Assembly: GCA_947650005.1 (NCBI GenBank) | Contig: CANSTU010000003.1 | Location: forward strand, 27,049 to 91,048 | Direction: 5' to 3' | From: an uncultured Lachnospiraceae bacterium | Lineage (GTDB): Bacteria; Bacillota; Clostridia; Lachnospirales; Lachnospiraceae | Length of the DNA stretch: 64,000 nucleotides | Shown: positions 1 to 64,000 of the stretch, in pieces | Numbering within the stretch: position 1 is the stretch's first letter | Layout: every line of letters begins with the position of its first letter | Made by a program: the position numbers and the translations under genes | The notes under the pieces: generated by a model | Told to the model about the DNA's origin: nothing | The model's database searches: none | The model's input: only the letters and a program-made list of their open reading frames with translations

Positions 1-761
1 CTCACACAGGGTACCAGCCCCACCGGTCGGCCGCGCAGCGCTCCGGCAATGGAAAGCTCGTCATATCCCAAAGGCGTTGTAGGCGGTTCAAAGCAGGAAA
101 GGATCTCGATGGCCGGATCCACACCGATGGAGATACAGATGGGCAGAGGCTGCCCCAGCTGCTCCGCCCTATCTGCCATGGCTCCGATATGACGGGAACC
201 GGGCTGTAGGAAAATGGACAGTTCATCTTTTCCCTGGACGCACATCCGATGAATCGTCACATCACTCTTTCCCGTATCCGGGTGCGTGGCATAGCACATG
301 CCCAGCGTGAGATACGGCCCGGCGTCCAGGGGCGTGTTTGTAGGAGCGGGAACCAGCCTGCGCAGGTCAAAACCTTCCTCCTGTGCCAGATGTACCACCT
401 CCTGGCAGGGCGCCGGAGCCTGTACGGTTACCGGCGGGATCGGTTCCCTCACACAGTCCCAAATCACTTGAGTGAGTTCCTCCTTCTTACAGCCGAACAG
501 GGCCGCTACCCTCTGCCGGCTCGCCAGAAGTCCGATCAATACCCGCGCATCCGCAAATCCCTTCACCCGGTTGAAGATCATCGCCGGCCCATCCACCTTC
601 GTTGGTCTCTTCACCGTTCCTCCTGCCCCGATATGGCGGTATACCCCCGCCATCTCCGCCATAGGATCCACTTCCACATCCGTACACACCAGCTGTCCCG
701 GCATGTCCTTCAGGGCCGCAAGCGCATCCCGCAACGATAAAATATCCGTTCTGTGATCCAT
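1..761 (-). CDS. UbiD family decarboxylase, N-terminal part (runs off the left edge)
   Basis: Manual translation from ATG at 761: MDHRTDILSLRDALAALKDMPGQLVCTDVEVDPMAEMAGVYRHIGAGGTVKRPTKVDGPAMIFNRVKG...FDLRRLVPAPTNTPLDAGPYLTLGMCYATHPDTGKSDVTIHRM..., typical UbiD N-terminus. Open to the edge, so absent from the ORF track. Confidence 0.85.
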   Translation of the reverse strand, partial: MDHRTDILSLRDALAALKDMPGQLVCTDVEVDPMAEMAGVYRHIGAGGTVKRPTKVDGPAMIFNRVKGFADARVLIGLLASRQRVAALFGCKKEELTQVIWDCVREPIPPVTVQAPAPCQEVVHLAQEEGFDLRRLVPAPTNTPLDAGPYLTLGMCYATHPDTGKSDVTIHRMCVQGKDELSIFLQPGSRHIGAMADRAEQLGQPLPICISIGVDPAIEILSCFEPPTTPLGYDELSIAGALRGRPVGLVPCV

Positions 762-864
762 TCCTTCCTACAATTTCCTTTCTATTCATTGAATGGCAAT
801 TACACTCAATTAAATTCTGCCGCGCTGCCCCAAAATGGAACGCGCGGCAGAATCTCAATCGCCG

Positions 865-2508
865 TCAGTCATAAAGTGCATCCGCATCATAATGATAAGT
901 ATAATCCCCGGGAAGCACCCAGTTGTCGTTCTTCGGACTGATTCCCTCGATCACCTCTGTCCTATATGCGAAATAACTGTTACCGAATACGATAGGCCTC
1001 ACCACATCCGCATCGTTTACCATATCCAACAGTTTCATGGTATCCTCCGCATCGCCTGTCTTCACCGTCTCCGCCAGCAGCGTCTGGAATTCCTCGTTCT
1101 TCCAAAAGGTGCGCAGTGATTTATTTTCGTTCAACTGGTTATTAAAGAAGAATAGAACCGTTCCCACACAGGCATATCCTGAAATCAACATATCACAGGC
1201 CGCAGGATCTGTGATCAGCGTATTATAGGTTGCCGCATCATACACCAGGATTTCCAGATTGATTCCCAGCTGTAGCACCGATGCCTGGATAACCTCGGCG
1301 GAGGGCTGCGTATTGGCATCACACATGATGGTCAGATCCAGTCCGCCGTCCGGATAACCCGCCGCTACCATATATTCTTTTGCCTTTTCCATATCATAGC
1401 TGTACTTCAACGTACCGGCCTGATATTGGGGCGTATTCGGCGTAGCGATACAGTCCGCAGGGGAATACAGATTTTTATGTACCGCTGCTGCAATACCCGC
1501 GCTGTCCACCGCACAGGATATGGCATGGCGCAGGTTTTCGTTATCCATAACCGACTCTCCGGAACAGTTATAATAAATGGTCTGCGTATTGTTGCCGGGA
1601 TACTGATAGACTTCGATGCCATCCTTTCCCTGCAAATATTCCACATCAATTGAGGGCGTATAAGTAAGCATATCTATGCCGCCCGTCTCGAGCTCAATTG
1701 TCCTCTGCGCCTCTTCCGTAATCACTCTATATACGATCTTATCCACATTCTGCTTCTGCGTTTCCGTCTGATCCGTGTTCCAATAGTCTTCAAACTTTTC
1801 TAGAACCCATTCATAACCGGGCGTATAATCAGTCATTTTATAGGGGCCGCTTCCGATCGCAAGATTCACCATCTCGTCTTTGCAGTCATTGAATGATTTT
1901 TCGGATACAATGGAAATCCGCGTCATATCGTTGTAGAAAAAAGTGTCCTCTGCTTTTGTAGCCAGAACCAGGTTCAGATCATCCACCACATGGGATTTTT
2001 CAAAATCCACATTGGATGCATGGCGTCCGTATTCCGCGGATTCGGATGCCTTCTGAAAGCTGAACAGCACGTCGCTCGCAACGATTTTGTTTCCGTCATG
2101 GGTCATGATTCCGTCATGCAGTTTAAGGTTCAGCGTCGTCCCATCCTCCCATTCATAGCTTTCCACCAGGAGCGGAACCACCTCACCGGAAGCATTATAC
2201 TCAAAAAGTGTCTCATAGAAATTCAGACGGATCGACATAAACGGATCCTGGTTCGATCCCCACGGGTTAAAGGTACCGGAATCCTGATGAACCTGTACAT
2301 AAACGGTGGATCCGTCCCGGGCCTCGCTTTTCTCCGGCGCTTCAGATTCCGTCTGTTCCGCCGCATTCGTAGCTTCCTGCACCGTTCCTATATCCGATCC
2401 TGTATTACCCCCCCCCTGTGTTTCCCTGCCTCCACAGCCTGACAACAGGCTAATTCCCATAGCTACCGCCAAGGTAAGGGCTAATTTCTTTCTCCATTCC
2501 TTCTTCAT
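865..2508 (-). CDS. ABC transporter substrate-binding lipoprotein, peptide/nickel family (SBP_bac_5)
   Basis: Lipoprotein signal (LALTLAVAMGISLLSGCGG), GTFNPWGSNQDPFMSIRLNFYETLFEY; last gene of an ABC operon. Confidence 0.92.
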   Translation of the reverse strand: MKKEWRKKLALTLAVAMGISLLSGCGGRETQGGGNTGSDIGTVQEATNAAEQTESEAPEKSEARDGSTVYVQVHQDSGTFNPWGSNQDPFMSIRLNFYETLFEYNASGEVVPLLVESYEWEDGTTLNLKLHDGIMTHDGNKIVASDVLFSFQKASESAEYGRHASNVDFEKSHVVDDLNLVLATKAEDTFFYNDMTRISIVSEKSFNDCKDEMVNLAIGSGPYKMTDYTPGYEWVLEKFEDYWNTDQTETQKQNVDKIVYRVITEEAQRTIELETGGIDMLTYTPSIDVEYLQGKDGIEVYQYPGNNTQTIYYNCSGESVMDNENLRHAISCAVDSAGIAAAVHKNLYSPADCIATPNTPQYQAGTLKYSYDMEKAKEYMVAAGYPDGGLDLTIMCDANTQPSAEVIQASVLQLGINLEILVYDAATYNTLITDPAACDMLISGYACVGTVLFFFNNQLNENKSLRTFWKNEEFQTLLAETVKTGDAEDTMKLLDMVNDADVVRPIVFGNSYFAYRTEVIEGISPKNDNWVLPGDYTYHYDADALYD

Positions 2509-2511
2509 CGT

Positions 2512-2606
2512 TTACTCCCCTCTGCCTGCTTTTGCAGGCTCTCAATTCAAGAGGTTGAAAGCGTCCTTCTTTCAACTTACTCCCCTCTGCCTGCTTTTGC
2601 AGGCTC
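2512..2606 (-). repeat. Tandem stem-loop/SD element: [GCCTGC-AAAA-GCAGGC]AGAGGGGAG - hairpin GTTGAAAG/CTTTCAAC - [GCCTGCAAAAGCAGGC]AGAGGGGAG - ATG
   Basis: Read on the minus strand between the ATPase stop and the SBP start; related elements near 4.6, 11.9, 18.8, 32.2, 53.2, 57.8 and 63.7 kb. Confidence 0.8.
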
Positions 2607-3563
2607 TCATTCCTTTATTTCATTCAATCTTGCACAGGAGACGAAATGTCCGTTTTCTATTTCCTGCAGTTTCTGAGGCTGCATGCACTCCTCCCTCGCA
2701 TGGGGACATCTGGATACGAAACGGCAGCCCGGCTTCGGCTCGATGGGTGAGGTTACTTCTCCCTTCAGCAGGATCCTCTTCCTTTCCGCATGAATATCCG
2801 GAATGGGGATCGCCGAGAGCAGCGCCTTGGTATAGGGATGCATCGGATTGCGGAACAGCTCCTTTGTGGGGCTTTTCTCCACCAGCTGCCCCAGGTACAT
2901 CACGCATATCTCATCCGAGATGTGCCGTACCACGGACAGGTCATGGGTAATAAATACATAAGTAAGCTTTCGCTCTTCCTGTAGATCCTGCATCAGATTC
3001 AGGATCTGCGCTTGGATGGATACGTCCAGAGCGGATACGGGCTCATCGCAGACGACAAACTCCGGCCGAAGGGCCAGAGCCCTTGCGATGCCGATCCGCT
3101 GTCTCCTCCCTCCATCCAATTCATGGGGATAGGAATGGCGCAGCCTGGGGGCCAGGCCCACCGTATCCATCAGTTCGTCCGTCCGTTCCTCGATCTCCGC
3201 CTTACTGTAGCGTCCCGTAAGTAACAAGGGTTCGCTGATGGTGGCACTGGCGGTCATCCTGGGATTCAGGGAAGAAAAGGGATCCTGGAAAATGATCTGC
3301 ATGTTTTCCCGAAGACTTCTCAGTTTGTCTGAGGTCACATGGGTGATATCCTCTCCGTGAAACAGGATCTTTCCGTCTGTGCTTTCCAGCAGATGCAGGA
3401 CGGTCCTTCCGAAAGTGGATTTCCCACAGCCCGATTCGCCCACCACTCCAACCGTATTACCCTGCGGGATGGAAAAGCTGACATCATCCACGGCATGGAG
3501 CATTCCCCTGGGAGTTTTGAAATATTTTTTCAGATTCCGTACTTCAAGGATCGTTTCCATCAT
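2607..3563 (-). CDS. Oligopeptide/dipeptide ABC transporter ATP-binding protein (OppF/DppF type)
   Basis: Walker A GVVGESGCGKST, Walker B, C-terminal CRFVSRCPHA; start taken at MMETILEVRNLKKYF. Confidence 0.93.
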   Translation of the reverse strand: MMETILEVRNLKKYFKTPRGMLHAVDDVSFSIPQGNTVGVVGESGCGKSTFGRTVLHLLESTDGKILFHGEDITHVTSDKLRSLRENMQIIFQDPFSSLNPRMTASATISEPLLLTGRYSKAEIEERTDELMDTVGLAPRLRHSYPHELDGGRRQRIGIARALALRPEFVVCDEPVSALDVSIQAQILNLMQDLQEERKLTYVFITHDLSVVRHISDEICVMYLGQLVEKSPTKELFRNPMHPYTKALLSAIPIPDIHAERKRILLKGEVTSPIEPKPGCRFVSRCPHAREECMQPQKLQEIENGHFVSCARLNEIKE

Positions 3564-4552
3564 CCATTCCCCTCCCTGGACTTGCCGGTGCATCTGGTTA
3601 AATGTCCTGGCGCAATCTCCCGAAGCTCCCTTGCCTCCTGCGCACAACTCTCCGTTGCATACGGGCACCTGGGATGAAACCTGCAGCCGGAGGGCAGGTC
3701 TGTGGGATCCGGCGTCATCCCATGGATCGCTTCCAGGCGGCGCTGCTCTTTTACCAGGCTGGGGAGGGCGCCGAACAACCCATTGGTATAGGGATGGGTT
3801 GGCCTGTCAAAGATGTCTTCCCTACTTCCGCTTTCCACCACCTCTCCAGCATAGATCACGGCCACCTCGTCACAAATTTCAGCCACCACCCCCAGATCAT
3901 GGGTAATCATAATCATTGCCATATCGAATTTCTCCCGCAGTTTGTTCATCAAATCCAGAACCTGGGCCTGGATGGTCACGTCCAACGCTGTGGTAGGCTC
4001 ATCCGCAATCAAAAGCTTCGGATTACAGGCCAGAGCCATGGCAATCACCACCCGCTGCTTCATTCCGCCCGAAAACTGATGGGGATATTCATGGAATCTC
4101 TCCCGCGGGATACCCACCATCTCCAGCAGATCCCCTGCCCGCCTATCCGATTCCTTTTTACTGATTTTTTCATGCGTCTTAATCACTTCTGCGATCTGAC
4201 TGCCCACTGTAAAAACCGGATTCAAGGCCGTCATAGGATCCTGAAAGATCATGGAGATTTCCTCTCCCCGAATCTTACGCACCTGCTTTTCAGGCATCCC
4301 CAGCAAATCCTTTCCATGAAACCAAATTTCCCCGCCCATCACTTTGGCCGGCGGATCCGGCAGAATCCGCATAATCGCCTTGGCAATCGTAGTCTTTCCA
4401 GCCCCGGTCTCTCCCACCAGGCCAAGGGTCTTTCCCCGCTTCAGACTGAATGACACATCATTTACCGCCTCTACGATTTCCCCGCCAGCATGATATTGAA
4501 TACTCAGTTGTTTAACCTCAAGAAAATTTTCGTCATTTGTTGGTGTTTCCAT
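3560..4552 (-). CDS. Oligopeptide/dipeptide ABC transporter ATP-binding protein (OppD/DppD type)
   Basis: GLVGETGAGKTT, CRFHPRCPYA; start at METPTNDENFLEVKQLS after an AGATGGGAG SD. Confidence 0.93.
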   Translation of the reverse strand: METPTNDENFLEVKQLSIQYHAGGEIVEAVNDVSFSLKRGKTLGLVGETGAGKTTIAKAIMRILPDPPAKVMGGEIWFHGKDLLGMPEKQVRKIRGEEISMIFQDPMTALNPVFTVGSQIAEVIKTHEKISKKESDRRAGDLLEMVGIPRERFHEYPHQFSGGMKQRVVIAMALACNPKLLIADEPTTALDVTIQAQVLDLMNKLREKFDMAMIMITHDLGVVAEICDEVAVIYAGEVVESGSREDIFDRPTHPYTNGLFGALPSLVKEQRRLEAIHGMTPDPTDLPSGCRFHPRCPYATESCAQEARELREIAPGHLTRCTGKSREGNG

Positions 4553-4622
4553 TTTTCTCCCATCTGCGTACAAGGCACGCATTCAAATCTTTATCCCTTC
4601 GGCCCGTCGTTTTAGCACAGGA

Positions 4623-5513
4623 TCACTTCTTCAGCCGCGGATCGAGCGCATCCCGCAGCCCGTCTCCCAACATGTTCAGCGCAAGGACGACGATCATAAT
4701 CATAATGCCCGGAAAGATCACCATATGGGGAGCCTGCCGGATATAATTCCTGCCCGCCGACAGCATAGCGCCCCATTCCGCATTGGGCGGCTGCACGCCC
4801 AGTCCGATGAAGCTAAGCCCCGCCGAAGTGATGATAGCCATCGCCACCTGCATGGTGGCCTGCACGATTAAGGGAGACATGGCATTGGGCAATACATGCT
4901 TCAATAGGATTCGCCCCTCCCGTGCGTTAATGGAACGGGCTGCCTCTATGTATTCCTGGCCCTGCACATTTAGACTGGAGGCCCGCGACATCCTGGCAAA
5001 ACCGGGGATCTGCCCCACACTTAAGGCGATAATACAGTTAATGAGCCCGGTCCCCAAGGCTGCAGAAATGGCAATTGCAAGCAGGATGGCGGGCAGAGCC
5101 TGCACCACATCCAGCACGCGCATAATCGCCATGTCCAACTTTCCTCCGAAATACCCGGCGCACAGGCCGATCCCTATACCGATCACCGCCGAGACTCCCA
5201 CGGAAAGAAAGCCCACCAGCAGGGAATTCCGGCTTCCGTATAGCAGACGGCTGAAAATATCCCTGCCCAGATTGTCCGTCCCGCACAGATGCTCCAGGGA
5301 CGGTTTTGCAAGGGTCGCAGTTAGATCCTGTTCCTCGAACCCATATGGAGCGATCAGGTTCGCGGTCAACGCCACTAAAACGACCAGCGCCAGCACTAAG
5401 AGACAGAAAACGGACATTTTATTATCCAAAAGCCTTTTTATCGTGATTTGGAACATGCTTTCCTTTTTCAGCCTCTGCTGCTGTTCCTTCTCTTTTTTCA
5501 TGCGGCACCTCAC
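4623..5513 (-). CDS. Oligopeptide ABC transporter permease (DppC/OppC type)
   Basis: LCGTDNLGRDIFSRLLYGSRNSLLVGF signature. Confidence 0.93.
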   Translation of the reverse strand: MRCRMKKEKEQQQRLKKESMFQITIKRLLDNKMSVFCLLVLALVVLVALTANLIAPYGFEEQDLTATLAKPSLEHLCGTDNLGRDIFSRLLYGSRNSLLVGFLSVGVSAVIGIGIGLCAGYFGGKLDMAIMRVLDVVQALPAILLAIAISAALGTGLINCIIALSVGQIPGFARMSRASSLNVQGQEYIEAARSINAREGRILLKHVLPNAMSPLIVQATMQVAMAIITSAGLSFIGLGVQPPNAEWGAMLSAGRNYIRQAPHMVIFPGIMIMIVVLALNMLGDGLRDALDPRLKK

Positions 5514-6457
5514 ACTTTCTTCTTCACGGTTTTATAGCGGGCTTTGATCCTGGGATCGATCAGGGCATAGAGGATATCCACCACCAGCATGACGATTCCG
5601 AACACCACTGCCATATACAGCGTACTTCCCTGAATGGCAGGATAGTCCCGCTTATTAATCGCGTCCACCATATACATCCCAAGGCCGGGAATGCTGAATA
5701 CGGCCTCGATCACCACTGCCCCGCCCAGGGAAAATCCCAATACGTTTCCTGCTGCGGTCACAATTGGAATCAGAGCGTTCCGGAACGCATGGACAAAAAT
5801 AACTTTCAGGTTAGATATTCCCTTTGCCCGCGCCGTGGTGATATAGTCCTGCCGGATCACCTCCAGCATACTGGATCTGGTCTGCCGCGCAAGCCCGCCC
5901 GCAAGTCCAATCGCGGAAGCCGTACAGGGCAGAACCATCTGTTTGAAAGCCCCCCAGCCGCTGGCCGGAAACCATCCCAGCTTCAATGCGAAAAGAATCG
6001 ACATCAGAAGGCCAATCCAAAATCCAGGCATGGAAGAACCAATCAGCGCAGCCACCATGGAAGCGTTATCCCATATGGAGTACTGCTTCACCGCCGCGAC
6101 AATCCCCATCAATACGCCGAAAACCAATGCCATTCCCACGCTTATCATTGCGATCTGGAAGGTAATCTTAAATCGATAGACGATATCCTGGGATATGCTT
6201 TTCCCTGTCGCATAGGAAGTTCCCAGGTCATGATCAATCAGAACCTGTTTTACATATCTTCCAAATCTCACCGGATAGGAATCATTCAGTCCCCATTCCT
6301 CTCGCAGTTCCTGGATCTCCTCCTCCGTCGCCTCACTCCCCAGCTTCGTGGCCGCTGGATCGCCTTTGGCGAAATATAGCAGTGTAAATACCAACAGCGT
6401 CACCCCGAACAGCACAGGGATCAACATCAGTATCCTTTTCAATATGTACCTTGCCAT
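5510..6457 (-). CDS. Oligopeptide ABC transporter permease (DppB/OppB type)
   Basis: MARYILKRILMLIPVLFGVTLLVF N-terminus, EAVFSIPGLGMYMVDAI. Confidence 0.93.
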   Translation of the reverse strand: MARYILKRILMLIPVLFGVTLLVFTLLYFAKGDPAATKLGSEATEEEIQELREEWGLNDSYPVRFGRYVKQVLIDHDLGTSYATGKSISQDIVYRFKITFQIAMISVGMALVFGVLMGIVAAVKQYSIWDNASMVAALIGSSMPGFWIGLLMSILFALKLGWFPASGWGAFKQMVLPCTASAIGLAGGLARQTRSSMLEVIRQDYITTARAKGISNLKVIFVHAFRNALIPIVTAAGNVLGFSLGGAVVIEAVFSIPGLGMYMVDAINKRDYPAIQGSTLYMAVVFGIVMLVVDILYALIDPRIKARYKTVKKKV

Positions 6458-6809
6458 TCCCAACCTTCCTCCCCTATTTCTTTCCATCCTGCGGGTTATG
6501 AACCATGCCTGAGAAATCACATCATAGTCTTCATTTTTGTGCACTTTTGTTTATATCCCACATTTTTCTATAAATATTTATATCATTCTGCCCTAAGTCT
6601 GTCCAATATGCAGTTTCGGTTACCTTATAACCTGTATTTTATATATAGGAATCATCACGATCCAAAATAATACCCCATCTGCTTGGCATGAGGTTTAAGA
6701 TAAGGTCTGGAGGTGGGTGCCATGCTGCATAATGAAGTACGAAAAATACTTATCGGCGCATGGAACAGAACATTTTGAAAGGAATTGAGAGCAGTGCGAT
6801 CAACAAAGT

Positions 6810-6869
6810 ATGAAAATATTGGTTGATACAAATATTGTACTGGATGTTATGCTAAAAGGGGGAAAATAG
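6810..6869 (+). pseudogene. Remnant of a PIN-domain (VapC-like) toxin gene
   Basis: ATG-initiated MKILVDTNIVLDVMLKGGK* matches the conserved PIN N-terminus then stops; downstream ~6899-6957 reads LQEVDGIFTYNPEESEIEIW, like a PIN C-terminal segment. Confidence 0.55.
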
Positions 6870-6993
6870 AATAATTTTATATTTGACTGCCCTTATACAA
6901 GAAGTGGATGGGATTTTCACATATAACCCAGAAGAGTCAGAAATAGAAATATGGAAATCATAAAAAATCTTTTTACGATGGTGACGAATGGTT

Positions 6994-7029
6994 GCATCAC
7001 CCAACCAACTATTGTTGATTGGGTGATGC
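6994..7029. terminator. Perfect-type hairpin, possible terminator of the LysR gene
   Basis: gcatcacccaaccaa-ctattg-ttgattgggtgatgc, 15-bp arms with one G:U-compatible mismatch. Confidence 0.55.
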
Positions 7030-7043
7030 CCTTCCCATTTATC

Positions 7044-7916
7044 TCACTCCTCTATAAAATGCTGCTTTATATAGTCCAAAAACTGCTGCGTTGCAAAAGA
7101 AAACGCCTTCTCCTCGGACCAAAAGATTTGGATATCCGTCATATGGCCGAATCCGTGCAGCGGGATTACCTTCAAAGCCGGGATATTCGAGTAAGTTTCT
7201 CTCCAACCGGTAGGAATAAAGCCAAAGGCCATCCCCTGAGAAAGATAATGCAACTTATAATAGGCCACATTGGTGGAAAAAATGCAGTGGGGAATGAATC
7301 CGTTTTCAATACAAATCCAGTACGCCCTTTCAAAGTCCCCTTTCTCGTTTCTCAGGAAACAGAATTTCTCTTCCCGCAAATCCGTGATAAAAAGCTCCTC
7401 CCTTTGCGCGAAAGGATGGCTGCGGGGCACCAAAACATAATATCCTCTCTCCTCCAGAGTAAAACTCTTTAAAGAAGCTGACAGCCTGGCATCCGCATTT
7501 CCAATTAGAAAATCATAGGAAGAGATCGCAAACGGCTCGTTCAGCGTACTTCCATATATATTGAATGAAACCTGAGGATTCTCCCTTCCAAACCGCTCAA
7601 TCAGGCTCAGAACCCTTTCGTTGAAATTTTGAAATGCAATCGAGATTTTACTCTCCGGAATCTCATGGCCGTAGGAGATCTTACACGCGTCTATCAGGTT
7701 CAGGATTTTACGCGTAGTGCTCAGAAAATATTTCCCGTAGTTATTCAGTACGATCTTTCTCCCATTCCTGTCAAAAAGCTGCGTACCCAATTCGTTTTCC
7801 AGTCTGATAATGGAGCTGCTTAGAGAGGGCTGGGATACATGCAGTTCCTCCGCCGCCTTTGAGACGTTCTCATGCTTTGCGATACATTCAAAATACTGAA
7901 GCTGCAATATCTCCAT
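7044..7916 (-). CDS. LysR family transcriptional regulator
   Basis: MEILQLQYFECIAKHENVSKAAEELHVSQPSLSSSIIRLENELGTQLFDRNGRKIVL. Confidence 0.95.
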   Translation of the reverse strand: MEILQLQYFECIAKHENVSKAAEELHVSQPSLSSSIIRLENELGTQLFDRNGRKIVLNNYGKYFLSTTRKILNLIDACKISYGHEIPESKISIAFQNFNERVLSLIERFGRENPQVSFNIYGSTLNEPFAISSYDFLIGNADARLSASLKSFTLEERGYYVLVPRSHPFAQREELFITDLREEKFCFLRNEKGDFERAYWICIENGFIPHCIFSTNVAYYKLHYLSQGMAFGFIPTGWRETYSNIPALKVIPLHGFGHMTDIQIFWSEEKAFSFATQQFLDYIKQHFIEE

Positions 7917-8351
7917 GTTTCCTCACATTCTGCCGCTGTAAACGGCGCCATAGCCAATCTAATTCTTCATGCCGCTCTTCTACGGCAGTACATCAGGAAG
8001 CTTCCGTTCCCATCTGCAATTCCATCCTTTTTATCCATTATATTTTGTCCACTCCAGTCTGTAAATGCTTTTCCGTCCATTTGGTAATACAGCAGTATTG
8101 AAACCGATATGCTCCCCCCCTCTGCCAGGATACCGCCCGGAGAGGGCTGTTTCAGAGGTTGGGAAGTACCTTTAAGCCTACTTTACTTCCCCGACGAGAC
8201 ACGGCTTATAAAGGCTGGCTTATAAGCTGAATCTATTTTGATATTAGACTTTTATTTCCAACTCCTATATAATGAATTCGGGATATTGCTCCTTTGGACT
8301 GTGGGCTCGGAAAACGGTACTGTCCTATATACTTTTTACTTAACAGGAGGT

Positions 8352-9404
8352 ATGATCATGCAGACAGCCTTTGATGAACTCAGGCAGCTGTACCTGGAAA
8401 AGCGACATTACGGCGACGAGTATAAGGCATTCCGCCCAGAATCCTATTTCCGTTATCTGAAGGTTCTCTATCACACCTTTCAGTCCATGTACCAGGTCGA
8501 TACGGAAACCGGGAACGTCACGGTTCAGGCAGGTCTGGATGCACAGCGCTGTTTGAAGCTTAAAAAGGAGCTTTTGAAAGCGGAAAAACTCCTGATACCG
8601 CTTCATGATCCGCAGGCGGATAAGATCTATCTCTGGGAGGGCGAAAATATGCCCTGGCACCTCATTTCAAAGGAAGAATGGCCTCAGATCAGCCATGACG
8701 GCCTAGATTTCCGCCCCCATCTCGTTCCCTTCCTCCACAATGATGGGAAGATGCACCCTACAGCAATCATAACCGGGGGAAGCTTCCGTTATCATTTGAC
8801 GGAAGGTTTTCCCGTAGCCGAATTTTATCACGCCCATGGCTACAATGCTTTTATTCTAAATAACCGGCATGCCATGGGAGAGAAGATCCGCCGGTCGCTG
8901 ATCCGTTCTCTCGATCTGCAACGTGCGATACGCCTGCTCCGGGCACGGGCCGGAGAATTCGGCGTAGATACGAAACGCATTTTCTCCAATGGTTTTTCCA
9001 TGGGAAACCGCCCCACCATCAATCTGATCAATGACCTAGGGCTTGCTGCCTCACCCCAGGAGGTCGATCCTGCCTATCTTCCGGATGCTATTGATACCCA
9101 AAGCGCCCTCCTGAATGCCTATGTGGCAGTCTATCCAGCCACCTTTCCCTACGATGACCACAATAATTACAAGGATTTTCCTCCCACCTTCGCCGTAATG
9201 GGTAATAAAGATTGGTCCTTATGGCGAATGATGCCTTTTATTTCCGATCTGGCCTCCCACGGGGTGCGCGTGGAGGCTCACCTCTACGACGGAGCGGATC
9301 ATGGTTTTGCCCTTGCAGAGGACTCCCCCCCGCAGTCACACACCGACAGCCTCCGGGAATGGCCTCAGCTGCTCCTGCGGTGGCTGGATCGTATTTTGGC
9401 ATAA
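8352..9404 (+). CDS. Alpha/beta hydrolase (esterase/lipase-like)
   Basis: Nucleophile elbow GFSMG, C-terminal DGADHGFAL; SD taacaggagg before ATG at 8352/8358. Confidence 0.75.
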   Translation: MIMQTAFDELRQLYLEKRHYGDEYKAFRPESYFRYLKVLYHTFQSMYQVDTETGNVTVQAGLDAQRCLKLKKELLKAEKLLIPLHDPQADKIYLWEGENMPWHLISKEEWPQISHDGLDFRPHLVPFLHNDGKMHPTAIITGGSFRYHLTEGFPVAEFYHAHGYNAFILNNRHAMGEKIRRSLIRSLDLQRAIRLLRARAGEFGVDTKRIFSNGFSMGNRPTINLINDLGLAASPQEVDPAYLPDAIDTQSALLNAYVAVYPATFPYDDHNNYKDFPPTFAVMGNKDWSLWRMMPFISDLASHGVRVEAHLYDGADHGFALAEDSPPQSHTDSLREWPQLLLRWLDRILA

Positions 9405-9432
9405 CCGCACGCAAAGTTAAAACCCTTCTGAT

Positions 9433-9520
9433 CATGAAACGTACAAATGGCACATCATCTTTTCTCCTGCCGCTTCCTCCTCCGCATGGAAAAGATGATG
9501 TGCCATTCGTACATTTCATG
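9433..9520. repeat. Long intergenic palindrome, 32-bp arms and 24-nt loop
   Basis: catgaaacgtacaaatggcacatcatcttttc / gaaaagatgatgtgccattcgtacatttcatg; two mismatches, both transitions. Confidence 0.85.
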
Positions 9521-9602
9521 CATATCGGCCAAGACTACAATGGCTCTTCTTCCTCCCTATCGATTACACCAGCCAAAATATATTCCGGTTATCCTGCTCG
9601 TT

Positions 9603-9833
9603 TCATTTCCCCGGCGCATCCACAAAGACCATCATGGCCGGCGTAGGGATTCGCAGAGATATGGCTCCTGCCGGGCAGTCAAATACACACGCATTGCAGT
9701 GCCAGCATTCCTCTGGATACCGAATGACCGGCGTTTGCTTTCTTACTTCCTGAAGACCATATGCGTCCACAGGGCAGATATCCACGCAGTGATGGCAGGC
9801 AATACACTTCTCTTTCTTTATAATAGGCGGCAT
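9603..9833 (-). CDS. 4Fe-4S dicluster ferredoxin (AprB-like small subunit)
   Basis: CIACHHCVDICPVDAYG and CWHCNACVFDCPAGAISL. Confidence 0.88.
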   Translation of the reverse strand: MPPIIKKEKCIACHHCVDICPVDAYGLQEVRKQTPVIRYPEECWHCNACVFDCPAGAISLRIPTPAMMVFVDAPGK

Positions 9834-9935
9834 GTCTCATCCTTCCTTTCAGTTCTTATTCCCGGAAACGGTTCGTTTCTGTTTGCTCCCGTCTTCCCAC
9901 AAAAGCGGGCACTCAAAACAGGGAGAAGAAAAATA

Positions 9936-11621
9936 TTAATTTGTAATTTTATCTCTCCAGTCCACCTCTGGGCCCTCTTCTCCCTTTTGGATCACGACGA
10001 ATTTATTGTTCAGCATGGGATTCGTGAAGGGATAATCCACCCGATTATGTTTTCCCCGGGTCTCCTTACGCTCCATAGCACTGCAAAACGCCAGTTCCCC
10101 CACCAGGGCCAGGTCTTCCACCTCCAGGCATCTCATAAATTCGTGTCCGTCCGCACAATGAACGTCCTTCGCCTTTTCCTGAATTCGTTTCAAATGCCGT
10201 AAACCGGTGGTCAAAAGATGCTCGCTGCGCACATCTGAGCCGCAATAATCCGTCATCACCTGCTGAATTGCCACATTGATCTCTTTCCAGGATGGTGTGG
10301 CCGTATCAGCCTTCCGTTCCAGGATCCGACTATAGTGGGCAGCACGCTCTTCTACCACAGCCATATGTTCTGCCTCCACGATCCGCCCCGCTTCGCTATA
10401 TTTTGCCGCACTGATCCCCGCGATATGGCCAAAGGTGGCGGCGCCTCCCATGTCGGCCCGAAAATTTCCTGTCTCGTCACCCGCTGCAAAAAGGCCCAAA
10501 ACCGTACATTCCGCATCCACGGATATATCGATTCCCCCTCCAATGCCGCCGCCTTCCTTTCCGTCAAATTCCACCATATGTTTTCTGAAATCGAATCCCT
10601 CTTCCTTCAGATGATCCAGCGTACCAACGTTTCCTTCGTTAGTAAGCCCCCACAGCATATAGTCCAAATCCTCATCGGATACTTCGGAACAGTTCATGAA
10701 CACGGGTTCCCCCTGGGAACGTTTCAGGGAAAACATCTCCCGCCATACATCCCCTGCCAGATCTCCGTACTCCTTGGACGGTTTTGTGACAAATGGCCCA
10801 AGCGGCCTTCCATTCATATCGCTGTATACCCCAATCCACGTCGCCTTGCCGCCCCGGTTGAAATACTTACACCCAGCTCCGTTTCCGGTGAGATCCAGAT
10901 TCACCAGCCTCGCGCCGGCGCGATAAGCCGCAGCTCGCCCAGTACACACATTGGATGGACACCCGGCGCTGTTGAACATCCAGCCCATGGTTTTGGAGCC
11001 GAACAGACGATTCGCATTTCCTGTGGCGAGAATCACGCTTTTGGCACGGATGACCTGCATTCTGGGATATTCCTGCGTCAAGTCGATACAAATCCCTCCA
11101 ACGGCCCGCCCGTCCCCATCCGTTATCACCTCTGTAAACGGATGATGGTTCAGGATCGTAATGCCCCGCGCTGTGGCCTGCTTCGTAAAGATGATTTTCT
11201 GATCCTTTCCCGCATATTTCAACCATATGCGCAAATGGCCCGGTTTAGCATGTCCATTGAACTCCCAGTCCCCATGCTCCCGCATGCCCACGCCCCAGGC
11301 ATCCCAATCTTTGACACGTTCAAAGCATTCCGCAACATATCTGCGCACCAGATTCATGTCATTGTTTCCGCCCACCTGGGATTCGTTCATTTCTCGAATA
11401 AACTCGCCGGGATCCTCACCGTGCACCTCAGGGATATAGCAGAGAAAATGATCGTTCCCGGTAGCCCCGCAGCCGCTTCTCTTTGAATTAGCTTTTTCCG
11501 CCACAATAACCTTGGCACCCTGATCCGCCGCAGCGATCGCCGCCATCAGCCCGGCAACACCTCCTCCGGCCACAAGGACATCACATTCCAGCGGTACATT
11601 CCTTTCAATCTGTCCAGCCAT
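9936..11621 (-). CDS. FAD-dependent oxidoreductase (fumarate reductase / AprA-like flavoprotein)
   Basis: CDVLVAGGGVAGLMAAIAAADQGAKVIVAEK, ...GLFAAGDETGNF; start MAGQIERN with GAGGATTATT SD. Confidence 0.9.
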   Translation of the reverse strand: MAGQIERNVPLECDVLVAGGGVAGLMAAIAAADQGAKVIVAEKANSKRSGCGATGNDHFLCYIPEVHGEDPGEFIREMNESQVGGNNDMNLVRRYVAECFERVKDWDAWGVGMREHGDWEFNGHAKPGHLRIWLKYAGKDQKIIFTKQATARGITILNHHPFTEVITDGDGRAVGGICIDLTQEYPRMQVIRAKSVILATGNANRLFGSKTMGWMFNSAGCPSNVCTGRAAAYRAGARLVNLDLTGNGAGCKYFNRGGKATWIGVYSDMNGRPLGPFVTKPSKEYGDLAGDVWREMFSLKRSQGEPVFMNCSEVSDEDLDYMLWGLTNEGNVGTLDHLKEEGFDFRKHMVEFDGKEGGGIGGGIDISVDAECTVLGLFAAGDETGNFRADMGGAATFGHIAGISAAKYSEAGRIVEAEHMAVVEERAAHYSRILERKADTATPSWKEINVAIQQVMTDYCGSDVRSEHLLTTGLRHLKRIQEKAKDVHCADGHEFMRCLEVEDLALVGELAFCSAMERKETRGKHNRVDYPFTNPMLNNKFVVIQKGEEGPEVDWRDKITN

Positions 11622-11896
11622 AATAATCCTCCATGGTTGATGCACCTGCGAATTTGGGCGCAAGCACAAATTTTCCTGTGAAAATCCTATTTTTCACAGT
11701 TTCCTCTTCCTTTCTTTGGTCTGCCGTCCGATGCATCGATGACTGCAACAAATATCTGTCTTACATTATAATTATAAAATCCGCCTGTCGTAATGTCTAA
11801 TACCTTATCCCGATCACTTTATAACCCCTTGGCTATATCGTTTTCATTTATGGCGCGCGCAGATCAGGGAGGCCGAAAATTTCAATTCTATTCTTG

Positions 11897-12003
11897 GCTC
11901 CCATCTGCGCGCTTTAACGCGTGTAATCTTATACCCATCCGCATTTTAGCACGCACTCAAATCAGGAGGATTGAAAATGCCAATTTTCAATCTTATACCC
12001 CTG
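11897..12003 (-). repeat. Cluster of stem-loop/SD elements without an adjacent start codon
   Basis: Minus strand: GATTGAAAATtggcATTTTCAATCCTCCTGATTTGAGTGCGTGCTAAAATGCGGATGGG...ACGCGTTAAAGCGCGCAGATGGGAG. Confidence 0.65.
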
Positions 12004-12096
12004 CATATCGCAGGCATAGCCTGCGAGACTGCTGCCAACAAAGAGTCTGAAGCATAGTTTCAAACTTGTATCCTCAGTCAAATGAGCGCAAAAGGA

Positions 12097-12135
12097 CGCC
12101 GGGAAACAGAGTAGGGTTCTGCCTGTTTCCCGGCG
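12097..12135 (-). terminator. Rho-independent terminator candidate
   Basis: cgccgggaaacag / ctgtttcccggcg 13-bp stem downstream of the DUF4038-type gene. Confidence 0.75.
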
Positions 12136-12147
12136 TTTTAAATGTCC

Positions 12148-13715
12148 TTAATCTCTTTTTACCCGCGTCAGCCTGACAGCCATGTAAGGCTTCGCAGGAA
12201 GTTTCACCTGAAAGCTACCGCTGCAAAGTCCGATATTGGTCACGGACATATCCCAGGTATCGATCACATCCACGTCGAAGGTCTGATCCGGGTAGTGAAA
12301 AGGGCGCATGTTGGGCCGATTGGCCCCGTAATAAAACAATAGACAGTCTCTTTTCGCCGCAGGGCCGCTGTTGGAAGCACAGGTTTCGTCAAACATACAA
12401 GGCACCGGCTCCATATAGCCGCCGTTTTCCTCCATGATTCGGCGCAGAAATGCAATGCGTGCAGGGCTGCTGCCTTTCAGGGTTCCTCCATGGGACCACC
12501 AGATCACTCCGTCTTCTGTCTCATAAGTTTCCCCATGTTGTCCATAGCCGCCGCGCGTATAGGCTTCCCAAAAGCGCCGTGTCATTTCTTCGCCGCTGAT
12601 ATTGCCCCACCCAAAAGGCAGATCCCCTTCATAGGCAATTTCATCCAGGACGCACGGCTTCCCGTACTGTGTGCGCCACAAATCCGTATTTTCCGCCGTA
12701 CGGTAGAGATCGATACGCTGGATACTACAGTGGGTAATCCAGGCCCGGGAATGGTCATACATGGTCATACAGTTATGTATGGAACGCAGATGGCGGTATG
12801 GATCCTGTTTGCAGACCGTTGCAGCGTTGGATTCCCACGCCTTCATTTCTTTCCACGTAAACAGATCGAATTCATTGGCCATCGCCCACCACACATTGTG
12901 AAAAGCCGATAGTCGGTTCACCACATACTTCAAATAAAAATTCTCATTCTCCAAACCCATTTTAGAAAAGCCCCATCTGTCATAAGGGTGGAACAGAATC
13001 AGATCGGCTTCCACGCCCATCTCGCCCAGCCGCTCAATGCATGCCTCTATATGGGCAAAGTACGCCGGGTCAGGCCTGGAAAATCCCACACCTTTTCTGG
13101 CTCTTCAATGGAAAATTGCAGTCTCTCATAGCTATTAAAGCTATCTCCCGCCCGCTCTTTCAATTTCTTTTCGCTATAGTCCTCCGGAGCCCAGGGCGCG
13201 TCCGGCTTTCTCTCAAAGGGATATCTCTCCGGCTCTCTCAGGTTATAGACGTAATGTTTGGGAAAAATGCAGAATCTGAGCTTGTTCATATGCGCCGCTT
13301 CCAGGCTTCTGAGGGTTTCCTCGCGCACCTTCTCATCCTGCAATTCCCACACATAGCAGGTGGTTCCTACCGGATAATAAGGAGCCCCGTCCTCATAGGC
13401 AAAATGAAAGGTATCAGCCACCCGCACCGGCCCATGATTTCCTTCCTTCGCCGCTCCCACGGGAATCTTCACCTCCTGCGTCTCGCCCCAGCTCGTGCTG
13501 ACAAGGCACCGATATTCCATCGCAAAGGAGGGCATGAAACGGAGTCTATAGATTCCGTCGCCATCATAAAAACCTTCCGCATCCTTTCTCTCCGCATCAC
13601 AGGAAAAGCTTCCCTTCACCCATTGTTCCACAAAGGGATTTCCTTCCGCAGGCCCTTCCAAAACCAGCTCCAACACTCCGTATTTCTTTCCCTCTTTTGT
13701 ATACGATTTCAGCAT
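12148..13715 (-). pseudogene. DUF5060/DUF4038 (apiosidase-like) glycoside hydrolase interrupted by a frameshift near 13080
   Basis: ORFs 13047..13715 and 12148..13089 are consecutive parts; one extra T in GATTTTCC would give ...EKVWDFSRPDPAYFAHIEACIE... Confidence 0.75.
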
Positions 13716-13800
13716 ATCGCCTTCTCATCCTTTCCGTTTCTTCCAGCTGCACGCTTTCCGGTAATGCGTGCATGGCAAAGCCCCATCACAGCAGGCATTG

Positions 13801-14487
13801 TTAGCGGCCGCACAGATCCCGTATTACTTCTCCGGCCATGATCAGTCCAGCCACGCTGGGGACAAACGCTACGCTGCCAGGAACGTCTGCCCCTGGCGGT
13901 TTCATCGCTTCTTCCCGAGAATAGACGACCTTCAGGCTGTCCACCCCTCTTTTGCGCAGCTCCCTTCGCATGACCCGCGCAAGGGGGCACACGCTGGTTT
14001 CATAGATATCCGCCACCTCAAACCGGGTGGGATCCAGTTTATTTCCGGCTCCCATACTGCTGATCACCGGCACGCCCGCCCTTCTGGCGCACTGGATCAG
14101 TTCCAGCTTGGCCGTCACCGTATCCACCGCATCCACCACATAGTCGCAGTCCGAGAAATCAAAGGTATGGGCATTCTCCGGAAGGAAGAAGCATTCCCGC
14201 CCCTCCACCTGCGCCCAGGAATTGATGGACATAATTCGCTCCCTCATCACCTCTGTTTTAAACCGGCCCACCGTATCCAACGTGGCAATGATCTGACGGT
14301 TCACATTGGACAGGGCCACCCGGTCGCTATCCACCAGAAGGAAACGGCCCACACCGCTTCGCGCCAGCGCCTCCGTGGCATGTCCTCCTACTCCTCCGAT
14401 TCCGAATACCGCCACCTTTTTCTTTTCCAGTTGTTCCACGCCCTCCCGGCCAACCAAAAGCGCAGTTCTGACGAATTGTTCCTGCAT
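13801..14487 (-). CDS. tcdA: tRNA threonylcarbamoyladenosine dehydratase
   Basis: VAVFGIGGVGGHATEALARSGVGRFLLVDSDRVALSNVNRQ. Confidence 0.92.
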   Translation of the reverse strand: MQEQFVRTALLVGREGVEQLEKKKVAVFGIGGVGGHATEALARSGVGRFLLVDSDRVALSNVNRQIIATLDTVGRFKTEVMRERIMSINSWAQVEGRECFFLPENAHTFDFSDCDYVVDAVDTVTAKLELIQCARRAGVPVISSMGAGNKLDPTRFEVADIYETSVCPLARVMRRELRKRGVDSLKVVYSREEAMKPPGADVPGSVAFVPSVAGLIMAGEVIRDLCGR

Positions 14488-14515
14488 TTCTATCCCCCTG
14501 CTTCCACGGGCGGGC

Positions 14516-14977
14516 CTATCCCTCCTTGAGCACTTCCAGCATCTGTGCAGGATTCTCTGCCGCCTTTACTTTACCGAAGGCCTTCACAATAGTCCCCTCT
14601 TCATCGATCAGATAGGTGGTCCGTACCACCCCCATGCTCACCTTCCCATAATTTTTCTTCTCCTGCCACACGTCATAGGCCTGGATACAGGAAAGCTCCG
14701 GATCGGAAAGCAGGGTAAAGGGCAGGCCATATTTCTCCGCAAATTTTTTATGGGATGCCACGCTATCCTTGCTCACGCCTAGGACCGTCGCTCCCTTTTC
14801 CCCAAACTGAGGATACAATTCTCCGAAATTACATGCCTGCTTTGTACAGCCCGGCGTATTGTCCCTGGGATAGAAATATAAAATCACCTTTTTACCCCTG
14901 TACTCCTCCAACGTATGAATCTTTCCGTCCTGATCCGGTAAAGAAAATGACGGCGCTTTCGTTCCTTCTTTTAACAT
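14516..14977 (-). CDS. bcp: Thioredoxin-dependent thiol peroxidase (BCP-type peroxiredoxin)
   Basis: FYPRDNTPGCTKQACNF. Confidence 0.93.
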   Translation of the reverse strand: MLKEGTKAPSFSLPDQDGKIHTLEEYRGKKVILYFYPRDNTPGCTKQACNFGELYPQFGEKGATVLGVSKDSVASHKKFAEKYGLPFTLLSDPELSCIQAYDVWQEKKNYGKVSMGVVRTTYLIDEEGTIVKAFGKVKAAENPAQMLEVLKEG

Positions 14978-15128
14978 TCCGTACTCCTTTCCATACTCTT
15001 CTTATAGTGGCATGACATTCCGCCGGGATATCCTTCCGTTTCACTCCAGTCTGGACACGCCTAACGTTATAACCGTATTTTCTCCCATCCGTCCCTTTTA
15101 ATGGGCATTTAGATGAAAGCGTCCCGCA

Positions 15129-15380
15129 TCATTCGTCCCGCCCCTCTTTTACCAAATACCGATCCAGGCTCGTCAATAATTCCCCCTCCTCCCCTTTTGG
15201 ATTGACCATCCTCAGCTTCAGGGGCTTGCCTGTTCCAAGGGCGCATACGCCCAGGACAGACTTGGCATCCACGCTGTAGCTGCCAGCCTCCAGATCGTAT
15301 TCCCCTTCAAACTTTCTCATGGTATTGACGAACTGCCATACTTCGTCCGCATCCTTTAAAATCACTGTCACTGCATCCAT
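15129..15380 (-). CDS. HPr-like protein lacking the catalytic His
   Basis: SVDAKSVLGVCALGTGKPLKLRMV resembles the HPr Ser46 region; no H-A-R-P motif. Confidence 0.75.
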   Translation of the reverse strand: MDAVTVILKDADEVWQFVNTMRKFEGEYDLEAGSYSVDAKSVLGVCALGTGKPLKLRMVNPKGEEGELLTSLDRYLVKEGRDE

Positions 15381-15440
15381 ACGTCTCCATCCTTTCGGCT
15401 CGCCTATGTTACAGTCACAGTATTTCCTTCTTTTTCCATG

Positions 15441-16775
15441 CTATTCAGCCAGCGTTCTCTTCCATACCCCCTTTTTATAATAGTACAAAGACAACACCGT
15501 CGCCGCTCCCCATCCGATGGGCCAGGACAACCAGATCCCCGTCGTCCCCAGCACGGAAGACAGAACAAACGCCAGAACCACGCGCAGCAATAAATCCGTG
15601 AATGTAGCGATCATAAACTCCTTCATCGCCCCGGACCCGCGCAGCACGCCATCCGCCATCAGCTTCATCCCCACCACAAAATAGAAAGGGGATACGATCC
15701 GCAGGAATGCGATGCCCGTCTGACCGGCCAAACCGCCCTCCCCTTTCAGGAACAAAGACAACGCCGGCCCGGCTCCCAGAAAATAGGCCGCAAAGAATAC
15801 CGCCGTGACGACAGCCGACAGTTTCATGGCCGCCTTAAGACCGTCCCGTACCCTATCAGGCTTTCCCGCTCCCAGGTTCTGGGCCGTGAAGCTGCTCGTC
15901 CCATTTCCCAGGGTGGTCAGACTGGTGATGCAAAAGGTATTCAGTTTAATAGCCGCGGAATACCCTGCGATCACAGAGGAACCATAGGAATTGATCAGGC
16001 CTTGAATAAAAATATTTCCCACAGATATGAAGCTCTGCTGTAGAATGCTGGGAACCGCTATCCTGCCTATCCTTCCCAACATTTCCCTGGAAAAGCGTTC
16101 CACGCGCCCCTGCGCCGGAATATCCGCCATCCGCCTTTGAAGCGCCAGCAGAGCGAGAGCGCCGGCAATCCCCTGCGCCAGGAATGTGGCCCAGGCCACT
16201 CCGGCCACACCCCATCCGAATCCCGCCACGAACAGCAGATCCAACACAATATTTCCCAGGGATGAACCGATCAGGAAATATAAAGGCGTCTTAGAATCCC
16301 CCAGGGAAGTAAAAATCCCCGTAGCCACATTATATAGGAAGCAGAAAAGGAACCCACCGATATAAATCCGCAGGTACAGATCCCCTTCCCGGAAAATATT
16401 CTCCGGCGTGTTGATCATTTTCATCAACCCTCTGCTTCCCAGCAGCCCAGCAGCGATGAGCACAGCGGACAAGGCCGCAGAACTGATCAACGTAGTAGAT
16501 ACAGCCGTTTTCATCTTTACATACTGTTTTGCGCCGAAATACTGGGATATCACCACGGAACAGCCGATGTTGCTTCCCACCGCCACCGCCATGAAAATCA
16601 TGGTGATGGGATAGGAAGCCCCAACTGCCGCCAATGCGTCCTCTCCTGCAAATTTTCCGGCAATCACGCTGTCCGCAATATTGTACAACTGCTGGAAAAT
16701 CATGCTGATGAACATCGGTATGGAAAATCTCCGCAGGACACTCTGCGGATTTCCCTGTGTTAAATCTTTGACCAT
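15441..16775 (-). CDS. MATE family efflux transporter
   Basis: Polytopic; LRRFSIPMFISMIFQQLYNIADSVIAGKFAGEDALAAVGASYPI. Confidence 0.95.
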   Translation of the reverse strand: MVKDLTQGNPQSVLRRFSIPMFISMIFQQLYNIADSVIAGKFAGEDALAAVGASYPITMIFMAVAVGSNIGCSVVISQYFGAKQYVKMKTAVSTTLISSAALSAVLIAAGLLGSRGLMKMINTPENIFREGDLYLRIYIGGFLFCFLYNVATGIFTSLGDSKTPLYFLIGSSLGNIVLDLLFVAGFGWGVAGVAWATFLAQGIAGALALLALQRRMADIPAQGRVERFSREMLGRIGRIAVPSILQQSFISVGNIFIQGLINSYGSSVIAGYSAAIKLNTFCITSLTTLGNGTSSFTAQNLGAGKPDRVRDGLKAAMKLSAVVTAVFFAAYFLGAGPALSLFLKGEGGLAGQTGIAFLRIVSPFYFVVGMKLMADGVLRGSGAMKEFMIATFTDLLLRVVLAFVLSSVLGTTGIWLSWPIGWGAATVLSLYYYKKGVWKRTLAE

Positions 16776-16852
16776 ATATATCTCCTGCACAGCGTTATGA
16801 CAATATTCTACCCATTTTATGCCGTTCGGTCAATCCATACAGAAAAAACTAC

Positions 16853-16940
16853 AAGACAACCGCATTTAACTGTTGCTGATCCTCTCCGGATATAATTCTG
16901 CCAGATACATAAACTGCAACGGTTTAAATGCGGTTGTCCT
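16853..16940. repeat. Long intergenic hairpin, about 24-bp arms
   Basis: aagacaaccgcatttaactgttgc / gcaacggtttaaatgcggttgtcct. Confidence 0.75.
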
Positions 16941-17071
16941 GGAAACCCACCCTTTTTCCATTTTTCATTTACAGCCATAAAAATCTTTGCATAATGGGCC
17001 GGATGTATGGTAACCGCCAGGTCTTCACACGATCTATGCGGTAAATACACGGCTAAATAAGCTATTGTCTC

Positions 17072-18820
17072 TTATTCCACATCCTGTAACGCCGCAAAAT
17101 CTTCCTCTCCTGTACGGACCTTCACGACCCTATCCACCTGGTATACAAAAATCTTTCCATCACCGATATGGCCTGTATACAATACCTTCTTGGCCGCTTC
17201 TATCACCATATCCACTGGGATTTTGCTGACTACAACCTCCACCTTTACTTTGGGCAGGAGGGTCGCATCCATTTCCACGCCGCGGTACATTTCCCCGGCG
17301 CCTTTCTGCACACCGCATCCCATAACCTGTGTGACGGTCATGCCCGTAACGCCCAGCTCGTTCATGGCCTTCTTCAAATGATCATACCGGGACAGCTTTG
17401 CGATGATGACCACCTTATGGATGTCTGCGGCGTTGACTGTCGGCATTTCTACCACCTTGACAGCGGCATCCTTCTGCGCTTTAGAGGCCTGAGCATAATC
17501 CTGCGTACCCAAATCCGTATTTTCATTCACTTCCATGGTCATCGTGTTGGAAACATCCATGATACTGAATCCGGAATAGGCAGAGGCAAGACCATGTTCA
17601 CAGGAATCCAGTCCCACAATCTCCTCCTCTTCACTTACGCGCAGCCCCACAGCCAAACGAATTGCCAGAAAAGTGACCGTAATCAGAACCACGGTCCAGG
17701 CCGCTACTGCCCCGACTCCCAGAAGCTGCAGGCCCAGCTGACGCAGGCCGCCGCCATAAAACAGGCCTACAACGCTGTCATTTCCTGGAGCTGAAGCGGT
17801 AGCGAACAATCCAACTGCGATAGTTCCCCAGATTCCGTTGAGGCAGTGTACAGCTACCGCCCCCACAGGATCATCCACATGCAGCCTATGGTCCAAGAGC
17901 CAGACGCCGAACACCACCAACAGCCCTGCCACAGCGCCGATCACCGTTGCACCCAGGGCATCCGTCACATCACAAGGGGCCGTAATGGCCACCAACCCTG
18001 CCAGAGACGCGTTTAGGCACATGGACACATCCGGTTTCTTGTACTTTATCCAGGTAAATACCATGCAGACCACGGTGGCAATGGCAGGCGCAATGGTTGT
18101 GGTGAGGAATACAGACCCCAGCTGGCTCAGAGAGGTACATGCCGCCCCGTTAAAACCGTACCAGCCCAGCCAAAGGATGAACACTCCCAGACAACCAATG
18201 GGAAGGTTATGGCCTGGAAAAGCATTTACCTTCGCCACCTTTCTGTCCTTATCCCGGGTAAACTTCCCGATCCGAGGCCCCAAGATCGCCGCACCCACCA
18301 GTGCGGAAATACCGCCCACCATATGAATTGCACAGGAACCTGCAAAATCATGGAAACCGAGCTGCGCTAGCCAGCCGCCGCCCCAAATCCAGTGCGCCTC
18401 TATAGGATAGATCAGGGCGGAAATCACGCCGGAATAGATACAATAGGACAGAAATTTCGTCCGTTCCGCCATGGCGCCGGAAACAATGGTCGCCGTGGTC
18501 GCGCAGAACACCAAGTTGAAAACAAAATTAGAAAAATCAAAGTTGGCGTAATCCGTAAAAATATCAAAGCCAGGTTTCCCGATCACCCCTGCCATATCTT
18601 CTCCCAGCAGCAGGCCAAATCCGACCAGCACAAACACCACTGTACCGATACAGAAATCCATAAGGTTTTTCATTAGGATATTTCCCGCATTCTTGGCCCT
18701 TGTAAATCCGGTCTCCACCATTGCAAACCCAGCCTGCATCCAGAATACCAGCGCTGCACCAATCAAGAACCAGACGCCGAACACTTCTCCGCTCACGACA
18801 CTCATAATCTCCTCAGACAT
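17072..18820 (-). CDS. amt: Ammonium transporter fused to a C-terminal PII (GlnB/GlnK) domain
   Basis: Amt core (AGFAMVETGFTRAKNAGNILMKN) followed by HKVVIIAKLSRYDHLKKAMNELGVTGMTVTQVMGCGVQKGAGEMYRG...YTGHIGDGKIFVYQVDRVVKVRTGE. Confidence 0.95.
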   Translation of the reverse strand: MSEEIMSVVSGEVFGVWFLIGAALVFWMQAGFAMVETGFTRAKNAGNILMKNLMDFCIGTVVFVLVGFGLLLGEDMAGVIGKPGFDIFTDYANFDFSNFVFNLVFCATTATIVSGAMAERTKFLSYCIYSGVISALIYPIEAHWIWGGGWLAQLGFHDFAGSCAIHMVGGISALVGAAILGPRIGKFTRDKDRKVAKVNAFPGHNLPIGCLGVFILWLGWYGFNGAACTSLSQLGSVFLTTTIAPAIATVVCMVFTWIKYKKPDVSMCLNASLAGLVAITAPCDVTDALGATVIGAVAGLLVVFGVWLLDHRLHVDDPVGAVAVHCLNGIWGTIAVGLFATASAPGNDSVVGLFYGGGLRQLGLQLLGVGAVAAWTVVLITVTFLAIRLAVGLRVSEEEEIVGLDSCEHGLASAYSGFSIMDVSNTMTMEVNENTDLGTQDYAQASKAQKDAAVKVVEMPTVNAADIHKVVIIAKLSRYDHLKKAMNELGVTGMTVTQVMGCGVQKGAGEMYRGVEMDATLLPKVKVEVVVSKIPVDMVIEAAKKVLYTGHIGDGKIFVYQVDRVVKVRTGEEDFAALQDVE

Positions 18821-18886
18821 TTTTACTCCCATCTGCCCGCCTTAACGGGCCCTCAAATCAGGGAGATTGAAACGAAGTTTCAATCT
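18821..18886 (-). repeat. Stem-loop/SD element with upstream hairpin
   Basis: AGATTGAAACttcGTTTCAATCT-CCCTGATTTGAG-GGCCCGTTAAGGCGGGC-AGATGGGAGTAAAA-ATG. Confidence 0.75.
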
Positions 18887-19143
18887 TTTTCCTCCTCATA
18901 GAAAGAAATGCGGAAACTCCGGGACCCTTTGCCAGTAAAAGCCCCTTTGCTCCGCACTTCCTTATCACGACCTGTTTCTGCCTAACGGTACAGCCAATCG
19001 AACCGTTAGGTTTCCGCACGGCGCTCCGTCCGGCCGAAACACCGCGCTCTCCCATGACGGCATGCCAGGATCTGGGAGAATGTGCGCCGTAAGGCGCGCC
19101 ATAAGCAACGAATGCAGCCACGCTTCATCGGTCTGCCCATCGT

Positions 19144-19177
19144 AAAAAGGCGCCACGGATATCCCCGCAGCGCCTTT
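19144..19177 (-). terminator. Terminator downstream of the GH2 gene
   Basis: Minus strand AAAGGCGC...GCGCCTTTTT. Confidence 0.7.
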
Positions 19178-19233
19178 GCTTATGTATCGCATCATAGCAC
19201 CGGCCTGAAACTTTGTCAATGCTTTTCTAGCAA

Positions 19234-21039
19234 TTACATATAGAGCCTCCAGTAACCCACCCTTCTTTCATTGATTTCCCGGATGACCTTTGGATCCACT
19301 TTAAAGTTCCGCTCCATATCCATCAGGCCGTTGATCTCCTGCTGCACATCGCTCACCTGAGTATAGCAGAAACCGCTGACATAAGGAATTTCCTTCACCG
19401 CAGTCGTAATTTCGTCAAATCTCTTCACAAAATCTTCCTCACCCTCCACCTTATTGCCGTATCCCCAGCCGGAATCATCGTTGTTGAACGCAATACCGCC
19501 GTATTCGCTGATGATGATCGGCTGGCCCTGATAAGCGTATCCGTTCGCCATCGCCGACTTATGGAAGTTGTGGTAAACCTGTGTGGTCTGGATTCCTTCC
19601 TTACACTGTGTATATCTGGCCGCAAGGATTTTCCCTGCTTCTTCGTAATCGTGCAGAGTGATGATATCCGATACGGTATGCTCCCAGCCGTCGTTTACGA
19701 TGACCGGGCGGTGCTTATCCATACTCTTCGTCAGATGATAGACCGCCTCCGTAAAGTGCTGCTGATCCTTCCGCGTCTCCACCCTGTCAATTCCCCAGGA
19801 TTCATTGAAGGGCGTCCATGTGATGATGCAAGGATGGTTATAGTTCTGCTTAACAATTTCCATCCATTCTCTAGTAAATTCGCGAATCGCATAATCGGTA
19901 AACTGGTAGGCGGCAGCCACTTCGCTCCACACCAGCATCCCTTTCACATCACACCAGTATAGGAATCTTTCGTCCTCGGTCTTCTGGTGTTTGCGCAATC
20001 CGTTATATCCCAGCTGATGGATCTTATCGATGTCTTCGATCAGCGCTTCTTCATCCGGCGGCGTCAAATGGGAATCCTTCCAGTAACCCTGATCCAAAAT
20101 CAGACGCTGGTAAAGGGGACGGCCATTCAGCAGGATATTCGGCCCGTCGATACGGATTTCCCGCATGGCAAAGTAGGAACCTATTTCGTCCAGCGTTTTC
20201 CCGTTTTCCACCAACCGGAATTCGATGTCGTATAAAGCCGGATTCTCCGGGCTCCAGGTCTTCACGCCAGACTCGAACAGACTGGGATCCTTTCGGAATA
20301 CGCTTATCGCAGCTTCCAGATGGCTTCCGTTCACCGCCGTCATGGCCCTGTTGATGAAGTTCCCATCATAGCTGATCAGAGTTTCCACCATTAGATCGGG
20401 CCCCATCCGGTTCTCCGGCACGTCCACTTCCATTTCCAGCTCCAGAGAAAGCGTCTGCAGATTCGGCGTCATTTTCACATACGCCAGGCTCATCTTCGGC
20501 ACATACTCCGTCCATACGGTCTTCCAGATCCCTGTGGTCTGCACATACCAGCAGGCGAAGTTCTCGTTCATCCAGCGCTGCTTCCCTCTGGGCTGCTGCA
20601 TATCATAGGAATCTTCTGCCTTGACCGTCAGCTCATTCACCCCGTCCTGCACCAGATCAGTGATATCAAAGGAAAATCTGGCATAGCCGCCCCTGTGGCT
20701 GCCCGCATACCGGCCGTTCACCCAGAGCTTGGTTACAAAATCGCTCCCTTCAAAATGAATGATATAGCGGTTTTGGGAAAGCTGTCCTCCGTCCACCGTT
20801 ACCTTTTTGCGATACCACACATTGTCGTGGCGGGTTTCGTCCCCGATGCCGCTCTTCTTCGTCTCATAGGTAAAAGGCACCTGAATTTCCCTGTCGCCCG
20901 GGAAGTTTTCATACCACCTCTCCTTTTCTCCCACGTTCCCATCGTCAAACCCGAAATCCCACGTTCCGTTCAGGTTTTCCCAGTTATTCCGAACAAACTG
21001 GGGTCTGGGATAATCCTTTCTGTAGCATTTCATTTCCAT
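19234..21039 (-). CDS. Glycoside hydrolase family 2 (beta-galactosidase/beta-glucuronidase-like)
   Basis: RPQFVRNNWENLNGTWDFGFDDG, WTPFNESWG, ISEYGG; start after GGAGGG SD. Confidence 0.9.
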   Translation of the reverse strand: MEMKCYRKDYPRPQFVRNNWENLNGTWDFGFDDGNVGEKERWYENFPGDREIQVPFTYETKKSGIGDETRHDNVWYRKKVTVDGGQLSQNRYIIHFEGSDFVTKLWVNGRYAGSHRGGYARFSFDITDLVQDGVNELTVKAEDSYDMQQPRGKQRWMNENFACWYVQTTGIWKTVWTEYVPKMSLAYVKMTPNLQTLSLELEMEVDVPENRMGPDLMVETLISYDGNFINRAMTAVNGSHLEAAISVFRKDPSLFESGVKTWSPENPALYDIEFRLVENGKTLDEIGSYFAMREIRIDGPNILLNGRPLYQRLILDQGYWKDSHLTPPDEEALIEDIDKIHQLGYNGLRKHQKTEDERFLYWCDVKGMLVWSEVAAAYQFTDYAIREFTREWMEIVKQNYNHPCIITWTPFNESWGIDRVETRKDQQHFTEAVYHLTKSMDKHRPVIVNDGWEHTVSDIITLHDYEEAGKILAARYTQCKEGIQTTQVYHNFHKSAMANGYAYQGQPIIISEYGGIAFNNDDSGWGYGNKVEGEEDFVKRFDEITTAVKEIPYVSGFCYTQVSDVQQEINGLMDMERNFKVDPKVIREINERRVGYWRLYM

Positions 21040-21275
21040 TTTCCCTCCATTTTCCTTTTCCTCGCATTTACGCTCATCCGCATGCAGGAATCTATCCACC
21101 CTTTGACCTCGCCCGCTGTGATACTGGCTACAGTTTTGTAAAAAATATAAATGTTTTTCATGGGCTGCGGTGCTGCCATGCCTACGGTCATCCGTTTTAT
21201 AGAGCATGCGGTTTAGGTTTCTGTACAAAAAGATTTAAAAAGTTAATATACAGTATTTCTGCTTAAATCATTTTC

Positions 21276-21303
21276 ATTATACATCAATACGCTGTTTTGT
21301 CAA
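21276..21303 (-). promoter_or_regulatory. Sigma-A-type promoter for the GH2 gene
   Basis: Minus strand TTGACA-16 nt-TATAAT. Confidence 0.75.
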
Positions 21304-21580
21304 GATATATGCCTTACGTTCCTTATCATTTATGCCAGTTTTTTATAGATACTAAGGATATTGCAACAGCATTTCTGTTATATTGAACCTTTTCTTACCA
21401 GGTCTATTCCATCATTATTGTTTGTTTACACCAAATTGTCCGAACCAGGCAGCCAGCCGGTTTGGACAGCCTTTTGTCAATTATAGCCGCCCTACCCGCA
21501 TTAGCGGGCGTAAATCACGGTTATAAAGGGCTGCCAAGCCATTTTTGTCCTATCTTCTGTTCTGGCGCTTCCGAACGTTT

Positions 21581-22501
21581 TTAATATTCCATTGTCAGAA
21601 CGATATCCTGATTGTAATCCCCAAAGCCTTTCCCAAACAGATTGAAGCCTCCCACATACTTTGCATCCGGTTTATTTCCAATCCGCACCGTCACAAAACT
21701 TTTGGCTCCGAGCTGTAATTCTTCCACCACCGTATCCGAAATCCTCAATCCATTGAGATACGTCCCATCCCCACGCACTTCCCAGATCATCTGCATCCCA
21801 TACTGGGTGGAACCATTGGACAAGCAGATGGGGTTCAGCCGCCCCCGCCTAGAGCCGAAATCCCCCGGGCAGGTCCAGGTTCCGCAGTCCACTCCATTGA
21901 TCCACACCGTAATATCCGATTTCCACGTCTCCCGATATCCCGGCGCCTCCGAACAGATTTCCATAGATACCGAGACCCTTTTCGTTTTCATATTCTTCGG
22001 AACGCCGTTGGCAAACTTATACTCCACATATCCTGCCGACGTCCACAAAAGCCCGGCCCGCATCCGTTCCGGATAATAAAAGCAATACTCCAGATCCTCG
22101 TTCCCGATGGGGCCGTTCTCATCCCAAAGCCCGCAGGTGGGGAACACCTCGCAGCTGCTGTACGCGCCCACAGGCATTTCCGCGCTGAATACCTCATCCA
22201 CGTCCGGGTTCCTCTTCACCATATCGATGGTAATATGGTCCACCTTCCGGCTGCACAGCTTCGTGGTTCCCCTTGTGCCGGGCTGTTCCTCTATCCGGAC
22301 CAACCCGGCCTGCTCCAATATTTTCAGATGGAAAGAGGCGCTGGAAGCCGGAAGCCCCATTTTCTTTGCGATCTCTCCAATGATCATCCCGTCTTCATAG
22401 AGCAGCTTTAGGATTTCAATCCGTTCTTCGGAAGCCAGCGCCTTCCCTACCCTGCAAAGCGCCTCTGTGTCCTCTATCCTATAGTCCTTGAATTTAGCCA
22501 C
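21581..22501 (-). CDS. ArsR-family HTH regulator with a ~220 aa C-terminal domain
   Basis: LASEERIEILKLLYEDGMIIGEIAKKMGLPASSASFHLKILEQAGLVRIEE. Confidence 0.8.
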   Translation of the reverse strand: MAKFKDYRIEDTEALCRVGKALASEERIEILKLLYEDGMIIGEIAKKMGLPASSASFHLKILEQAGLVRIEEQPGTRGTTKLCSRKVDHITIDMVKRNPDVDEVFSAEMPVGAYSSCEVFPTCGLWDENGPIGNEDLEYCFYYPERMRAGLLWTSAGYVEYKFANGVPKNMKTKRVSVSMEICSEAPGYRETWKSDITVWINGVDCGTWTCPGDFGSRRGRLNPICLSNGSTQYGMQMIWEVRGDGTYLNGLRISDTVVEELQLGAKSFVTVRIGNKPDAKYVGGFNLFGKGFGDYNQDIVLTMEY

Positions 22502-23307
22502 AGCGTCCTTCTCCCTTCTTCCATCCCCTTTTCTGCGAATCCCAGCTGCCGAAGAATCTGGCGGGAAGCTTCGTTTCTCTCCTCCGTAAGGGCTTGTACT
22601 CCCGTAAATCCCAGTTCCCCAAACCCGTATTCCAGGATTGCCTTACACGCCTCCAGGCAATACCCTTTCCGCTGGGAACGCTTTTCCACCGCAAATCCCA
22701 GTTCCGGATAGGCCGCGCCCTCACGCCAAAAAAATCCTGCCCTGCCGATTGCCTTTCCGCTCTTTCTTTCCTCCAGCATCCATATCCCAAAGCCATAGAT
22801 CGGGTATACGTTCCGGATATACGCCGTCAGCTTCTCCCATTCTGCCTCCCTGTCCAAAGCCGGCCCCTCCGTATAAAGGGGCATATCCGGATGGGCATAG
22901 ATTTCATACAGTGCATCCAAATCCCCCTCCGTCATCTCCCGCACCCTCAGCCTTTCCGTCCTCAGGATCTCCCAGGGCTGCCCCGTGAGCCTCTGCCAGA
23001 CTTTTTTCAGGAAATCCGCATTCAAACCTCCCATGGATTCCACCGCATAAGGCGCCCGCCCAAAGCTCTCCCCCCGGTTTTCCTCCGTTAAGTACAGCAG
23101 AATACGGCAGTCCGTCCCATGACGCGCTCTCACCCTTTCGGGTCTGTCGGTGAGATACAGGCTCCCTTCCCTTTCCCCCGTCCCCGTATCCTCCCATTCC
23201 AAAGCGATCCCCTCCGCAGCCAGCTCCCTTTCTAATTCCTCCAGCGCATTCTGCTCTTCCCCTTTTCCTTCCGCCCTATCCAAATCCACAATTACCCGTT
23301 TTAACAT
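22474..23307 (-). CDS. GNAT family N-acetyltransferase with an N-terminal extension
   Basis: LRTERLRVREMTEGDLDALYEIYAHPDM, RKGYCLEACKAILEYGF; start MLKRVIVDLD. Confidence 0.85.
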   Translation of the reverse strand: MLKRVIVDLDRAEGKGEEQNALEELERELAAEGIALEWEDTGTGEREGSLYLTDRPERVRARHGTDCRILLYLTEENRGESFGRAPYAVESMGGLNADFLKKVWQRLTGQPWEILRTERLRVREMTEGDLDALYEIYAHPDMPLYTEGPALDREAEWEKLTAYIRNVYPIYGFGIWMLEERKSGKAIGRAGFFWREGAAYPELGFAVEKRSQRKGYCLEACKAILEYGFGELGFTGVQALTEERNEASRQILRQLGFAEKGMEEGRRTLWLNSRTIG

Positions 23308-23424
23308 TCCTATCTCCCTCTTTACGGATTCCCGCATTTCCGCTACAATAATTCCAAGGGGATCATCCCAAAATCACGCGGCCGCCATATGGATGCAGGC
23401 CGCATCAGAAAGGAAAATACTATC

Positions 23425-23946
23425 ATGGCAGCAAATCCAATCGTAACCATCACCATGGAAAACGGCGACGTAATCAAGGCCGAACTTTATCCTGAAATTG
23501 CTCCGAACACCGTCAACAATTTCATCAGCCTGATTCGGAAGAAGTTCTATGACGGCCTGATCTTCCACCGGGTCATCAAAGGATTCATGATTCAGGGCGG
23601 CGATCCGGAAGGAACCGGCATGGGCGGCCCCGGCTACTCCATCAAGGGAGAATTTACCCAAAATGGCGTCCCCAACGATTTAAAGCACACGCAGGGCGTC
23701 CTATCCATGGCCCGTTCCATGATGCCCGACTCCGCAGGCAGCCAGTTCTTCATCATGCATAAAATATCTCCCCATTTGGACGGGGCCTACGCCGCTTTTG
23801 GCAAGGTCACGGAAGGCATTGAAAACGTGAACAAGATCGCCGTCACTCCGGTGGACGGTTTCGATCGTCCGCTGGAGGCACAACGTATCCAAACCATGAC
23901 CGTGGAAACCTTCGGCGTGGATTATCCCGAACCGGAAACGGTTTGA
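23425..23946 (+). CDS. Cyclophilin-type peptidylprolyl isomerase
   Basis: FHRVIKGFMIQGGDPEGTGMGGPGYSIKGEF, GSQFFIMH. Confidence 0.95.
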   Translation: MAANPIVTITMENGDVIKAELYPEIAPNTVNNFISLIRKKFYDGLIFHRVIKGFMIQGGDPEGTGMGGPGYSIKGEFTQNGVPNDLKHTQGVLSMARSMMPDSAGSQFFIMHKISPHLDGAYAAFGKVTEGIENVNKIAVTPVDGFDRPLEAQRIQTMTVETFGVDYPEPETV

Positions 23947-24093
23947 AGCCCTGTTTTTAACGTTCATATATTGTTCATACTTCTTTTAAAATTTAGTTAC
24001 CCTGAGCCCCATTTTTGGACACTTCTTCAGGGTATACTTAAGTCTATCGATTAAAGCATATTATCAACTTTTTTAAATAGCTTTTTCATAATA

Positions 24094-24130
24094 ATGCCAG
24101 GTAAGTGATTACCTGGCATCCTCCCTTTTT
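24094..24130 (+). terminator. Rho-independent terminator of the cyclophilin gene
   Basis: atgccaggtaa-gtga-ttacctggcat then cctcccttttt. Confidence 0.8.
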
Positions 24131-24156
24131 ATTGGGAACCTTTCTTTTGTCTGGAT

Positions 24157-24191
24157 GGACGTGCGGCCTTCACCCGAAAAGCCGCACGTCC
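24157..24191 (-). terminator. Hairpin terminator of the sugar-utilisation operon
   Basis: ggacgtgcggc / gccgcacgtcc. Confidence 0.7.
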
Positions 24192-24201
24192 GTTTTGGCA
24201 T

Positions 24202-26265
24202 TTAAAACGCCTCGAAGGTATGTCCTTCCCCTTCAACCATTACCTTTCCGTCCCGATCCATATGAACCTTCGTACGGTTGGCAGGATTCTCATAATCCCT
24301 GCTGTATCCGTCATCATCGTACAATTCGTAAGAGGCCTCTTTTTCCACAAATCCCAAAAGCTTCAGGTTGGCAAAATCCACCTTTTCCACACAGCTTCCG
24401 CCTGCAGATACCGGAACCAGATGATCAGGCCTTATGAAAAATACCACCTCATTCAGGGCTACATCGATATAATGGTGCCCCTTTTCCAAAATTACCTCGC
24501 TCTCTTTCTGCGACCCGAAGAAACGCACCTCTTTCATGCGTTCCGGCAGATAGACATAACGTCCCTTCGCATTCTGCTCATAAACCGGGGCGATCATAAT
24601 GCTTTCCCCGACCATGAGCTGATCTTCCACGCGGCGGGCAAAATCATCCTCCGGATAGACGAAGGAAAGCGGCCTGAAATACATGTCGCCCTTCAAGGCT
24701 GCCTTCATAAACTCGCTGTAAATGTAGGGCAGCAGCACATAACGAAGAGAAATAATTTGCCGGAAACTCTCCGTCTTCGTAAAACGGTATGCCTCCTGTT
24801 TCCTGGTGCCCATGGCCGCATGGTTGCGCATGAGAGGTGTGAAAAGCCCCAGAGCCAACCAACGCATCAGCAGATCTTCCGTGCAGTCCGCTCCAAAGCC
24901 GCCCAGATCCGCGCCTGTATACAGGATTCCGCACATGTTCAGAGACGGCATCATCCGCAGATTCAACAGAATATGGGACCACCAGGAAAGATTGTCCCCG
25001 GTCCAGATCCCGCCATAGCGATGCATACCAATATAAGAAGAACGGGAAAACATCAGGATACGCCGATTCGGCTCCAGCTCCTCAAAGGCTTCTCCGGCCG
25101 CCCGAGTCATGTTATACCCGAACAGGTTATGTACCCTATCATGCCGCACCCTTCCGTCCTTGTGCTCATGATAGAACAGCTCATAATCCTTTTCGTTATT
25201 TGATAGTCCGCCCACCATACCGCTGAAACGGAAAAACTTTTCTATATCCAAATTTTCCGAACGGTATTCATCCAGCTTATCAAATACATTCTGCAGATTT
25301 TCCTCAGAATAGAAAATAGCCGGCTCGTTCATATCGTTCCAAAAGCCGTCGATCCCCTGATCCAAGAGCACTTTATACTTTCTGCCAAACCATTTTCTGG
25401 CGTCCGCATTCAGCATATCCGGAAAATGAACCCGGCCCGGCCATACCCCGGCCACAAATTCCTTTCCGTCCTCCTCCTTACAGAAATAGCCGTGCTCCAT
25501 GCCCTCTTCGTAGACATCGTAGCCTTCCTCAATCTTCACGCCCGCATCGATAATCGGAACCAAATGGATCCCCTGCGCCCGCATCTCGGCAGAGAAATCG
25601 GCCAGGTTCGGGAAAGTTTCCTCATTCACCGTAAAATCCTTATACCGTTCCATATAATCGATATCCAGATACACGGAGTCCAAAGGGATACCCGCTTCCC
25701 GGTGGGCCTTAACCACTTCCCTGATCTCGTCTTCATCCATATAGCTCCATCTGCTCTGTCCATAGCCGAATGCCCACTTTGGCGGAATATAGCTTCTGCC
25801 GATCAGAGCGCGGAACTGCTTTACGATATCCTCGGAAACGCTCTCTCCCTCTTTCGCCTCGCTTTCGATAATGTACAAAGCCAAATCCGCTTCCCTGGCC
25901 TCGATGGTGAGCATATCGATATCCGTATAACCCACATCAAAGGTCACCATGCCCGGGTAGTCTACAAAGACGCCAAAGTGCTCCGTACCATCCACGATCA
26001 GGAAATTATGGGCAGCATACAGGGAATGCTTGCTTTCCGTGTGCTTCGGATCGTCGCTGCACTTGCTCTCATAGAGCCATCCCCGCTTGTTGATGCCGCG
26101 CACGTTCTCCCCAAGACCGTATACCACGTCATTTTCTCCCATTCGATAGGAAAATTTTCTGCCGCCTTCCTCTTTCAGGTAGGGGACTTCCCCTTTCCAG
26201 TCCTGGAAGCTGCCAATTACTGCTTCCGTATCAAAAGGGGTTCCAAATACAATTTTACGAATCAT
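24202..26265 (-). CDS. Glycoside hydrolase family 31 (alpha-glucosidase/xylosidase-like)
   Basis: KWAFGYGQSRWSYMDEDEIREV, GIDGFWNDMNEPA; start MIRKIVFGTPF. Confidence 0.93.
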   Translation of the reverse strand: MIRKIVFGTPFDTEAVIGSFQDWKGEVPYLKEEGGRKFSYRMGENDVVYGLGENVRGINKRGWLYESKCSDDPKHTESKHSLYAAHNFLIVDGTEHFGVFVDYPGMVTFDVGYTDIDMLTIEAREADLALYIIESEAKEGESVSEDIVKQFRALIGRSYIPPKWAFGYGQSRWSYMDEDEIREVVKAHREAGIPLDSVYLDIDYMERYKDFTVNEETFPNLADFSAEMRAQGIHLVPIIDAGVKIEEGYDVYEEGMEHGYFCKEEDGKEFVAGVWPGRVHFPDMLNADARKWFGRKYKVLLDQGIDGFWNDMNEPAIFYSEENLQNVFDKLDEYRSENLDIEKFFRFSGMVGGLSNNEKDYELFYHEHKDGRVRHDRVHNLFGYNMTRAAGEAFEELEPNRRILMFSRSSYIGMHRYGGIWTGDNLSWWSHILLNLRMMPSLNMCGILYTGADLGGFGADCTEDLLMRWLALGLFTPLMRNHAAMGTRKQEAYRFTKTESFRQIISLRYVLLPYIYSEFMKAALKGDMYFRPLSFVYPEDDFARRVEDQLMVGESIMIAPVYEQNAKGRYVYLPERMKEVRFFGSQKESEVILEKGHHYIDVALNEVVFFIRPDHLVPVSAGGSCVEKVDFANLKLLGFVEKEASYELYDDDGYSRDYENPANRTKVHMDRDGKVMVEGEGHTFEAF

Positions 26266-26305
26266 TTTCCAGTCCTCCTTTTGGATTCTGTGCCTGTTCA
26301 TGCAT

Positions 26306-26334
26306 ATTTTACCAAAATATCGAGGGACTGGCAA
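26306..26334 (-). promoter_or_regulatory. Candidate promoter for the GH31 gene
   Basis: Minus strand TTGCCA-17 nt-TAAAAT. Confidence 0.6.
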
Positions 26335-26466
26335 GGGTTGTGAAGGCTGCTTAGGACGTTGGAGCAAAGTGGAACGCCGGGAAGCAGACAGGGACGCAGC
26401 TTGGGGTATGACCGTAAGGCAAAAGACATTTCTTATGAAAGCCACTTCGACTTTGGGCAGCATAAA

Positions 26467-26514
26467 GAGGAGCCTAAACCCGCTTCGAACATCTCGTATG
26501 GGGTTAGGCTCCTC
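26467..26514. terminator. Hairpin between the GH42 and GH31 genes
   Basis: gaggagcctaaaccc / ggggttaggctcctc. Confidence 0.55.
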
Positions 26515-26627
26515 GCTGCGGGAGGTATGGCGTCATGGATGCCCCCCTGCCTTTGGGCGTCCGCTCCGCCCTACCTCCCAGCGCGTGAAATCCCCGAACG
26601 CCATCGGCCACAGAGCGGACGCTTTCA

Positions 26628-28676
26628 TCAAGCGATCTGATAAATTCTTACGCCGTATTTCTCCACCGCTACGTTTCCGTTTTCCTCTTCCTGGGTCAAA
26701 AGGTTGCGCACAGCGGCCTTCAGTTCTATCTCCACTTCCTTGTCCGCATAGTTGAGCACGAATAGGTATCTATGGCTACCCTTTGCGCGCACGGCGATTT
26801 CGCAGCAGGCAGGCAGTTTCACTACATCTCGGTAGGGTTCTGCCATGCCCAGCTTACGCAGGAAGGTTTCCGCCGTATCCATGGCGAAGGCTCCTCCGAA
26901 GTAATAAACCTCTCCGGCGCCGAACTGGTTGCGGATCAGGGCGGGTTCTCCCGCATAGTCGCCTCCGGTATAGGAAGCCAGCACTTCGGCGCTGCCCGCT
27001 GCCGCCGCCAGGATATCGTTAAAAATGGCGGCCTCCACCTGTTCTCCATCCCAGTCCGCACAGATTTTTCCTTCATCCGGCGCTACAAAGGTGTATTCTG
27101 GAATATCCGTCCCGGCCAGGCTGGAGGCCAGACCAGGCAGGCGGTCCATCACACATCTGCCGTTTCTGTCCTTGTATCCCGCGCGGCAGCCCAGAACCAG
27201 TTTTCCTCCAGCGGCCACGTATTCTTCCAGCAGTCCAACTCGTTCCTGGGTTAAGATCACCGCATGGGGATAGAAGAGCACATCGTATTGTTTCAGTTCA
27301 TCCATATCCATGCCTTCACGAAGATATACGAAATCCAGCGGGGTATGGGTGAACTGGGCGGCTGCAAACAGGTTTTTCCGGCTTTCCTGGTCGATTCTTT
27401 GATGCCATGTATCCAGCTGTGCATCAAAGATGTTGTCATAATCCTCTATCAGGCCCACTTTGGCCTCGTACTTCGCGCCGGCTATTACCTGGATTTTAGA
27501 TAATTTCTCCGCGATGTCCCGTACTTCTTTGATCCTGCGATTTTCCCGGCTGGAATAGTCCAGGATACCATGCCAGTAAATTTCCGTGCCCACCGTGCAG
27601 GTCCTCCAGCGGAAATAGCTCACATAGTCCGCTCCATGGGCGATGCTCTGCATGGTCCATAAGGTCATCTGGCCCGGTCTGGGCGTGGGCGCCTCCATCC
27701 GGGTATTCCAACCGTTTGCTCCAGACTGCTGTTCCATGATGCCGAATACCGGGGAAATAGCCCGCACCTCCGCCAGATTCCGGCTCCACTTCCGGTCCTT
27801 GAGCGGATCTTTTTCGTCGTACGCATCCAGACAGTAGGCAAAGTTGGGATAGGAGTCGTAGGTCATGAAATCAAGGCTCTCTTCCCGCATCCTATGGTTG
27901 TCCAGATTGGAAAAAATTCCGTTGGTGGTGACAAAATCATCCTCTTTGATATATTTTCTGATAATGTCCGCCTGCATCTTGGCAAACCGGCAGGCGCTGT
28001 CAGAAATAAAACGGATATAATCCAATACCCTGTGGGGATTGGTGGAATTACTGATCGTCGTCCTGGGTACATATACCTCTCCCCAGGAAGTATAGGTCTG
28101 GTTCCAGAAGACCGTGCCCCAGGCTTCATTGAGTTTCTCAACGGTTCCGTACTTTACCTTGAGGAATTCCCTGAAAGCTACGGAATCGCTTTCAGAATAG
28201 AACTCCGAAACTTCGCAGTTTAACTCATTATCGATCTGCCAGCCTATGATGCTGGGGTGCGGCGCATAGTGGGAAGCAAATCTTTCCGTAATATTTGCTG
28301 CAAATCTCTGATATACCGGGGAATTATAATTGTAATGCCTTCTCGCCCCGTGGCGGAACAGCACGCCGTCCATGGTGCCGTTTAAGACCTCCGGATATTT
28401 ATCCGTAAGCCAAGCTGGCGGTGTAGCCGTAGGAGTGCAGAAGATTACCTTCATGTCCGTCTTAGCCACCTTTTCCAGGAAGGAGTCGAAGAATTCATAG
28501 GTATATTCCCCTTCCCTGGGCTCCACCTTGCTCCAGGCGAATTCCGCTATGCGGATCACCCGGATTCCAGCTTCCAGCATCCGTTCCAGATCTTCTTCCC
28601 ACAGGGAAGGATCCCAGTGTTCCGGATAGTAGCAAGTTCCCAGCATCATATCCTGACCGTTGATCATGTATCTCAT
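26628..28676 (-). CDS. Glycoside hydrolase family 42 beta-galactosidase
   Basis: LGTCYYPEHWDPSLWEEDLERMLEAGIRVIRIAEFAWSKVEP, GWQIDNELNC. Confidence 0.94.
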   Translation of the reverse strand: MRYMINGQDMMLGTCYYPEHWDPSLWEEDLERMLEAGIRVIRIAEFAWSKVEPREGEYTYEFFDSFLEKVAKTDMKVIFCTPTATPPAWLTDKYPEVLNGTMDGVLFRHGARRHYNYNSPVYQRFAANITERFASHYAPHPSIIGWQIDNELNCEVSEFYSESDSVAFREFLKVKYGTVEKLNEAWGTVFWNQTYTSWGEVYVPRTTISNSTNPHRVLDYIRFISDSACRFAKMQADIIRKYIKEDDFVTTNGIFSNLDNHRMREESLDFMTYDSYPNFAYCLDAYDEKDPLKDRKWSRNLAEVRAISPVFGIMEQQSGANGWNTRMEAPTPRPGQMTLWTMQSIAHGADYVSYFRWRTCTVGTEIYWHGILDYSSRENRRIKEVRDIAEKLSKIQVIAGAKYEAKVGLIEDYDNIFDAQLDTWHQRIDQESRKNLFAAAQFTHTPLDFVYLREGMDMDELKQYDVLFYPHAVILTQERVGLLEEYVAAGGKLVLGCRAGYKDRNGRCVMDRLPGLASSLAGTDIPEYTFVAPDEGKICADWDGEQVEAAIFNDILAAAAGSAEVLASYTGGDYAGEPALIRNQFGAGEVYYFGGAFAMDTAETFLRKLGMAEPYRDVVKLPACCEIAVRAKGSHRYLFVLNYADKEVEIELKAAVRNLLTQEEENGNVAVEKYGVRIYQIA

Positions 28677-28779
28677 TATAACATCTCTCCATTTCTTACT
28701 TAATTTATTTCTCATACCCGAAGCGCAATGGCCCGCCTGAGCGCCGCAATAAGCCGGAAGATCAGCTGGCAGCGGCTTC

Positions 28780-29664
28780 TTATTCTTTGATGGCGCCTGC
28801 AGTCAGTCCTGACATAAAGAACTTGGACGCGCACAAGAAAGCTGCCAGTAACGGAAGCACCGCACAGGCGCTGGCCAGCATCAGGGCGCCATAATCCGTT
28901 CCCCTATCGCCCACCATCGTCCGCAGCATCAGGGGCAGGGTCTGATATTTTTCCTTTCTCAGGATCATCAGAGGCTGCATGAAGTCATTCCACACATTGA
29001 CAAACTGCATGATCCCCAGGGACGCATAAGCCGGCAGGAGCACAGGAGCGATTACGCGGAAGAAAATCGTCCACTCGCTGCATCCGTCGATACGAGCCGC
29101 CTCCATGAGAGAAACCGGCACATTGTTCTTACAATATTGACGCATCCAATAGATGCCAAAGGCATTGGCGCAATTGGGTATGATCAGCGCCTTGAAACTG
29201 TTGATCCAGCTGAATTTAGACATCATAATAAACCAGGGAATGATTCCCGCCGTGGCAGGGATCATCATGGTGGCCAGCAGGATCGCAAACATCTTGTTCT
29301 TTCCCGGGAAATCGTACACCGCAAAGGCATATCCTCCCATGGAGCAGAACAGCAGCACCAGGAACGTATAGGAACAGGTTATGATCAGGCTGTTCATGAA
29401 CGCCCTGGGGAAATTCACCGCCGCAATCATGTTTCCGAAATTCGTCACTAGGTTCGTTCCGAACCAAATCGCCGGAGGGAACGAATAGATTTCATTGGTC
29501 GGGCGGGTGGACATGACAAACATCATATAAAAGGGCGCCAGCATGATCAGCGCGATCGCCAGCAATATGACATACAGCGCAATCTTTTTTCCGGCCGGAT
29601 GCAGCTTGGCAATCACGATAAGTACGATCGCAACGGCGGCGATCAGCAAAAGCAGTGTTTTCAT
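28780..29664 (-). CDS. Carbohydrate ABC transporter permease (MalG-like)
   Basis: EAARIDGCSEWTIFFRVIAPVLLPA. Confidence 0.93.
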   Translation of the reverse strand: MKTLLLLIAAVAIVLIVIAKLHPAGKKIALYVILLAIALIMLAPFYMMFVMSTRPTNEIYSFPPAIWFGTNLVTNFGNMIAAVNFPRAFMNSLIITCSYTFLVLLFCSMGGYAFAVYDFPGKNKMFAILLATMMIPATAGIIPWFIMMSKFSWINSFKALIIPNCANAFGIYWMRQYCKNNVPVSLMEAARIDGCSEWTIFFRVIAPVLLPAYASLGIMQFVNVWNDFMQPLMILRKEKYQTLPLMLRTMVGDRGTDYGALMLASACAVLPLLAAFLCASKFFMSGLTAGAIKE

Positions 29665-30629
29665 GATTTTTTCCTCCTTCCGGCCTTCTTCCCATCCCTT
29701 TCCGCACTTACCGTATTCACGAAAACGGAAATGCAGACGATCATAATGGTGATCACATAAGCGCAGGCAGATGCATAGCCATAGGCCGTTCCGCCCTGAG
29801 GCGCCTTGTTGAGCAGGTACATCATCAGCGTCAGCCCGCCGTTATTCACACCGCCCGTCCAGCTGGAGTTGGTCAGAATGAACGGCTCCGTGAACAGGTT
29901 AAACATTCCGATGGTGGACTGTACCAGCGTGAATACGATGATGGGCGTCAGCAGGGGAATTACGATCTTGAACATGATCTTTGTGTTGGTGGCGCCGTCA
30001 ATCCGGGCCGCCTCATAGATATCGTTGCTGATTCCCTGCATACCCGCCAGATAGATTACCATATTCCAGCCAACCCATTTCCAAGCGAACATGACGATGA
30101 CCGCCACCTTGATCAGGCTGCCGTCCCCGCCCAGCCAGTTGATGGGCTCCTCCCCGAAGAAGCTGAGGAAATAGTTGATCGTGCCGTAATTATAACCAAA
30201 CAGACTCTGAAAAATGATCGAGATCGCCACAGAACTCGTCACCATGGGCATAAAGTAAATGGTCTTGAAAATATTTTCTCCCTTCACCAGCTTTGAATTG
30301 AGGATATAAGCCAGCGCAAGCCCGCCCAGAAGGATTGGGATATGGGCAATGATGCCGATGACTACCGTGTTTTTCAAAGCCTTCCAGAACAGTACATCAC
30401 TCAGCAAATTTACATAGTTTTCTAAACCCAGAAAATGCATTTCGGAGATCCCATCCCACCGGAAGAAACTGATGAACAGCCCAGCAGCAATTGGAAACAG
30501 TCCAAAAATTGCAAACAAGATATAGAAGGGCGCAATGTAGGCATATGCCACTCTGTTCTTTTTCAGCGTTTCCATAAACCCCTTCTTTTTTACCGCAACG
30601 GCCGCATTTTGTATTTTATCCAACCTCAT
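29661..30629 (-). CDS. Carbohydrate ABC transporter permease (MalF-like)
   Basis: EAARIDGATNTKIMFKIVIPLLTPI; start could be the upstream ATG at 30665. Confidence 0.9.
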   Translation of the reverse strand: MRLDKIQNAAVAVKKKGFMETLKKNRVAYAYIAPFYILFAIFGLFPIAAGLFISFFRWDGISEMHFLGLENYVNLLSDVLFWKALKNTVVIGIIAHIPILLGGLALAYILNSKLVKGENIFKTIYFMPMVTSSVAISIIFQSLFGYNYGTINYFLSFFGEEPINWLGGDGSLIKVAVIVMFAWKWVGWNMVIYLAGMQGISNDIYEAARIDGATNTKIMFKIVIPLLTPIIVFTLVQSTIGMFNLFTEPFILTNSSWTGGVNNGGLTLMMYLLNKAPQGGTAYGYASACAYVITIMIVCISVFVNTVSAERDGKKAGRRKKS

Positions 30630-30746
30630 ACCTCCCATCCCAGCAGCAAGCGTCGGATTCCACATATAAACAGCCAGACGGGAAACCGCGGACGCAGTTC
30701 CCCCATCCGGCTGCCGTTTGTATCGGAATCCGAAAATGTCAGTCCG

Positions 30747-32190
30747 TTATTCCTGCCATACGCCGGCATCCTTCAATGCCTGGATCTGCTGCTGCTTCAC
30801 TTCCGCCGTCGCCGCTTCGATATCGGAAATGAGCAGAGAACGGATCCCTTCTGCGTCAAGGCCTTGCTGCAGGCCGGAGTTCACTGAGCTGTAGATGCAG
30901 CCCTCTGCAGTGGTATCCATCATGGTGGTAACAACCGGCTTGATGTCCGCCGCAATGTCAGCGGCCAGGGATTTGGGTGTAGGGGTCTGGTTGCCAAAGT
31001 AAGCATCGGGCGCTTCATAGATGGAAGCGTCTTCCCATGCAGGTTTATAAGCGGGATAATAGTCCACTGCTTCAAACATGGCATTCTGCCCTTCCACGGT
31101 CGCCAGCATATAGGTCACAAATGCCCAAGCTGCTTCCTTATTCTCACTGCTTTCCGGAATAACCAGGAAAGAACCGCCCCAATTGGAGCTTGCAATGTTG
31201 CCGTAGAGTTTAGCCGCACCCCAATGGCCTGATCCTTCCGGATCAATATCCTTCTTCAGGAAACCACCGAACCAGGAACCCGTCGCCACGGATGCGCAGG
31301 AACCGTCCGCATAGGCCGCATAGGCCTCCGTGGACCACATATCCACGTTCATATCCCAGCCGTTCTCACGCATTTTGATCACCGCATTCAGACAGTCCAG
31401 ATCGCCGTCCCGTTCCACCTGAAGCTCCAGGTTTTCGTTGTAATAGTCCCTGTTACAGAACATCAGGAAGTACAGGTAAGAGGCATCCGGAAGAAGCCAT
31501 CTTTGCCCCGGAACGTAAACCTTTTCCGCCGCTTCCAACACGCCGTCCCAGGTACTCATCATTTCGGCCACCTCAGTAGGGTCAGTTGGCAGACCGCATT
31601 CTTCAAATACATCCGTGCGGTAGAAATACTGGGCCGGGCCGATATCCCAGGGAAGAGCCACCAGCCTCTCTCCGTCTGAAGAGATCGCCTGATTCCATTT
31701 AAACTCCACAAAATCATCCTTGATGCTGTCAGCGCCCAGGCTCCTTAAGTCTGCCAGGGCCTTAGAATCCCTATACTGTGCGATGTATGCGCCCTCCACC
31801 ATGGCTACGTCAAAGTCACCACTGCCCGCTGCAAGGGAGGTCTGCAGGGCCTGATGATGCGCCGTGGTATCTGTAAACTGCAATTCCACCTCTATGTTGG
31901 GGTATTTTTCCTGAAATCCTGGAAGCGCCGCCTCAAAAGCATCGTCGCCTGAAGGCCAGCCGCCCACCACGATGGATCCGGAAATGGAAGAATCCCCTGC
32001 GGAAGCATCCACTGCTGCATCCCCTCCGGAATTGTCGGAAGAGGCATCTTCGTCGTTTACCTCAATACCCCCCCCCGGATGAATTTGACGCGCTCTGGGA
32101 ACCGGAATTCCCGCAGCCAGCCAGCAGGGAAGCCCCCATGGTCAAGGTAAGGGACAGGGCCAGCAGTTTTTTCACATGTTCACTTCTCAT
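30747..32190 (-). CDS. Carbohydrate ABC transporter substrate-binding lipoprotein, out of frame at a G9 tract (32068-32076)
   Basis: ATG at 32190 gives MRSEHVKKLLALSLTLTMGASLLAGCGNSGSQSASNSSGGGY*; the remaining SBP ORF 30747..32012 lies in another frame, restored if the G tract were 8 or 11 nt. Confidence 0.85.
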
Positions 32191-32199
32191 TTCAATCAT

Positions 32200-32297
32200 G
32201 CTCCTTTCCGCGTGCTTTTGCACGCTCTCAAATCAGGGCGGCGGAAAGCGTCCTTCTTTCCGCCTTGCTCCCTTCTGCCGCCCTTCCAGGCAGCTGT
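32200..32297 (-). repeat. Tandem stem-loop/SD element between lacI-type and SBP genes
   Basis: GCTGCC..GGCGGC-AGAAGGGAGCAA-GGCGGAAAGaaggacgCTTTCCGCC-GCCCTGATTTGAGA-GCGTGCAAAAGCACGC-GGAAAGGAG. Confidence 0.8.
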
Positions 32298-33383
32298 TTA
32301 GAATCTTTTTATATTTCGCACACTATCCGCCTCGATCAGCCGAAAGCCTGCGTGATTCACATATCTGAATTTCTTTCCCTCTATGATATCGAGGAGCACC
32401 TCCGCGCATTTCGCCCCTTGGATGCGCGGAAATACAGAAACCGTGCTCAGAAGAGGGGTCACATACTTACGCGTATCGATTCCGTCAATTCCCATCACCG
32501 ATATGTCTTCCGGAACTTTCATGCCCATTTCCTGGAATCCGCGAATTAAACCCAACGCAAAATCGTCGTTGAATCCCAGGATTGCCGTGGCATCCATTCC
32601 TCGCTCCCTCCACAGATGAGCGGCAAGTACGCCTTTTCCGAAGAAATCCTCGGAAACAGTCACCCATTCTTCCGCCACCTCTTCTCTAAAATTCTTCATC
32701 CGTTCATCGCATTTCAGCCTGGGATCCCGCCGGGTCACCGCGATGTAATAATCCTCCGTGTTCTTCATCCCCCGATCCTTCATCCAGGCATTCCAAGCGA
32801 TTCCTCTTGCCTGCCCGTCCTGAAGAGTATACGGCATTCCGACTGCTATCCTGCGATGTCCTAGTTTCCATAGATACTCCAGAGCGGTTTCCGCCACCTT
32901 GAACATGTCCACGTCCACCACCGGAAGGGGATGGCTGGTATGTAAGTTGTCGCTGTAGGAGGCACTTACCACCGGAAGATGGTAATTCTTTCCATAATTT
33001 TCCAAGTAGAAACGCGCTACGCTCTGATCCTGCATGATGATTCCGTCCACCAGGGTACTCTTGATCTCTTCAAAGGCGATCTGTCCGTTGAACAGAACCA
33101 TATATCCCCTATCCACCGCCACATCCAGCATTCCCTTATACAATTGGATATTGAACGCGTTATCTACATTCTTACAATAGAACAGAATTTGTCGTGTCCT
33201 TTTTTTCTGAAGGGATATGGCCACGGGATTGGGTGCATAATTCAATTCGTCGGCAATTTTCAGTATCTTTTCCTTCTTTTCCCGGGCCACATACCCGCTG
33301 TTGTTAAGCGCCCTGGAAACTACAGAAACAGACGTCCCTGCCTTTTGAGCAATATCTTGTCTGGTAGCCAGCTTTTTCTCCAT
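32298..33383 (-). CDS. LacI family transcriptional regulator
   Basis: LATRQDIAQKAGTSVSVVSRALNNSGYVAREKKEKI. Confidence 0.95.
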   Translation of the reverse strand: MEKKLATRQDIAQKAGTSVSVVSRALNNSGYVAREKKEKILKIADELNYAPNPVAISLQKKRTRQILFYCKNVDNAFNIQLYKGMLDVAVDRGYMVLFNGQIAFEEIKSTLVDGIIMQDQSVARFYLENYGKNYHLPVVSASYSDNLHTSHPLPVVDVDMFKVAETALEYLWKLGHRRIAVGMPYTLQDGQARGIAWNAWMKDRGMKNTEDYYIAVTRRDPRLKCDERMKNFREEVAEEWVTVSEDFFGKGVLAAHLWRERGMDATAILGFNDDFALGLIRGFQEMGMKVPEDISVMGIDGIDTRKYVTPLLSTVSVFPRIQGAKCAEVLLDIIEGKKFRYVNHAGFRLIEADSVRNIKRF

Positions 33384-33650
33384 ACGCTCTGCCCTTTTGC
33401 ACAAATTGCATAATTACAGTTCTATTTATAGGAAAGATTCTGTCCGGCTTTTTGTTTTTATGGTTTAATCATAGTCAATTTAGATGTGATCTGCAATATC
33501 AATATTTGTGGTCGCACGTCCACATGGCAAACTGCACATAACCATAATCGGACAGGGTGAAGCCTTCCTTCCTGCGTAATCGGCTGGAGAAGAGTTCCCC
33601 TCTGCCCGCCGCGTGGGGTAACTTCATCCGTGCCCCCTGCGTATAGCAAA

Positions 33651-33679
33651 AGAACTGCCCGGCAACGCCGGACAGTTCT
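33651..33679 (-). terminator. Terminator of the fba gene
   Basis: GAACTGTCCGGC-GTT-GCCGGGCAGTTCTTTT on the minus strand. Confidence 0.8.
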
Positions 33680-33707
33680 CTTTCTTCTTTCAATACATAA
33701 AGTCCCT

Positions 33708-34571
33708 TTAGGCCTTTCCTACGGAACCGAACATTTCCATTTTAGCCTTTACGGTATCCTTGATGGCCTGTGCGCCAGGGGCAAGAAGTTTTCTGGGATC
33801 GAAGCCTTTCCCTGCCTGATCCTTGCCTGCCTCGATGTATTCCCTTGTCGCCGCTGCGAAGGACAGCTGGCATTCGGTATTCACGTTGATCTTGGACACG
33901 CCCAGGGAGATTGCCTTCTTGATCATATCCTCCGGAATGCCCGTGCCGCCGTGAAGAACCAGAGGCATTTCGCCGGTCAGCTGCTGAATGGCATCCAGGG
34001 TTTCAAAGGAAAGCCCCTGCCAGTTGGCGGGATATTTGCCATGGATATTGCCGATGCCTGCTGCTAGGAAATCGATTCCCAGATCAGCGATCATCTTGCA
34101 TTCCTGGGGATCCGCGCACTCGCCCATGCCAACAACGCCGTCTTCTTCGCCGCCGATGGAACCCACTTCTGCCTCAATGGAGATTCCCTTCTCATGTGCA
34201 GCTGCAACCAGCTCCTTGGTCTTTTCCACGTTCTCAGCGATGGGGTAATGAGAACCATCGAACATAATGGAGGAGAAGCCCGCCTCGATGCACTTATAGC
34301 ATGCTTCATAGCTGCCGTGGTCAAGGTGAAGAGCCACAGGTACAGTGATATTCATCTCTTCCAGCATACCGTTTACCATCCCCACAACGGTCTTGTAACC
34401 GGTCATGTATTTTCCTGCGCCTTCAGATACGCCCAGGATAACAGGGGAATTCAGCTCCTGCGCCGTCTGCAGGATGGCCTTCGTCCACTCCAGATTGTTA
34501 ATGTTGAACTGGCCTACCGCATAGTGGCCTGCTTTTGCTTTGTCGAGCATTTCTTTAGCTGATACTAACAT
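33708..34571 (-). CDS. fba: Class II fructose-bisphosphate aldolase
   Basis: MLVSAKEMLDKAKAGHYAVGQFNINNLEWTKAIL, VALHLDHGSYE, LVLHGGTGIPE. Confidence 0.95.
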   Translation of the reverse strand: MLVSAKEMLDKAKAGHYAVGQFNINNLEWTKAILQTAQELNSPVILGVSEGAGKYMTGYKTVVGMVNGMLEEMNITVPVALHLDHGSYEACYKCIEAGFSSIMFDGSHYPIAENVEKTKELVAAAHEKGISIEAEVGSIGGEEDGVVGMGECADPQECKMIADLGIDFLAAGIGNIHGKYPANWQGLSFETLDAIQQLTGEMPLVLHGGTGIPEDMIKKAISLGVSKINVNTECQLSFAAATREYIEAGKDQAGKGFDPRKLLAPGAQAIKDTVKAKMEMFGSVGKA

Positions 34572-34699
34572 TTTATCTACCTCCATAGATTATTGTAAAA
34601 TGAGAATCCCTTTTACTGGCATCATTATAACTCATATCCGACAAAAAGGAAATACGGAAAGTTAAACTTTTCCCATTCCCCTTTCTTGGTGACAGCAAC

Positions 34700-34949
34700 C
34701 GATCACGCGCCCAGAAGAGTTCGGGTTGGATAGAAGCATCCGGGGAGGTGAGAGGCGTCCTTACCATGTTTCCGCGCGCATTTCGCGCCATGTAGATGAG
34801 ACCTGCTTCCCTGAAGGGCCGTTGCCCGACAGGGAAGCGGCCAGGGCTCATCGAAATGTCGGGCGCGATGGCGCGCGGAAACATGGTAAGGACGCCTCTC
34901 CCTCCCCGGATGCTTCTATCCAACCCGAACTCTTCTGGGCGCGTGATCG
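34700..34949. repeat. 250-bp near-continuous foldback palindrome, about 80-bp outer arms
   Basis: cgatcacgcgcccagaagagttcgggttggatagaagcatccggggagg...gtccttaccatgtttccgcgcgc and its inverted copy at 34871-34949; core acctgcttccctg...cagggaagc. Confidence 0.92.
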
Positions 34950-34950
34950 C

Positions 34951-35847
34951 CTACCCCCTTGGAATCCAAATCTGAAGCGCTTCCTTCTTGTTGACAATTT
35001 CCACGTCCTGATGCCTTCCTCCAAACTCACCGTCCAAGGTCCAAGGGATCTCTTCCTGCGATTCCACACGAAGGGACGCGGTCTTGAAGCAGTACATCTG
35101 GTTGGTGTTGAAATTCGCATTTACCAGATCGGCTAATATCTGGTTCAGTTCTATGGCATTATTGGGACGTTTGATGAGAGTCACTTCGAAAAGGCCATCG
35201 TTTAATTCCACATTTTTTCCAGTAATTCGTTTGAATCCGCCAACGGACATGGAATTGGTGATCATTCCGAAGATAAAGTCATCTTCAATATCCACATCCC
35301 CGGCCGTCACTCTCGCCCGAAAGGAGCGAACCGCAGGCAGCCGTTTCATGCCCTCCAACAGATAGGCCATATGCCCCAGCACATTCTTATATTCCTGCTT
35401 TGTCTCGTAGGATACATCGGTAAAAAGGCCAAAAGCCGCAATATAGACAAAAGTGTCATCGTTGAAAGAGCCTATATCGCAGCAGAAGAGTTCTCCGTTC
35501 ACGATGGCTTCCGCCGCCTGTACCATATTCTTGGGTATTCCCAGGCTGTTTGCAAAATCGTTGGTGCTTCCCGCCGGAATATAGCCCACCGGTATCACCT
35601 TGCTGCTTTGCATAATCCCGGTCACCACTTCATCCAGTGTTCCGTCTCCTCCGCTGCATACCACCCAGTCATATCTTCTCGCTTTTCTCGCCGCTGCCAA
35701 AACCGCATCATGGACGCCCTGGGTAGGATAAACCGTCACTTCGTGCCCGGCCTTTACAAACACATCCAGTATATCGCTCAGATGGGCCTTAATCTGGCTT
35801 TTTCCTGCCCTGGGATTGTAGATAAACAGAATTTTCTTTTTCATCAT
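34951..35847 (-). CDS. YegS/DgkB-like lipid (diacylglycerol) kinase
   Basis: KKILFIYNPRAGKSQIKAHL, VVCSGGDGTLDEVVTGI, GSTNDFANSLGIP. Confidence 0.93.
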   Translation of the reverse strand: MMKKKILFIYNPRAGKSQIKAHLSDILDVFVKAGHEVTVYPTQGVHDAVLAAARKARRYDWVVCSGGDGTLDEVVTGIMQSSKVIPVGYIPAGSTNDFANSLGIPKNMVQAAEAIVNGELFCCDIGSFNDDTFVYIAAFGLFTDVSYETKQEYKNVLGHMAYLLEGMKRLPAVRSFRARVTAGDVDIEDDFIFGMITNSMSVGGFKRITGKNVELNDGLFEVTLIKRPNNAIELNQILADLVNANFNTNQMYCFKTASLRVESQEEIPWTLDGEFGGRHQDVEIVNKKEALQIWIPRG

Positions 35848-35965
35848 GTTGCCTCGCAATCTGCCGCCAAAGGCGGGCTTTCCCTCCCCTTTACCGCTGC
35901 CACAGTTCCATTCGGCATCAAGGGGGAAGCCGAACTGTTCTCACGCCTGTCGTGTTGTAACAAAA

Positions 35966-35985
35966 AGGAGCATATTCATGCTCCT
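35966..35985 (-). terminator. Terminator downstream of the crh-like gene
   Basis: AGGAGCATGAATATGCTCCTTTTTG on the minus strand. Confidence 0.7.
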
Positions 35986-36017
35986 CTTCTCTTTTATCCT
36001 TTAAGCTGCCTATTATG

Positions 36018-36278
36018 TTATTCTGCACTACCGCAGAGGTACTTTGCAATATCTTCCACTGCCGTCTCTTCGTCTGGACCGTCGGCAACCACCGTCACCA
36101 TTTCACCGCTGGCAAGGCCAAGGCTCATCATGCCCATGATACTCTTCGCATTCACCTTTTTCCCTTCCGTTTCCAGATAAACAGTGCTGTCGTGCTGGCT
36201 CGCAACTGCTACGAGCATCGCGACCGGCCTCGCCTCCAGCCCACCGTCCAACTGAATCCTGACTGCCTTTGTCATCAT
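36018..36278 (-). CDS. crh: HPr family protein, Crh-like (His15 replaced by Glu, Ser46 region retained)
   Basis: QLDGGLEARPVAMLVAVA, VNAKSIMGMMSLGLA; next to whiA and rapZ as in the Bacillus yvcJKL-crh order. Confidence 0.85.
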   Translation of the reverse strand: MMTKAVRIQLDGGLEARPVAMLVAVASQHDSTVYLETEGKKVNAKSIMGMMSLGLASGEMVTVVADGPDEETAVEDIAKYLCGSAE

Positions 36279-36390
36279 ACTTCTTCCTCCTTTTAATGCC
36301 TTCCTCTCTCCGCTAGCTCCTAAACGCCAGTTCGGTGAATCGGTTTACTGCCTCCAGAATCCCTATCTTCTACGGCTTTTTTGACGGCTC

Positions 36391-37359
36391 TCATCCATTT
36401 CTCAGGCTGTCGGCCAGTTCGCTCAATTTTCTCAGTCTGTGGTTTACGCCGGATTTCCCCACAGGCGGATTCAGATATCCGCCCAGTTCACGCAGGGGCG
36501 CGTCCGGATAGGCCAGACGTATTTCGGCCATTTCCCTAAGATTATCCGGAAGATTCGCAAGAGCGGCCTTCTGCTGTAAGAAAAGAATATCCTCCACCTG
36601 CCTGCTGGAGGCACTCACTGTCTTGCCAATATTTGCCGTCTCGCAATTGACCCTCCGATTTACGGAATTGCGCATTTCCTTCAGGATCCTGTAATTCTCG
36701 AACTGCATCAAGGACACATGGGCTTCCACGATGTTCAAAAAGTCCGCAATCCCCGTGCCGTCCTTCATATATACGATCTGGTATTTCTTACGTTGCACAA
36801 TCTTCGCCTCCAACCCAAACCCCTGCAGGATGGATTGAATCTGCTTTGCCTGGGAGAGTTGTGTGCAAACGATTTCCAGATGATAACTCTTCTCCGGGTC
36901 GCTCATGGAACCGGAAGCGAGAAACGCGCCCCGGAGGAATGCCCTCTGGCAACACGCATTTTTAATGAGTATAGAACTTACCGTTTCCCGCAGGTTACGG
37001 CAGTCCCCCCGGCTGTCCATGAACTTTGTAGTCAAAAGCACCTGCCTTACTTCATCCGTTTTTGCCAGCATAATGCTGTAAGATGCCGTACTTCCGGGAT
37101 TTTTCAGGCTGACACCAGTATTTATATTAAATGTTTTCTTCAATAATGTAAAGCATTTTCTCACAACAGCCTCATTTTCAGCCTGAATTCGTATTTTACC
37201 CGGATTTTCAATTTTATTTTGGGCACTTTTACCTAAAAACACAGGTTCGATACAATCCCCGCAGAAGTGGAGGATAGACGCCAGTTCCGCGATCTGGCAA
37301 TGTCTTGCCGTAGGTTCCTGCTTCGACAGTTCTTCCTTCACATTTCCTGAAAAAGACAT
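36391..37359 (-). CDS. whiA: DNA-binding protein WhiA
   Basis: MSFSGNVKEELSKQEP, RLAYPDAPLRELGGYLNPPVGKSGVNHRLRKLSELADSL. Confidence 0.95.
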   Translation of the reverse strand: MSFSGNVKEELSKQEPTARHCQIAELASILHFCGDCIEPVFLGKSAQNKIENPGKIRIQAENEAVVRKCFTLLKKTFNINTGVSLKNPGSTASYSIMLAKTDEVRQVLLTTKFMDSRGDCRNLRETVSSILIKNACCQRAFLRGAFLASGSMSDPEKSYHLEIVCTQLSQAKQIQSILQGFGLEAKIVQRKKYQIVYMKDGTGIADFLNIVEAHVSLMQFENYRILKEMRNSVNRRVNCETANIGKTVSASSRQVEDILFLQQKAALANLPDNLREMAEIRLAYPDAPLRELGGYLNPPVGKSGVNHRLRKLSELADSLRNG

Positions 37360-37372
37360 ATTCCACCCGCCT

Positions 37373-38242
37373 TTACTTCACATCCCTGTGGCTGATGGTC
37401 AGCCCATAATTTCCTTTGTTCCGAAGCCGGTCATAGAGTCCGTTTGCCAGAGTCACGCTGCGGTGTTTTCCCCCGGTACAGCCGATTCCCACCACCAGCT
37501 GGTATTTCCCCTCTTTGATGTAATTGGGAATCAGGAATAAAAGCATGTCCTCCAGTCGGTTCAGAAACTGCCCGGCCTCCGCAAATCCCATCACAAAATC
37601 CTGCACCCCCTTATCATTCCCTGTGAGGTACTTCAATTCATCTATATAGAAGGGGTTGGGAAGGAATCTGACATCGAATACCAGATCCGCGTCTGTCGGT
37701 ATGCCGTTCTTGAAGCCAAAGGAAACGATATTAATGATAAGATTATTATACTCTTCGTTACGCACAAAAATTCTGTCTATTTCTTCCTTTAATTCGCGGG
37801 TTAACAGCTTGGAAGTGTCGATCACATAGTCCGCCTGTTTTTTGATCTGGGCCAGGATTCCCCGTTCCCGGTGAATGCCATCCTCTATTCTGCTGTCCCC
37901 CTGCATGCACAGGGGATGCATCCGCCTGCTCTCCTTATACCGCTTCACCAGCGTGGCGTCGCTGGCATCCATAAAAAGGATCTCGAACACATAACCGTTC
38001 TGGCGCAGCATATCCAGAATCTTCATTACGTCCACAAAGGCCTGGTCGGCGCGTATATCCAGTCCCAGAGCCGCCTTGGATACTTCATTGTTCGGCGTCA
38101 TGAGAAGCCCCATCAATTTCTCTATCAAAGGCACGGGAAGATTGTCCACACAGAAATATCCCACATCCTCCAGCATTCTCATTACCGTATTCTTGCCGCC
38201 GCCGCTCATCCCAGTTACGATCACAAATCTCATTCCCGCCAC
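37373..38242 (-). CDS. rapZ: RNase adapter RapZ / YvcJ nucleotide-binding protein
   Basis: MRFVIVTGMSGGGKNTVMRMLEDVGYFCVDNLPVPLI, GCTGGKHRSVTLA. Confidence 0.95.
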   Translation of the reverse strand: MAGMRFVIVTGMSGGGKNTVMRMLEDVGYFCVDNLPVPLIEKLMGLLMTPNNEVSKAALGLDIRADQAFVDVMKILDMLRQNGYVFEILFMDASDATLVKRYKESRRMHPLCMQGDSRIEDGIHRERGILAQIKKQADYVIDTSKLLTRELKEEIDRIFVRNEEYNNLIINIVSFGFKNGIPTDADLVFDVRFLPNPFYIDELKYLTGNDKGVQDFVMGFAEAGQFLNRLEDMLLFLIPNYIKEGKYQLVVGIGCTGGKHRSVTLANGLYDRLRNKGNYGLTISHRDVK

Positions 38243-38403
38243 CGCGCCTTTCTTTCCCGGCCAGTGCCGGGATGGTACACTCCTTTGTTTTCATCCGTTC
38301 GGTTATTCGTAACGATTCGGCCAGACGAACCGCCACGATTTTGGTCATATAAATAAGAGAAGCCATCGGTCTCCCTCCGGTTTCTCCTACCCATCTTCCG
38401 CTT

Positions 38404-39315
38404 TTAAAAATCCCCAAGGAATATCACTTCCGGCTCCAGCCTAATGCCGGAACGTTCTTTGACGGTATCCACAACCTTCCTGATCAGCGCAGCGACGTCA
38501 GCCGCAGTGGCGGTTCCATCGTTGATCACAAAACCGCAGTGCTTTTCAGACACCTTTGCGCCTCCCACACGGGCGCCTGCAAGGCCCGATTCCATGATCA
38601 GCTTTCCGGCAAAGTTTCCCTCTGGCCTTTTAAAGGTGCTTCCCGCGCTGGCGTATTCCAGGGGTTGTTTTTCCCTTCGTCTGGAGGCCAGATCGTTCAT
38701 ACGGTCCGCAATCTCTTCCCGTACGCCCTTTTCCAGCTTCATACAAACTTCCGTCACCACATAGGGCCTGTCTCTCAAAACACTGCTTCGATAGCCGAAC
38801 TCCATCGTCTCCTGATTCAGCGTCAGGACGTTTCCGTCCGTGTACATCACCTGTACCGACTCCACGATCTGGCTCATCTCGCCCCCATAAGCCCCGGCAT
38901 TCATCCGTACGCCGCCGCCCACACTGCCTGGGATACCCGAGGCAAACTCCAGACCTGTAAGGCCGTCTTCCATAGCTGCCCGGGCTGCCTGGGAAAGTGA
39001 CGCCGCTGCTCCCGCCGTCACCCGGTCGCCTTCCACACGTACTTCGGAAAACTCCCCTGCAAGGGTAATGATCACGCCCCGGTATCCTCTGTCTCCTACC
39101 AAAAGATTGCTCCCTTTTCCGAGTAGGAAATAGGGCCATCCCGCAAGGTTCAGATAGCGGATCACCTTTTCAAGCTGTCCCCTTTTTTCCACGCTCACCA
39201 GAACCTCTGCCGGGCCGCCCACGCGAAAGGTGGTGTGCCCGGCCATCGGCTCTTCCTGATGAATATTTTCCGCTGGAACCACGGTCTTCAGAAAATCTAT
39301 TAAAGCTTTGCTCAC
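38404..39315 (-). CDS. murB: UDP-N-acetylmuramate dehydrogenase
   Basis: HTTFRVGGPAEVLV, GSVGGGVRMNAGAYGGEM, SAGSTFKRPEGNFAGKLI. Confidence 0.95.
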   Translation of the reverse strand: MSKALIDFLKTVVPAENIHQEEPMAGHTTFRVGGPAEVLVSVEKRGQLEKVIRYLNLAGWPYFLLGKGSNLLVGDRGYRGVIITLAGEFSEVRVEGDRVTAGAAASLSQAARAAMEDGLTGLEFASGIPGSVGGGVRMNAGAYGGEMSQIVESVQVMYTDGNVLTLNQETMEFGYRSSVLRDRPYVVTEVCMKLEKGVREEIADRMNDLASRRREKQPLEYASAGSTFKRPEGNFAGKLIMESGLAGARVGGAKVSEKHCGFVINDGTATAADVAALIRKVVDTVKERSGIRLEPEVIFLGDF

Positions 39316-39376
39316 TGCTGTCTACTACTCCCGTTTCATCCTGCTATAAGAATATGATATGCCGCATTCTGCGGTT

Positions 39377-40339
39377 TCATCCCCGCAAACTCCCATCTGA
39401 CCGATCCAATACCAGCTTGGCAGCGCCATAGATCCCCGCATCGTTCCCCAAAAGCGCCAAAGCAAACAGCGCACCGCGGCTTCCGTGGAATACATAGGGC
39501 GTATAGTTCTTCTGAATGAATTCCAGCAGGACGGGACCTGCCTTGGATACGCCTCCTCCGATTACGAAAATTTCAGGATTGACCACACAAGCGATCCCCG
39601 CAAGGGCCTTGCCCAGGATTTCTCCGAACTGCTCCGCCACCTCTATGGCCAGCGCATCCCCTGCCTTTACCGCATCAAATACGGTTTTAGCTGAGATATT
39701 TTCCACATTCCGCATACTGCTGGGCGCATCGTCCGCCGCCAACCTACGTTTTGCCAGCCGAACCACCCCTGTGGCAGAGGCATACTGCTCCAAGCAGCCC
39801 CGGTTGCCACAGTTACATTTCTCCGTCTCCGCGTCATCCACGTGGATATGTCCGATTTCCCCTGCCGCTCCGGTGATGCCGGACAGAATCTTGCCGTCCG
39901 CAATGATTCCGCCGCCCACGCCAGTTCCCAGAGTTACTGCAACCAGATTCTTATGTCCCTGTCCGCCGCCCTTCCACATCTCTCCCAGGGCCGCCACGTT
40001 GGCATCGTTTCCCGCTTCCACCGGGATATTCAGAAGGCTCTGCAGTTCGTTCTTTATGCTGAAAACTCCCCAACTTAGGTTCACCGCATTATATACCGTA
40101 CCCACGCCGTCCACAGGCCCCGGCACGCCAATCCCTACGCCTGCCACATCCTCCCGGTCAAGCTGTCTTTCCCTCATTTTATCCCGGATACTGTCCGCCA
40201 CATCGGGCAGGATATTTTTCCCGCCTTCTGCCGTCCTCGTGGGGATCTCCCACTTTTCCAGGAGGTTCCCCTCTATGTCGAAACAGCCCAGCTTGACCGT
40301 TGTTCCTCCCACATCCACCCCAAAACAATACCTTGCCAT
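39377..40339 (-). CDS. ROK family glucokinase
   Basis: YCFGVDVGGTTVKLGCFD, VEAGNDANVAALGEMW, CNCGNRGCLEQYAS. Confidence 0.94.
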   Translation of the reverse strand: MARYCFGVDVGGTTVKLGCFDIEGNLLEKWEIPTRTAEGGKNILPDVADSIRDKMRERQLDREDVAGVGIGVPGPVDGVGTVYNAVNLSWGVFSIKNELQSLLNIPVEAGNDANVAALGEMWKGGGQGHKNLVAVTLGTGVGGGIIADGKILSGITGAAGEIGHIHVDDAETEKCNCGNRGCLEQYASATGVVRLAKRRLAADDAPSSMRNVENISAKTVFDAVKAGDALAIEVAEQFGEILGKALAGIACVVNPEIFVIGGGVSKAGPVLLEFIQKNYTPYVFHGSRGALFALALLGNDAGIYGAAKLVLDRSDGSLRG

Positions 40340-40342
40340 CTC

Positions 40343-41293
40343 CTATACCTCCTCTTCCTCTTCTTCTTCCTTTCTGCGGGCCAAGGAGTTCTGCACTCTT
40401 GTATAGAGCTCCTGCGCCGCATTGTACCCCATTTTCTTCTGGCGGTGATTGATAGCCGCTGACTCACAGATGATCGCCAGATTACGCCCCGGACGGATCG
40501 GAATGCTGTGGCAGACCACCTTATTGCCCAGATAATCCGTATATTCCTCTTCCAAGCCCAGCCTGTCGTATTCCTTATCCCTGCTCCAGTCCTCCAAGCG
40601 AACCACCAGGTCGATATTTTGGGTATCCTTCACATTCGCCACACCGAACAGCGTCTTAACGTCAATAATGCCAATGCCCCGCAGCTCAATGAAATGCTTA
40701 GTGATATCCGGTGCGCTTCCCACCAGCGTATCGTCGCTGACTTTACGGATCTCCACCACATCATCCGATACCAGACGATGCCCCCTCTTAATCAGCTCCA
40801 GCGCCGCTTCCGATTTGCCGATGCCGCTTTCCCCCGTAATCAGCACGCCTTCGCCGTAAACGTCCACCAGCACGCCGTGCACGGAAATACAGGGCGCCAG
40901 CTTTACATTCAGCCAACGGATCGACTCCGCCATGAACGCGGAAGTAGCCTTCCTGGTCATTAGCAGCGGAATCCCCCTCTCTTTCGCGATCTCCAGAAAA
41001 AGCGGATCCGGCTTCAGTTCCCGACAGAACACCACGCAGGGGATGGGGCAGGAAAGAAGCTTGGTAAAGATCTCCTTCTTACGCTCTTCCTCCATGGATT
41101 CCATATAGGTGTATTCCACGAAACCGATGATCTGTAGGCGCGTCGCCTCAAAATGTTCAAAATATCCCGCCATCTGCAAAGCCGGCCTATTGATATCCGG
41201 CTGAGTGATCTTGATCCCTTTCACCTCCACATCGGGCGTAAGGTTCTCCAGCTTCATCTTCTCGATGAGCTCGGTAAGATTTACATGTGCCAT
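40343..41293 (-). CDS. hprK: HPr kinase/phosphorylase
   Basis: GVLITGESGIGKSEAALELIKRGHRLVSDDVVEI, ELRGIGIIDVKTLFGVANV. Confidence 0.96.
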   Translation of the reverse strand: MAHVNLTELIEKMKLENLTPDVEVKGIKITQPDINRPALQMAGYFEHFEATRLQIIGFVEYTYMESMEEERKKEIFTKLLSCPIPCVVFCRELKPDPLFLEIAKERGIPLLMTRKATSAFMAESIRWLNVKLAPCISVHGVLVDVYGEGVLITGESGIGKSEAALELIKRGHRLVSDDVVEIRKVSDDTLVGSAPDITKHFIELRGIGIIDVKTLFGVANVKDTQNIDLVVRLEDWSRDKEYDRLGLEEEYTDYLGNKVVCHSIPIRPGRNLAIICESAAINHRQKKMGYNAAQELYTRVQNSLARRKEEEEEEEV

Positions 41294-41378
41294 ACCTCGT
41301 CCTCCACTCTCTCCGGCTTTGGGCAGCTATCTTTCCGCCGTATGCGGGCCGGTTTTATGCTCCAAAATTCGTTCATCC

Positions 41379-43250
41379 CTATTCTACCACATTATGATGA
41401 AAAAAAGAATAGATTTCCTCCGCAATATGCGCCGGGATTTCCGGTACGCGGGCCAGCTCCTCTGCGTCTGCCTTTTTGATTTCCTCTATGGATTTAAAAT
41501 GGCGCATCAACGCTTTCCTCCTGGCAGGCCCTACCCCCGGGATTCCGTCCAGCACAGAACGCACCTGGTCCTTGCTGCGCAGGGAACGGTGGTACTCGAT
41601 GGCAAACCGATGGGCTTCGTCCTGAATCCGGGTTATCAGCTTAAATCCTTCGCTTCGAGTATCGATTTCGATCTCCTCATTCTGATAGTATAGCCCTCTG
41701 GTGCGATGATTATCATCCTTCACCATGCCGCATACCGGAATCGATAAATGCAGCTCTTCCAGCACCTCTAGGGCGATATTCACCTGTCCCTTTCCTCCAT
41801 CCATCAAAAGCAGATCCGGAAACTTGGTGAAGCTACCGAATTCCTGATCCATCTTCTTCTCCGAAAGCTCCTTCGCCTCCTCCATTCCATGGGTGAAACG
41901 CCTGGTTAATACCTCCTTCATGCAGGCATAGTCGTCCGGCCCCGCTACGGTCTTTATCTTAAATTTTCTATAATCGCTCCTCTTTGGCTTTCCCTTTTCG
42001 TATACCACCATAGAGCCCACGTTTTCAAAGCCGCTGATATTGGAAATATCAAACGCTTCCATCCGGTTAGCCGCAGGCAGAGACAGCAGGGCGCAGATCT
42101 CCTTCACCGCCCCGATAGTCCGTCCCTCCTCCCGTTTGATCCGCTCCCTGTCTTTGCTGAGCACCAGGGAGGCGTTGGTGGCCGCCAGTTCCACCAGCTT
42201 TTCCTTTGCCCCTTTCCTGGGTACCCGGATGTAAACCCGGCTTCCCCGCCGAGCGGTGAGCCACTGTTCCAAAACGGGAATATCCTCGATCTCCTCCTGC
42301 AGCATCAATTCCCTTGGCACAAAAGGGGTCCCGGCATAGAACTGCTTCACGAAATCCAACAGGATCTGCGCCTTACTGCAGTCCGACGCTCCGGTCATGA
42401 TGAAATGTTCCCTACCGATCAGCTTTCCGTCCCGCACGAAAAAGACCTGTACCACCGCGTCATCCTCGTCTCGGGCCAGCGCGATTACATCCTTGTCCTC
42501 TCCTTCGCTGTCCGTAATCTTCTGCTTCTGGGCCACCTGCTTCACGCTATTATACAGATCCCGATAACGAATTGCTTCTTCGAAGTCCATCTTCTCCGAG
42601 GCCGCTTCCATTTTCTGCTGCAGATCGGCCAAAACCGGAGCAAAATTCCCATTCAGAAAATCCATGGCTCCCTCTACGGCTTTCCGATAATCTTCCCTTA
42701 ATACCGTTCCCTGACAGGGCGCGCTGCATTGTCCGATGTGATGGTTCAGACAGGGGCGTTCCTGCCCCGCATCCCTGGGAAGGCTTCTGTTACAGGTACG
42801 CAGTTTATACAGCTTATTGATCAGCTCAATGGTATCTTTTACCGCATAGGCAGATTTAAACGGGCCGAAATATTTCGACCGATCCTTCTTCATCTGCCTG
42901 GAAAACAATACTCTCGGGTACTCTTCTCCGAGGGTCACTTTAATATAAGGATATGTCTTGTCGTCCTTCAGCATGGTATTGTATTTAGGGCTGTGCTCCT
43001 TGATCAGGTTGTTTTCCAATACCAGCGCTTCCAGCTCCGAATCCGTGACGATGTATTCAAAGCGGGCAATCTTTGTTACCATCTTTTCGATTTTAGGGCT
43101 TTTGTTGGTGCTTTCCCTGAAATAGGAGCGCACACGGTTTCTCAGGCTGATGGCCTTTCCCACGTAGATGATGGCATCTTCGGCGTCGTGCATGATATAA
43201 ACTCCCGGGCTGGCCGGGAGCTTTTTCAATTCTTCCTCAAAATGGAACAT
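41379..43250 (-). CDS. uvrC: Excinuclease ABC subunit C
   Basis: [35 protein letters not shown]-terminal HhH. Confidence 0.96.
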
Positions 43251-43299
43251 CTGGTTCCTCCATTTCCGTGGATTCCTATGTTTGAAGGTTATTCAAGCT

Positions 43300-43529
43300 G
43301 GGAGTTACTTTATACGCGTGCCAGGGCCATTCCAGAAGGGAGGCGGTCTGGCCTGTGACTTTTTCGGTTCCGGCTATGCCGGATATTCCAGAGAAACCTG
43401 CTTCCCTGTCGGGGTAGGCCCTCCAGGGAAGCAGGTTTCTCTTTCATGGCGTGGAAGGAACCGAAAAAGTACACAGGCCCGTCCGTCTCCCTTCTGGAAT
43501 AGCCTTGGCACGCGTGCAAAGCAACTCCC
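43300..43529. repeat. 230-bp imperfect foldback palindrome, about 105-bp arms
   Basis: gggagttactttatacgcgtgccagggccattccagaagggaggcggtctggcctgtgactttttcggttcc...gagaaacctgcttccctg with inverted copy 43424-43529. Confidence 0.9.
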
Positions 43530-43589
43530 GGCCCGACTCACCTGCGAACCGGGTGAAACAGAATTATGGTGTTCCTTCACATTTACGTC

Positions 43590-45962
43590 TTATTTTTCAT
43601 TTCTGTCATAGGGCGGAAGGGGGGAATTGGAAAACCTTCCCACAGGGCCCAAGGAAGATTCGGCGCTTCCTTCTCCTGCTGTATTTTCTCTTTCCGGAAA
43701 GCTGTCCTGCGCTTCCGCGGCGTTTTCGTTTTCCGGGATCCTATCCGAATCCGGCGAGTCAAACACTCCCTTATCCTGGCCCGGAAGGATACTTTGGCTG
43801 CTCTTCCACCAATCATCCTGCTGGTTAGGCTGCTGCATCTGGCCTTCGAGCGCCTGCTCCATAGGGCGGCTGTATCCATACGGCGCCGAATTCGGCTGGG
43901 AGCTATATCCGACAGGTACTTGTTCCGGCCGGCTCCCGTTCATGTCAGGCGCTGTTTCCTGCACATCCGTGCCTTTAGGAGCCTCTTTGCCCTTTTCGGC
44001 CTCCCCATCCTCTTCCTCAGGTTCCGGAAGGCCCTTTTCCGCCCGATAAATTTTCATGAATTCCTTACCGGTAATGGTTTCCTTCTCGATCAGGTGGCCG
44101 GCCAGTTTATCCATCAGGTCGCGGTTCTCCCGGAGGAGCTCCAACGCCTGCGAATAGCACTCCTTCAGAATGTTCATTACCTCGGAGTCCACCTCGGCTG
44201 CGGTCACATCCGAACAGTTCATGCTGGCGCGCCCTTCCAGATATTTGCTTTCCACGGTCTGTAAGCCGATGAGGCCGAATCTCTTGCTCATTCCGTATTG
44301 CGTCACCATCGCACGGGCGATTCCGGTGGCCTTCTCGATGTCGTTGGCAGCCCCGGTTGTGATGCTGTCAAACATGATTTCCTCAGCGGCCCGGCCTGCC
44401 AGCAGGCCCACCAACATATCGTGGAGCTCCGCTTCCGTATTCAAGTACTTCTCTTCCTCCGGGACCTGCATTACGTATCCCAGGGCCCCCATGGTACGGG
44501 GTACAATGGTAATCTTCTGCACAGGCTCCGAATTTTTCTGCAAGGCGGATACCAGCGCATGCCCCACCTCATGGTAGGAGACGATCCGTCGTTCTTCCTT
44601 GCTCATAATCCGGTCTTTCTTTTCTTTTCCCACAAGGACCTGCTCCACGGCCTCAAACAGATCCTTCTGGCATACGTAATCCCTGCCCTGTTTCACCGCG
44701 TTGATAGCGGCCTCATTGATCATGTTGGCCAGATCCGATCCAACCGCTCCGCTGGTGGCGAGGGCGATGGCGTCCAGATCCACCGTATCGTCCATGAGCA
44801 CGTCCTTGGCATGCACCCGCAGGATCTCCACGCGCCCCTTCAGATCGGGCTTATCCACGATGATCTGCCTGTCAAACCGGCCCGGACGCAACAGAGCCTT
44901 ATCCAGGATTTCCGGCCTATTGGTGGCCGCCAGGATCAGGACGCCGCTGGAGCTATCGAATCCGTCCATCTCGGACAACAGCTGATTCAACGTCTGCTCA
45001 CGCTCCTCATTTCCTCCGCCGTATTTGGAATCCCGGCTCCGCCCGATGGCATCGATTTCGTCTATGAATACGATACACGGTGCATTTTTGGATGCCTCTT
45101 TAAAAAGGTCGCGTACACGGGACGCGCCCACGCCCACGTATAGTTCAATAAAGTCTGAACCGGTCAGGGAAAAGAACGGCACATGCGCTTCCCCGGCAAC
45201 CGCCTTGGCCAGCAACGTTTTACCCGTACCGGGAGGCCCCACCAGCAGGGCGCCCTTCGGAAGCCTAGCCCCAATCTTGGAATAGCGCCCCGGATTGTGC
45301 AGGAAGTCCACCACCTCCTGCAAAGACTCCTTCGCCTCGTCCTCTCCTGCCACATCCTTGAATGTTACTCCCGTTTCCTTCTGCACATATACCTTTGCAT
45401 TGCTTTTACCTACGCCCATAGGCCCGCCGCCACCGGTCATCTTCTTCATCAGGAAATTGAACAAGAAGATGATCGCCACAAAGGGCAGCACATAGGTGAG
45501 AAGCATAGAGAGAAGGAATCCGGAATTGTCCGGAATTTGTCCGTTAATTTTCACTCCGGCTTTCAACAGTTTGTCTGTTAAAGTATCATCCTCCACCCGT
45601 CCGGTATAGTAGGTGATCTCGGGTGGCTGGACGAACGCATTCTCCGTCTCATTCGTCTTGGGGATAATGTTGATCTGGTCGTCCGTGATCTCCACGCTTT
45701 CAACCTCTCCCTTATCCACCATCTCCAGAAATTCGTTATAGGTGACCTCCTGATTGGACACACCGCTGAGCATTTTCATAAAGAAACTCATGCAGACCAG
45801 CGTCACCAGAGCCGCCACGAGCAGAAGCAACAGGTTCTGTCTTCCCGGAGATCCTCCCGGACCCTGCTGCCCGCCGGAGCCGCCCGGCCCTCCTGACCCT
45901 CCTCCCTGGCCGTTATTATAGCCGTTTCCCCCATTATAGCTGTTCAGATTATTGTTATCCAT
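43590..45962 (-). CDS. ftsH: ATP-dependent zinc metalloprotease FtsH
   Basis: [34 protein letters not shown]; long disordered tails. Confidence 0.96.
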
Positions 45963-46257
45963 TCTAACCTTCCTGCCCGTTTCAGCGGGCGTAAATTCAT
46001 GGCCAGGAAATAACTGCCATACGATTTCTCAGCCAATCTGCGCTTGCCCGCTTCAGCGGACATTCTCTTGTGCATAGCTATTGCGATAATTATATAACGC
46101 AATCATGCGCATTCTGCTCTCGTTTGAATCACTGTTTCTTATTATATTGTTTTACTAAATAGAAATCAATATGAATTCTCTGAAATTATCAGGCAATCTA
46201 TAAAAGATTTATTAACTTTTTTATAGAAAACTGTGGATTTTTTTCCTCCAGACGTTG

Positions 46258-46453
46258 TATAATAGTGAAATTGAGTTGCCAGAGAAACTCGGTCGGGCTC
46301 CCATGCCAGAGGGCCGCCCGGCATGGGGGATATTGACCCTTTCCAGGTTTGAATCTATTGTACACGCAGCCGCGCTTCACGTGATGTCCATCGTCGTCGC
46401 AATCTTGAACGGAAAGCCTTTGGCGCCGCCATGACGGCAGAATGGAGAACACT
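46258..46453 (+). promoter_or_regulatory. pyrG upstream region: -10 TATAAT and structured ~190-nt leader
   Basis: tataat at 46258; hairpin cccatgcc...ggcatggg at 46300-46327. Confidence 0.45.
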
Positions 46454-48109
46454 ATGGCAGTAAAATACGTATTTGTAACGGGCGGGGTGGTATCAGGGCT
46501 CGGAAAGGGGATCACCGCCGCTTCTCTGGGACGTTTGTTAAAAGCCCGGGGCTACCGGGTAACCATGCAGAAATTCGATCCCTACATCAACATCGACCCG
46601 GGGACGATGAATCCCATTCAGCACGGGGAGGTTTTTGTCACTGACGACGGCACGGAAACTGATTTGGATTTGGGACATTACGAACGGTTCATCGACGAAG
46701 AATTGGACAAAAATTCCAATGTTACCACAGGGAAAATCTATTGGTCCGTACTTCAGAAAGAGCGGCGGGGTGATTACGGCGGTGGAACCGTACAGGTCAT
46801 CCCCCACGTTACGAATGAAATCAAGAGTCTTTTTTACCGTAATTTTACCGATGATGAAACCAGGATCGCCATCATAGAGGTTGGCGGAACGGTGGGGGAT
46901 ATCGAAAGCCAGCCTTTCTTAGAGTCCATCCGCCAGTTTCAGCATGAAGTGGGCCGGGAAAACGCGATCCTGATCCACGTCACCTTGATTCCTTATCTGC
47001 GCGCTTCCCAAGAGCTCAAGACCAAGCCTACCCAAGCCAGCGTCAAGGAGCTCCAGGGCATGGGGCTGTGGCCAGATCTCATCGTATGCAGGAGCGAAAT
47101 CCCTCTGAATCAGGGAATCCGGGACAAAATAGCCCTCTTCTGCAACGTTCCCAGCACCCATGTGCTCCAGAATCTGGACGTGGAATACCTCTATGAAGCC
47201 CCTCTTGCCATGGAAAAGGAATGCTTGGCCGATGTGGTATGCCAATGCCTGGGGCTTGAAAACAGGAAGCCGGAACTGGCGGACTGGGAAGCCATGGTGG
47301 CCGCCCTGCGTTCTCCCACCCGTGAAGTTACCATCGCCCTGGTAGGCAAATATATCCAGCTCCACGATGCGTATATCAGCGTGGCCGAGGCGCTAAAACA
47401 CGGCGGCATCTCCAACCATGCTTCTGTCAACATCCGATGGATCGATTCCGAATCTCTAACAGAGGGCAATGCCTTTGGGCTTTTGGACGAAGCGGACGGT
47501 ATTTTGGTGCCCGGTGGGTTCGGAAGCCGTGGTATTGAAGGAAAGATCCGCGCTATCCGTCATGCCAGAACCCGGGATATTCCCTTCCTGGGGCTTTGTC
47601 TGGGCATGCAGCTTTCCATTGTGGAGTATGCCCGCAATGTGCTGGACTATGCCGACGCGGACAGCGCGGAGTTTAACCCCTATACTGCCCATCCGGTCAT
47701 TGCCTTGATGCCGGATCAAAACGGCGTCGAGGACATTGGGGGAACCCTTCGCCTCGGCTCCTATCCCTGTATCCTGGATAAATCCTCCCTGGCCTGCCGC
47801 CTTTATGGGAAAGAACGCATCCAGGAACGCCATCGTCACCGCTACGAGGTGAACAACGACTACCGCAGCGCCCTGACGGCCCATGGGATGAAGCTTTCCG
47901 GCCTGTCACCGGACGGCAGGATTGTGGAAATGTGCGAAATTCCGTCTCATCCCTTTTTCCTTGCCACCCAGGCCCATCCGGAATTCAAGTCCCGCCCCAA
48001 CAGGCCTCACCCTCTTTTTGCAGGTTTTGTGGCCGCCGCGTTGGAACATCAAAAACATAGACTCGACAACCCGGACGTTCCCCAGGCGTCCCCAGGCTCC
48101 TATAAATGA
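46454..48109 (+). CDS. pyrG: CTP synthase
   Basis: [43 protein letters not shown]. Confidence 0.97.
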
Positions 48110-48116
48110 GGTTCCT

Positions 48117-49595
48117 ATGAAATACGGTTTTGATAATAATAAATACCTGAAAATGCAGTCCGAGCACATCCGGGAGCGGATCGCCATGTTCGGCGACAAG
48201 CTCTACCTGGAATTCGGCGGGAAGCTTTTTGACGATTATCACGCTTCCCGTGTCCTTCCCGGTTTTGAACCGGACAGTAAATTTAAGATGTTGCTGCAGT
48301 TGAAGGAACAGGTGGAGATCGTCCTTGTTGTCAGCGCTTCTGCCATTGAAAAGAATAAGATCCGTCAGGATTCCGGCTTAACCTATGGGGCGGAAGTCAT
48401 CCGGCTCATCAATACCTTCCGCAAGATGGGCTTTCTGTCCAGTTCCGTGGTCATCACCCAATATGCCGGACAACCTTCCGCGGATCAATACCGGGTCAAG
48501 CTGAATAACCTGGGGATTCGTTCCTACCTTCACTATGTGATAGACGGTTATCCCGGCAACATCGATCTGATCGTCAGCAACGAAGGCTACGGCCGAAATG
48601 ACTATGTAGAAACGAGCCGTCCTCTGGTGGTCGTCACAGCCCCGGGCCCCGGCAGCGGCAAGATGGCCACCTGCTTATCCCAGCTCTACCACGAACACCG
48701 CAGAGGGATCCAAGCCGGCTATGCCAAATTTGAAACCTTCCCTATCTGGAATCTGCCTCTGAAACATCCGGTAAACATCGCCTACGAAGCCGCCACCGCG
48801 GATCTCAACGATGTGAACATGATCGACCCCTTCCATCTGGAAGCTTACGGCGAAACCACGGTCAATTATAACCGGGATGTGGAGATCTTTCCTGTGCTAA
48901 ACGCCATCTTCGAACAGATTCTAGGGGAAAGCCCCTATAAATCTCCCACGGATATGGGCGTCAACATGGCCGGCAACTGTATCGTGGATGACGCCGCCTG
49001 CCGGGAAGCCGCCAATCAGGAGATCATCCGGCGCTATTACAACTGTCTGTGCGACCTGAAACGCGGGAACAGCTCCAGAGAAATCCTTTATAAGCTTCAG
49101 CTGCTCATGAAACAGGGCGGCCTGACCATCAACGACCGTCCCGCTGTAAACGCCGCCATGCAGAGGGAAGCGGATACCGGCCACCCGGCCGTAGCCATCG
49201 AGCTTTCCGACGGCTCCCTTGTCACCGGAAAGACCTCCGGCCTGCTGGGCGCCGCATCGGCCTGCCTGCTCAATTCCCTGAAGGTCATCGAGGGCATAGA
49301 CCATGAAGTGCATCTGGTGTCTCCCCAGGCAATTGAGCCCATCCAGACTCTAAAGACTTCCTATCTGGGAAGCATCAACCCAAGGCTGCACACGGACGAA
49401 ATTCTCATCGCCCTTTCCATCAGCGCCGCTACGGACAAGCGGGCTGCGCTAGCCCTGAGCGCCCTGCGCCAGCTGAAGGGCTGCGAGGTTCATTCTTCGG
49501 TTATGCTCTCTGCCGTGGACGAATCCGTTTTCCGGAAACTGGGAATGCATTTGACCTGCGAGCCAAAAACAGAGGCGGACGGGCATGGGCAGTGA
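48117..49595 (+). CDS. DUF1846 (UPF0371) family protein
   Basis: MKYGFDNNKYLKMQSEHIRERIAMFGDKLYLEFGGKLFDDYHASRVLPGFEPDSK. Confidence 0.93.
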   Translation: MKYGFDNNKYLKMQSEHIRERIAMFGDKLYLEFGGKLFDDYHASRVLPGFEPDSKFKMLLQLKEQVEIVLVVSASAIEKNKIRQDSGLTYGAEVIRLINTFRKMGFLSSSVVITQYAGQPSADQYRVKLNNLGIRSYLHYVIDGYPGNIDLIVSNEGYGRNDYVETSRPLVVVTAPGPGSGKMATCLSQLYHEHRRGIQAGYAKFETFPIWNLPLKHPVNIAYEAATADLNDVNMIDPFHLEAYGETTVNYNRDVEIFPVLNAIFEQILGESPYKSPTDMGVNMAGNCIVDDAACREAANQEIIRRYYNCLCDLKRGNSSREILYKLQLLMKQGGLTINDRPAVNAAMQREADTGHPAVAIELSDGSLVTGKTSGLLGAASACLLNSLKVIEGIDHEVHLVSPQAIEPIQTLKTSYLGSINPRLHTDEILIALSISAATDKRAALALSALRQLKGCEVHSSVMLSAVDESVFRKLGMHLTCEPKTEADGHGQ

Positions 49596-49659
49596 TCCTG
49601 AGAACCGGGCAGCCAAGAATATCTTTTGGAAAAACAATCTGATACGTAGCCGTCAGACA

Positions 49660-49696
49660 GATACCCCCTGCAAAGGCAGCCTTTGCAAGGGGTATC
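49660..49696. terminator. Bidirectional terminator between convergent genes
   Basis: gataccccctgcaaagg-cag-cctttgcaaggggtatc. Confidence 0.85.
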
Positions 49697-49716
49697 TTTC
49701 CTTCCTGCTATTTATA

Positions 49717-50628
49717 TTACAAACGCTTGATGACCTGTTCCTCCACAGCCTGTTTTACCTTGTCGTAGTCACCCCTCTCCGGACACTGTATGGCCACCAC
49801 CAGCCCCTTTTGAGGCAGTACCGTCGTTACCTGTCCGAACGAACCGGCGGCTTGATATCCTCCTAGTTCGGAAACGATCCAAAACTGATACCCATAACCG
49901 TCTCCACCTTGGCTGCCCTCCACATCTATCTGTTTTTGGGTCGCCATCTCAATCCATTCTTTCGGTACAATCCGTTTTGCCTTCCATACACCGCCCCCCA
50001 AGTATGTTTGACCAAGCCGTATCATGTCCGACAATTTCAGCTGCATTCCTCCCCCGCCATTCGGATGTCCCTGGGTATCGTTCTCCCAAATGGGGAATCC
50101 GATTTCCATAGGCCCTAAAATGTGGTCATACAAATATTGGGAGAGAGTCTGTCCAGTCGCATGTTCCACCATCCTTCCTATCAGGATAGAGTCGGCCGTG
50201 GAGTATACGAAGTGTTCTCCCGGCCTGTCTATCATTTCCCTGGATAGCATATATTTCATATAATCCGGAAGGCCTACGCCCCTCCGCCGATCCGCCCCCA
50301 TCAGATAGGGCTTCCCGAACCCGCTGGACATGGTCATGAGATGTTTCAACTTCACTTCATATAGAAGGGGGGAAGCATGGTCCGGCACATATTCTCGGAA
50401 CGCATCCGCCAGCCTGTCTTCCAGGGATAGCAGACCGCCCGCAATGGCAATACCTGCTGCCGTTGCCGTAAAGCTCTTCGTGTGAGAATAGATATTTCTC
50501 GGAATATCCGGCCGGAAATGCTGCTCATACAGAATTTTTTTCTCGTCTCCCACCGCGATCCCTTCCATCGGAAGCTGGATATCCGTTACATAATCCGCGA
50601 ATTCCTTCACAATTTTTTCGATTGACAT
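49717..50628 (-). CDS. Serine hydrolase, beta-lactamase/class C fold, no signal peptide
   Basis: SxxK motif NIYSHTKSFTATAAG; MSIEKIVKEFADYV start. Confidence 0.85.
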   Translation of the reverse strand: MSIEKIVKEFADYVTDIQLPMEGIAVGDEKKILYEQHFRPDIPRNIYSHTKSFTATAAGIAIAGGLLSLEDRLADAFREYVPDHASPLLYEVKLKHLMTMSSGFGKPYLMGADRRRGVGLPDYMKYMLSREMIDRPGEHFVYSTADSILIGRMVEHATGQTLSQYLYDHILGPMEIGFPIWENDTQGHPNGGGGMQLKLSDMIRLGQTYLGGGVWKAKRIVPKEWIEMATQKQIDVEGSQGGDGYGYQFWIVSELGGYQAAGSFGQVTTVLPQKGLVVAIQCPERGDYDKVKQAVEEQVIKRL

Positions 50629-50715
50629 ATTCCCTCTCATTCTGCCGCCGCAAAAGGCTCTCCGTTTAGGGATCTTTTTCCTCCCGCTGTCCATCCCCCT
50701 CAAGCGGCAGCATCC

Positions 50716-52275
50716 CTATTTCGGCAAACGGTAAGGCTTTACCTTGCGGACCACATCCATGATCGTCCCGTCCCTGCTTTCTATGATCCCCACTACCCGG
50801 TCTTCAAATTCGATCGGCTCCGGTTCCCCTGAAATCCCGTATGCAATATTCCGTAGATTTTCAATGGATGTGAACGGAAGCCTCACATCCTTCATGGCTT
50901 CTATCAGATCCCGTCTTTGGGGATTGATCGCGATTCCGTAATCCGTAACCACCACGTCCACCGACTCTCCGGGCGTCGTTACCGTGGTCACCGCTGTGCG
51001 TACCGTAGGCGTCCTTCCCTGAAGCAAAGGTACGATAACGATCGTACACTTTGCTCCCGCTGCCGTATCCGGATGGCCTCCCTGGGCCCCAATGATCGTG
51101 CCGTCCGAACCGACTACCACATTGCAGTTAAAATTCACGTCTACCTCCAGAGCTCCAAGGATGACGAAATCCAGTTTATTTACCACTGCGCCCTTATTGA
51201 ATGGGTCCGCATATTCACCGGCGCTAATTCGGAAATGCTTTAAATCTTTTACCGATTCCACTGCGTCCAAATCAAAATCCTGTGTATCCAGCAGGCAGTC
51301 CACCTGATCATGGATCAGCAGATCGCACATGGGCTTGGTCAGCCCTCCGACGCCGAAGCGCATTCGTATCCCCCGCTGCCTCATGACCTTCGCTAGAAAA
51401 ACCGTGGACGCGATCGAGGCGCCCCCGACTCCGGTCTGATAGGAAAATCCGTCTTTGAAGTACGGAGAATTTACCACAAACTGCGTACAATAGTCCGCCA
51501 TCATGAGTTTCCGCATGCTAGTAGTGGGTGCGGCCGCCCCGGAAGCAATTTTCTGCGGATCCCCAATGGCGTCCACGACCACCACATAGTCCACCTTTGT
51601 CATGGAAATATGGGCGGGAAAGTTGGGAAACGCGACCAGGCAGTCCGTAATCGCAACCACCCTGTCCGCATAGTCGGCATCCACCATCGCATAGGAGAGT
51701 ACGCCGCAGTCCGCCTTTCCTCCAATTCCACGGCAATTTCCATAGTCGTCACAGGTCGGAGCCCCTATAAAAGAAATATCCACCTTCACCTCTCCGGTTT
51801 CGATGGCGCGGACGCGTCCTCCATGGGAACGCATAATTGCAAGCCCCTGCAGTTTCCCATCGGAAATAGCCTCCCCGATTTTCCCCCTTACGCCCGAGGA
51901 GTGGATATTGGTAATCGTACCGTCTTCGATATACTTTACCAGCCCGTCATGGGCTTTTCCCAGAGAGCTGGCGCATATGGTAATATCCCGAATCCCCAAT
52001 CGGTGTACCTCTTCCATGACCATATTCACCACATAATCCCCATCCCGGAAATGGTGGTGGAATCCCAGCGTCATTCCATCGTGGATACCACACTTTATCA
52101 GGGCTTCCCGTATATTTTTCACCAGCTTATCCCCGCCGGAACGCACTACGCACCGAGTATGTGCGCCCACCTTCGTATACTCATGATTGTCAAAATGGGA
52201 ATTTCCCTGAAAAATTTCCTTTCCTGTGATGGCCAATATGTCCTCCGGAATATCCCTTCCAACCGCGTTGATCAT
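50716..52275 (-). CDS. citF: Citrate lyase alpha subunit (CitF family)
   Basis: RCVVRSGGDKLVKNIREALIKCGIHDGMTLGFHHHFRDGDYVVNMVMEEV, TGVGGASIAS; downstream of citD/citE. Confidence 0.92.
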   Translation of the reverse strand: MINAVGRDIPEDILAITGKEIFQGNSHFDNHEYTKVGAHTRCVVRSGGDKLVKNIREALIKCGIHDGMTLGFHHHFRDGDYVVNMVMEEVHRLGIRDITICASSLGKAHDGLVKYIEDGTITNIHSSGVRGKIGEAISDGKLQGLAIMRSHGGRVRAIETGEVKVDISFIGAPTCDDYGNCRGIGGKADCGVLSYAMVDADYADRVVAITDCLVAFPNFPAHISMTKVDYVVVVDAIGDPQKIASGAAAPTTSMRKLMMADYCTQFVVNSPYFKDGFSYQTGVGGASIASTVFLAKVMRQRGIRMRFGVGGLTKPMCDLLIHDQVDCLLDTQDFDLDAVESVKDLKHFRISAGEYADPFNKGAVVNKLDFVILGALEVDVNFNCNVVVGSDGTIIGAQGGHPDTAAGAKCTIVIVPLLQGRTPTVRTAVTTVTTPGESVDVVVTDYGIAINPQRRDLIEAMKDVRLPFTSIENLRNIAYGISGEPEPIEFEDRVVGIIESRDGTIMDVVRKVKPYRLPK

Positions 52276-53189
52276 ATCCGTAACTCCTCCGTCGTATATT
52301 TCCCCGACTTTTCCGCAAGCGCGATGATTCGCTTCGCTCCTTCATAAAAAGCGATGTCAATCATCTTTCCGTCCACAGTAAAGACACCGACTCCCTCCTC
52401 GCGCCTTCTGTCTATTTCCCGCACCACCTTGACGGAGAATTCCACCTCTCCGGGGGCGGGCGTAAAGATCTCGTGGACTGGCATGATCTGCCTGGGATTG
52501 ATCACGCTCTTTCCGTCGAATCCCAGAAGATGGATCGTTTCCACATCCCTCCTAAATCCTTCCATATCATCCAGAGCCGTATATACCGTATCAAAGCACT
52601 GTACCGCTGCCGCCCTGGCCGCTATGATCAGGTTCTGTCTGGCCCCCAACAGTTCGATTCCTGTTCCGGTAATATGGGTCTGCAAATCTTTCGTATAATC
52701 GCCCCCCGACAGGGCAATCCCTAGCAGACGTCCAGATGATTCGCAGATTTCCAATGCGTTCATCACTCCTCTGGCCGACTCGATGGCCGCCATCATCAGG
52801 GTTCTTCCCTCCGGAATGCCAAATTCCCTTTCCGCGTCGGCAATCGCCGCTTCCACCCTTCGGACATCTTGGCCTGTTTCCGCCTTTGGGATTCTGACCG
52901 CATCCGCTGCGCCCGCCACGGCACATCTGATATCTTCCTTCCAATACGGTGTATTTAGTCCGTTAATCCGCACCACGCGTTCCACTCCACGATAATCCAC
53001 ATGTTTCAATGCCTGGAACAGGCAGAATCTGGCCGCATCCTTTTGGTTCTCCGCCACGGCATCCTCCAGATCCAGGATAACGCAGTCCGGCTGATAGATA
53101 TAAGGATCCCTGATCAGGTTGGGATTCTGGGCGCTCATGAATAACATTGTCCTTCGTAGACGCTTCTTATCCGGATGATTCCTCTTCAT
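52272..53189 (-). CDS. citE: Citrate lyase beta subunit / CitE-like CoA-ester lyase
   Basis: LRRTMLFMSAQNPNLIRDPYIYQPDCVILDLEDAVAENQKDAAR, MAAIESARGVMNALEI, LGFDGKSVINPRQI. Confidence 0.92.
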   Translation of the reverse strand: MKRNHPDKKRLRRTMLFMSAQNPNLIRDPYIYQPDCVILDLEDAVAENQKDAARFCLFQALKHVDYRGVERVVRINGLNTPYWKEDIRCAVAGAADAVRIPKAETGQDVRRVEAAIADAEREFGIPEGRTLMMAAIESARGVMNALEICESSGRLLGIALSGGDYTKDLQTHITGTGIELLGARQNLIIAARAAAVQCFDTVYTALDDMEGFRRDVETIHLLGFDGKSVINPRQIMPVHEIFTPAPGEVEFSVKVVREIDRRREEGVGVFTVDGKMIDIAFYEGAKRIIALAEKSGKYTTEELRI

Positions 53190-53270
53190 GCTTACTCCCA
53201 TCTGCCCGCCTCATCGGGCATACAAATCGGGTAAAAATAACTTCGCCTCCTGTGAAATTGAAGATTTCAC
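53190..53270 (-). repeat. Stem-loop/SD element between citD and citE
   Basis: GTGAAATctTCAATTTCAC-AGGAGGCGAAGTTATTTTTACCCGATTTGTAT-GCCCGATGAGGCGGGC-AGATGGGAGTAAGC-ATG. Confidence 0.75.
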
Positions 53271-53563
53271 GCCAGTTTCCTCCAGGGCAGACCTTCCGTT
53301 TGATGCCAGGATCGATAGGCTGCGCACTGTATCCTGGCCCTGATCGTCCAATCCAGCGCACCTTCATCGATTACGGTTACCTTTGCCTCCGTGATATCCA
53401 GCTCTCCCAACGTTTTGCGGATTACCCCTTCAATCTGCTTTCCATACTGATGGATTACCTTACTTTCTAAGGATAACTCAATTCCGTTTTCTCCCTTTTC
53501 CAACCGTACCATACAGTCACAACGCTGCGTCGTTCCGGCAGACGATGCCTCCATGATTTTCAT
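53267..53563 (-). CDS. citD: Citrate lyase acyl-carrier (gamma) subunit-like protein, lacking the Ser14 attachment site
   Basis: MKIMEASSAGTTQRCDCMVRLE...VTVIDEGALDWTIRARIQCA; adjacent to citE/citF. Confidence 0.85.
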   Translation of the reverse strand: MKIMEASSAGTTQRCDCMVRLEKGENGIELSLESKVIHQYGKQIEGVIRKTLGELDITEAKVTVIDEGALDWTIRARIQCAAYRSWHQTEGLPWRKLA

Positions 53564-54987
53564 ATATCCTTCGTTCCTTTCATAGGACGTTTTCTCCCTG
53601 TCACCGTGTCGAGAGACCTGGCCTGGGAATTTATATTGACGCTCCGATCCATCCAAATCCTCCCGCCGTCCGCCGAGAAGTGAATCTTCACCGTATCACA
53701 GAAGGCCATTCCCGGATATCTCCATTTTAAATATAATAGCTGTTTGTCCTTCCACCAGGCGAATGCCGCAACTTTTATCCGTTTCGGTTGATATTGATGA
53801 TGCAGGTAGTTCCCGGTCATGGATGTCATGGAATATCTCCATTCCCCTGTGCCGCATCGGACGCTGTGCAGTCCTCTCTGATCCCTCATCTTAAAAACCA
53901 CGCCATCCTCTTCCTGTTCTACCTCTATGCTGCGGATCCCATATGCGTTTTCCTCCATATCATAGCTCCCCTCCTGCCCTGCCTCCAATGGGATCCCCTG
54001 CGTAGGGACCCGCTCCATCGACAGCCGTTTTGCCCTCTTTTGCAGGTCTTCCCTGAACAGGTGAAAGCGCACGTTCTGATCCTCCAGGCCCAGGTCATGT
54101 ACGATATGGTTCCACAGATCTTCCCCTTCACAGGCGGCTGTCGCGGTGAGAGCCATATTTTTATCTGGAATAACAGCCAGCGTCTGGCCAAAGGCCCCTC
54201 CCGCCAGGAAACAGCCTCCTCGCGATTCCCAATGGTATGCATACCCCGAATTCTCACCTAGCGAAAATGGGATTCTCCCCATCGCAGTATCAATCCATGC
54301 TTTAGGCAGCAGTTGCTGTCCGTTCCACGAACCGCGCTGCAGATAAAACAGCCCCGCTTTATGGAGACTTAACGTACTTAGGGATAATCCATTGCCTCCC
54401 GGGTTAATCCCCTCCGGGCTGACATCCCAGGTATAATCGTCGATTCCCAATGGCTCAAAAAACCTCGTGCGAAGGTATTCCTCCGTCCTCATGCCAATTG
54501 CCCTCTGAAGGATGGCAGACAAAATATAACTGTTCCCGCTGGAATACTGATAATGGGTAAGGGGCTCATAAGCCATAGGCTCTCGGAAAAAGGCCTCCAG
54601 CCAGCTTGACTGCAGGGGCCTCCACTCATTCCCGCTGATCATCCTGCCATGTCCGTTCTGCATCCTGATCAGGCTTTCCACCGTCATTCTTTCATATCTG
54701 CGATCATAATCCGTCTGAAAATATTCCGGGAAAAAATCTACCACCGTATCGGACATTCTGATTTTTCCTTCATACATTGCAAATCCGATCGCAGTATTCG
54801 TAAAAATCTTTGTCAAGGAATGTATGATGTAAGGGGTATGGATATCATACGGTTTCCATTCACCGCAAAAGATGATTTTATCCCCCCTAGAAAGGATCAG
54901 ATTATGAATCTCTATGTGATCCCGTTCTATGTGATCCAACAAAGTATGGATGCTGTACTCTATCGCCTCCACCGTTACCCTCTCCAT
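53560..54987 (-). CDS. Serine hydrolase, beta-lactamase/class C fold, no signal peptide
   Basis: SxxK motif IIHSLTKIFTNTAIG; YSSGNSYI; 4-bp overlap with citD; start uncertain (TTG at 55026 possible). Confidence 0.85.
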   Translation of the reverse strand: MERVTVEAIEYSIHTLLDHIERDHIEIHNLILSRGDKIIFCGEWKPYDIHTPYIIHSLTKIFTNTAIGFAMYEGKIRMSDTVVDFFPEYFQTDYDRRYERMTVESLIRMQNGHGRMISGNEWRPLQSSWLEAFFREPMAYEPLTHYQYSSGNSYILSAILQRAIGMRTEEYLRTRFFEPLGIDDYTWDVSPEGINPGGNGLSLSTLSLHKAGLFYLQRGSWNGQQLLPKAWIDTAMGRIPFSLGENSGYAYHWESRGGCFLAGGAFGQTLAVIPDKNMALTATAACEGEDLWNHIVHDLGLEDQNVRFHLFREDLQKRAKRLSMERVPTQGIPLEAGQEGSYDMEENAYGIRSIEVEQEEDGVVFKMRDQRGLHSVRCGTGEWRYSMTSMTGNYLHHQYQPKRIKVAAFAWWKDKQLLYLKWRYPGMAFCDTVKIHFSADGGRIWMDRSVNINSQARSLDTVTGRKRPMKGTKDI

Positions 54988-55066
54988 AAAAACATCCTGC
55001 AGGACCGGAAGTCCGCCGATTGACAACGCGGCCCGCAGGATGTCGTCCCTTTTTATTTTTGATGTG

Positions 55067-56764
55067 TTATCTGGTTAACGTATCATATAAAGACTGATAA
55101 TTCTCCAGATATCCTTCCACGTTCAGGGCCGCACACCGATCCAGATGGCCCTTCCACTTTGCCTCATCAATGCCAAGGGTCACGGATTCTGCAACAAAAT
55201 TCTGGATATAGGTGTCAATTTCCGTGAACATCTGGGTTCTTTCCGCCGCCGCTTCCAGCGTATCGTTTCCCAGAGGAAACCCTTCTTCATAGGCATGGCC
55301 GCCGTCAGGGCCGTAATCATTCATTCCGAATTTATTATATTCGATGGAAAAACCGACATACGCCCTCATTTGCTCCTCTTCCAACGTACACAGAACCGGA
55401 AGACGGTTCTGCCCCCCGGTGGTCAGGGATGCCTGTGAACGGTTCGCGTAAGGTTTATTCGTGAAATCGGACTGATTTGCCCGCTTTCCTTCTTCGTCAA
55501 AGACCCATCCTGCGCCTTCCGGCCCGAAACGGCCCACAAAACGATTCTCGGAAGAAGAGTTCATCCACTCGCACATCACCAGCAGCTCCTCCGGATGCTC
55601 ACAGGCGGTGGTTATGGTAAAGATATGGTTCGCTAGTTCACCGGCCGGGTCATTCTGCTGGATAACCGAACCATACTCGCTTTCGGGCGGAAGCAGGTAG
55701 GTAAATTCTTCTCCCACTTCATTACCGGTAACAGTCGTCATAAGACCTCCTGCATTGATAAATCCCAGCTGATCCGCATTTCCCTTGGCCGTCCTGTCCG
55801 TATATTCCTGTACCATCCCATCCTGATCCAGAAGCCCTTCGGAATACAGCTTGTTCAGATACTGAAGCATTTCATAAAAGCGTTCATCGGTAGGCACAAA
55901 GATGACCTGTCCGTCTTCTACCATGATATACTGCTGGGCGCGGTTGGCTCCGTCATTAATCAGGCCAAACATATTCATCCAGCTGTATAAACCATCGTTG
56001 TTGTCCAATCCAAAAAAGGAATACGGAATCTCATCATTCGGATCCCCGTTTCCGTTGGCATCCTGTTCCTTGAATGCTTTCAGCACCTCATAGAGCTCAT
56101 CCGTGGTCGTCGGGACAGACATGCCGACCCTTTCCAGCCATTTGGTATTAATCGACCAAAAAAAGCGCGGATATACGCCATTTATCCGTACCTGTGGCAG
56201 TGAATACAGTCGGCCATTAATCGCCTCCGAGCCTGCCACCGCCGGTTCCTGACGATACATGAAATCATACATCCAGGGCGCGTATTCCGGAAGCAGATCC
56301 GTAATATCCATACATTGATCCGTGAAGTTGGCAATATTATTGATCGGCCCGCAGATAACGTCCGGCAGATCCCCGGAAGCGAATAGGACGGAAAGCCGTT
56401 CATCCCAGCTTTGTGAGGAAACCTCCTCCACCTCAATCTTAATCCCCGTCGCTTCCAGGGCCTGCATCAGGATTTCCTTATCCTCGATGGTCCCCACATC
56501 ATTTACATCTTTTTCCCACAATATTTTGTAAGTATAGGAGCCGTCTGAAATAGGAAGGATAAACTCTCCGTTTTCATCGTAATACTGATTGGCGGCTCCG
56601 GAGACCTCCGCAGCGTCCGTTTCTGTGGCAGCTTCTTTTGCTGCGGTTTCCTCCGATACCACTTCCGTACTGGACGGGGACGAGCCGCAGGCACATGTCC
56701 CGACCACCAGAACCGCTGTCATTGCCAGTCCGGTCATCCGTTTTAAAAGTTGTTGATAACGCAT
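55067..56764 (-). CDS. Extracellular solute-binding lipoprotein (LplA/YtcQ-like)
   Basis: MRYQQLLKRMTGLAMTAVLVVGTCACGSSPSS lipobox; start after AAGGAGGG SD. Confidence 0.9.
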   Translation of the reverse strand: MRYQQLLKRMTGLAMTAVLVVGTCACGSSPSSTEVVSEETAAKEAATETDAAEVSGAANQYYDENGEFILPISDGSYTYKILWEKDVNDVGTIEDKEILMQALEATGIKIEVEEVSSQSWDERLSVLFASGDLPDVICGPINNIANFTDQCMDITDLLPEYAPWMYDFMYRQEPAVAGSEAINGRLYSLPQVRINGVYPRFFWSINTKWLERVGMSVPTTTDELYEVLKAFKEQDANGNGDPNDEIPYSFFGLDNNDGLYSWMNMFGLINDGANRAQQYIMVEDGQVIFVPTDERFYEMLQYLNKLYSEGLLDQDGMVQEYTDRTAKGNADQLGFINAGGLMTTVTGNEVGEEFTYLLPPESEYGSVIQQNDPAGELANHIFTITTACEHPEELLVMCEWMNSSSENRFVGRFGPEGAGWVFDEEGKRANQSDFTNKPYANRSQASLTTGGQNRLPVLCTLEEEQMRAYVGFSIEYNKFGMNDYGPDGGHAYEEGFPLGNDTLEAAAERTQMFTEIDTYIQNFVAESVTLGIDEAKWKGHLDRCAALNVEGYLENYQSLYDTLTR

Positions 56765-56902
56765 CTTTCCCTCCTTAACCGGGAGTCCGTTTTTGATCCG
56801 CACCCCCATCCTTGTATGAAATTATGTATATTTATCTGAAGATAACAGAAATGAAGGATCGGCCATTCATTCCGTTATCTTACATTCCCGAAAAACCAAA
56901 GA

Positions 56903-57784
56903 TTATCCCTTGATGGATCCGATCAGCACTCCCTTTTCAAAATATTTTTGAATAAAAGGGTACGCGCAGATGATTGGAACCGTAGCAACCACAATTACCC
57001 CATACTTAATCATCTGAGAAATTTCCATCAAATATTTTACCGCATCCGCATCCATCTCATCCGTAGTGGTAAGATTCTGGCCCTGGATGAGAATATCCCT
57101 CAGAACCAGCTGTAACGGCTGTAATTTACTGTTAGTGGTATAAATCAGGGCATTAAAGTATGAGTTCCATTGCCAAACGGCTATATACAGAATCATGACG
57201 GCTAAAATCGTCTTTGACAGTGGGATTACAACGGAGAAGAAGAATTTTACGTTTCCACATCCGTCGAGTCGGGCCGCTTCCAACAATTCGTCCGGGACAT
57301 TTCCCATAAAAAAAGTGCGGGCAACGATGATATTGGACACGGTAATGCAATTGAGAATGATCAGGATCCACGGTGTATTCAGTAAGTGGATCTTACTCAC
57401 GACTAAGTAGGTAGGAATCAGCCCTCCCTGGAAAAACATGAGGAAAGTGAGAAACTTCATGACAGCATTCCTTCCCAGCAGATCCTTTCTGGAAAGCGCA
57501 TATGCGGAAGGAATCGTCAAAGCCATGCCGAATATCACCGACCCGATGGTATAGAAAATGGTATTGCGATAACCCATCCATAATCTCTTTTCCTTCATGA
57601 TATACTGATATGCGGAAAGCGTAATATCCTTTGGCAACAACACCACATTCCCAGCGGCCACCTGTTCAGGCGCACTGACAGAAGCGATGAGCACAAAATA
57701 AATCGGATATGCGCAAATCACCAGCACAAACACGGAAATCAATATAAAAAACAACTCCAGAATACGATCCGCTTTTTTATTCAT
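56903..57784 (-). CDS. Carbohydrate ABC transporter permease (YtcP/LplC-like)
   Basis: ELLEAARLDGCGNVKFFFSVVIPLSKTILAVM. Confidence 0.92.
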   Translation of the reverse strand: MNKKADRILELFFILISVFVLVICAYPIYFVLIASVSAPEQVAAGNVVLLPKDITLSAYQYIMKEKRLWMGYRNTIFYTIGSVIFGMALTIPSAYALSRKDLLGRNAVMKFLTFLMFFQGGLIPTYLVVSKIHLLNTPWILIILNCITVSNIIVARTFFMGNVPDELLEAARLDGCGNVKFFFSVVIPLSKTILAVMILYIAVWQWNSYFNALIYTTNSKLQPLQLVLRDILIQGQNLTTTDEMDADAVKYLMEISQMIKYGVIVVATVPIICAYPFIQKYFEKGVLIGSIKG

Positions 57785-57893
57785 TTTGCTCCCCTCTGCC
57801 CGCTTTAGCGGGCGCTTATATCAGGGAGGTTGAAAGCGCCTTTCTTTCAACCTTGCTCCCCTCTGCCCGCTTCAGCGGGCACTCACATCATAT
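57785..57893 (-). repeat. Tandem stem-loop/SD element between permease genes
   Basis: GCCCGCTGAAGCGGGC-AGAGGGGAGCAA-GGTTGAAAGaaaggcgCTTTCAACC-TCCCTGATATAAGC-GCCCGCTAAAGCGGGC-AGAGGGGAGCAAA-ATG. Confidence 0.85.
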
Positions 57894-58826
57894 CTACCAC
57901 AAGGAAGAATCCGTCGTCTTACGCGCCACTTTGTTCGCCGCGATTAGGATCAGGCAGTTTATCACATTATTGAATAATCCGATTGCCGCCGCATAGCTAT
58001 ACTGGGTGCTCAGCAAACCCATCTTATATACATAGGTACTGATGATTTCCGACACGCCCAAGTTCGTGGCATTCTGCATCAGGAAAGCCTTTTCAAAGCC
58101 CACATTCAATAAATTTCCTGATTCCATGATCAACAGAATGATCAGCATGGGGACGACGCTCGGCATGTCCACATGGATAATCCGCTGGAGCTTATTGGCC
58201 CCATCCATGATTGCCGCCTCATGCAATTCTTCGCTTACCCCGGTCAGCCCGGCAATAAAAATGATTGCGTTATATCCCAGATGGGACCAGACCCGCGTCC
58301 ATGCATACAGGTGTGGAAAATAACCTGGATCTCCCATGAAATCGACGGATATGCCGAGAAGAACATTGACAATACCGCTGCCGGGCAGAAGGAACACCTT
58401 TAACATACCCACAAGGACCACCATGGAAATAAAATGGGGCATGTAAGAAACCGTCTGAAGTAGCCTTGCGAACCGCTTAAATGGAAGATACTTTAGAACA
58501 ACGGCCAAAAGCAACGCCAGCGGAAGCGTGATTGCCAGACAATACAAGCTCAAAATTAGAGTATTCTTTAACAGGCTCCAAAAGGAATAGGAAGTAATGA
58601 ATTTCTCTATGTATTTTATGCCCGCCCATGGGCTTCCTGTTATTCCTTTGGACGGCTTGAAATCACGAAATGCGATCTGTAAACCATAGATCGGAGCCAC
58701 ATTAAAAACAATAAAATAAAGTACTGTGGGAGCAAGAAACAGATATAACCCCCTGTTTTTCCAAATTTGGGGCCACAGCCCTTTCTTCAACCGGACATTG
58801 CCCCCATCTTGCACCTTTTTTCCCAT
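57894..58826 (-). CDS. Carbohydrate ABC transporter permease (YteP/LplB-like)
   Basis: LFLAPTVLYFIVFNVAPIYGLQIAFRDFKPSKGI, EAAIMDGANKLQRIIHVDMPSVVPM. Confidence 0.93.
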   Translation of the reverse strand: MGKKVQDGGNVRLKKGLWPQIWKNRGLYLFLAPTVLYFIVFNVAPIYGLQIAFRDFKPSKGITGSPWAGIKYIEKFITSYSFWSLLKNTLILSLYCLAITLPLALLLAVVLKYLPFKRFARLLQTVSYMPHFISMVVLVGMLKVFLLPGSGIVNVLLGISVDFMGDPGYFPHLYAWTRVWSHLGYNAIIFIAGLTGVSEELHEAAIMDGANKLQRIIHVDMPSVVPMLIILLIMESGNLLNVGFEKAFLMQNATNLGVSEIISTYVYKMGLLSTQYSYAAAIGLFNNVINCLILIAANKVARKTTDSSLW

Positions 58827-58873
58827 ATCCCATCCTCCCAAATCTTCTTCTGCTAGGAATAATTATAAAAAAA

Positions 58874-58905
58874 CCGCAGTTATTCCGTTATGGAAATAAC
58901 TACGG
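58874..58905 (-). terminator. Terminator/attenuator between sensor kinase and transporter genes
   Basis: Minus strand CCGTAGTTATTTCCATAACGGAATAACTGCGGTTTTTTT. Confidence 0.8.
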
Positions 58906-58931
58906 TCTTTCCTGTACTTTTCTACTGTACT

Positions 58932-60659
58932 TTACTTTCCGATTTCCCCCTTTGCCCGCGGGAGCCGGATTTTGACGTCCGTCCCTTTCCCATATACGCT
59001 GTCAATGGTGACTCCGTAGGAGGTCCCATACAGATTTCTGATCCGCAGACAGGAATTGGCGATTCCTATGCGCTTTAGCTTCAGGCTATTTCTTTGCAGT
59101 TCTTCTTCATTATTCAGAACCTTATGCAACTCTTCCAGCCTCCCGGGCGCGATTCCGCATCCGTCGTCATGTATCACGATTTCTACCTCATCGTACAAAG
59201 TTGGCAGGCAACGGACTTCTATATGCCCTTCCTCCCTTCCCTTCATCCCATGTTGAACTGCATTTTCAACCAAGGGCTGGATCAGCATTTTGGGAACAGA
59301 CATATGCAGCATTTCTTCTGGCGTTTCTATCGTCCCCTTATATTTTCCGTCAAACCTTACTTCAATAATATGGAAATAGTGCCGGATCATTTCCAATTCT
59401 TGGTTCAACGTTACGAATTCCGGGGCACGCAGGGAATAGTGAAATATAACGCTCATATCTACGGCAATATCCGCAATAACCGGCACATCATAGGCCACTG
59501 CGATCCCGCAGATACACTGGAGCGTATTGAGCACGAAATGGGGATTAATCTGATTTTCCAATATCCTGAATTCATTTTCCTTTGCTTCGATTTCCTTCTC
59601 ATATAACTGCTGCTGTGTATACAGCATTTTATAGGATATCTCCGTTTGGTGATCCAGCATGTCGTTGACCGCCTTAGCAATATGTCCGATCTCATCGTCC
59701 CGGTCCATGGTAATACGTTTTTTTAACCCACCGGATATCACGTGCTCAATCTGGCCATCTAAGTCGGATATCGGTCTTACAATGCCGGTATTATAGATTT
59801 GAAGCAAAGCATATAACAATAAAAATGCCATAAAGATCATCAGGAAGACCATATAACGGAACTCAATATATCTGTTCCGGATCGCTTCATAGTTCAGTAT
59901 ATATCCGATCCCCCATCCCGTTCCCCGAATATTCTGCATATCCATGTCCGGTATTTTTTCATTCCCCTCCTCCGGCCTTTTGTTTTTCTGCAAAACATCT
60001 ATGATTTTTCCACCTTGATCTACAAGACAGATGGTGCCAATGGAATCTTCCCCTTCACGATCCAAGATTGCTCCCACCTGTTTTTTATCCACGATCACCA
60101 CTAGGCAGCCTACTTGCTGCCGCCAGAAGGAATTAATACGTGTCAGATAATACACAGGCTGGATATATGCGATATAAGAATCCCTCCCATCCTCATCATA
60201 AATGATCTGAAAGGCCGATTCCTGAACCCTGGTTTCATATTCCATCCTGTGAAACCGAAGGACCTGGTGAAGAATATCGTCGTCTTTGTAGTGGAAAAAA
60301 ATCCTTCCGTCCGACCGGTACAGTGCAACATCCTGTATATAATTATTCCCCTTCACCAAAGAGTCTATGGTCTGTATAAAGTATTTGTGGTTCTTATACA
60401 ATTCATAATCATTCGAAGGGATTAAGTAGTTTTCAATCGATGAGCCTATGGATAAATAATAAGCTGCTGTCCGGATTTCGTTAAATGATTTCTCTATTGC
60501 CTCCGTTATCTGGGAAACGGAGGCCGAAGCATGTTCCATATTCTGTTGTGTGATACTCCGCGACAGATGGATAAACGTTCCAAATTGAAAGATCACCATC
60601 AACAGGCCTATGAAAATGGATACCCTCAGGAATTTGTAATATATGGTCTTCTTTTTCAT
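58932..60659 (-). CDS. Sensor histidine kinase, YesM type
   Basis: HAMP-like segment, QINPHFVLNTLQCICGIA, DDGCGIAPGRLEELHKVL; start MKKKTIYYKF. Confidence 0.93.
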   Translation of the reverse strand: MKKKTIYYKFLRVSIFIGLLMVIFQFGTFIHLSRSITQQNMEHASASVSQITEAIEKSFNEIRTAAYYLSIGSSIENYLIPSNDYELYKNHKYFIQTIDSLVKGNNYIQDVALYRSDGRIFFHYKDDDILHQVLRFHRMEYETRVQESAFQIIYDEDGRDSYIAYIQPVYYLTRINSFWRQQVGCLVVIVDKKQVGAILDREGEDSIGTICLVDQGGKIIDVLQKNKRPEEGNEKIPDMDMQNIRGTGWGIGYILNYEAIRNRYIEFRYMVFLMIFMAFLLLYALLQIYNTGIVRPISDLDGQIEHVISGGLKKRITMDRDDEIGHIAKAVNDMLDHQTEISYKMLYTQQQLYEKEIEAKENEFRILENQINPHFVLNTLQCICGIAVAYDVPVIADIAVDMSVIFHYSLRAPEFVTLNQELEMIRHYFHIIEVRFDGKYKGTIETPEEMLHMSVPKMLIQPLVENAVQHGMKGREEGHIEVRCLPTLYDEVEIVIHDDGCGIAPGRLEELHKVLNNEEELQRNSLKLKRIGIANSCLRIRNLYGTSYGVTIDSVYGKGTDVKIRLPRAKGEIGK

Positions 60660-60666
60660 CGGAACC

Positions 60667-61464
60667 TCACGGTTCATTTTTACAGGATTGGCAGCCGTCC
60701 AACGGATCAGTCCCATTACGGAACCGGACCGGAGAAACCCCATAATACTTTTTAAACACCTTATAAAAATAGGTCTCATCCTCATATCCCACCTTCCATG
60801 CAATCTCACCGGTGGAAAACAGGGTCGTCCGTACCAGCTCGGCCGCATGCTCCATCCGCAGCTTCGTCAGATATTGGGAAAAGGTCATTCCCACATTCTT
60901 TACAAAAAGGCTGCTGCAGTAATTGGGTGAAAAAGCGTACGCATTTGCAAGATCCCTGATTAAAAGCTTCTCCATATAATGATTTTTAATATACACCAAA
61001 AGGTTCTGAAATGCCATCTCCTCATCCGTCTTTTCTCCCGCAATGCACTCCTGTTCTCGAAAACCTCCTTGGCAGGTTCCCTTTTCCTTCTCTTGCAGTT
61101 TTGCCGCGAGCTGTTTCAACAGATTTTCCGCTGCATCCCGGCCAATGGGTTTCACACAGTAATCGAATACGCCATATCGGAATGCCTCTTTCGCATAATG
61201 AAATTCCTGATAGGCGCTTACAATCACCGCTTCCCCTACGTATCCGTCTTCCCGTAAATGCCGGAGCAGTTCCAGGCCAGAGCAGTTCGGAAGCTGGATA
61301 TCCGTGATGAGCACATCAGGATGTGTCTTTTGGATTACATTGACGGCCATGACTGCTGAGGATGCCGTTCCGGCAACCTCAAACCACAGATCAGTTCTTG
61401 AAAATATTTTTTTCAGGTAAACCAATGCCCAGCTCTCATCATCCACCAAAACGATCTTATACAT
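60667..61464 (-). CDS. AraC-family response regulator, YesN type
   Basis: MYKIVLVDDESWALVYLKKIF receiver plus C-terminal AraC HTH (FSQYLTKLRMEHAAELVRTT...YEDETYFYKVFKKYYGVSPVRFR). Confidence 0.93.
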   Translation of the reverse strand: MYKIVLVDDESWALVYLKKIFSRTDLWFEVAGTASSAVMAVNVIQKTHPDVLITDIQLPNCSGLELLRHLREDGYVGEAVIVSAYQEFHYAKEAFRYGVFDYCVKPIGRDAAENLLKQLAAKLQEKEKGTCQGGFREQECIAGEKTDEEMAFQNLLVYIKNHYMEKLLIRDLANAYAFSPNYCSSLFVKNVGMTFSQYLTKLRMEHAAELVRTTLFSTGEIAWKVGYEDETYFYKVFKKYYGVSPVRFRNGTDPLDGCQSCKNEP

Positions 61465-61659
61465 AACCATCCCCCTGCATGTCATAGGCATCCTATAGAA
61501 TATCTTAGGCCCACGCTTTTCCCTTACATTGCCAATCCATTATCTCATGCTTTTTTGCAGCCCATATATTATCTTTTATTTATAACCATATAGGAAAAAT
61601 TTAACGCTTCCCAACACATTGCTACTTTCATTAAAATAACTTATAATAAAAAATCATAA

Positions 61660-61710
61660 TTCTAAAGTTATCACAAAGAAATGCAAGCACTTTTTGTGAT
61701 AACTTTAGAA
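61660..61710. promoter_or_regulatory. 18-bp perfect inverted repeat in a divergent intergenic region, putative operator
   Basis: ttctaaagttatcacaaa - 15 nt - tttgtgataactttagaa. Confidence 0.8.
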
Positions 61711-61768
61711 CTATGGCAATAGGTTGTCTTTTATTCTGCATTGAACCAATTCCGGGGAGGGTAAACCT

Positions 61769-62707
61769 ATGACGGACCGAGAACTGCTTTATGTAAAGAC
61801 GGTCATGGAAGAGCACAGCCTAAATAAGGCCTCTCAAAAACTGTTCATTTCTCAACCGGCCCTTTCCCAGGCAATTCAGCGTATTGAAGTGACCATTGGA
61901 ACCCCTTTGTTTTATAGGACGCCCACGGGCCTAATTCCGACCGAAGCCGGGAAAAAATACTATCAGATGGCCCAAGAAATCCTTCGTTCTTACCGTTGCT
62001 TTATCCATGAACTGACTACCCCCCCCCACCAGGATGAGGGAGCTTTTCTGTTCGCAACGACCACCTCTCTAGCCGCATCCATTTTTTATTCCCTCTATCC
62101 TTCTTTCCTGAACAGCTATCCTGGTATTAAGGCCACCATCCACGAAGGGCCCCATTACCAAATGCTCGATATCCTCCGAGAGGGATACGTCAATATGGTC
62201 ATCCTATATTCCAGCGTTGCTTCACGCCTTGCGGAATTCCAATATCATCTCCTTGTAAAGGATTCCATCATTGTGGTGGCCAACCCTGAAATGCTCTCTT
62301 TTCACAGCGCCCACCACGCGCCCGGCTATCGATATCCTGTCATCGATCCGATGGAATTGTCTGAACATCCCTATATTAAAAATTCCAGCATAAATCCAAC
62401 GGCAGAATTTATCGACTCGGCCCTTTCCCAAAATGGCCTTAACCTGGAAGACAACATCTATCTGCAAATCGGACGTACCTGTACCGTTGTCCAGCTGGCT
62501 TCTGCCACTGTTGGCTTCGGATTCAGCCCTTCCCTGCAGATCAGCAGCCAGGTGCCAGAAAAATGCAAGTTTATGCTCCCTCACGGTTTCTTTCCGCCCT
62601 ACAATTTGTATGCGCTGCTTCCTGCCGGCAATACGTGGAACGCTTCGGAGCGCATATTCATAGACTACGTCAGGGAATCCCTGAAGGATTCCGTACTATT
62701 TGGATAG
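61769..62707 (+). CDS. LysR family transcriptional regulator
   Basis: MTDRELLYVKTVMEEHSLNKASQKLFISQPALSQAIQRIEVTIGTPLFYRTPTGLIPTEAG. Confidence 0.95.
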   Translation: MTDRELLYVKTVMEEHSLNKASQKLFISQPALSQAIQRIEVTIGTPLFYRTPTGLIPTEAGKKYYQMAQEILRSYRCFIHELTTPPHQDEGAFLFATTTSLAASIFYSLYPSFLNSYPGIKATIHEGPHYQMLDILREGYVNMVILYSSVASRLAEFQYHLLVKDSIIVVANPEMLSFHSAHHAPGYRYPVIDPMELSEHPYIKNSSINPTAEFIDSALSQNGLNLEDNIYLQIGRTCTVVQLASATVGFGFSPSLQISSQVPEKCKFMLPHGFFPPYNLYALLPAGNTWNASERIFIDYVRESLKDSVLFG

Positions 62708-62742
62708 ACTGTGGTTGCTTATCATGGAATTATCCAAAAGAC

Positions 62743-62782
62743 AAAAAAACCGTGCATCCGATCCCACCCATGCACGGTTTTT
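62743..62782. terminator. Bidirectional terminator
   Basis: aaaaaaaccgtgcat...atgcacggttttt. Confidence 0.88.
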
Positions 62783-62802
62783 GCTGCCTGACAGTCTCCA
62801 TC

Positions 62803-63720
62803 TTATATTTTCGTCAAATAATTTCCAACCACCCGTACCCCTTCATTGATCATTACAAAGGCATGGGGATCGTGCTTATGCACAATGCTTTTGAGCTGGC
62901 CCAGCTCGTACTTAGAGACCAGGACGAACAGTACCTGAACCTGTTCATCGGTAAAGGCTCCCACGGCCTCCCATCTGGTCACTCCCCTCGTCATACTGCT
63001 GCAGATCTCCTTTTCCATTTCCTCATTCCTGGTCTTGGTGATCACCCGCACCTCCACATTTATCGTCTGAGAGTGCATCTTATCAATGGCAAAAGAACTT
63101 ACTGAAGCATAGATCAGCGAATAGATCACCGTGGGGATATCGAACAGGAACAGACAGATCCCGTACAGGATCATATTGGTAAACATATTCACCCTACCCA
63201 CCTTGAAATCCCCGCGCCATTTAACCAGCATCATCCCGACAATGTCCATTCCGCCCAGACATCCCCCGTTTTTCAGAGCCAGCCCCATCCCCGCGCCGCA
63301 GATAATACCTCCGATTACGCAGACCGCCAAGGTGTCTTCCGGCAGGATGGGTTGGGCAGGTATGGGAATCACTGACAGGAGTACAGTTACCGCCGTGACG
63401 CACATCACCGTCTTAGCAAAAAACCTCCTTCCTATCTGCCGCATGGACAGCAACAAAATGGGCACATTGATCAGATAGTAGACCAGGCCCGCAATATCGA
63501 AATTATGGATCGGCAGATGCATATACTGTACCAGAACCGTCCTAATCACCTGGGAAAATCCCATCACGCCGCCGCTGTACAGGGAAACCGGGACAATAAA
63601 TAGATTAATCCCCAAAGAGTAGATCACCGCTCCCACCAGTGCTCCAACAAAACGGTCGATCTGATACCATTTCCATTTCCGCTCCACATCGTCTAAAAGT
63701 TTCTGCGCTGCGTTTTCCAT
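62803..63720 (-). CDS. YitT family membrane protein (DUF161/DUF2179)
   Basis: VGALVGAVIYSLGINLFIVPVSLYSGGVMGFSQVI; GMGLALKNGGCLGGMDIVGM; C-terminal DUF2179-like. Confidence 0.92.
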   Translation of the reverse strand: MENAAQKLLDDVERKWKWYQIDRFVGALVGAVIYSLGINLFIVPVSLYSGGVMGFSQVIRTVLVQYMHLPIHNFDIAGLVYYLINVPILLLSMRQIGRRFFAKTVMCVTAVTVLLSVIPIPAQPILPEDTLAVCVIGGIICGAGMGLALKNGGCLGGMDIVGMMLVKWRGDFKVGRVNMFTNMILYGICLFLFDIPTVIYSLIYASVSSFAIDKMHSQTINVEVRVITKTRNEEMEKEICSSMTRGVTRWEAVGAFTDEQVQVLFVLVSKYELGQLKSIVHKHDPHAFVMINEGVRVVGNYLTKI

Positions 63721-63800
63721 TTTTAGCTCCCATCTGCGCGCTTTAGCGCGTATACAAATCAGAGGAATTCCATCTGTGCGCCTTAGTATGCATACAAATT
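63721..63800 (-). repeat. Stem-loop/SD element with a degenerate upstream copy
   Basis: CTCTGATTTGTATAC-GCGCTAAAGCGCGC-AGATGGGAGCTAAAA-ATG; further upstream AATTTGTATGCATACTAAGGCGCACAGATGGAA. Confidence 0.7.
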
Positions 63801-64000
63801 AAGGGGATTCCGTCTGTGAAGCAACCTGTTTCTGCTTCTTTACTCCTATCATATCCAAAAGCAGCCCAAAAATCAACTGTACTTTGACGGCCGCCATCAG
63901 GCCAACAGATTTGAAACCGATGCGCCCGCCCTGCCAGGATTGTGCCAGGAGAGAAGCGGCCTAGGGACAGGAAGTGGCGGCGCACCATATTTCCGCCCGC

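Follow-up and report, generated by a model that had tools for sequence, protein, structure and literature searches.

The genome of this Lachnospiraceae bacterium (G000, 3.59 Mb) harbours a family of short palindromic repeats, which we term A1, that are probably non-autonomous mobile elements landing in the gap between the Shine–Dalgarno sequence (SD) and the start codon and taking over translation initiation. In the model that we favour, a unit of REP or MITE size would insert just 3′ of an existing SD, ahead of the start codon, oriented so that the end carrying its own SD (AGATGGGAG) lies next to the ATG. Translation of the gene would continue on this substitute SD, which is correctly spaced (6–7 nt after GGGA), and the old SD would remain as a fossil. 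Since the new SD–ATG gap would again be a target, tandem and nested stacks of A1, of its sister families A2, A3 and A5, and of others would build up. We analysed a 64-kb window (the whole stretch of DNA under study) together with samples of G000 (849 kb) and of a sister species, G002 (465 kb), taken as stretches picked partly for holding copies.

Architecture and pairing of A1

A1 has the layout CTCCCTGATTTG-NNN-stem-TAAA-stem-CAGATGGGAG, and 61 genomic copies yield a consensus of approximately CTCCCTGATTTGAATGCCCGCTAAAGCGGGCAGATGGGAGCAAA. The core measures about 40 bp, and units reach 63–67 bp with a second hairpin, GATTGAAA..TTTCAATC, which often lies 5′ of the core and also occurs between tandem units. 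Complementarity of CTCCC and GGGAG within A1 forms an outer helix; both this helix and the hairpin between tandem units had escaped an earlier, sequence-only reading of the window. In the consensus, the A1 hairpin is followed by AGATGGGAGC with no U-run, which is not the form of an intrinsic terminator.

Covarying stems, which the sequence-only reading had described in a handful of copies, were borne out in the larger set. In the inner stem, 94.8% of cells were paired, with many two-sided changes, including C-G/G-C and C-G/U-A swaps. The outer helix was 81% paired and changed mainly on the non-SD side; the termini of A1, CTCCC/GGGAG with ATTTG/CAGAT, are imperfect and show few double changes. 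In the second hairpin, a copy's own arms matched at 8/9 or better in 54 of 119 copies, compared with a maximum of 20 when arms were exchanged. Where both species have A1 at an orthologous start, the stem differs on both sides; examples are GCCTGC/GCAGGC becoming GCGTGC/GCACGC (before uxaC) and GCCCGC/GCGGGC becoming GCGCGC/GCGCGC. From the alignment alone, RNAalifold recovered three inner pairs and no more. Subfamilies or palindrome correction would also suffice to produce covariation among repeat copies, which alone is no proof of RNA function. Hairpins of any kind are frequent before starts in relatives lacking A1 too (18% versus 8% in shuffled sequence), so hairpins alone are not evidence. 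An array of A1 cores at 14.25–14.47 kb of another locus (L047) has a 38-nt period; its inner units are without the stem (GCGTTAAAGAATG), which is kept only in the last core, before the start codon.

Placement at start codons

The exact tail CAGATGGGAG occurs 237 times genome-wide in G000, compared with 3 times for the reversed control, and 177 times in G002, 14–56 times in other genus members and usually less often beyond. A covariance model found A1 in 9 of the 13 genus members searched and, at low copy, in five other genera, where nearly all inspected copies in the low-copy genomes adjoin starts of unrelated genes. A profile search of the 849 kb of G000 detected 182 A1 copies in 128 clusters. 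The enrichment at start codons that the sequence-only reading had led us to expect was evident: the last copy adjoins a start codon and open reading frame in 86 of the 128 clusters (67%), at a GGGA-to-start distance of 6–7 nt in 66 of the 84 cases tallied, and a non-last copy has a start codon in one cluster only. Within the first 464 kb, a start and reading frame follow 60 of 117 copies (22% in a random control). Orientation is similarly biased, with the downstream gene on the same strand in 151 of 175 cases versus around half in the background.

In the window, A1 units lie on the minus strand at 2.5 (two), 4.56, 9.9, 11.9 (two), 18.8, 32.2, 53.2, 57.8 (two) and 63.7 kb (two). The stem-loop/SD cassette proposed in the sequence-only reading proved real, with every A1 site that it listed recovered and the copies at 57.8, 53.2, 18.8, 32.2, 4.56 and 63.7 kb as it described them, and the family is larger than was noted there. 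Its two copies at 2.5 kb are tandem units that both carry CAGAGGGGAG, but only the second adjoins a start. The upstream unit (2577..2609; stem GCCTGCAAAAGCAGGC at 2604–2589, CAGAGGGGAG at 2589–2580) adjoins no start codon; after it comes the second hairpin belonging to its neighbour, a composite unit (2511..2576; hairpin GTTGAAAG..CTTTCAAC, stem GCCTGCAAAAGCAGGC at 2539–2524, SD tail CAGAGGGGAG at 2524–2515) from which 6 nt lead to ATG 2508 of an oligopeptide ABC substrate-binding protein. Single units precede ATG 4552 of an OppD-like ATPase (4554..4589; stem 4581–4565, CAGATGGGAG 4566–4557), ATG 53189 of a CitE-like protein (53192..53232; stem 53220–53203, CAGATGGGAG 53204–53195) and a lipoprotein-like reading frame (32199..32255; altered stems GGCGGAAAG/CTTTCCGCC and GCGTGC/GCACGC, SD GGAAAGGAG). 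Tandem units separated by a second hairpin (57785..57890; stems 57881–57864 and 57813–57798) lie before ATG 57784 of a sugar ABC permease, and two units, the upstream one degenerate (63723..63808; stem 63750–63737, CAGATGGGAG 63736–63727), before ATG 63720 of a YitT-like protein. A degenerate unit (9882..9940) and two degenerate tandem units (11894..11984, comprising 11984–11934 and 11924–11894), the first of which comes after an A5-type tail, CGATATGCAGGGGTATAA, adjoin no start codon; these copies and that at 63808–63770 are additions to the sequence-only reading.

That reading had also listed weaker relatives before the starts at 7916, 35847, 45962 and 50628. These are members of distinct families, A2 (motif GGCAGAATGNGAGG) and A3 (motif GGGCAGGAAGG), rather than decayed A1 copies. 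On the minus strand, A2 units precede ATG 7916 of a LysR-type regulator (GCCGTTTACAGCGGCAGAATGTGAGG, 7921..7946) and ATG 35847 (35852..35876; stem CCGCC/GGCGG, GGCAGATTGCGAGG), an A2 tail (GGCAGAATGAGAGG, 50633..50646) precedes ATG 50628, and an A3 unit (GCCCGCTGAAACGGGCAGGAAGG, 45968..46013) precedes ATG 45962 of FtsH. High copy numbers of A2 are restricted to G000 and G002, the two genomes that also hold nearly all A5 copies.

Untargeted REP- or MITE-like insertion anywhere in intergenic DNA, with selection and decay leaving mainly the SD-providing copies at starts, is an unlikely explanation of this placement. It would account for the mostly intergenic location of A1 (155 of the 182 copies in the 849 kb), as in ordinary repeat families, and for the 42 of 128 clusters without an adjoining start, around 14 of which, judged by eye, precede another SD-bearing unit and then a start; moreover, an insert carrying an SD would be tolerated in the SD–ATG gap, where others would silence the gene. 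However, sites farther upstream or downstream should be equally tolerable and should outnumber a gap of <10 nt, yet this gap holds 67% of A1 clusters and 39 of 40 A2 copies (25/26 and 14/14), the latter at about 4 nt from the start.

Starts were called by the ORF finder at 18832 and 53201, where an ATG lies within AGATGGGAG of A1, and at 4582, where one lies within the A1 hairpin; the correct starts are likely to be 18820, 53189 and 4552, respectively. Since the ATG of AGATGGGAG can mislead gene finders, annotated starts may be wrong.

The window and sampled loci contain other features. The reading frame at 17072–18832 fuses an ammonium transporter with a P-II regulatory domain (Amt-PII), and orthologues of equal length occur in many Lachnospiraceae. 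At about 32.06 kb (minus strand), a lipoprotein-like substrate-binding gene contains a run of nine Gs and then an in-frame stop, with the remainder of the gene (30747–32012) in another frame, reflecting an assembly error or possibly phase variation. Another dispersed hairpin-forming repeat, of about 100 nt and with the core CGCTTCCCAGTC..GGGAAGCAGGTC, lies at about 34.8 kb (minus strand); it has 15 copies in the 849 kb of G000 (the window and 14 other places) and no Rfam match in the window. Locus L041 carries, from 16193, a CRISPR-like array of about 22 copies of TCCTCTGTGTAGAGGAAGTGGA.

Filled sites, fossil SDs and nesting

Comparison of G000 with G002 revealed five pairs of filled and empty orthologous sites, with inserts of three families, each located between the old SD and the ATG and carrying its own SD. 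At the Amt-PII gene, a 63-bp A1 composite unit (18822..18886, minus strand) lies in the window between the old SD GAGGAGG and ATG 18820, whereas G002 and L051–L054 have an empty site, GAGGAGG..ATG. The remaining pairs comprise an A1 unit within the SD–ATG gap of A5 (L037 t8643 versus L159), a two-unit A1 insertion in G002 (L161 versus L041), an A5 insertion in G002 (L034 versus L156) and an insertion of a further family in G002 (L037 t881 versus L139). The set is small, five from one species pair, of which two concern sister families instead of A1, and outgroups (L051–L054) set the polarity for Amt-PII only. Boundaries of the five pairs are ambiguous by 1–5 shared nt (A-runs, AG, ATT), with no clear target-site duplication, and in clean pairs the flanking upstream sequence is preserved to either side of the insert. 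That all five unit insertions between the sister species fall in the SD–ATG gap argues against untargeted insertion. Transposition, with the SD as its target, would be the process in our model.

Traces of older SDs were found directly 5′ of units and likewise speak against untargeted insertion. SD-like 4-mers occupy this position in 30 of 38 units, versus 3–6 of 38 further upstream, and in 25 of 46 core-only units, versus 6–12 of 46. This excess depends on the choice of boundary (CCCTG core and hairpin end); an earlier test with poorly defined unit boundaries gave no excess for core-only units (8/74 versus 15% in the control). Nesting goes either way, with A5 preceding A1 or following it. Stacks with upstream SD-like 4-mers are what repeated insertion into the newest SD–ATG gap would leave.

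Searches for a mobility enzyme were negative. Among 13 genus genomes, Y1_Tnp (PF01797) was absent from both high-copy genomes, G000 and G002, and present in six low-copy members; RAYT/IS200 mobilisation of A1 was rejected because the domain is missing from both high-copy genomes. A multi-copy protein search of the sampled stretches (849 kb in G000, 465 kb in G002) yielded no multi-copy transposase or transposon partner. A strict consensus pattern matched 0 viral contigs, and a phage origin was set aside on this basis. The absence of a transposase from these searches would suit ectopic gene conversion or template switching, in which homology at SD-like ends would allow a hairpin–SD leader to be copied from gene to gene without a transposase. 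Such copying could also explain the mixed-family leaders at orthologous genes, and slippage fits the tandem units; template switching readily occurs at palindromes and could keep stems matched without selection at the RNA level. We nevertheless regard it as improbable, given that clean pairs preserve the upstream sequence flanking the insert on either side and that homology at an SD amounts to only about 5 nt.

More improbable still is an immobile regulatory RNA that is inherited vertically, either as a translational regulon or as a processing site. The conserved covarying structure, start-codon position and strand specificity are all compatible with it, and a switch is conceivable, as either GGGAG, new or old, can serve as the pairing partner of CTCCC; predictions of such an old/new SD switch gave a mixed outcome in ten units. 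Against it stand the filled and empty sites and the downstream genes: the Pfam families of 20 proteins encoded downstream of A1 are diverse and functionally unrelated, on which ground a regulon was rejected. Among sister orthologues of A1-served G000 genes, 8 of 25 have A1, and often another family or a plain SD takes its place. The Rfam comparison that the sequence-only reading had suggested matched no known family at the gathering threshold in the window and gave only chance-level matches in seven loci, which led us to dismiss a known RNA family.

Consequences and relation to known repeats

If non-autonomous units do take over initiation, ribosomes would use the new SD. We infer a translational effect and go no further, because folding shows no unusual openness of the new SD (predicted accessibility 0.37 versus 0.43 with a shuffled leader). 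On this reading, repeats would have replaced the ribosome-binding sites of as many as roughly one in ten genes, counting A1, A2, A3 and A5; this figure derives from 86 A1-served starts in 849 kb, or about 360 scaled to the genome, and such per-genome rates are upper-end estimates, likely high because the stretches were picked partly for copies. Small mobile elements would maintain themselves by usurping an essential signal, which would account for leader turnover between sister species and amount to a natural experiment on the control of translation by SD sequence and leader structure. A bolder proposal, which we offer only tentatively, is that these repeats represent a class of mobile elements that target the ribosome-binding site itself, with several unrelated-looking families homing to the SD–start gap, each bringing a new SD, and a sizeable share of genes initiating on transposed sites. 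Such elements may recognise the SD as a DNA sequence or, more radically, find their target at the level of the mRNA or initiation complex.

The sequence-only reading had proposed either a family-wide module of translation initiation or mRNA processing or a REP-like, SD-supplying element. The latter gains support from the many dispersed copies, from their arrangement in tandem and nested arrays and from the filled and empty orthologous sites. The likeness lies in a short palindrome at high copy; it does not extend to the RAYT type, as Y1_Tnp is absent from both high-copy genomes. A literature search, with most subscription journals outside its scope, returned no description of such elements, and both the landing place in the SD–ATG gap and the SD cargo are undescribed for the known small bacterial repeats compared, within the portions of those sources drawn on here.

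Like A1, REP elements (GTAG-/CGTC-tagged; PMC3733652) and REPINs (PMC3116915) have a 20–40-bp palindromic core, hundreds of intergenic copies, several families per genome, tandem arrangement and possible hairpins once transcribed. A1 differs in lying at start codons, with fixed strand and an SD, whereas the REPs of Di Nocera et al. 2013 (PMC3733652) are found close to the 3′ ends of ORFs, and, unlike RAYT-associated REPs, it has no GTAG/CGTC tag in its consensus (the conserved tail is AGATGGGAG) and no RAYT in the high-copy genomes. MITEs and other small repeats (Correia/NEMIS, ERIC, RUP), as covered in parts of two reviews (PMC2229807, PMC10969869), share with A1 small size, non-autonomy, filled and empty sites and RNA stem-loops. 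The imperfect ends of A1, CTCCC(TG)ATTTG and CAGATGGGAG, may correspond to the terminal inverted repeats of MITEs. A1 differs in having no TA ends; no clear target duplication was seen, no parent insertion sequence was found in the sampled parts, and the SD-to-ATG placement is undescribed in those parts of the reviews. For the pneumococcal BOX, RUP and SPRITE repeats, the portions used of Croucher et al. 2011 (PMC3049150) describe neither SD supply nor start-codon targeting, in which A1 differs; like A1, these comprise several families in one Gram-positive genome, form modular composites with one family inserted in another and appear to spread without a host function.
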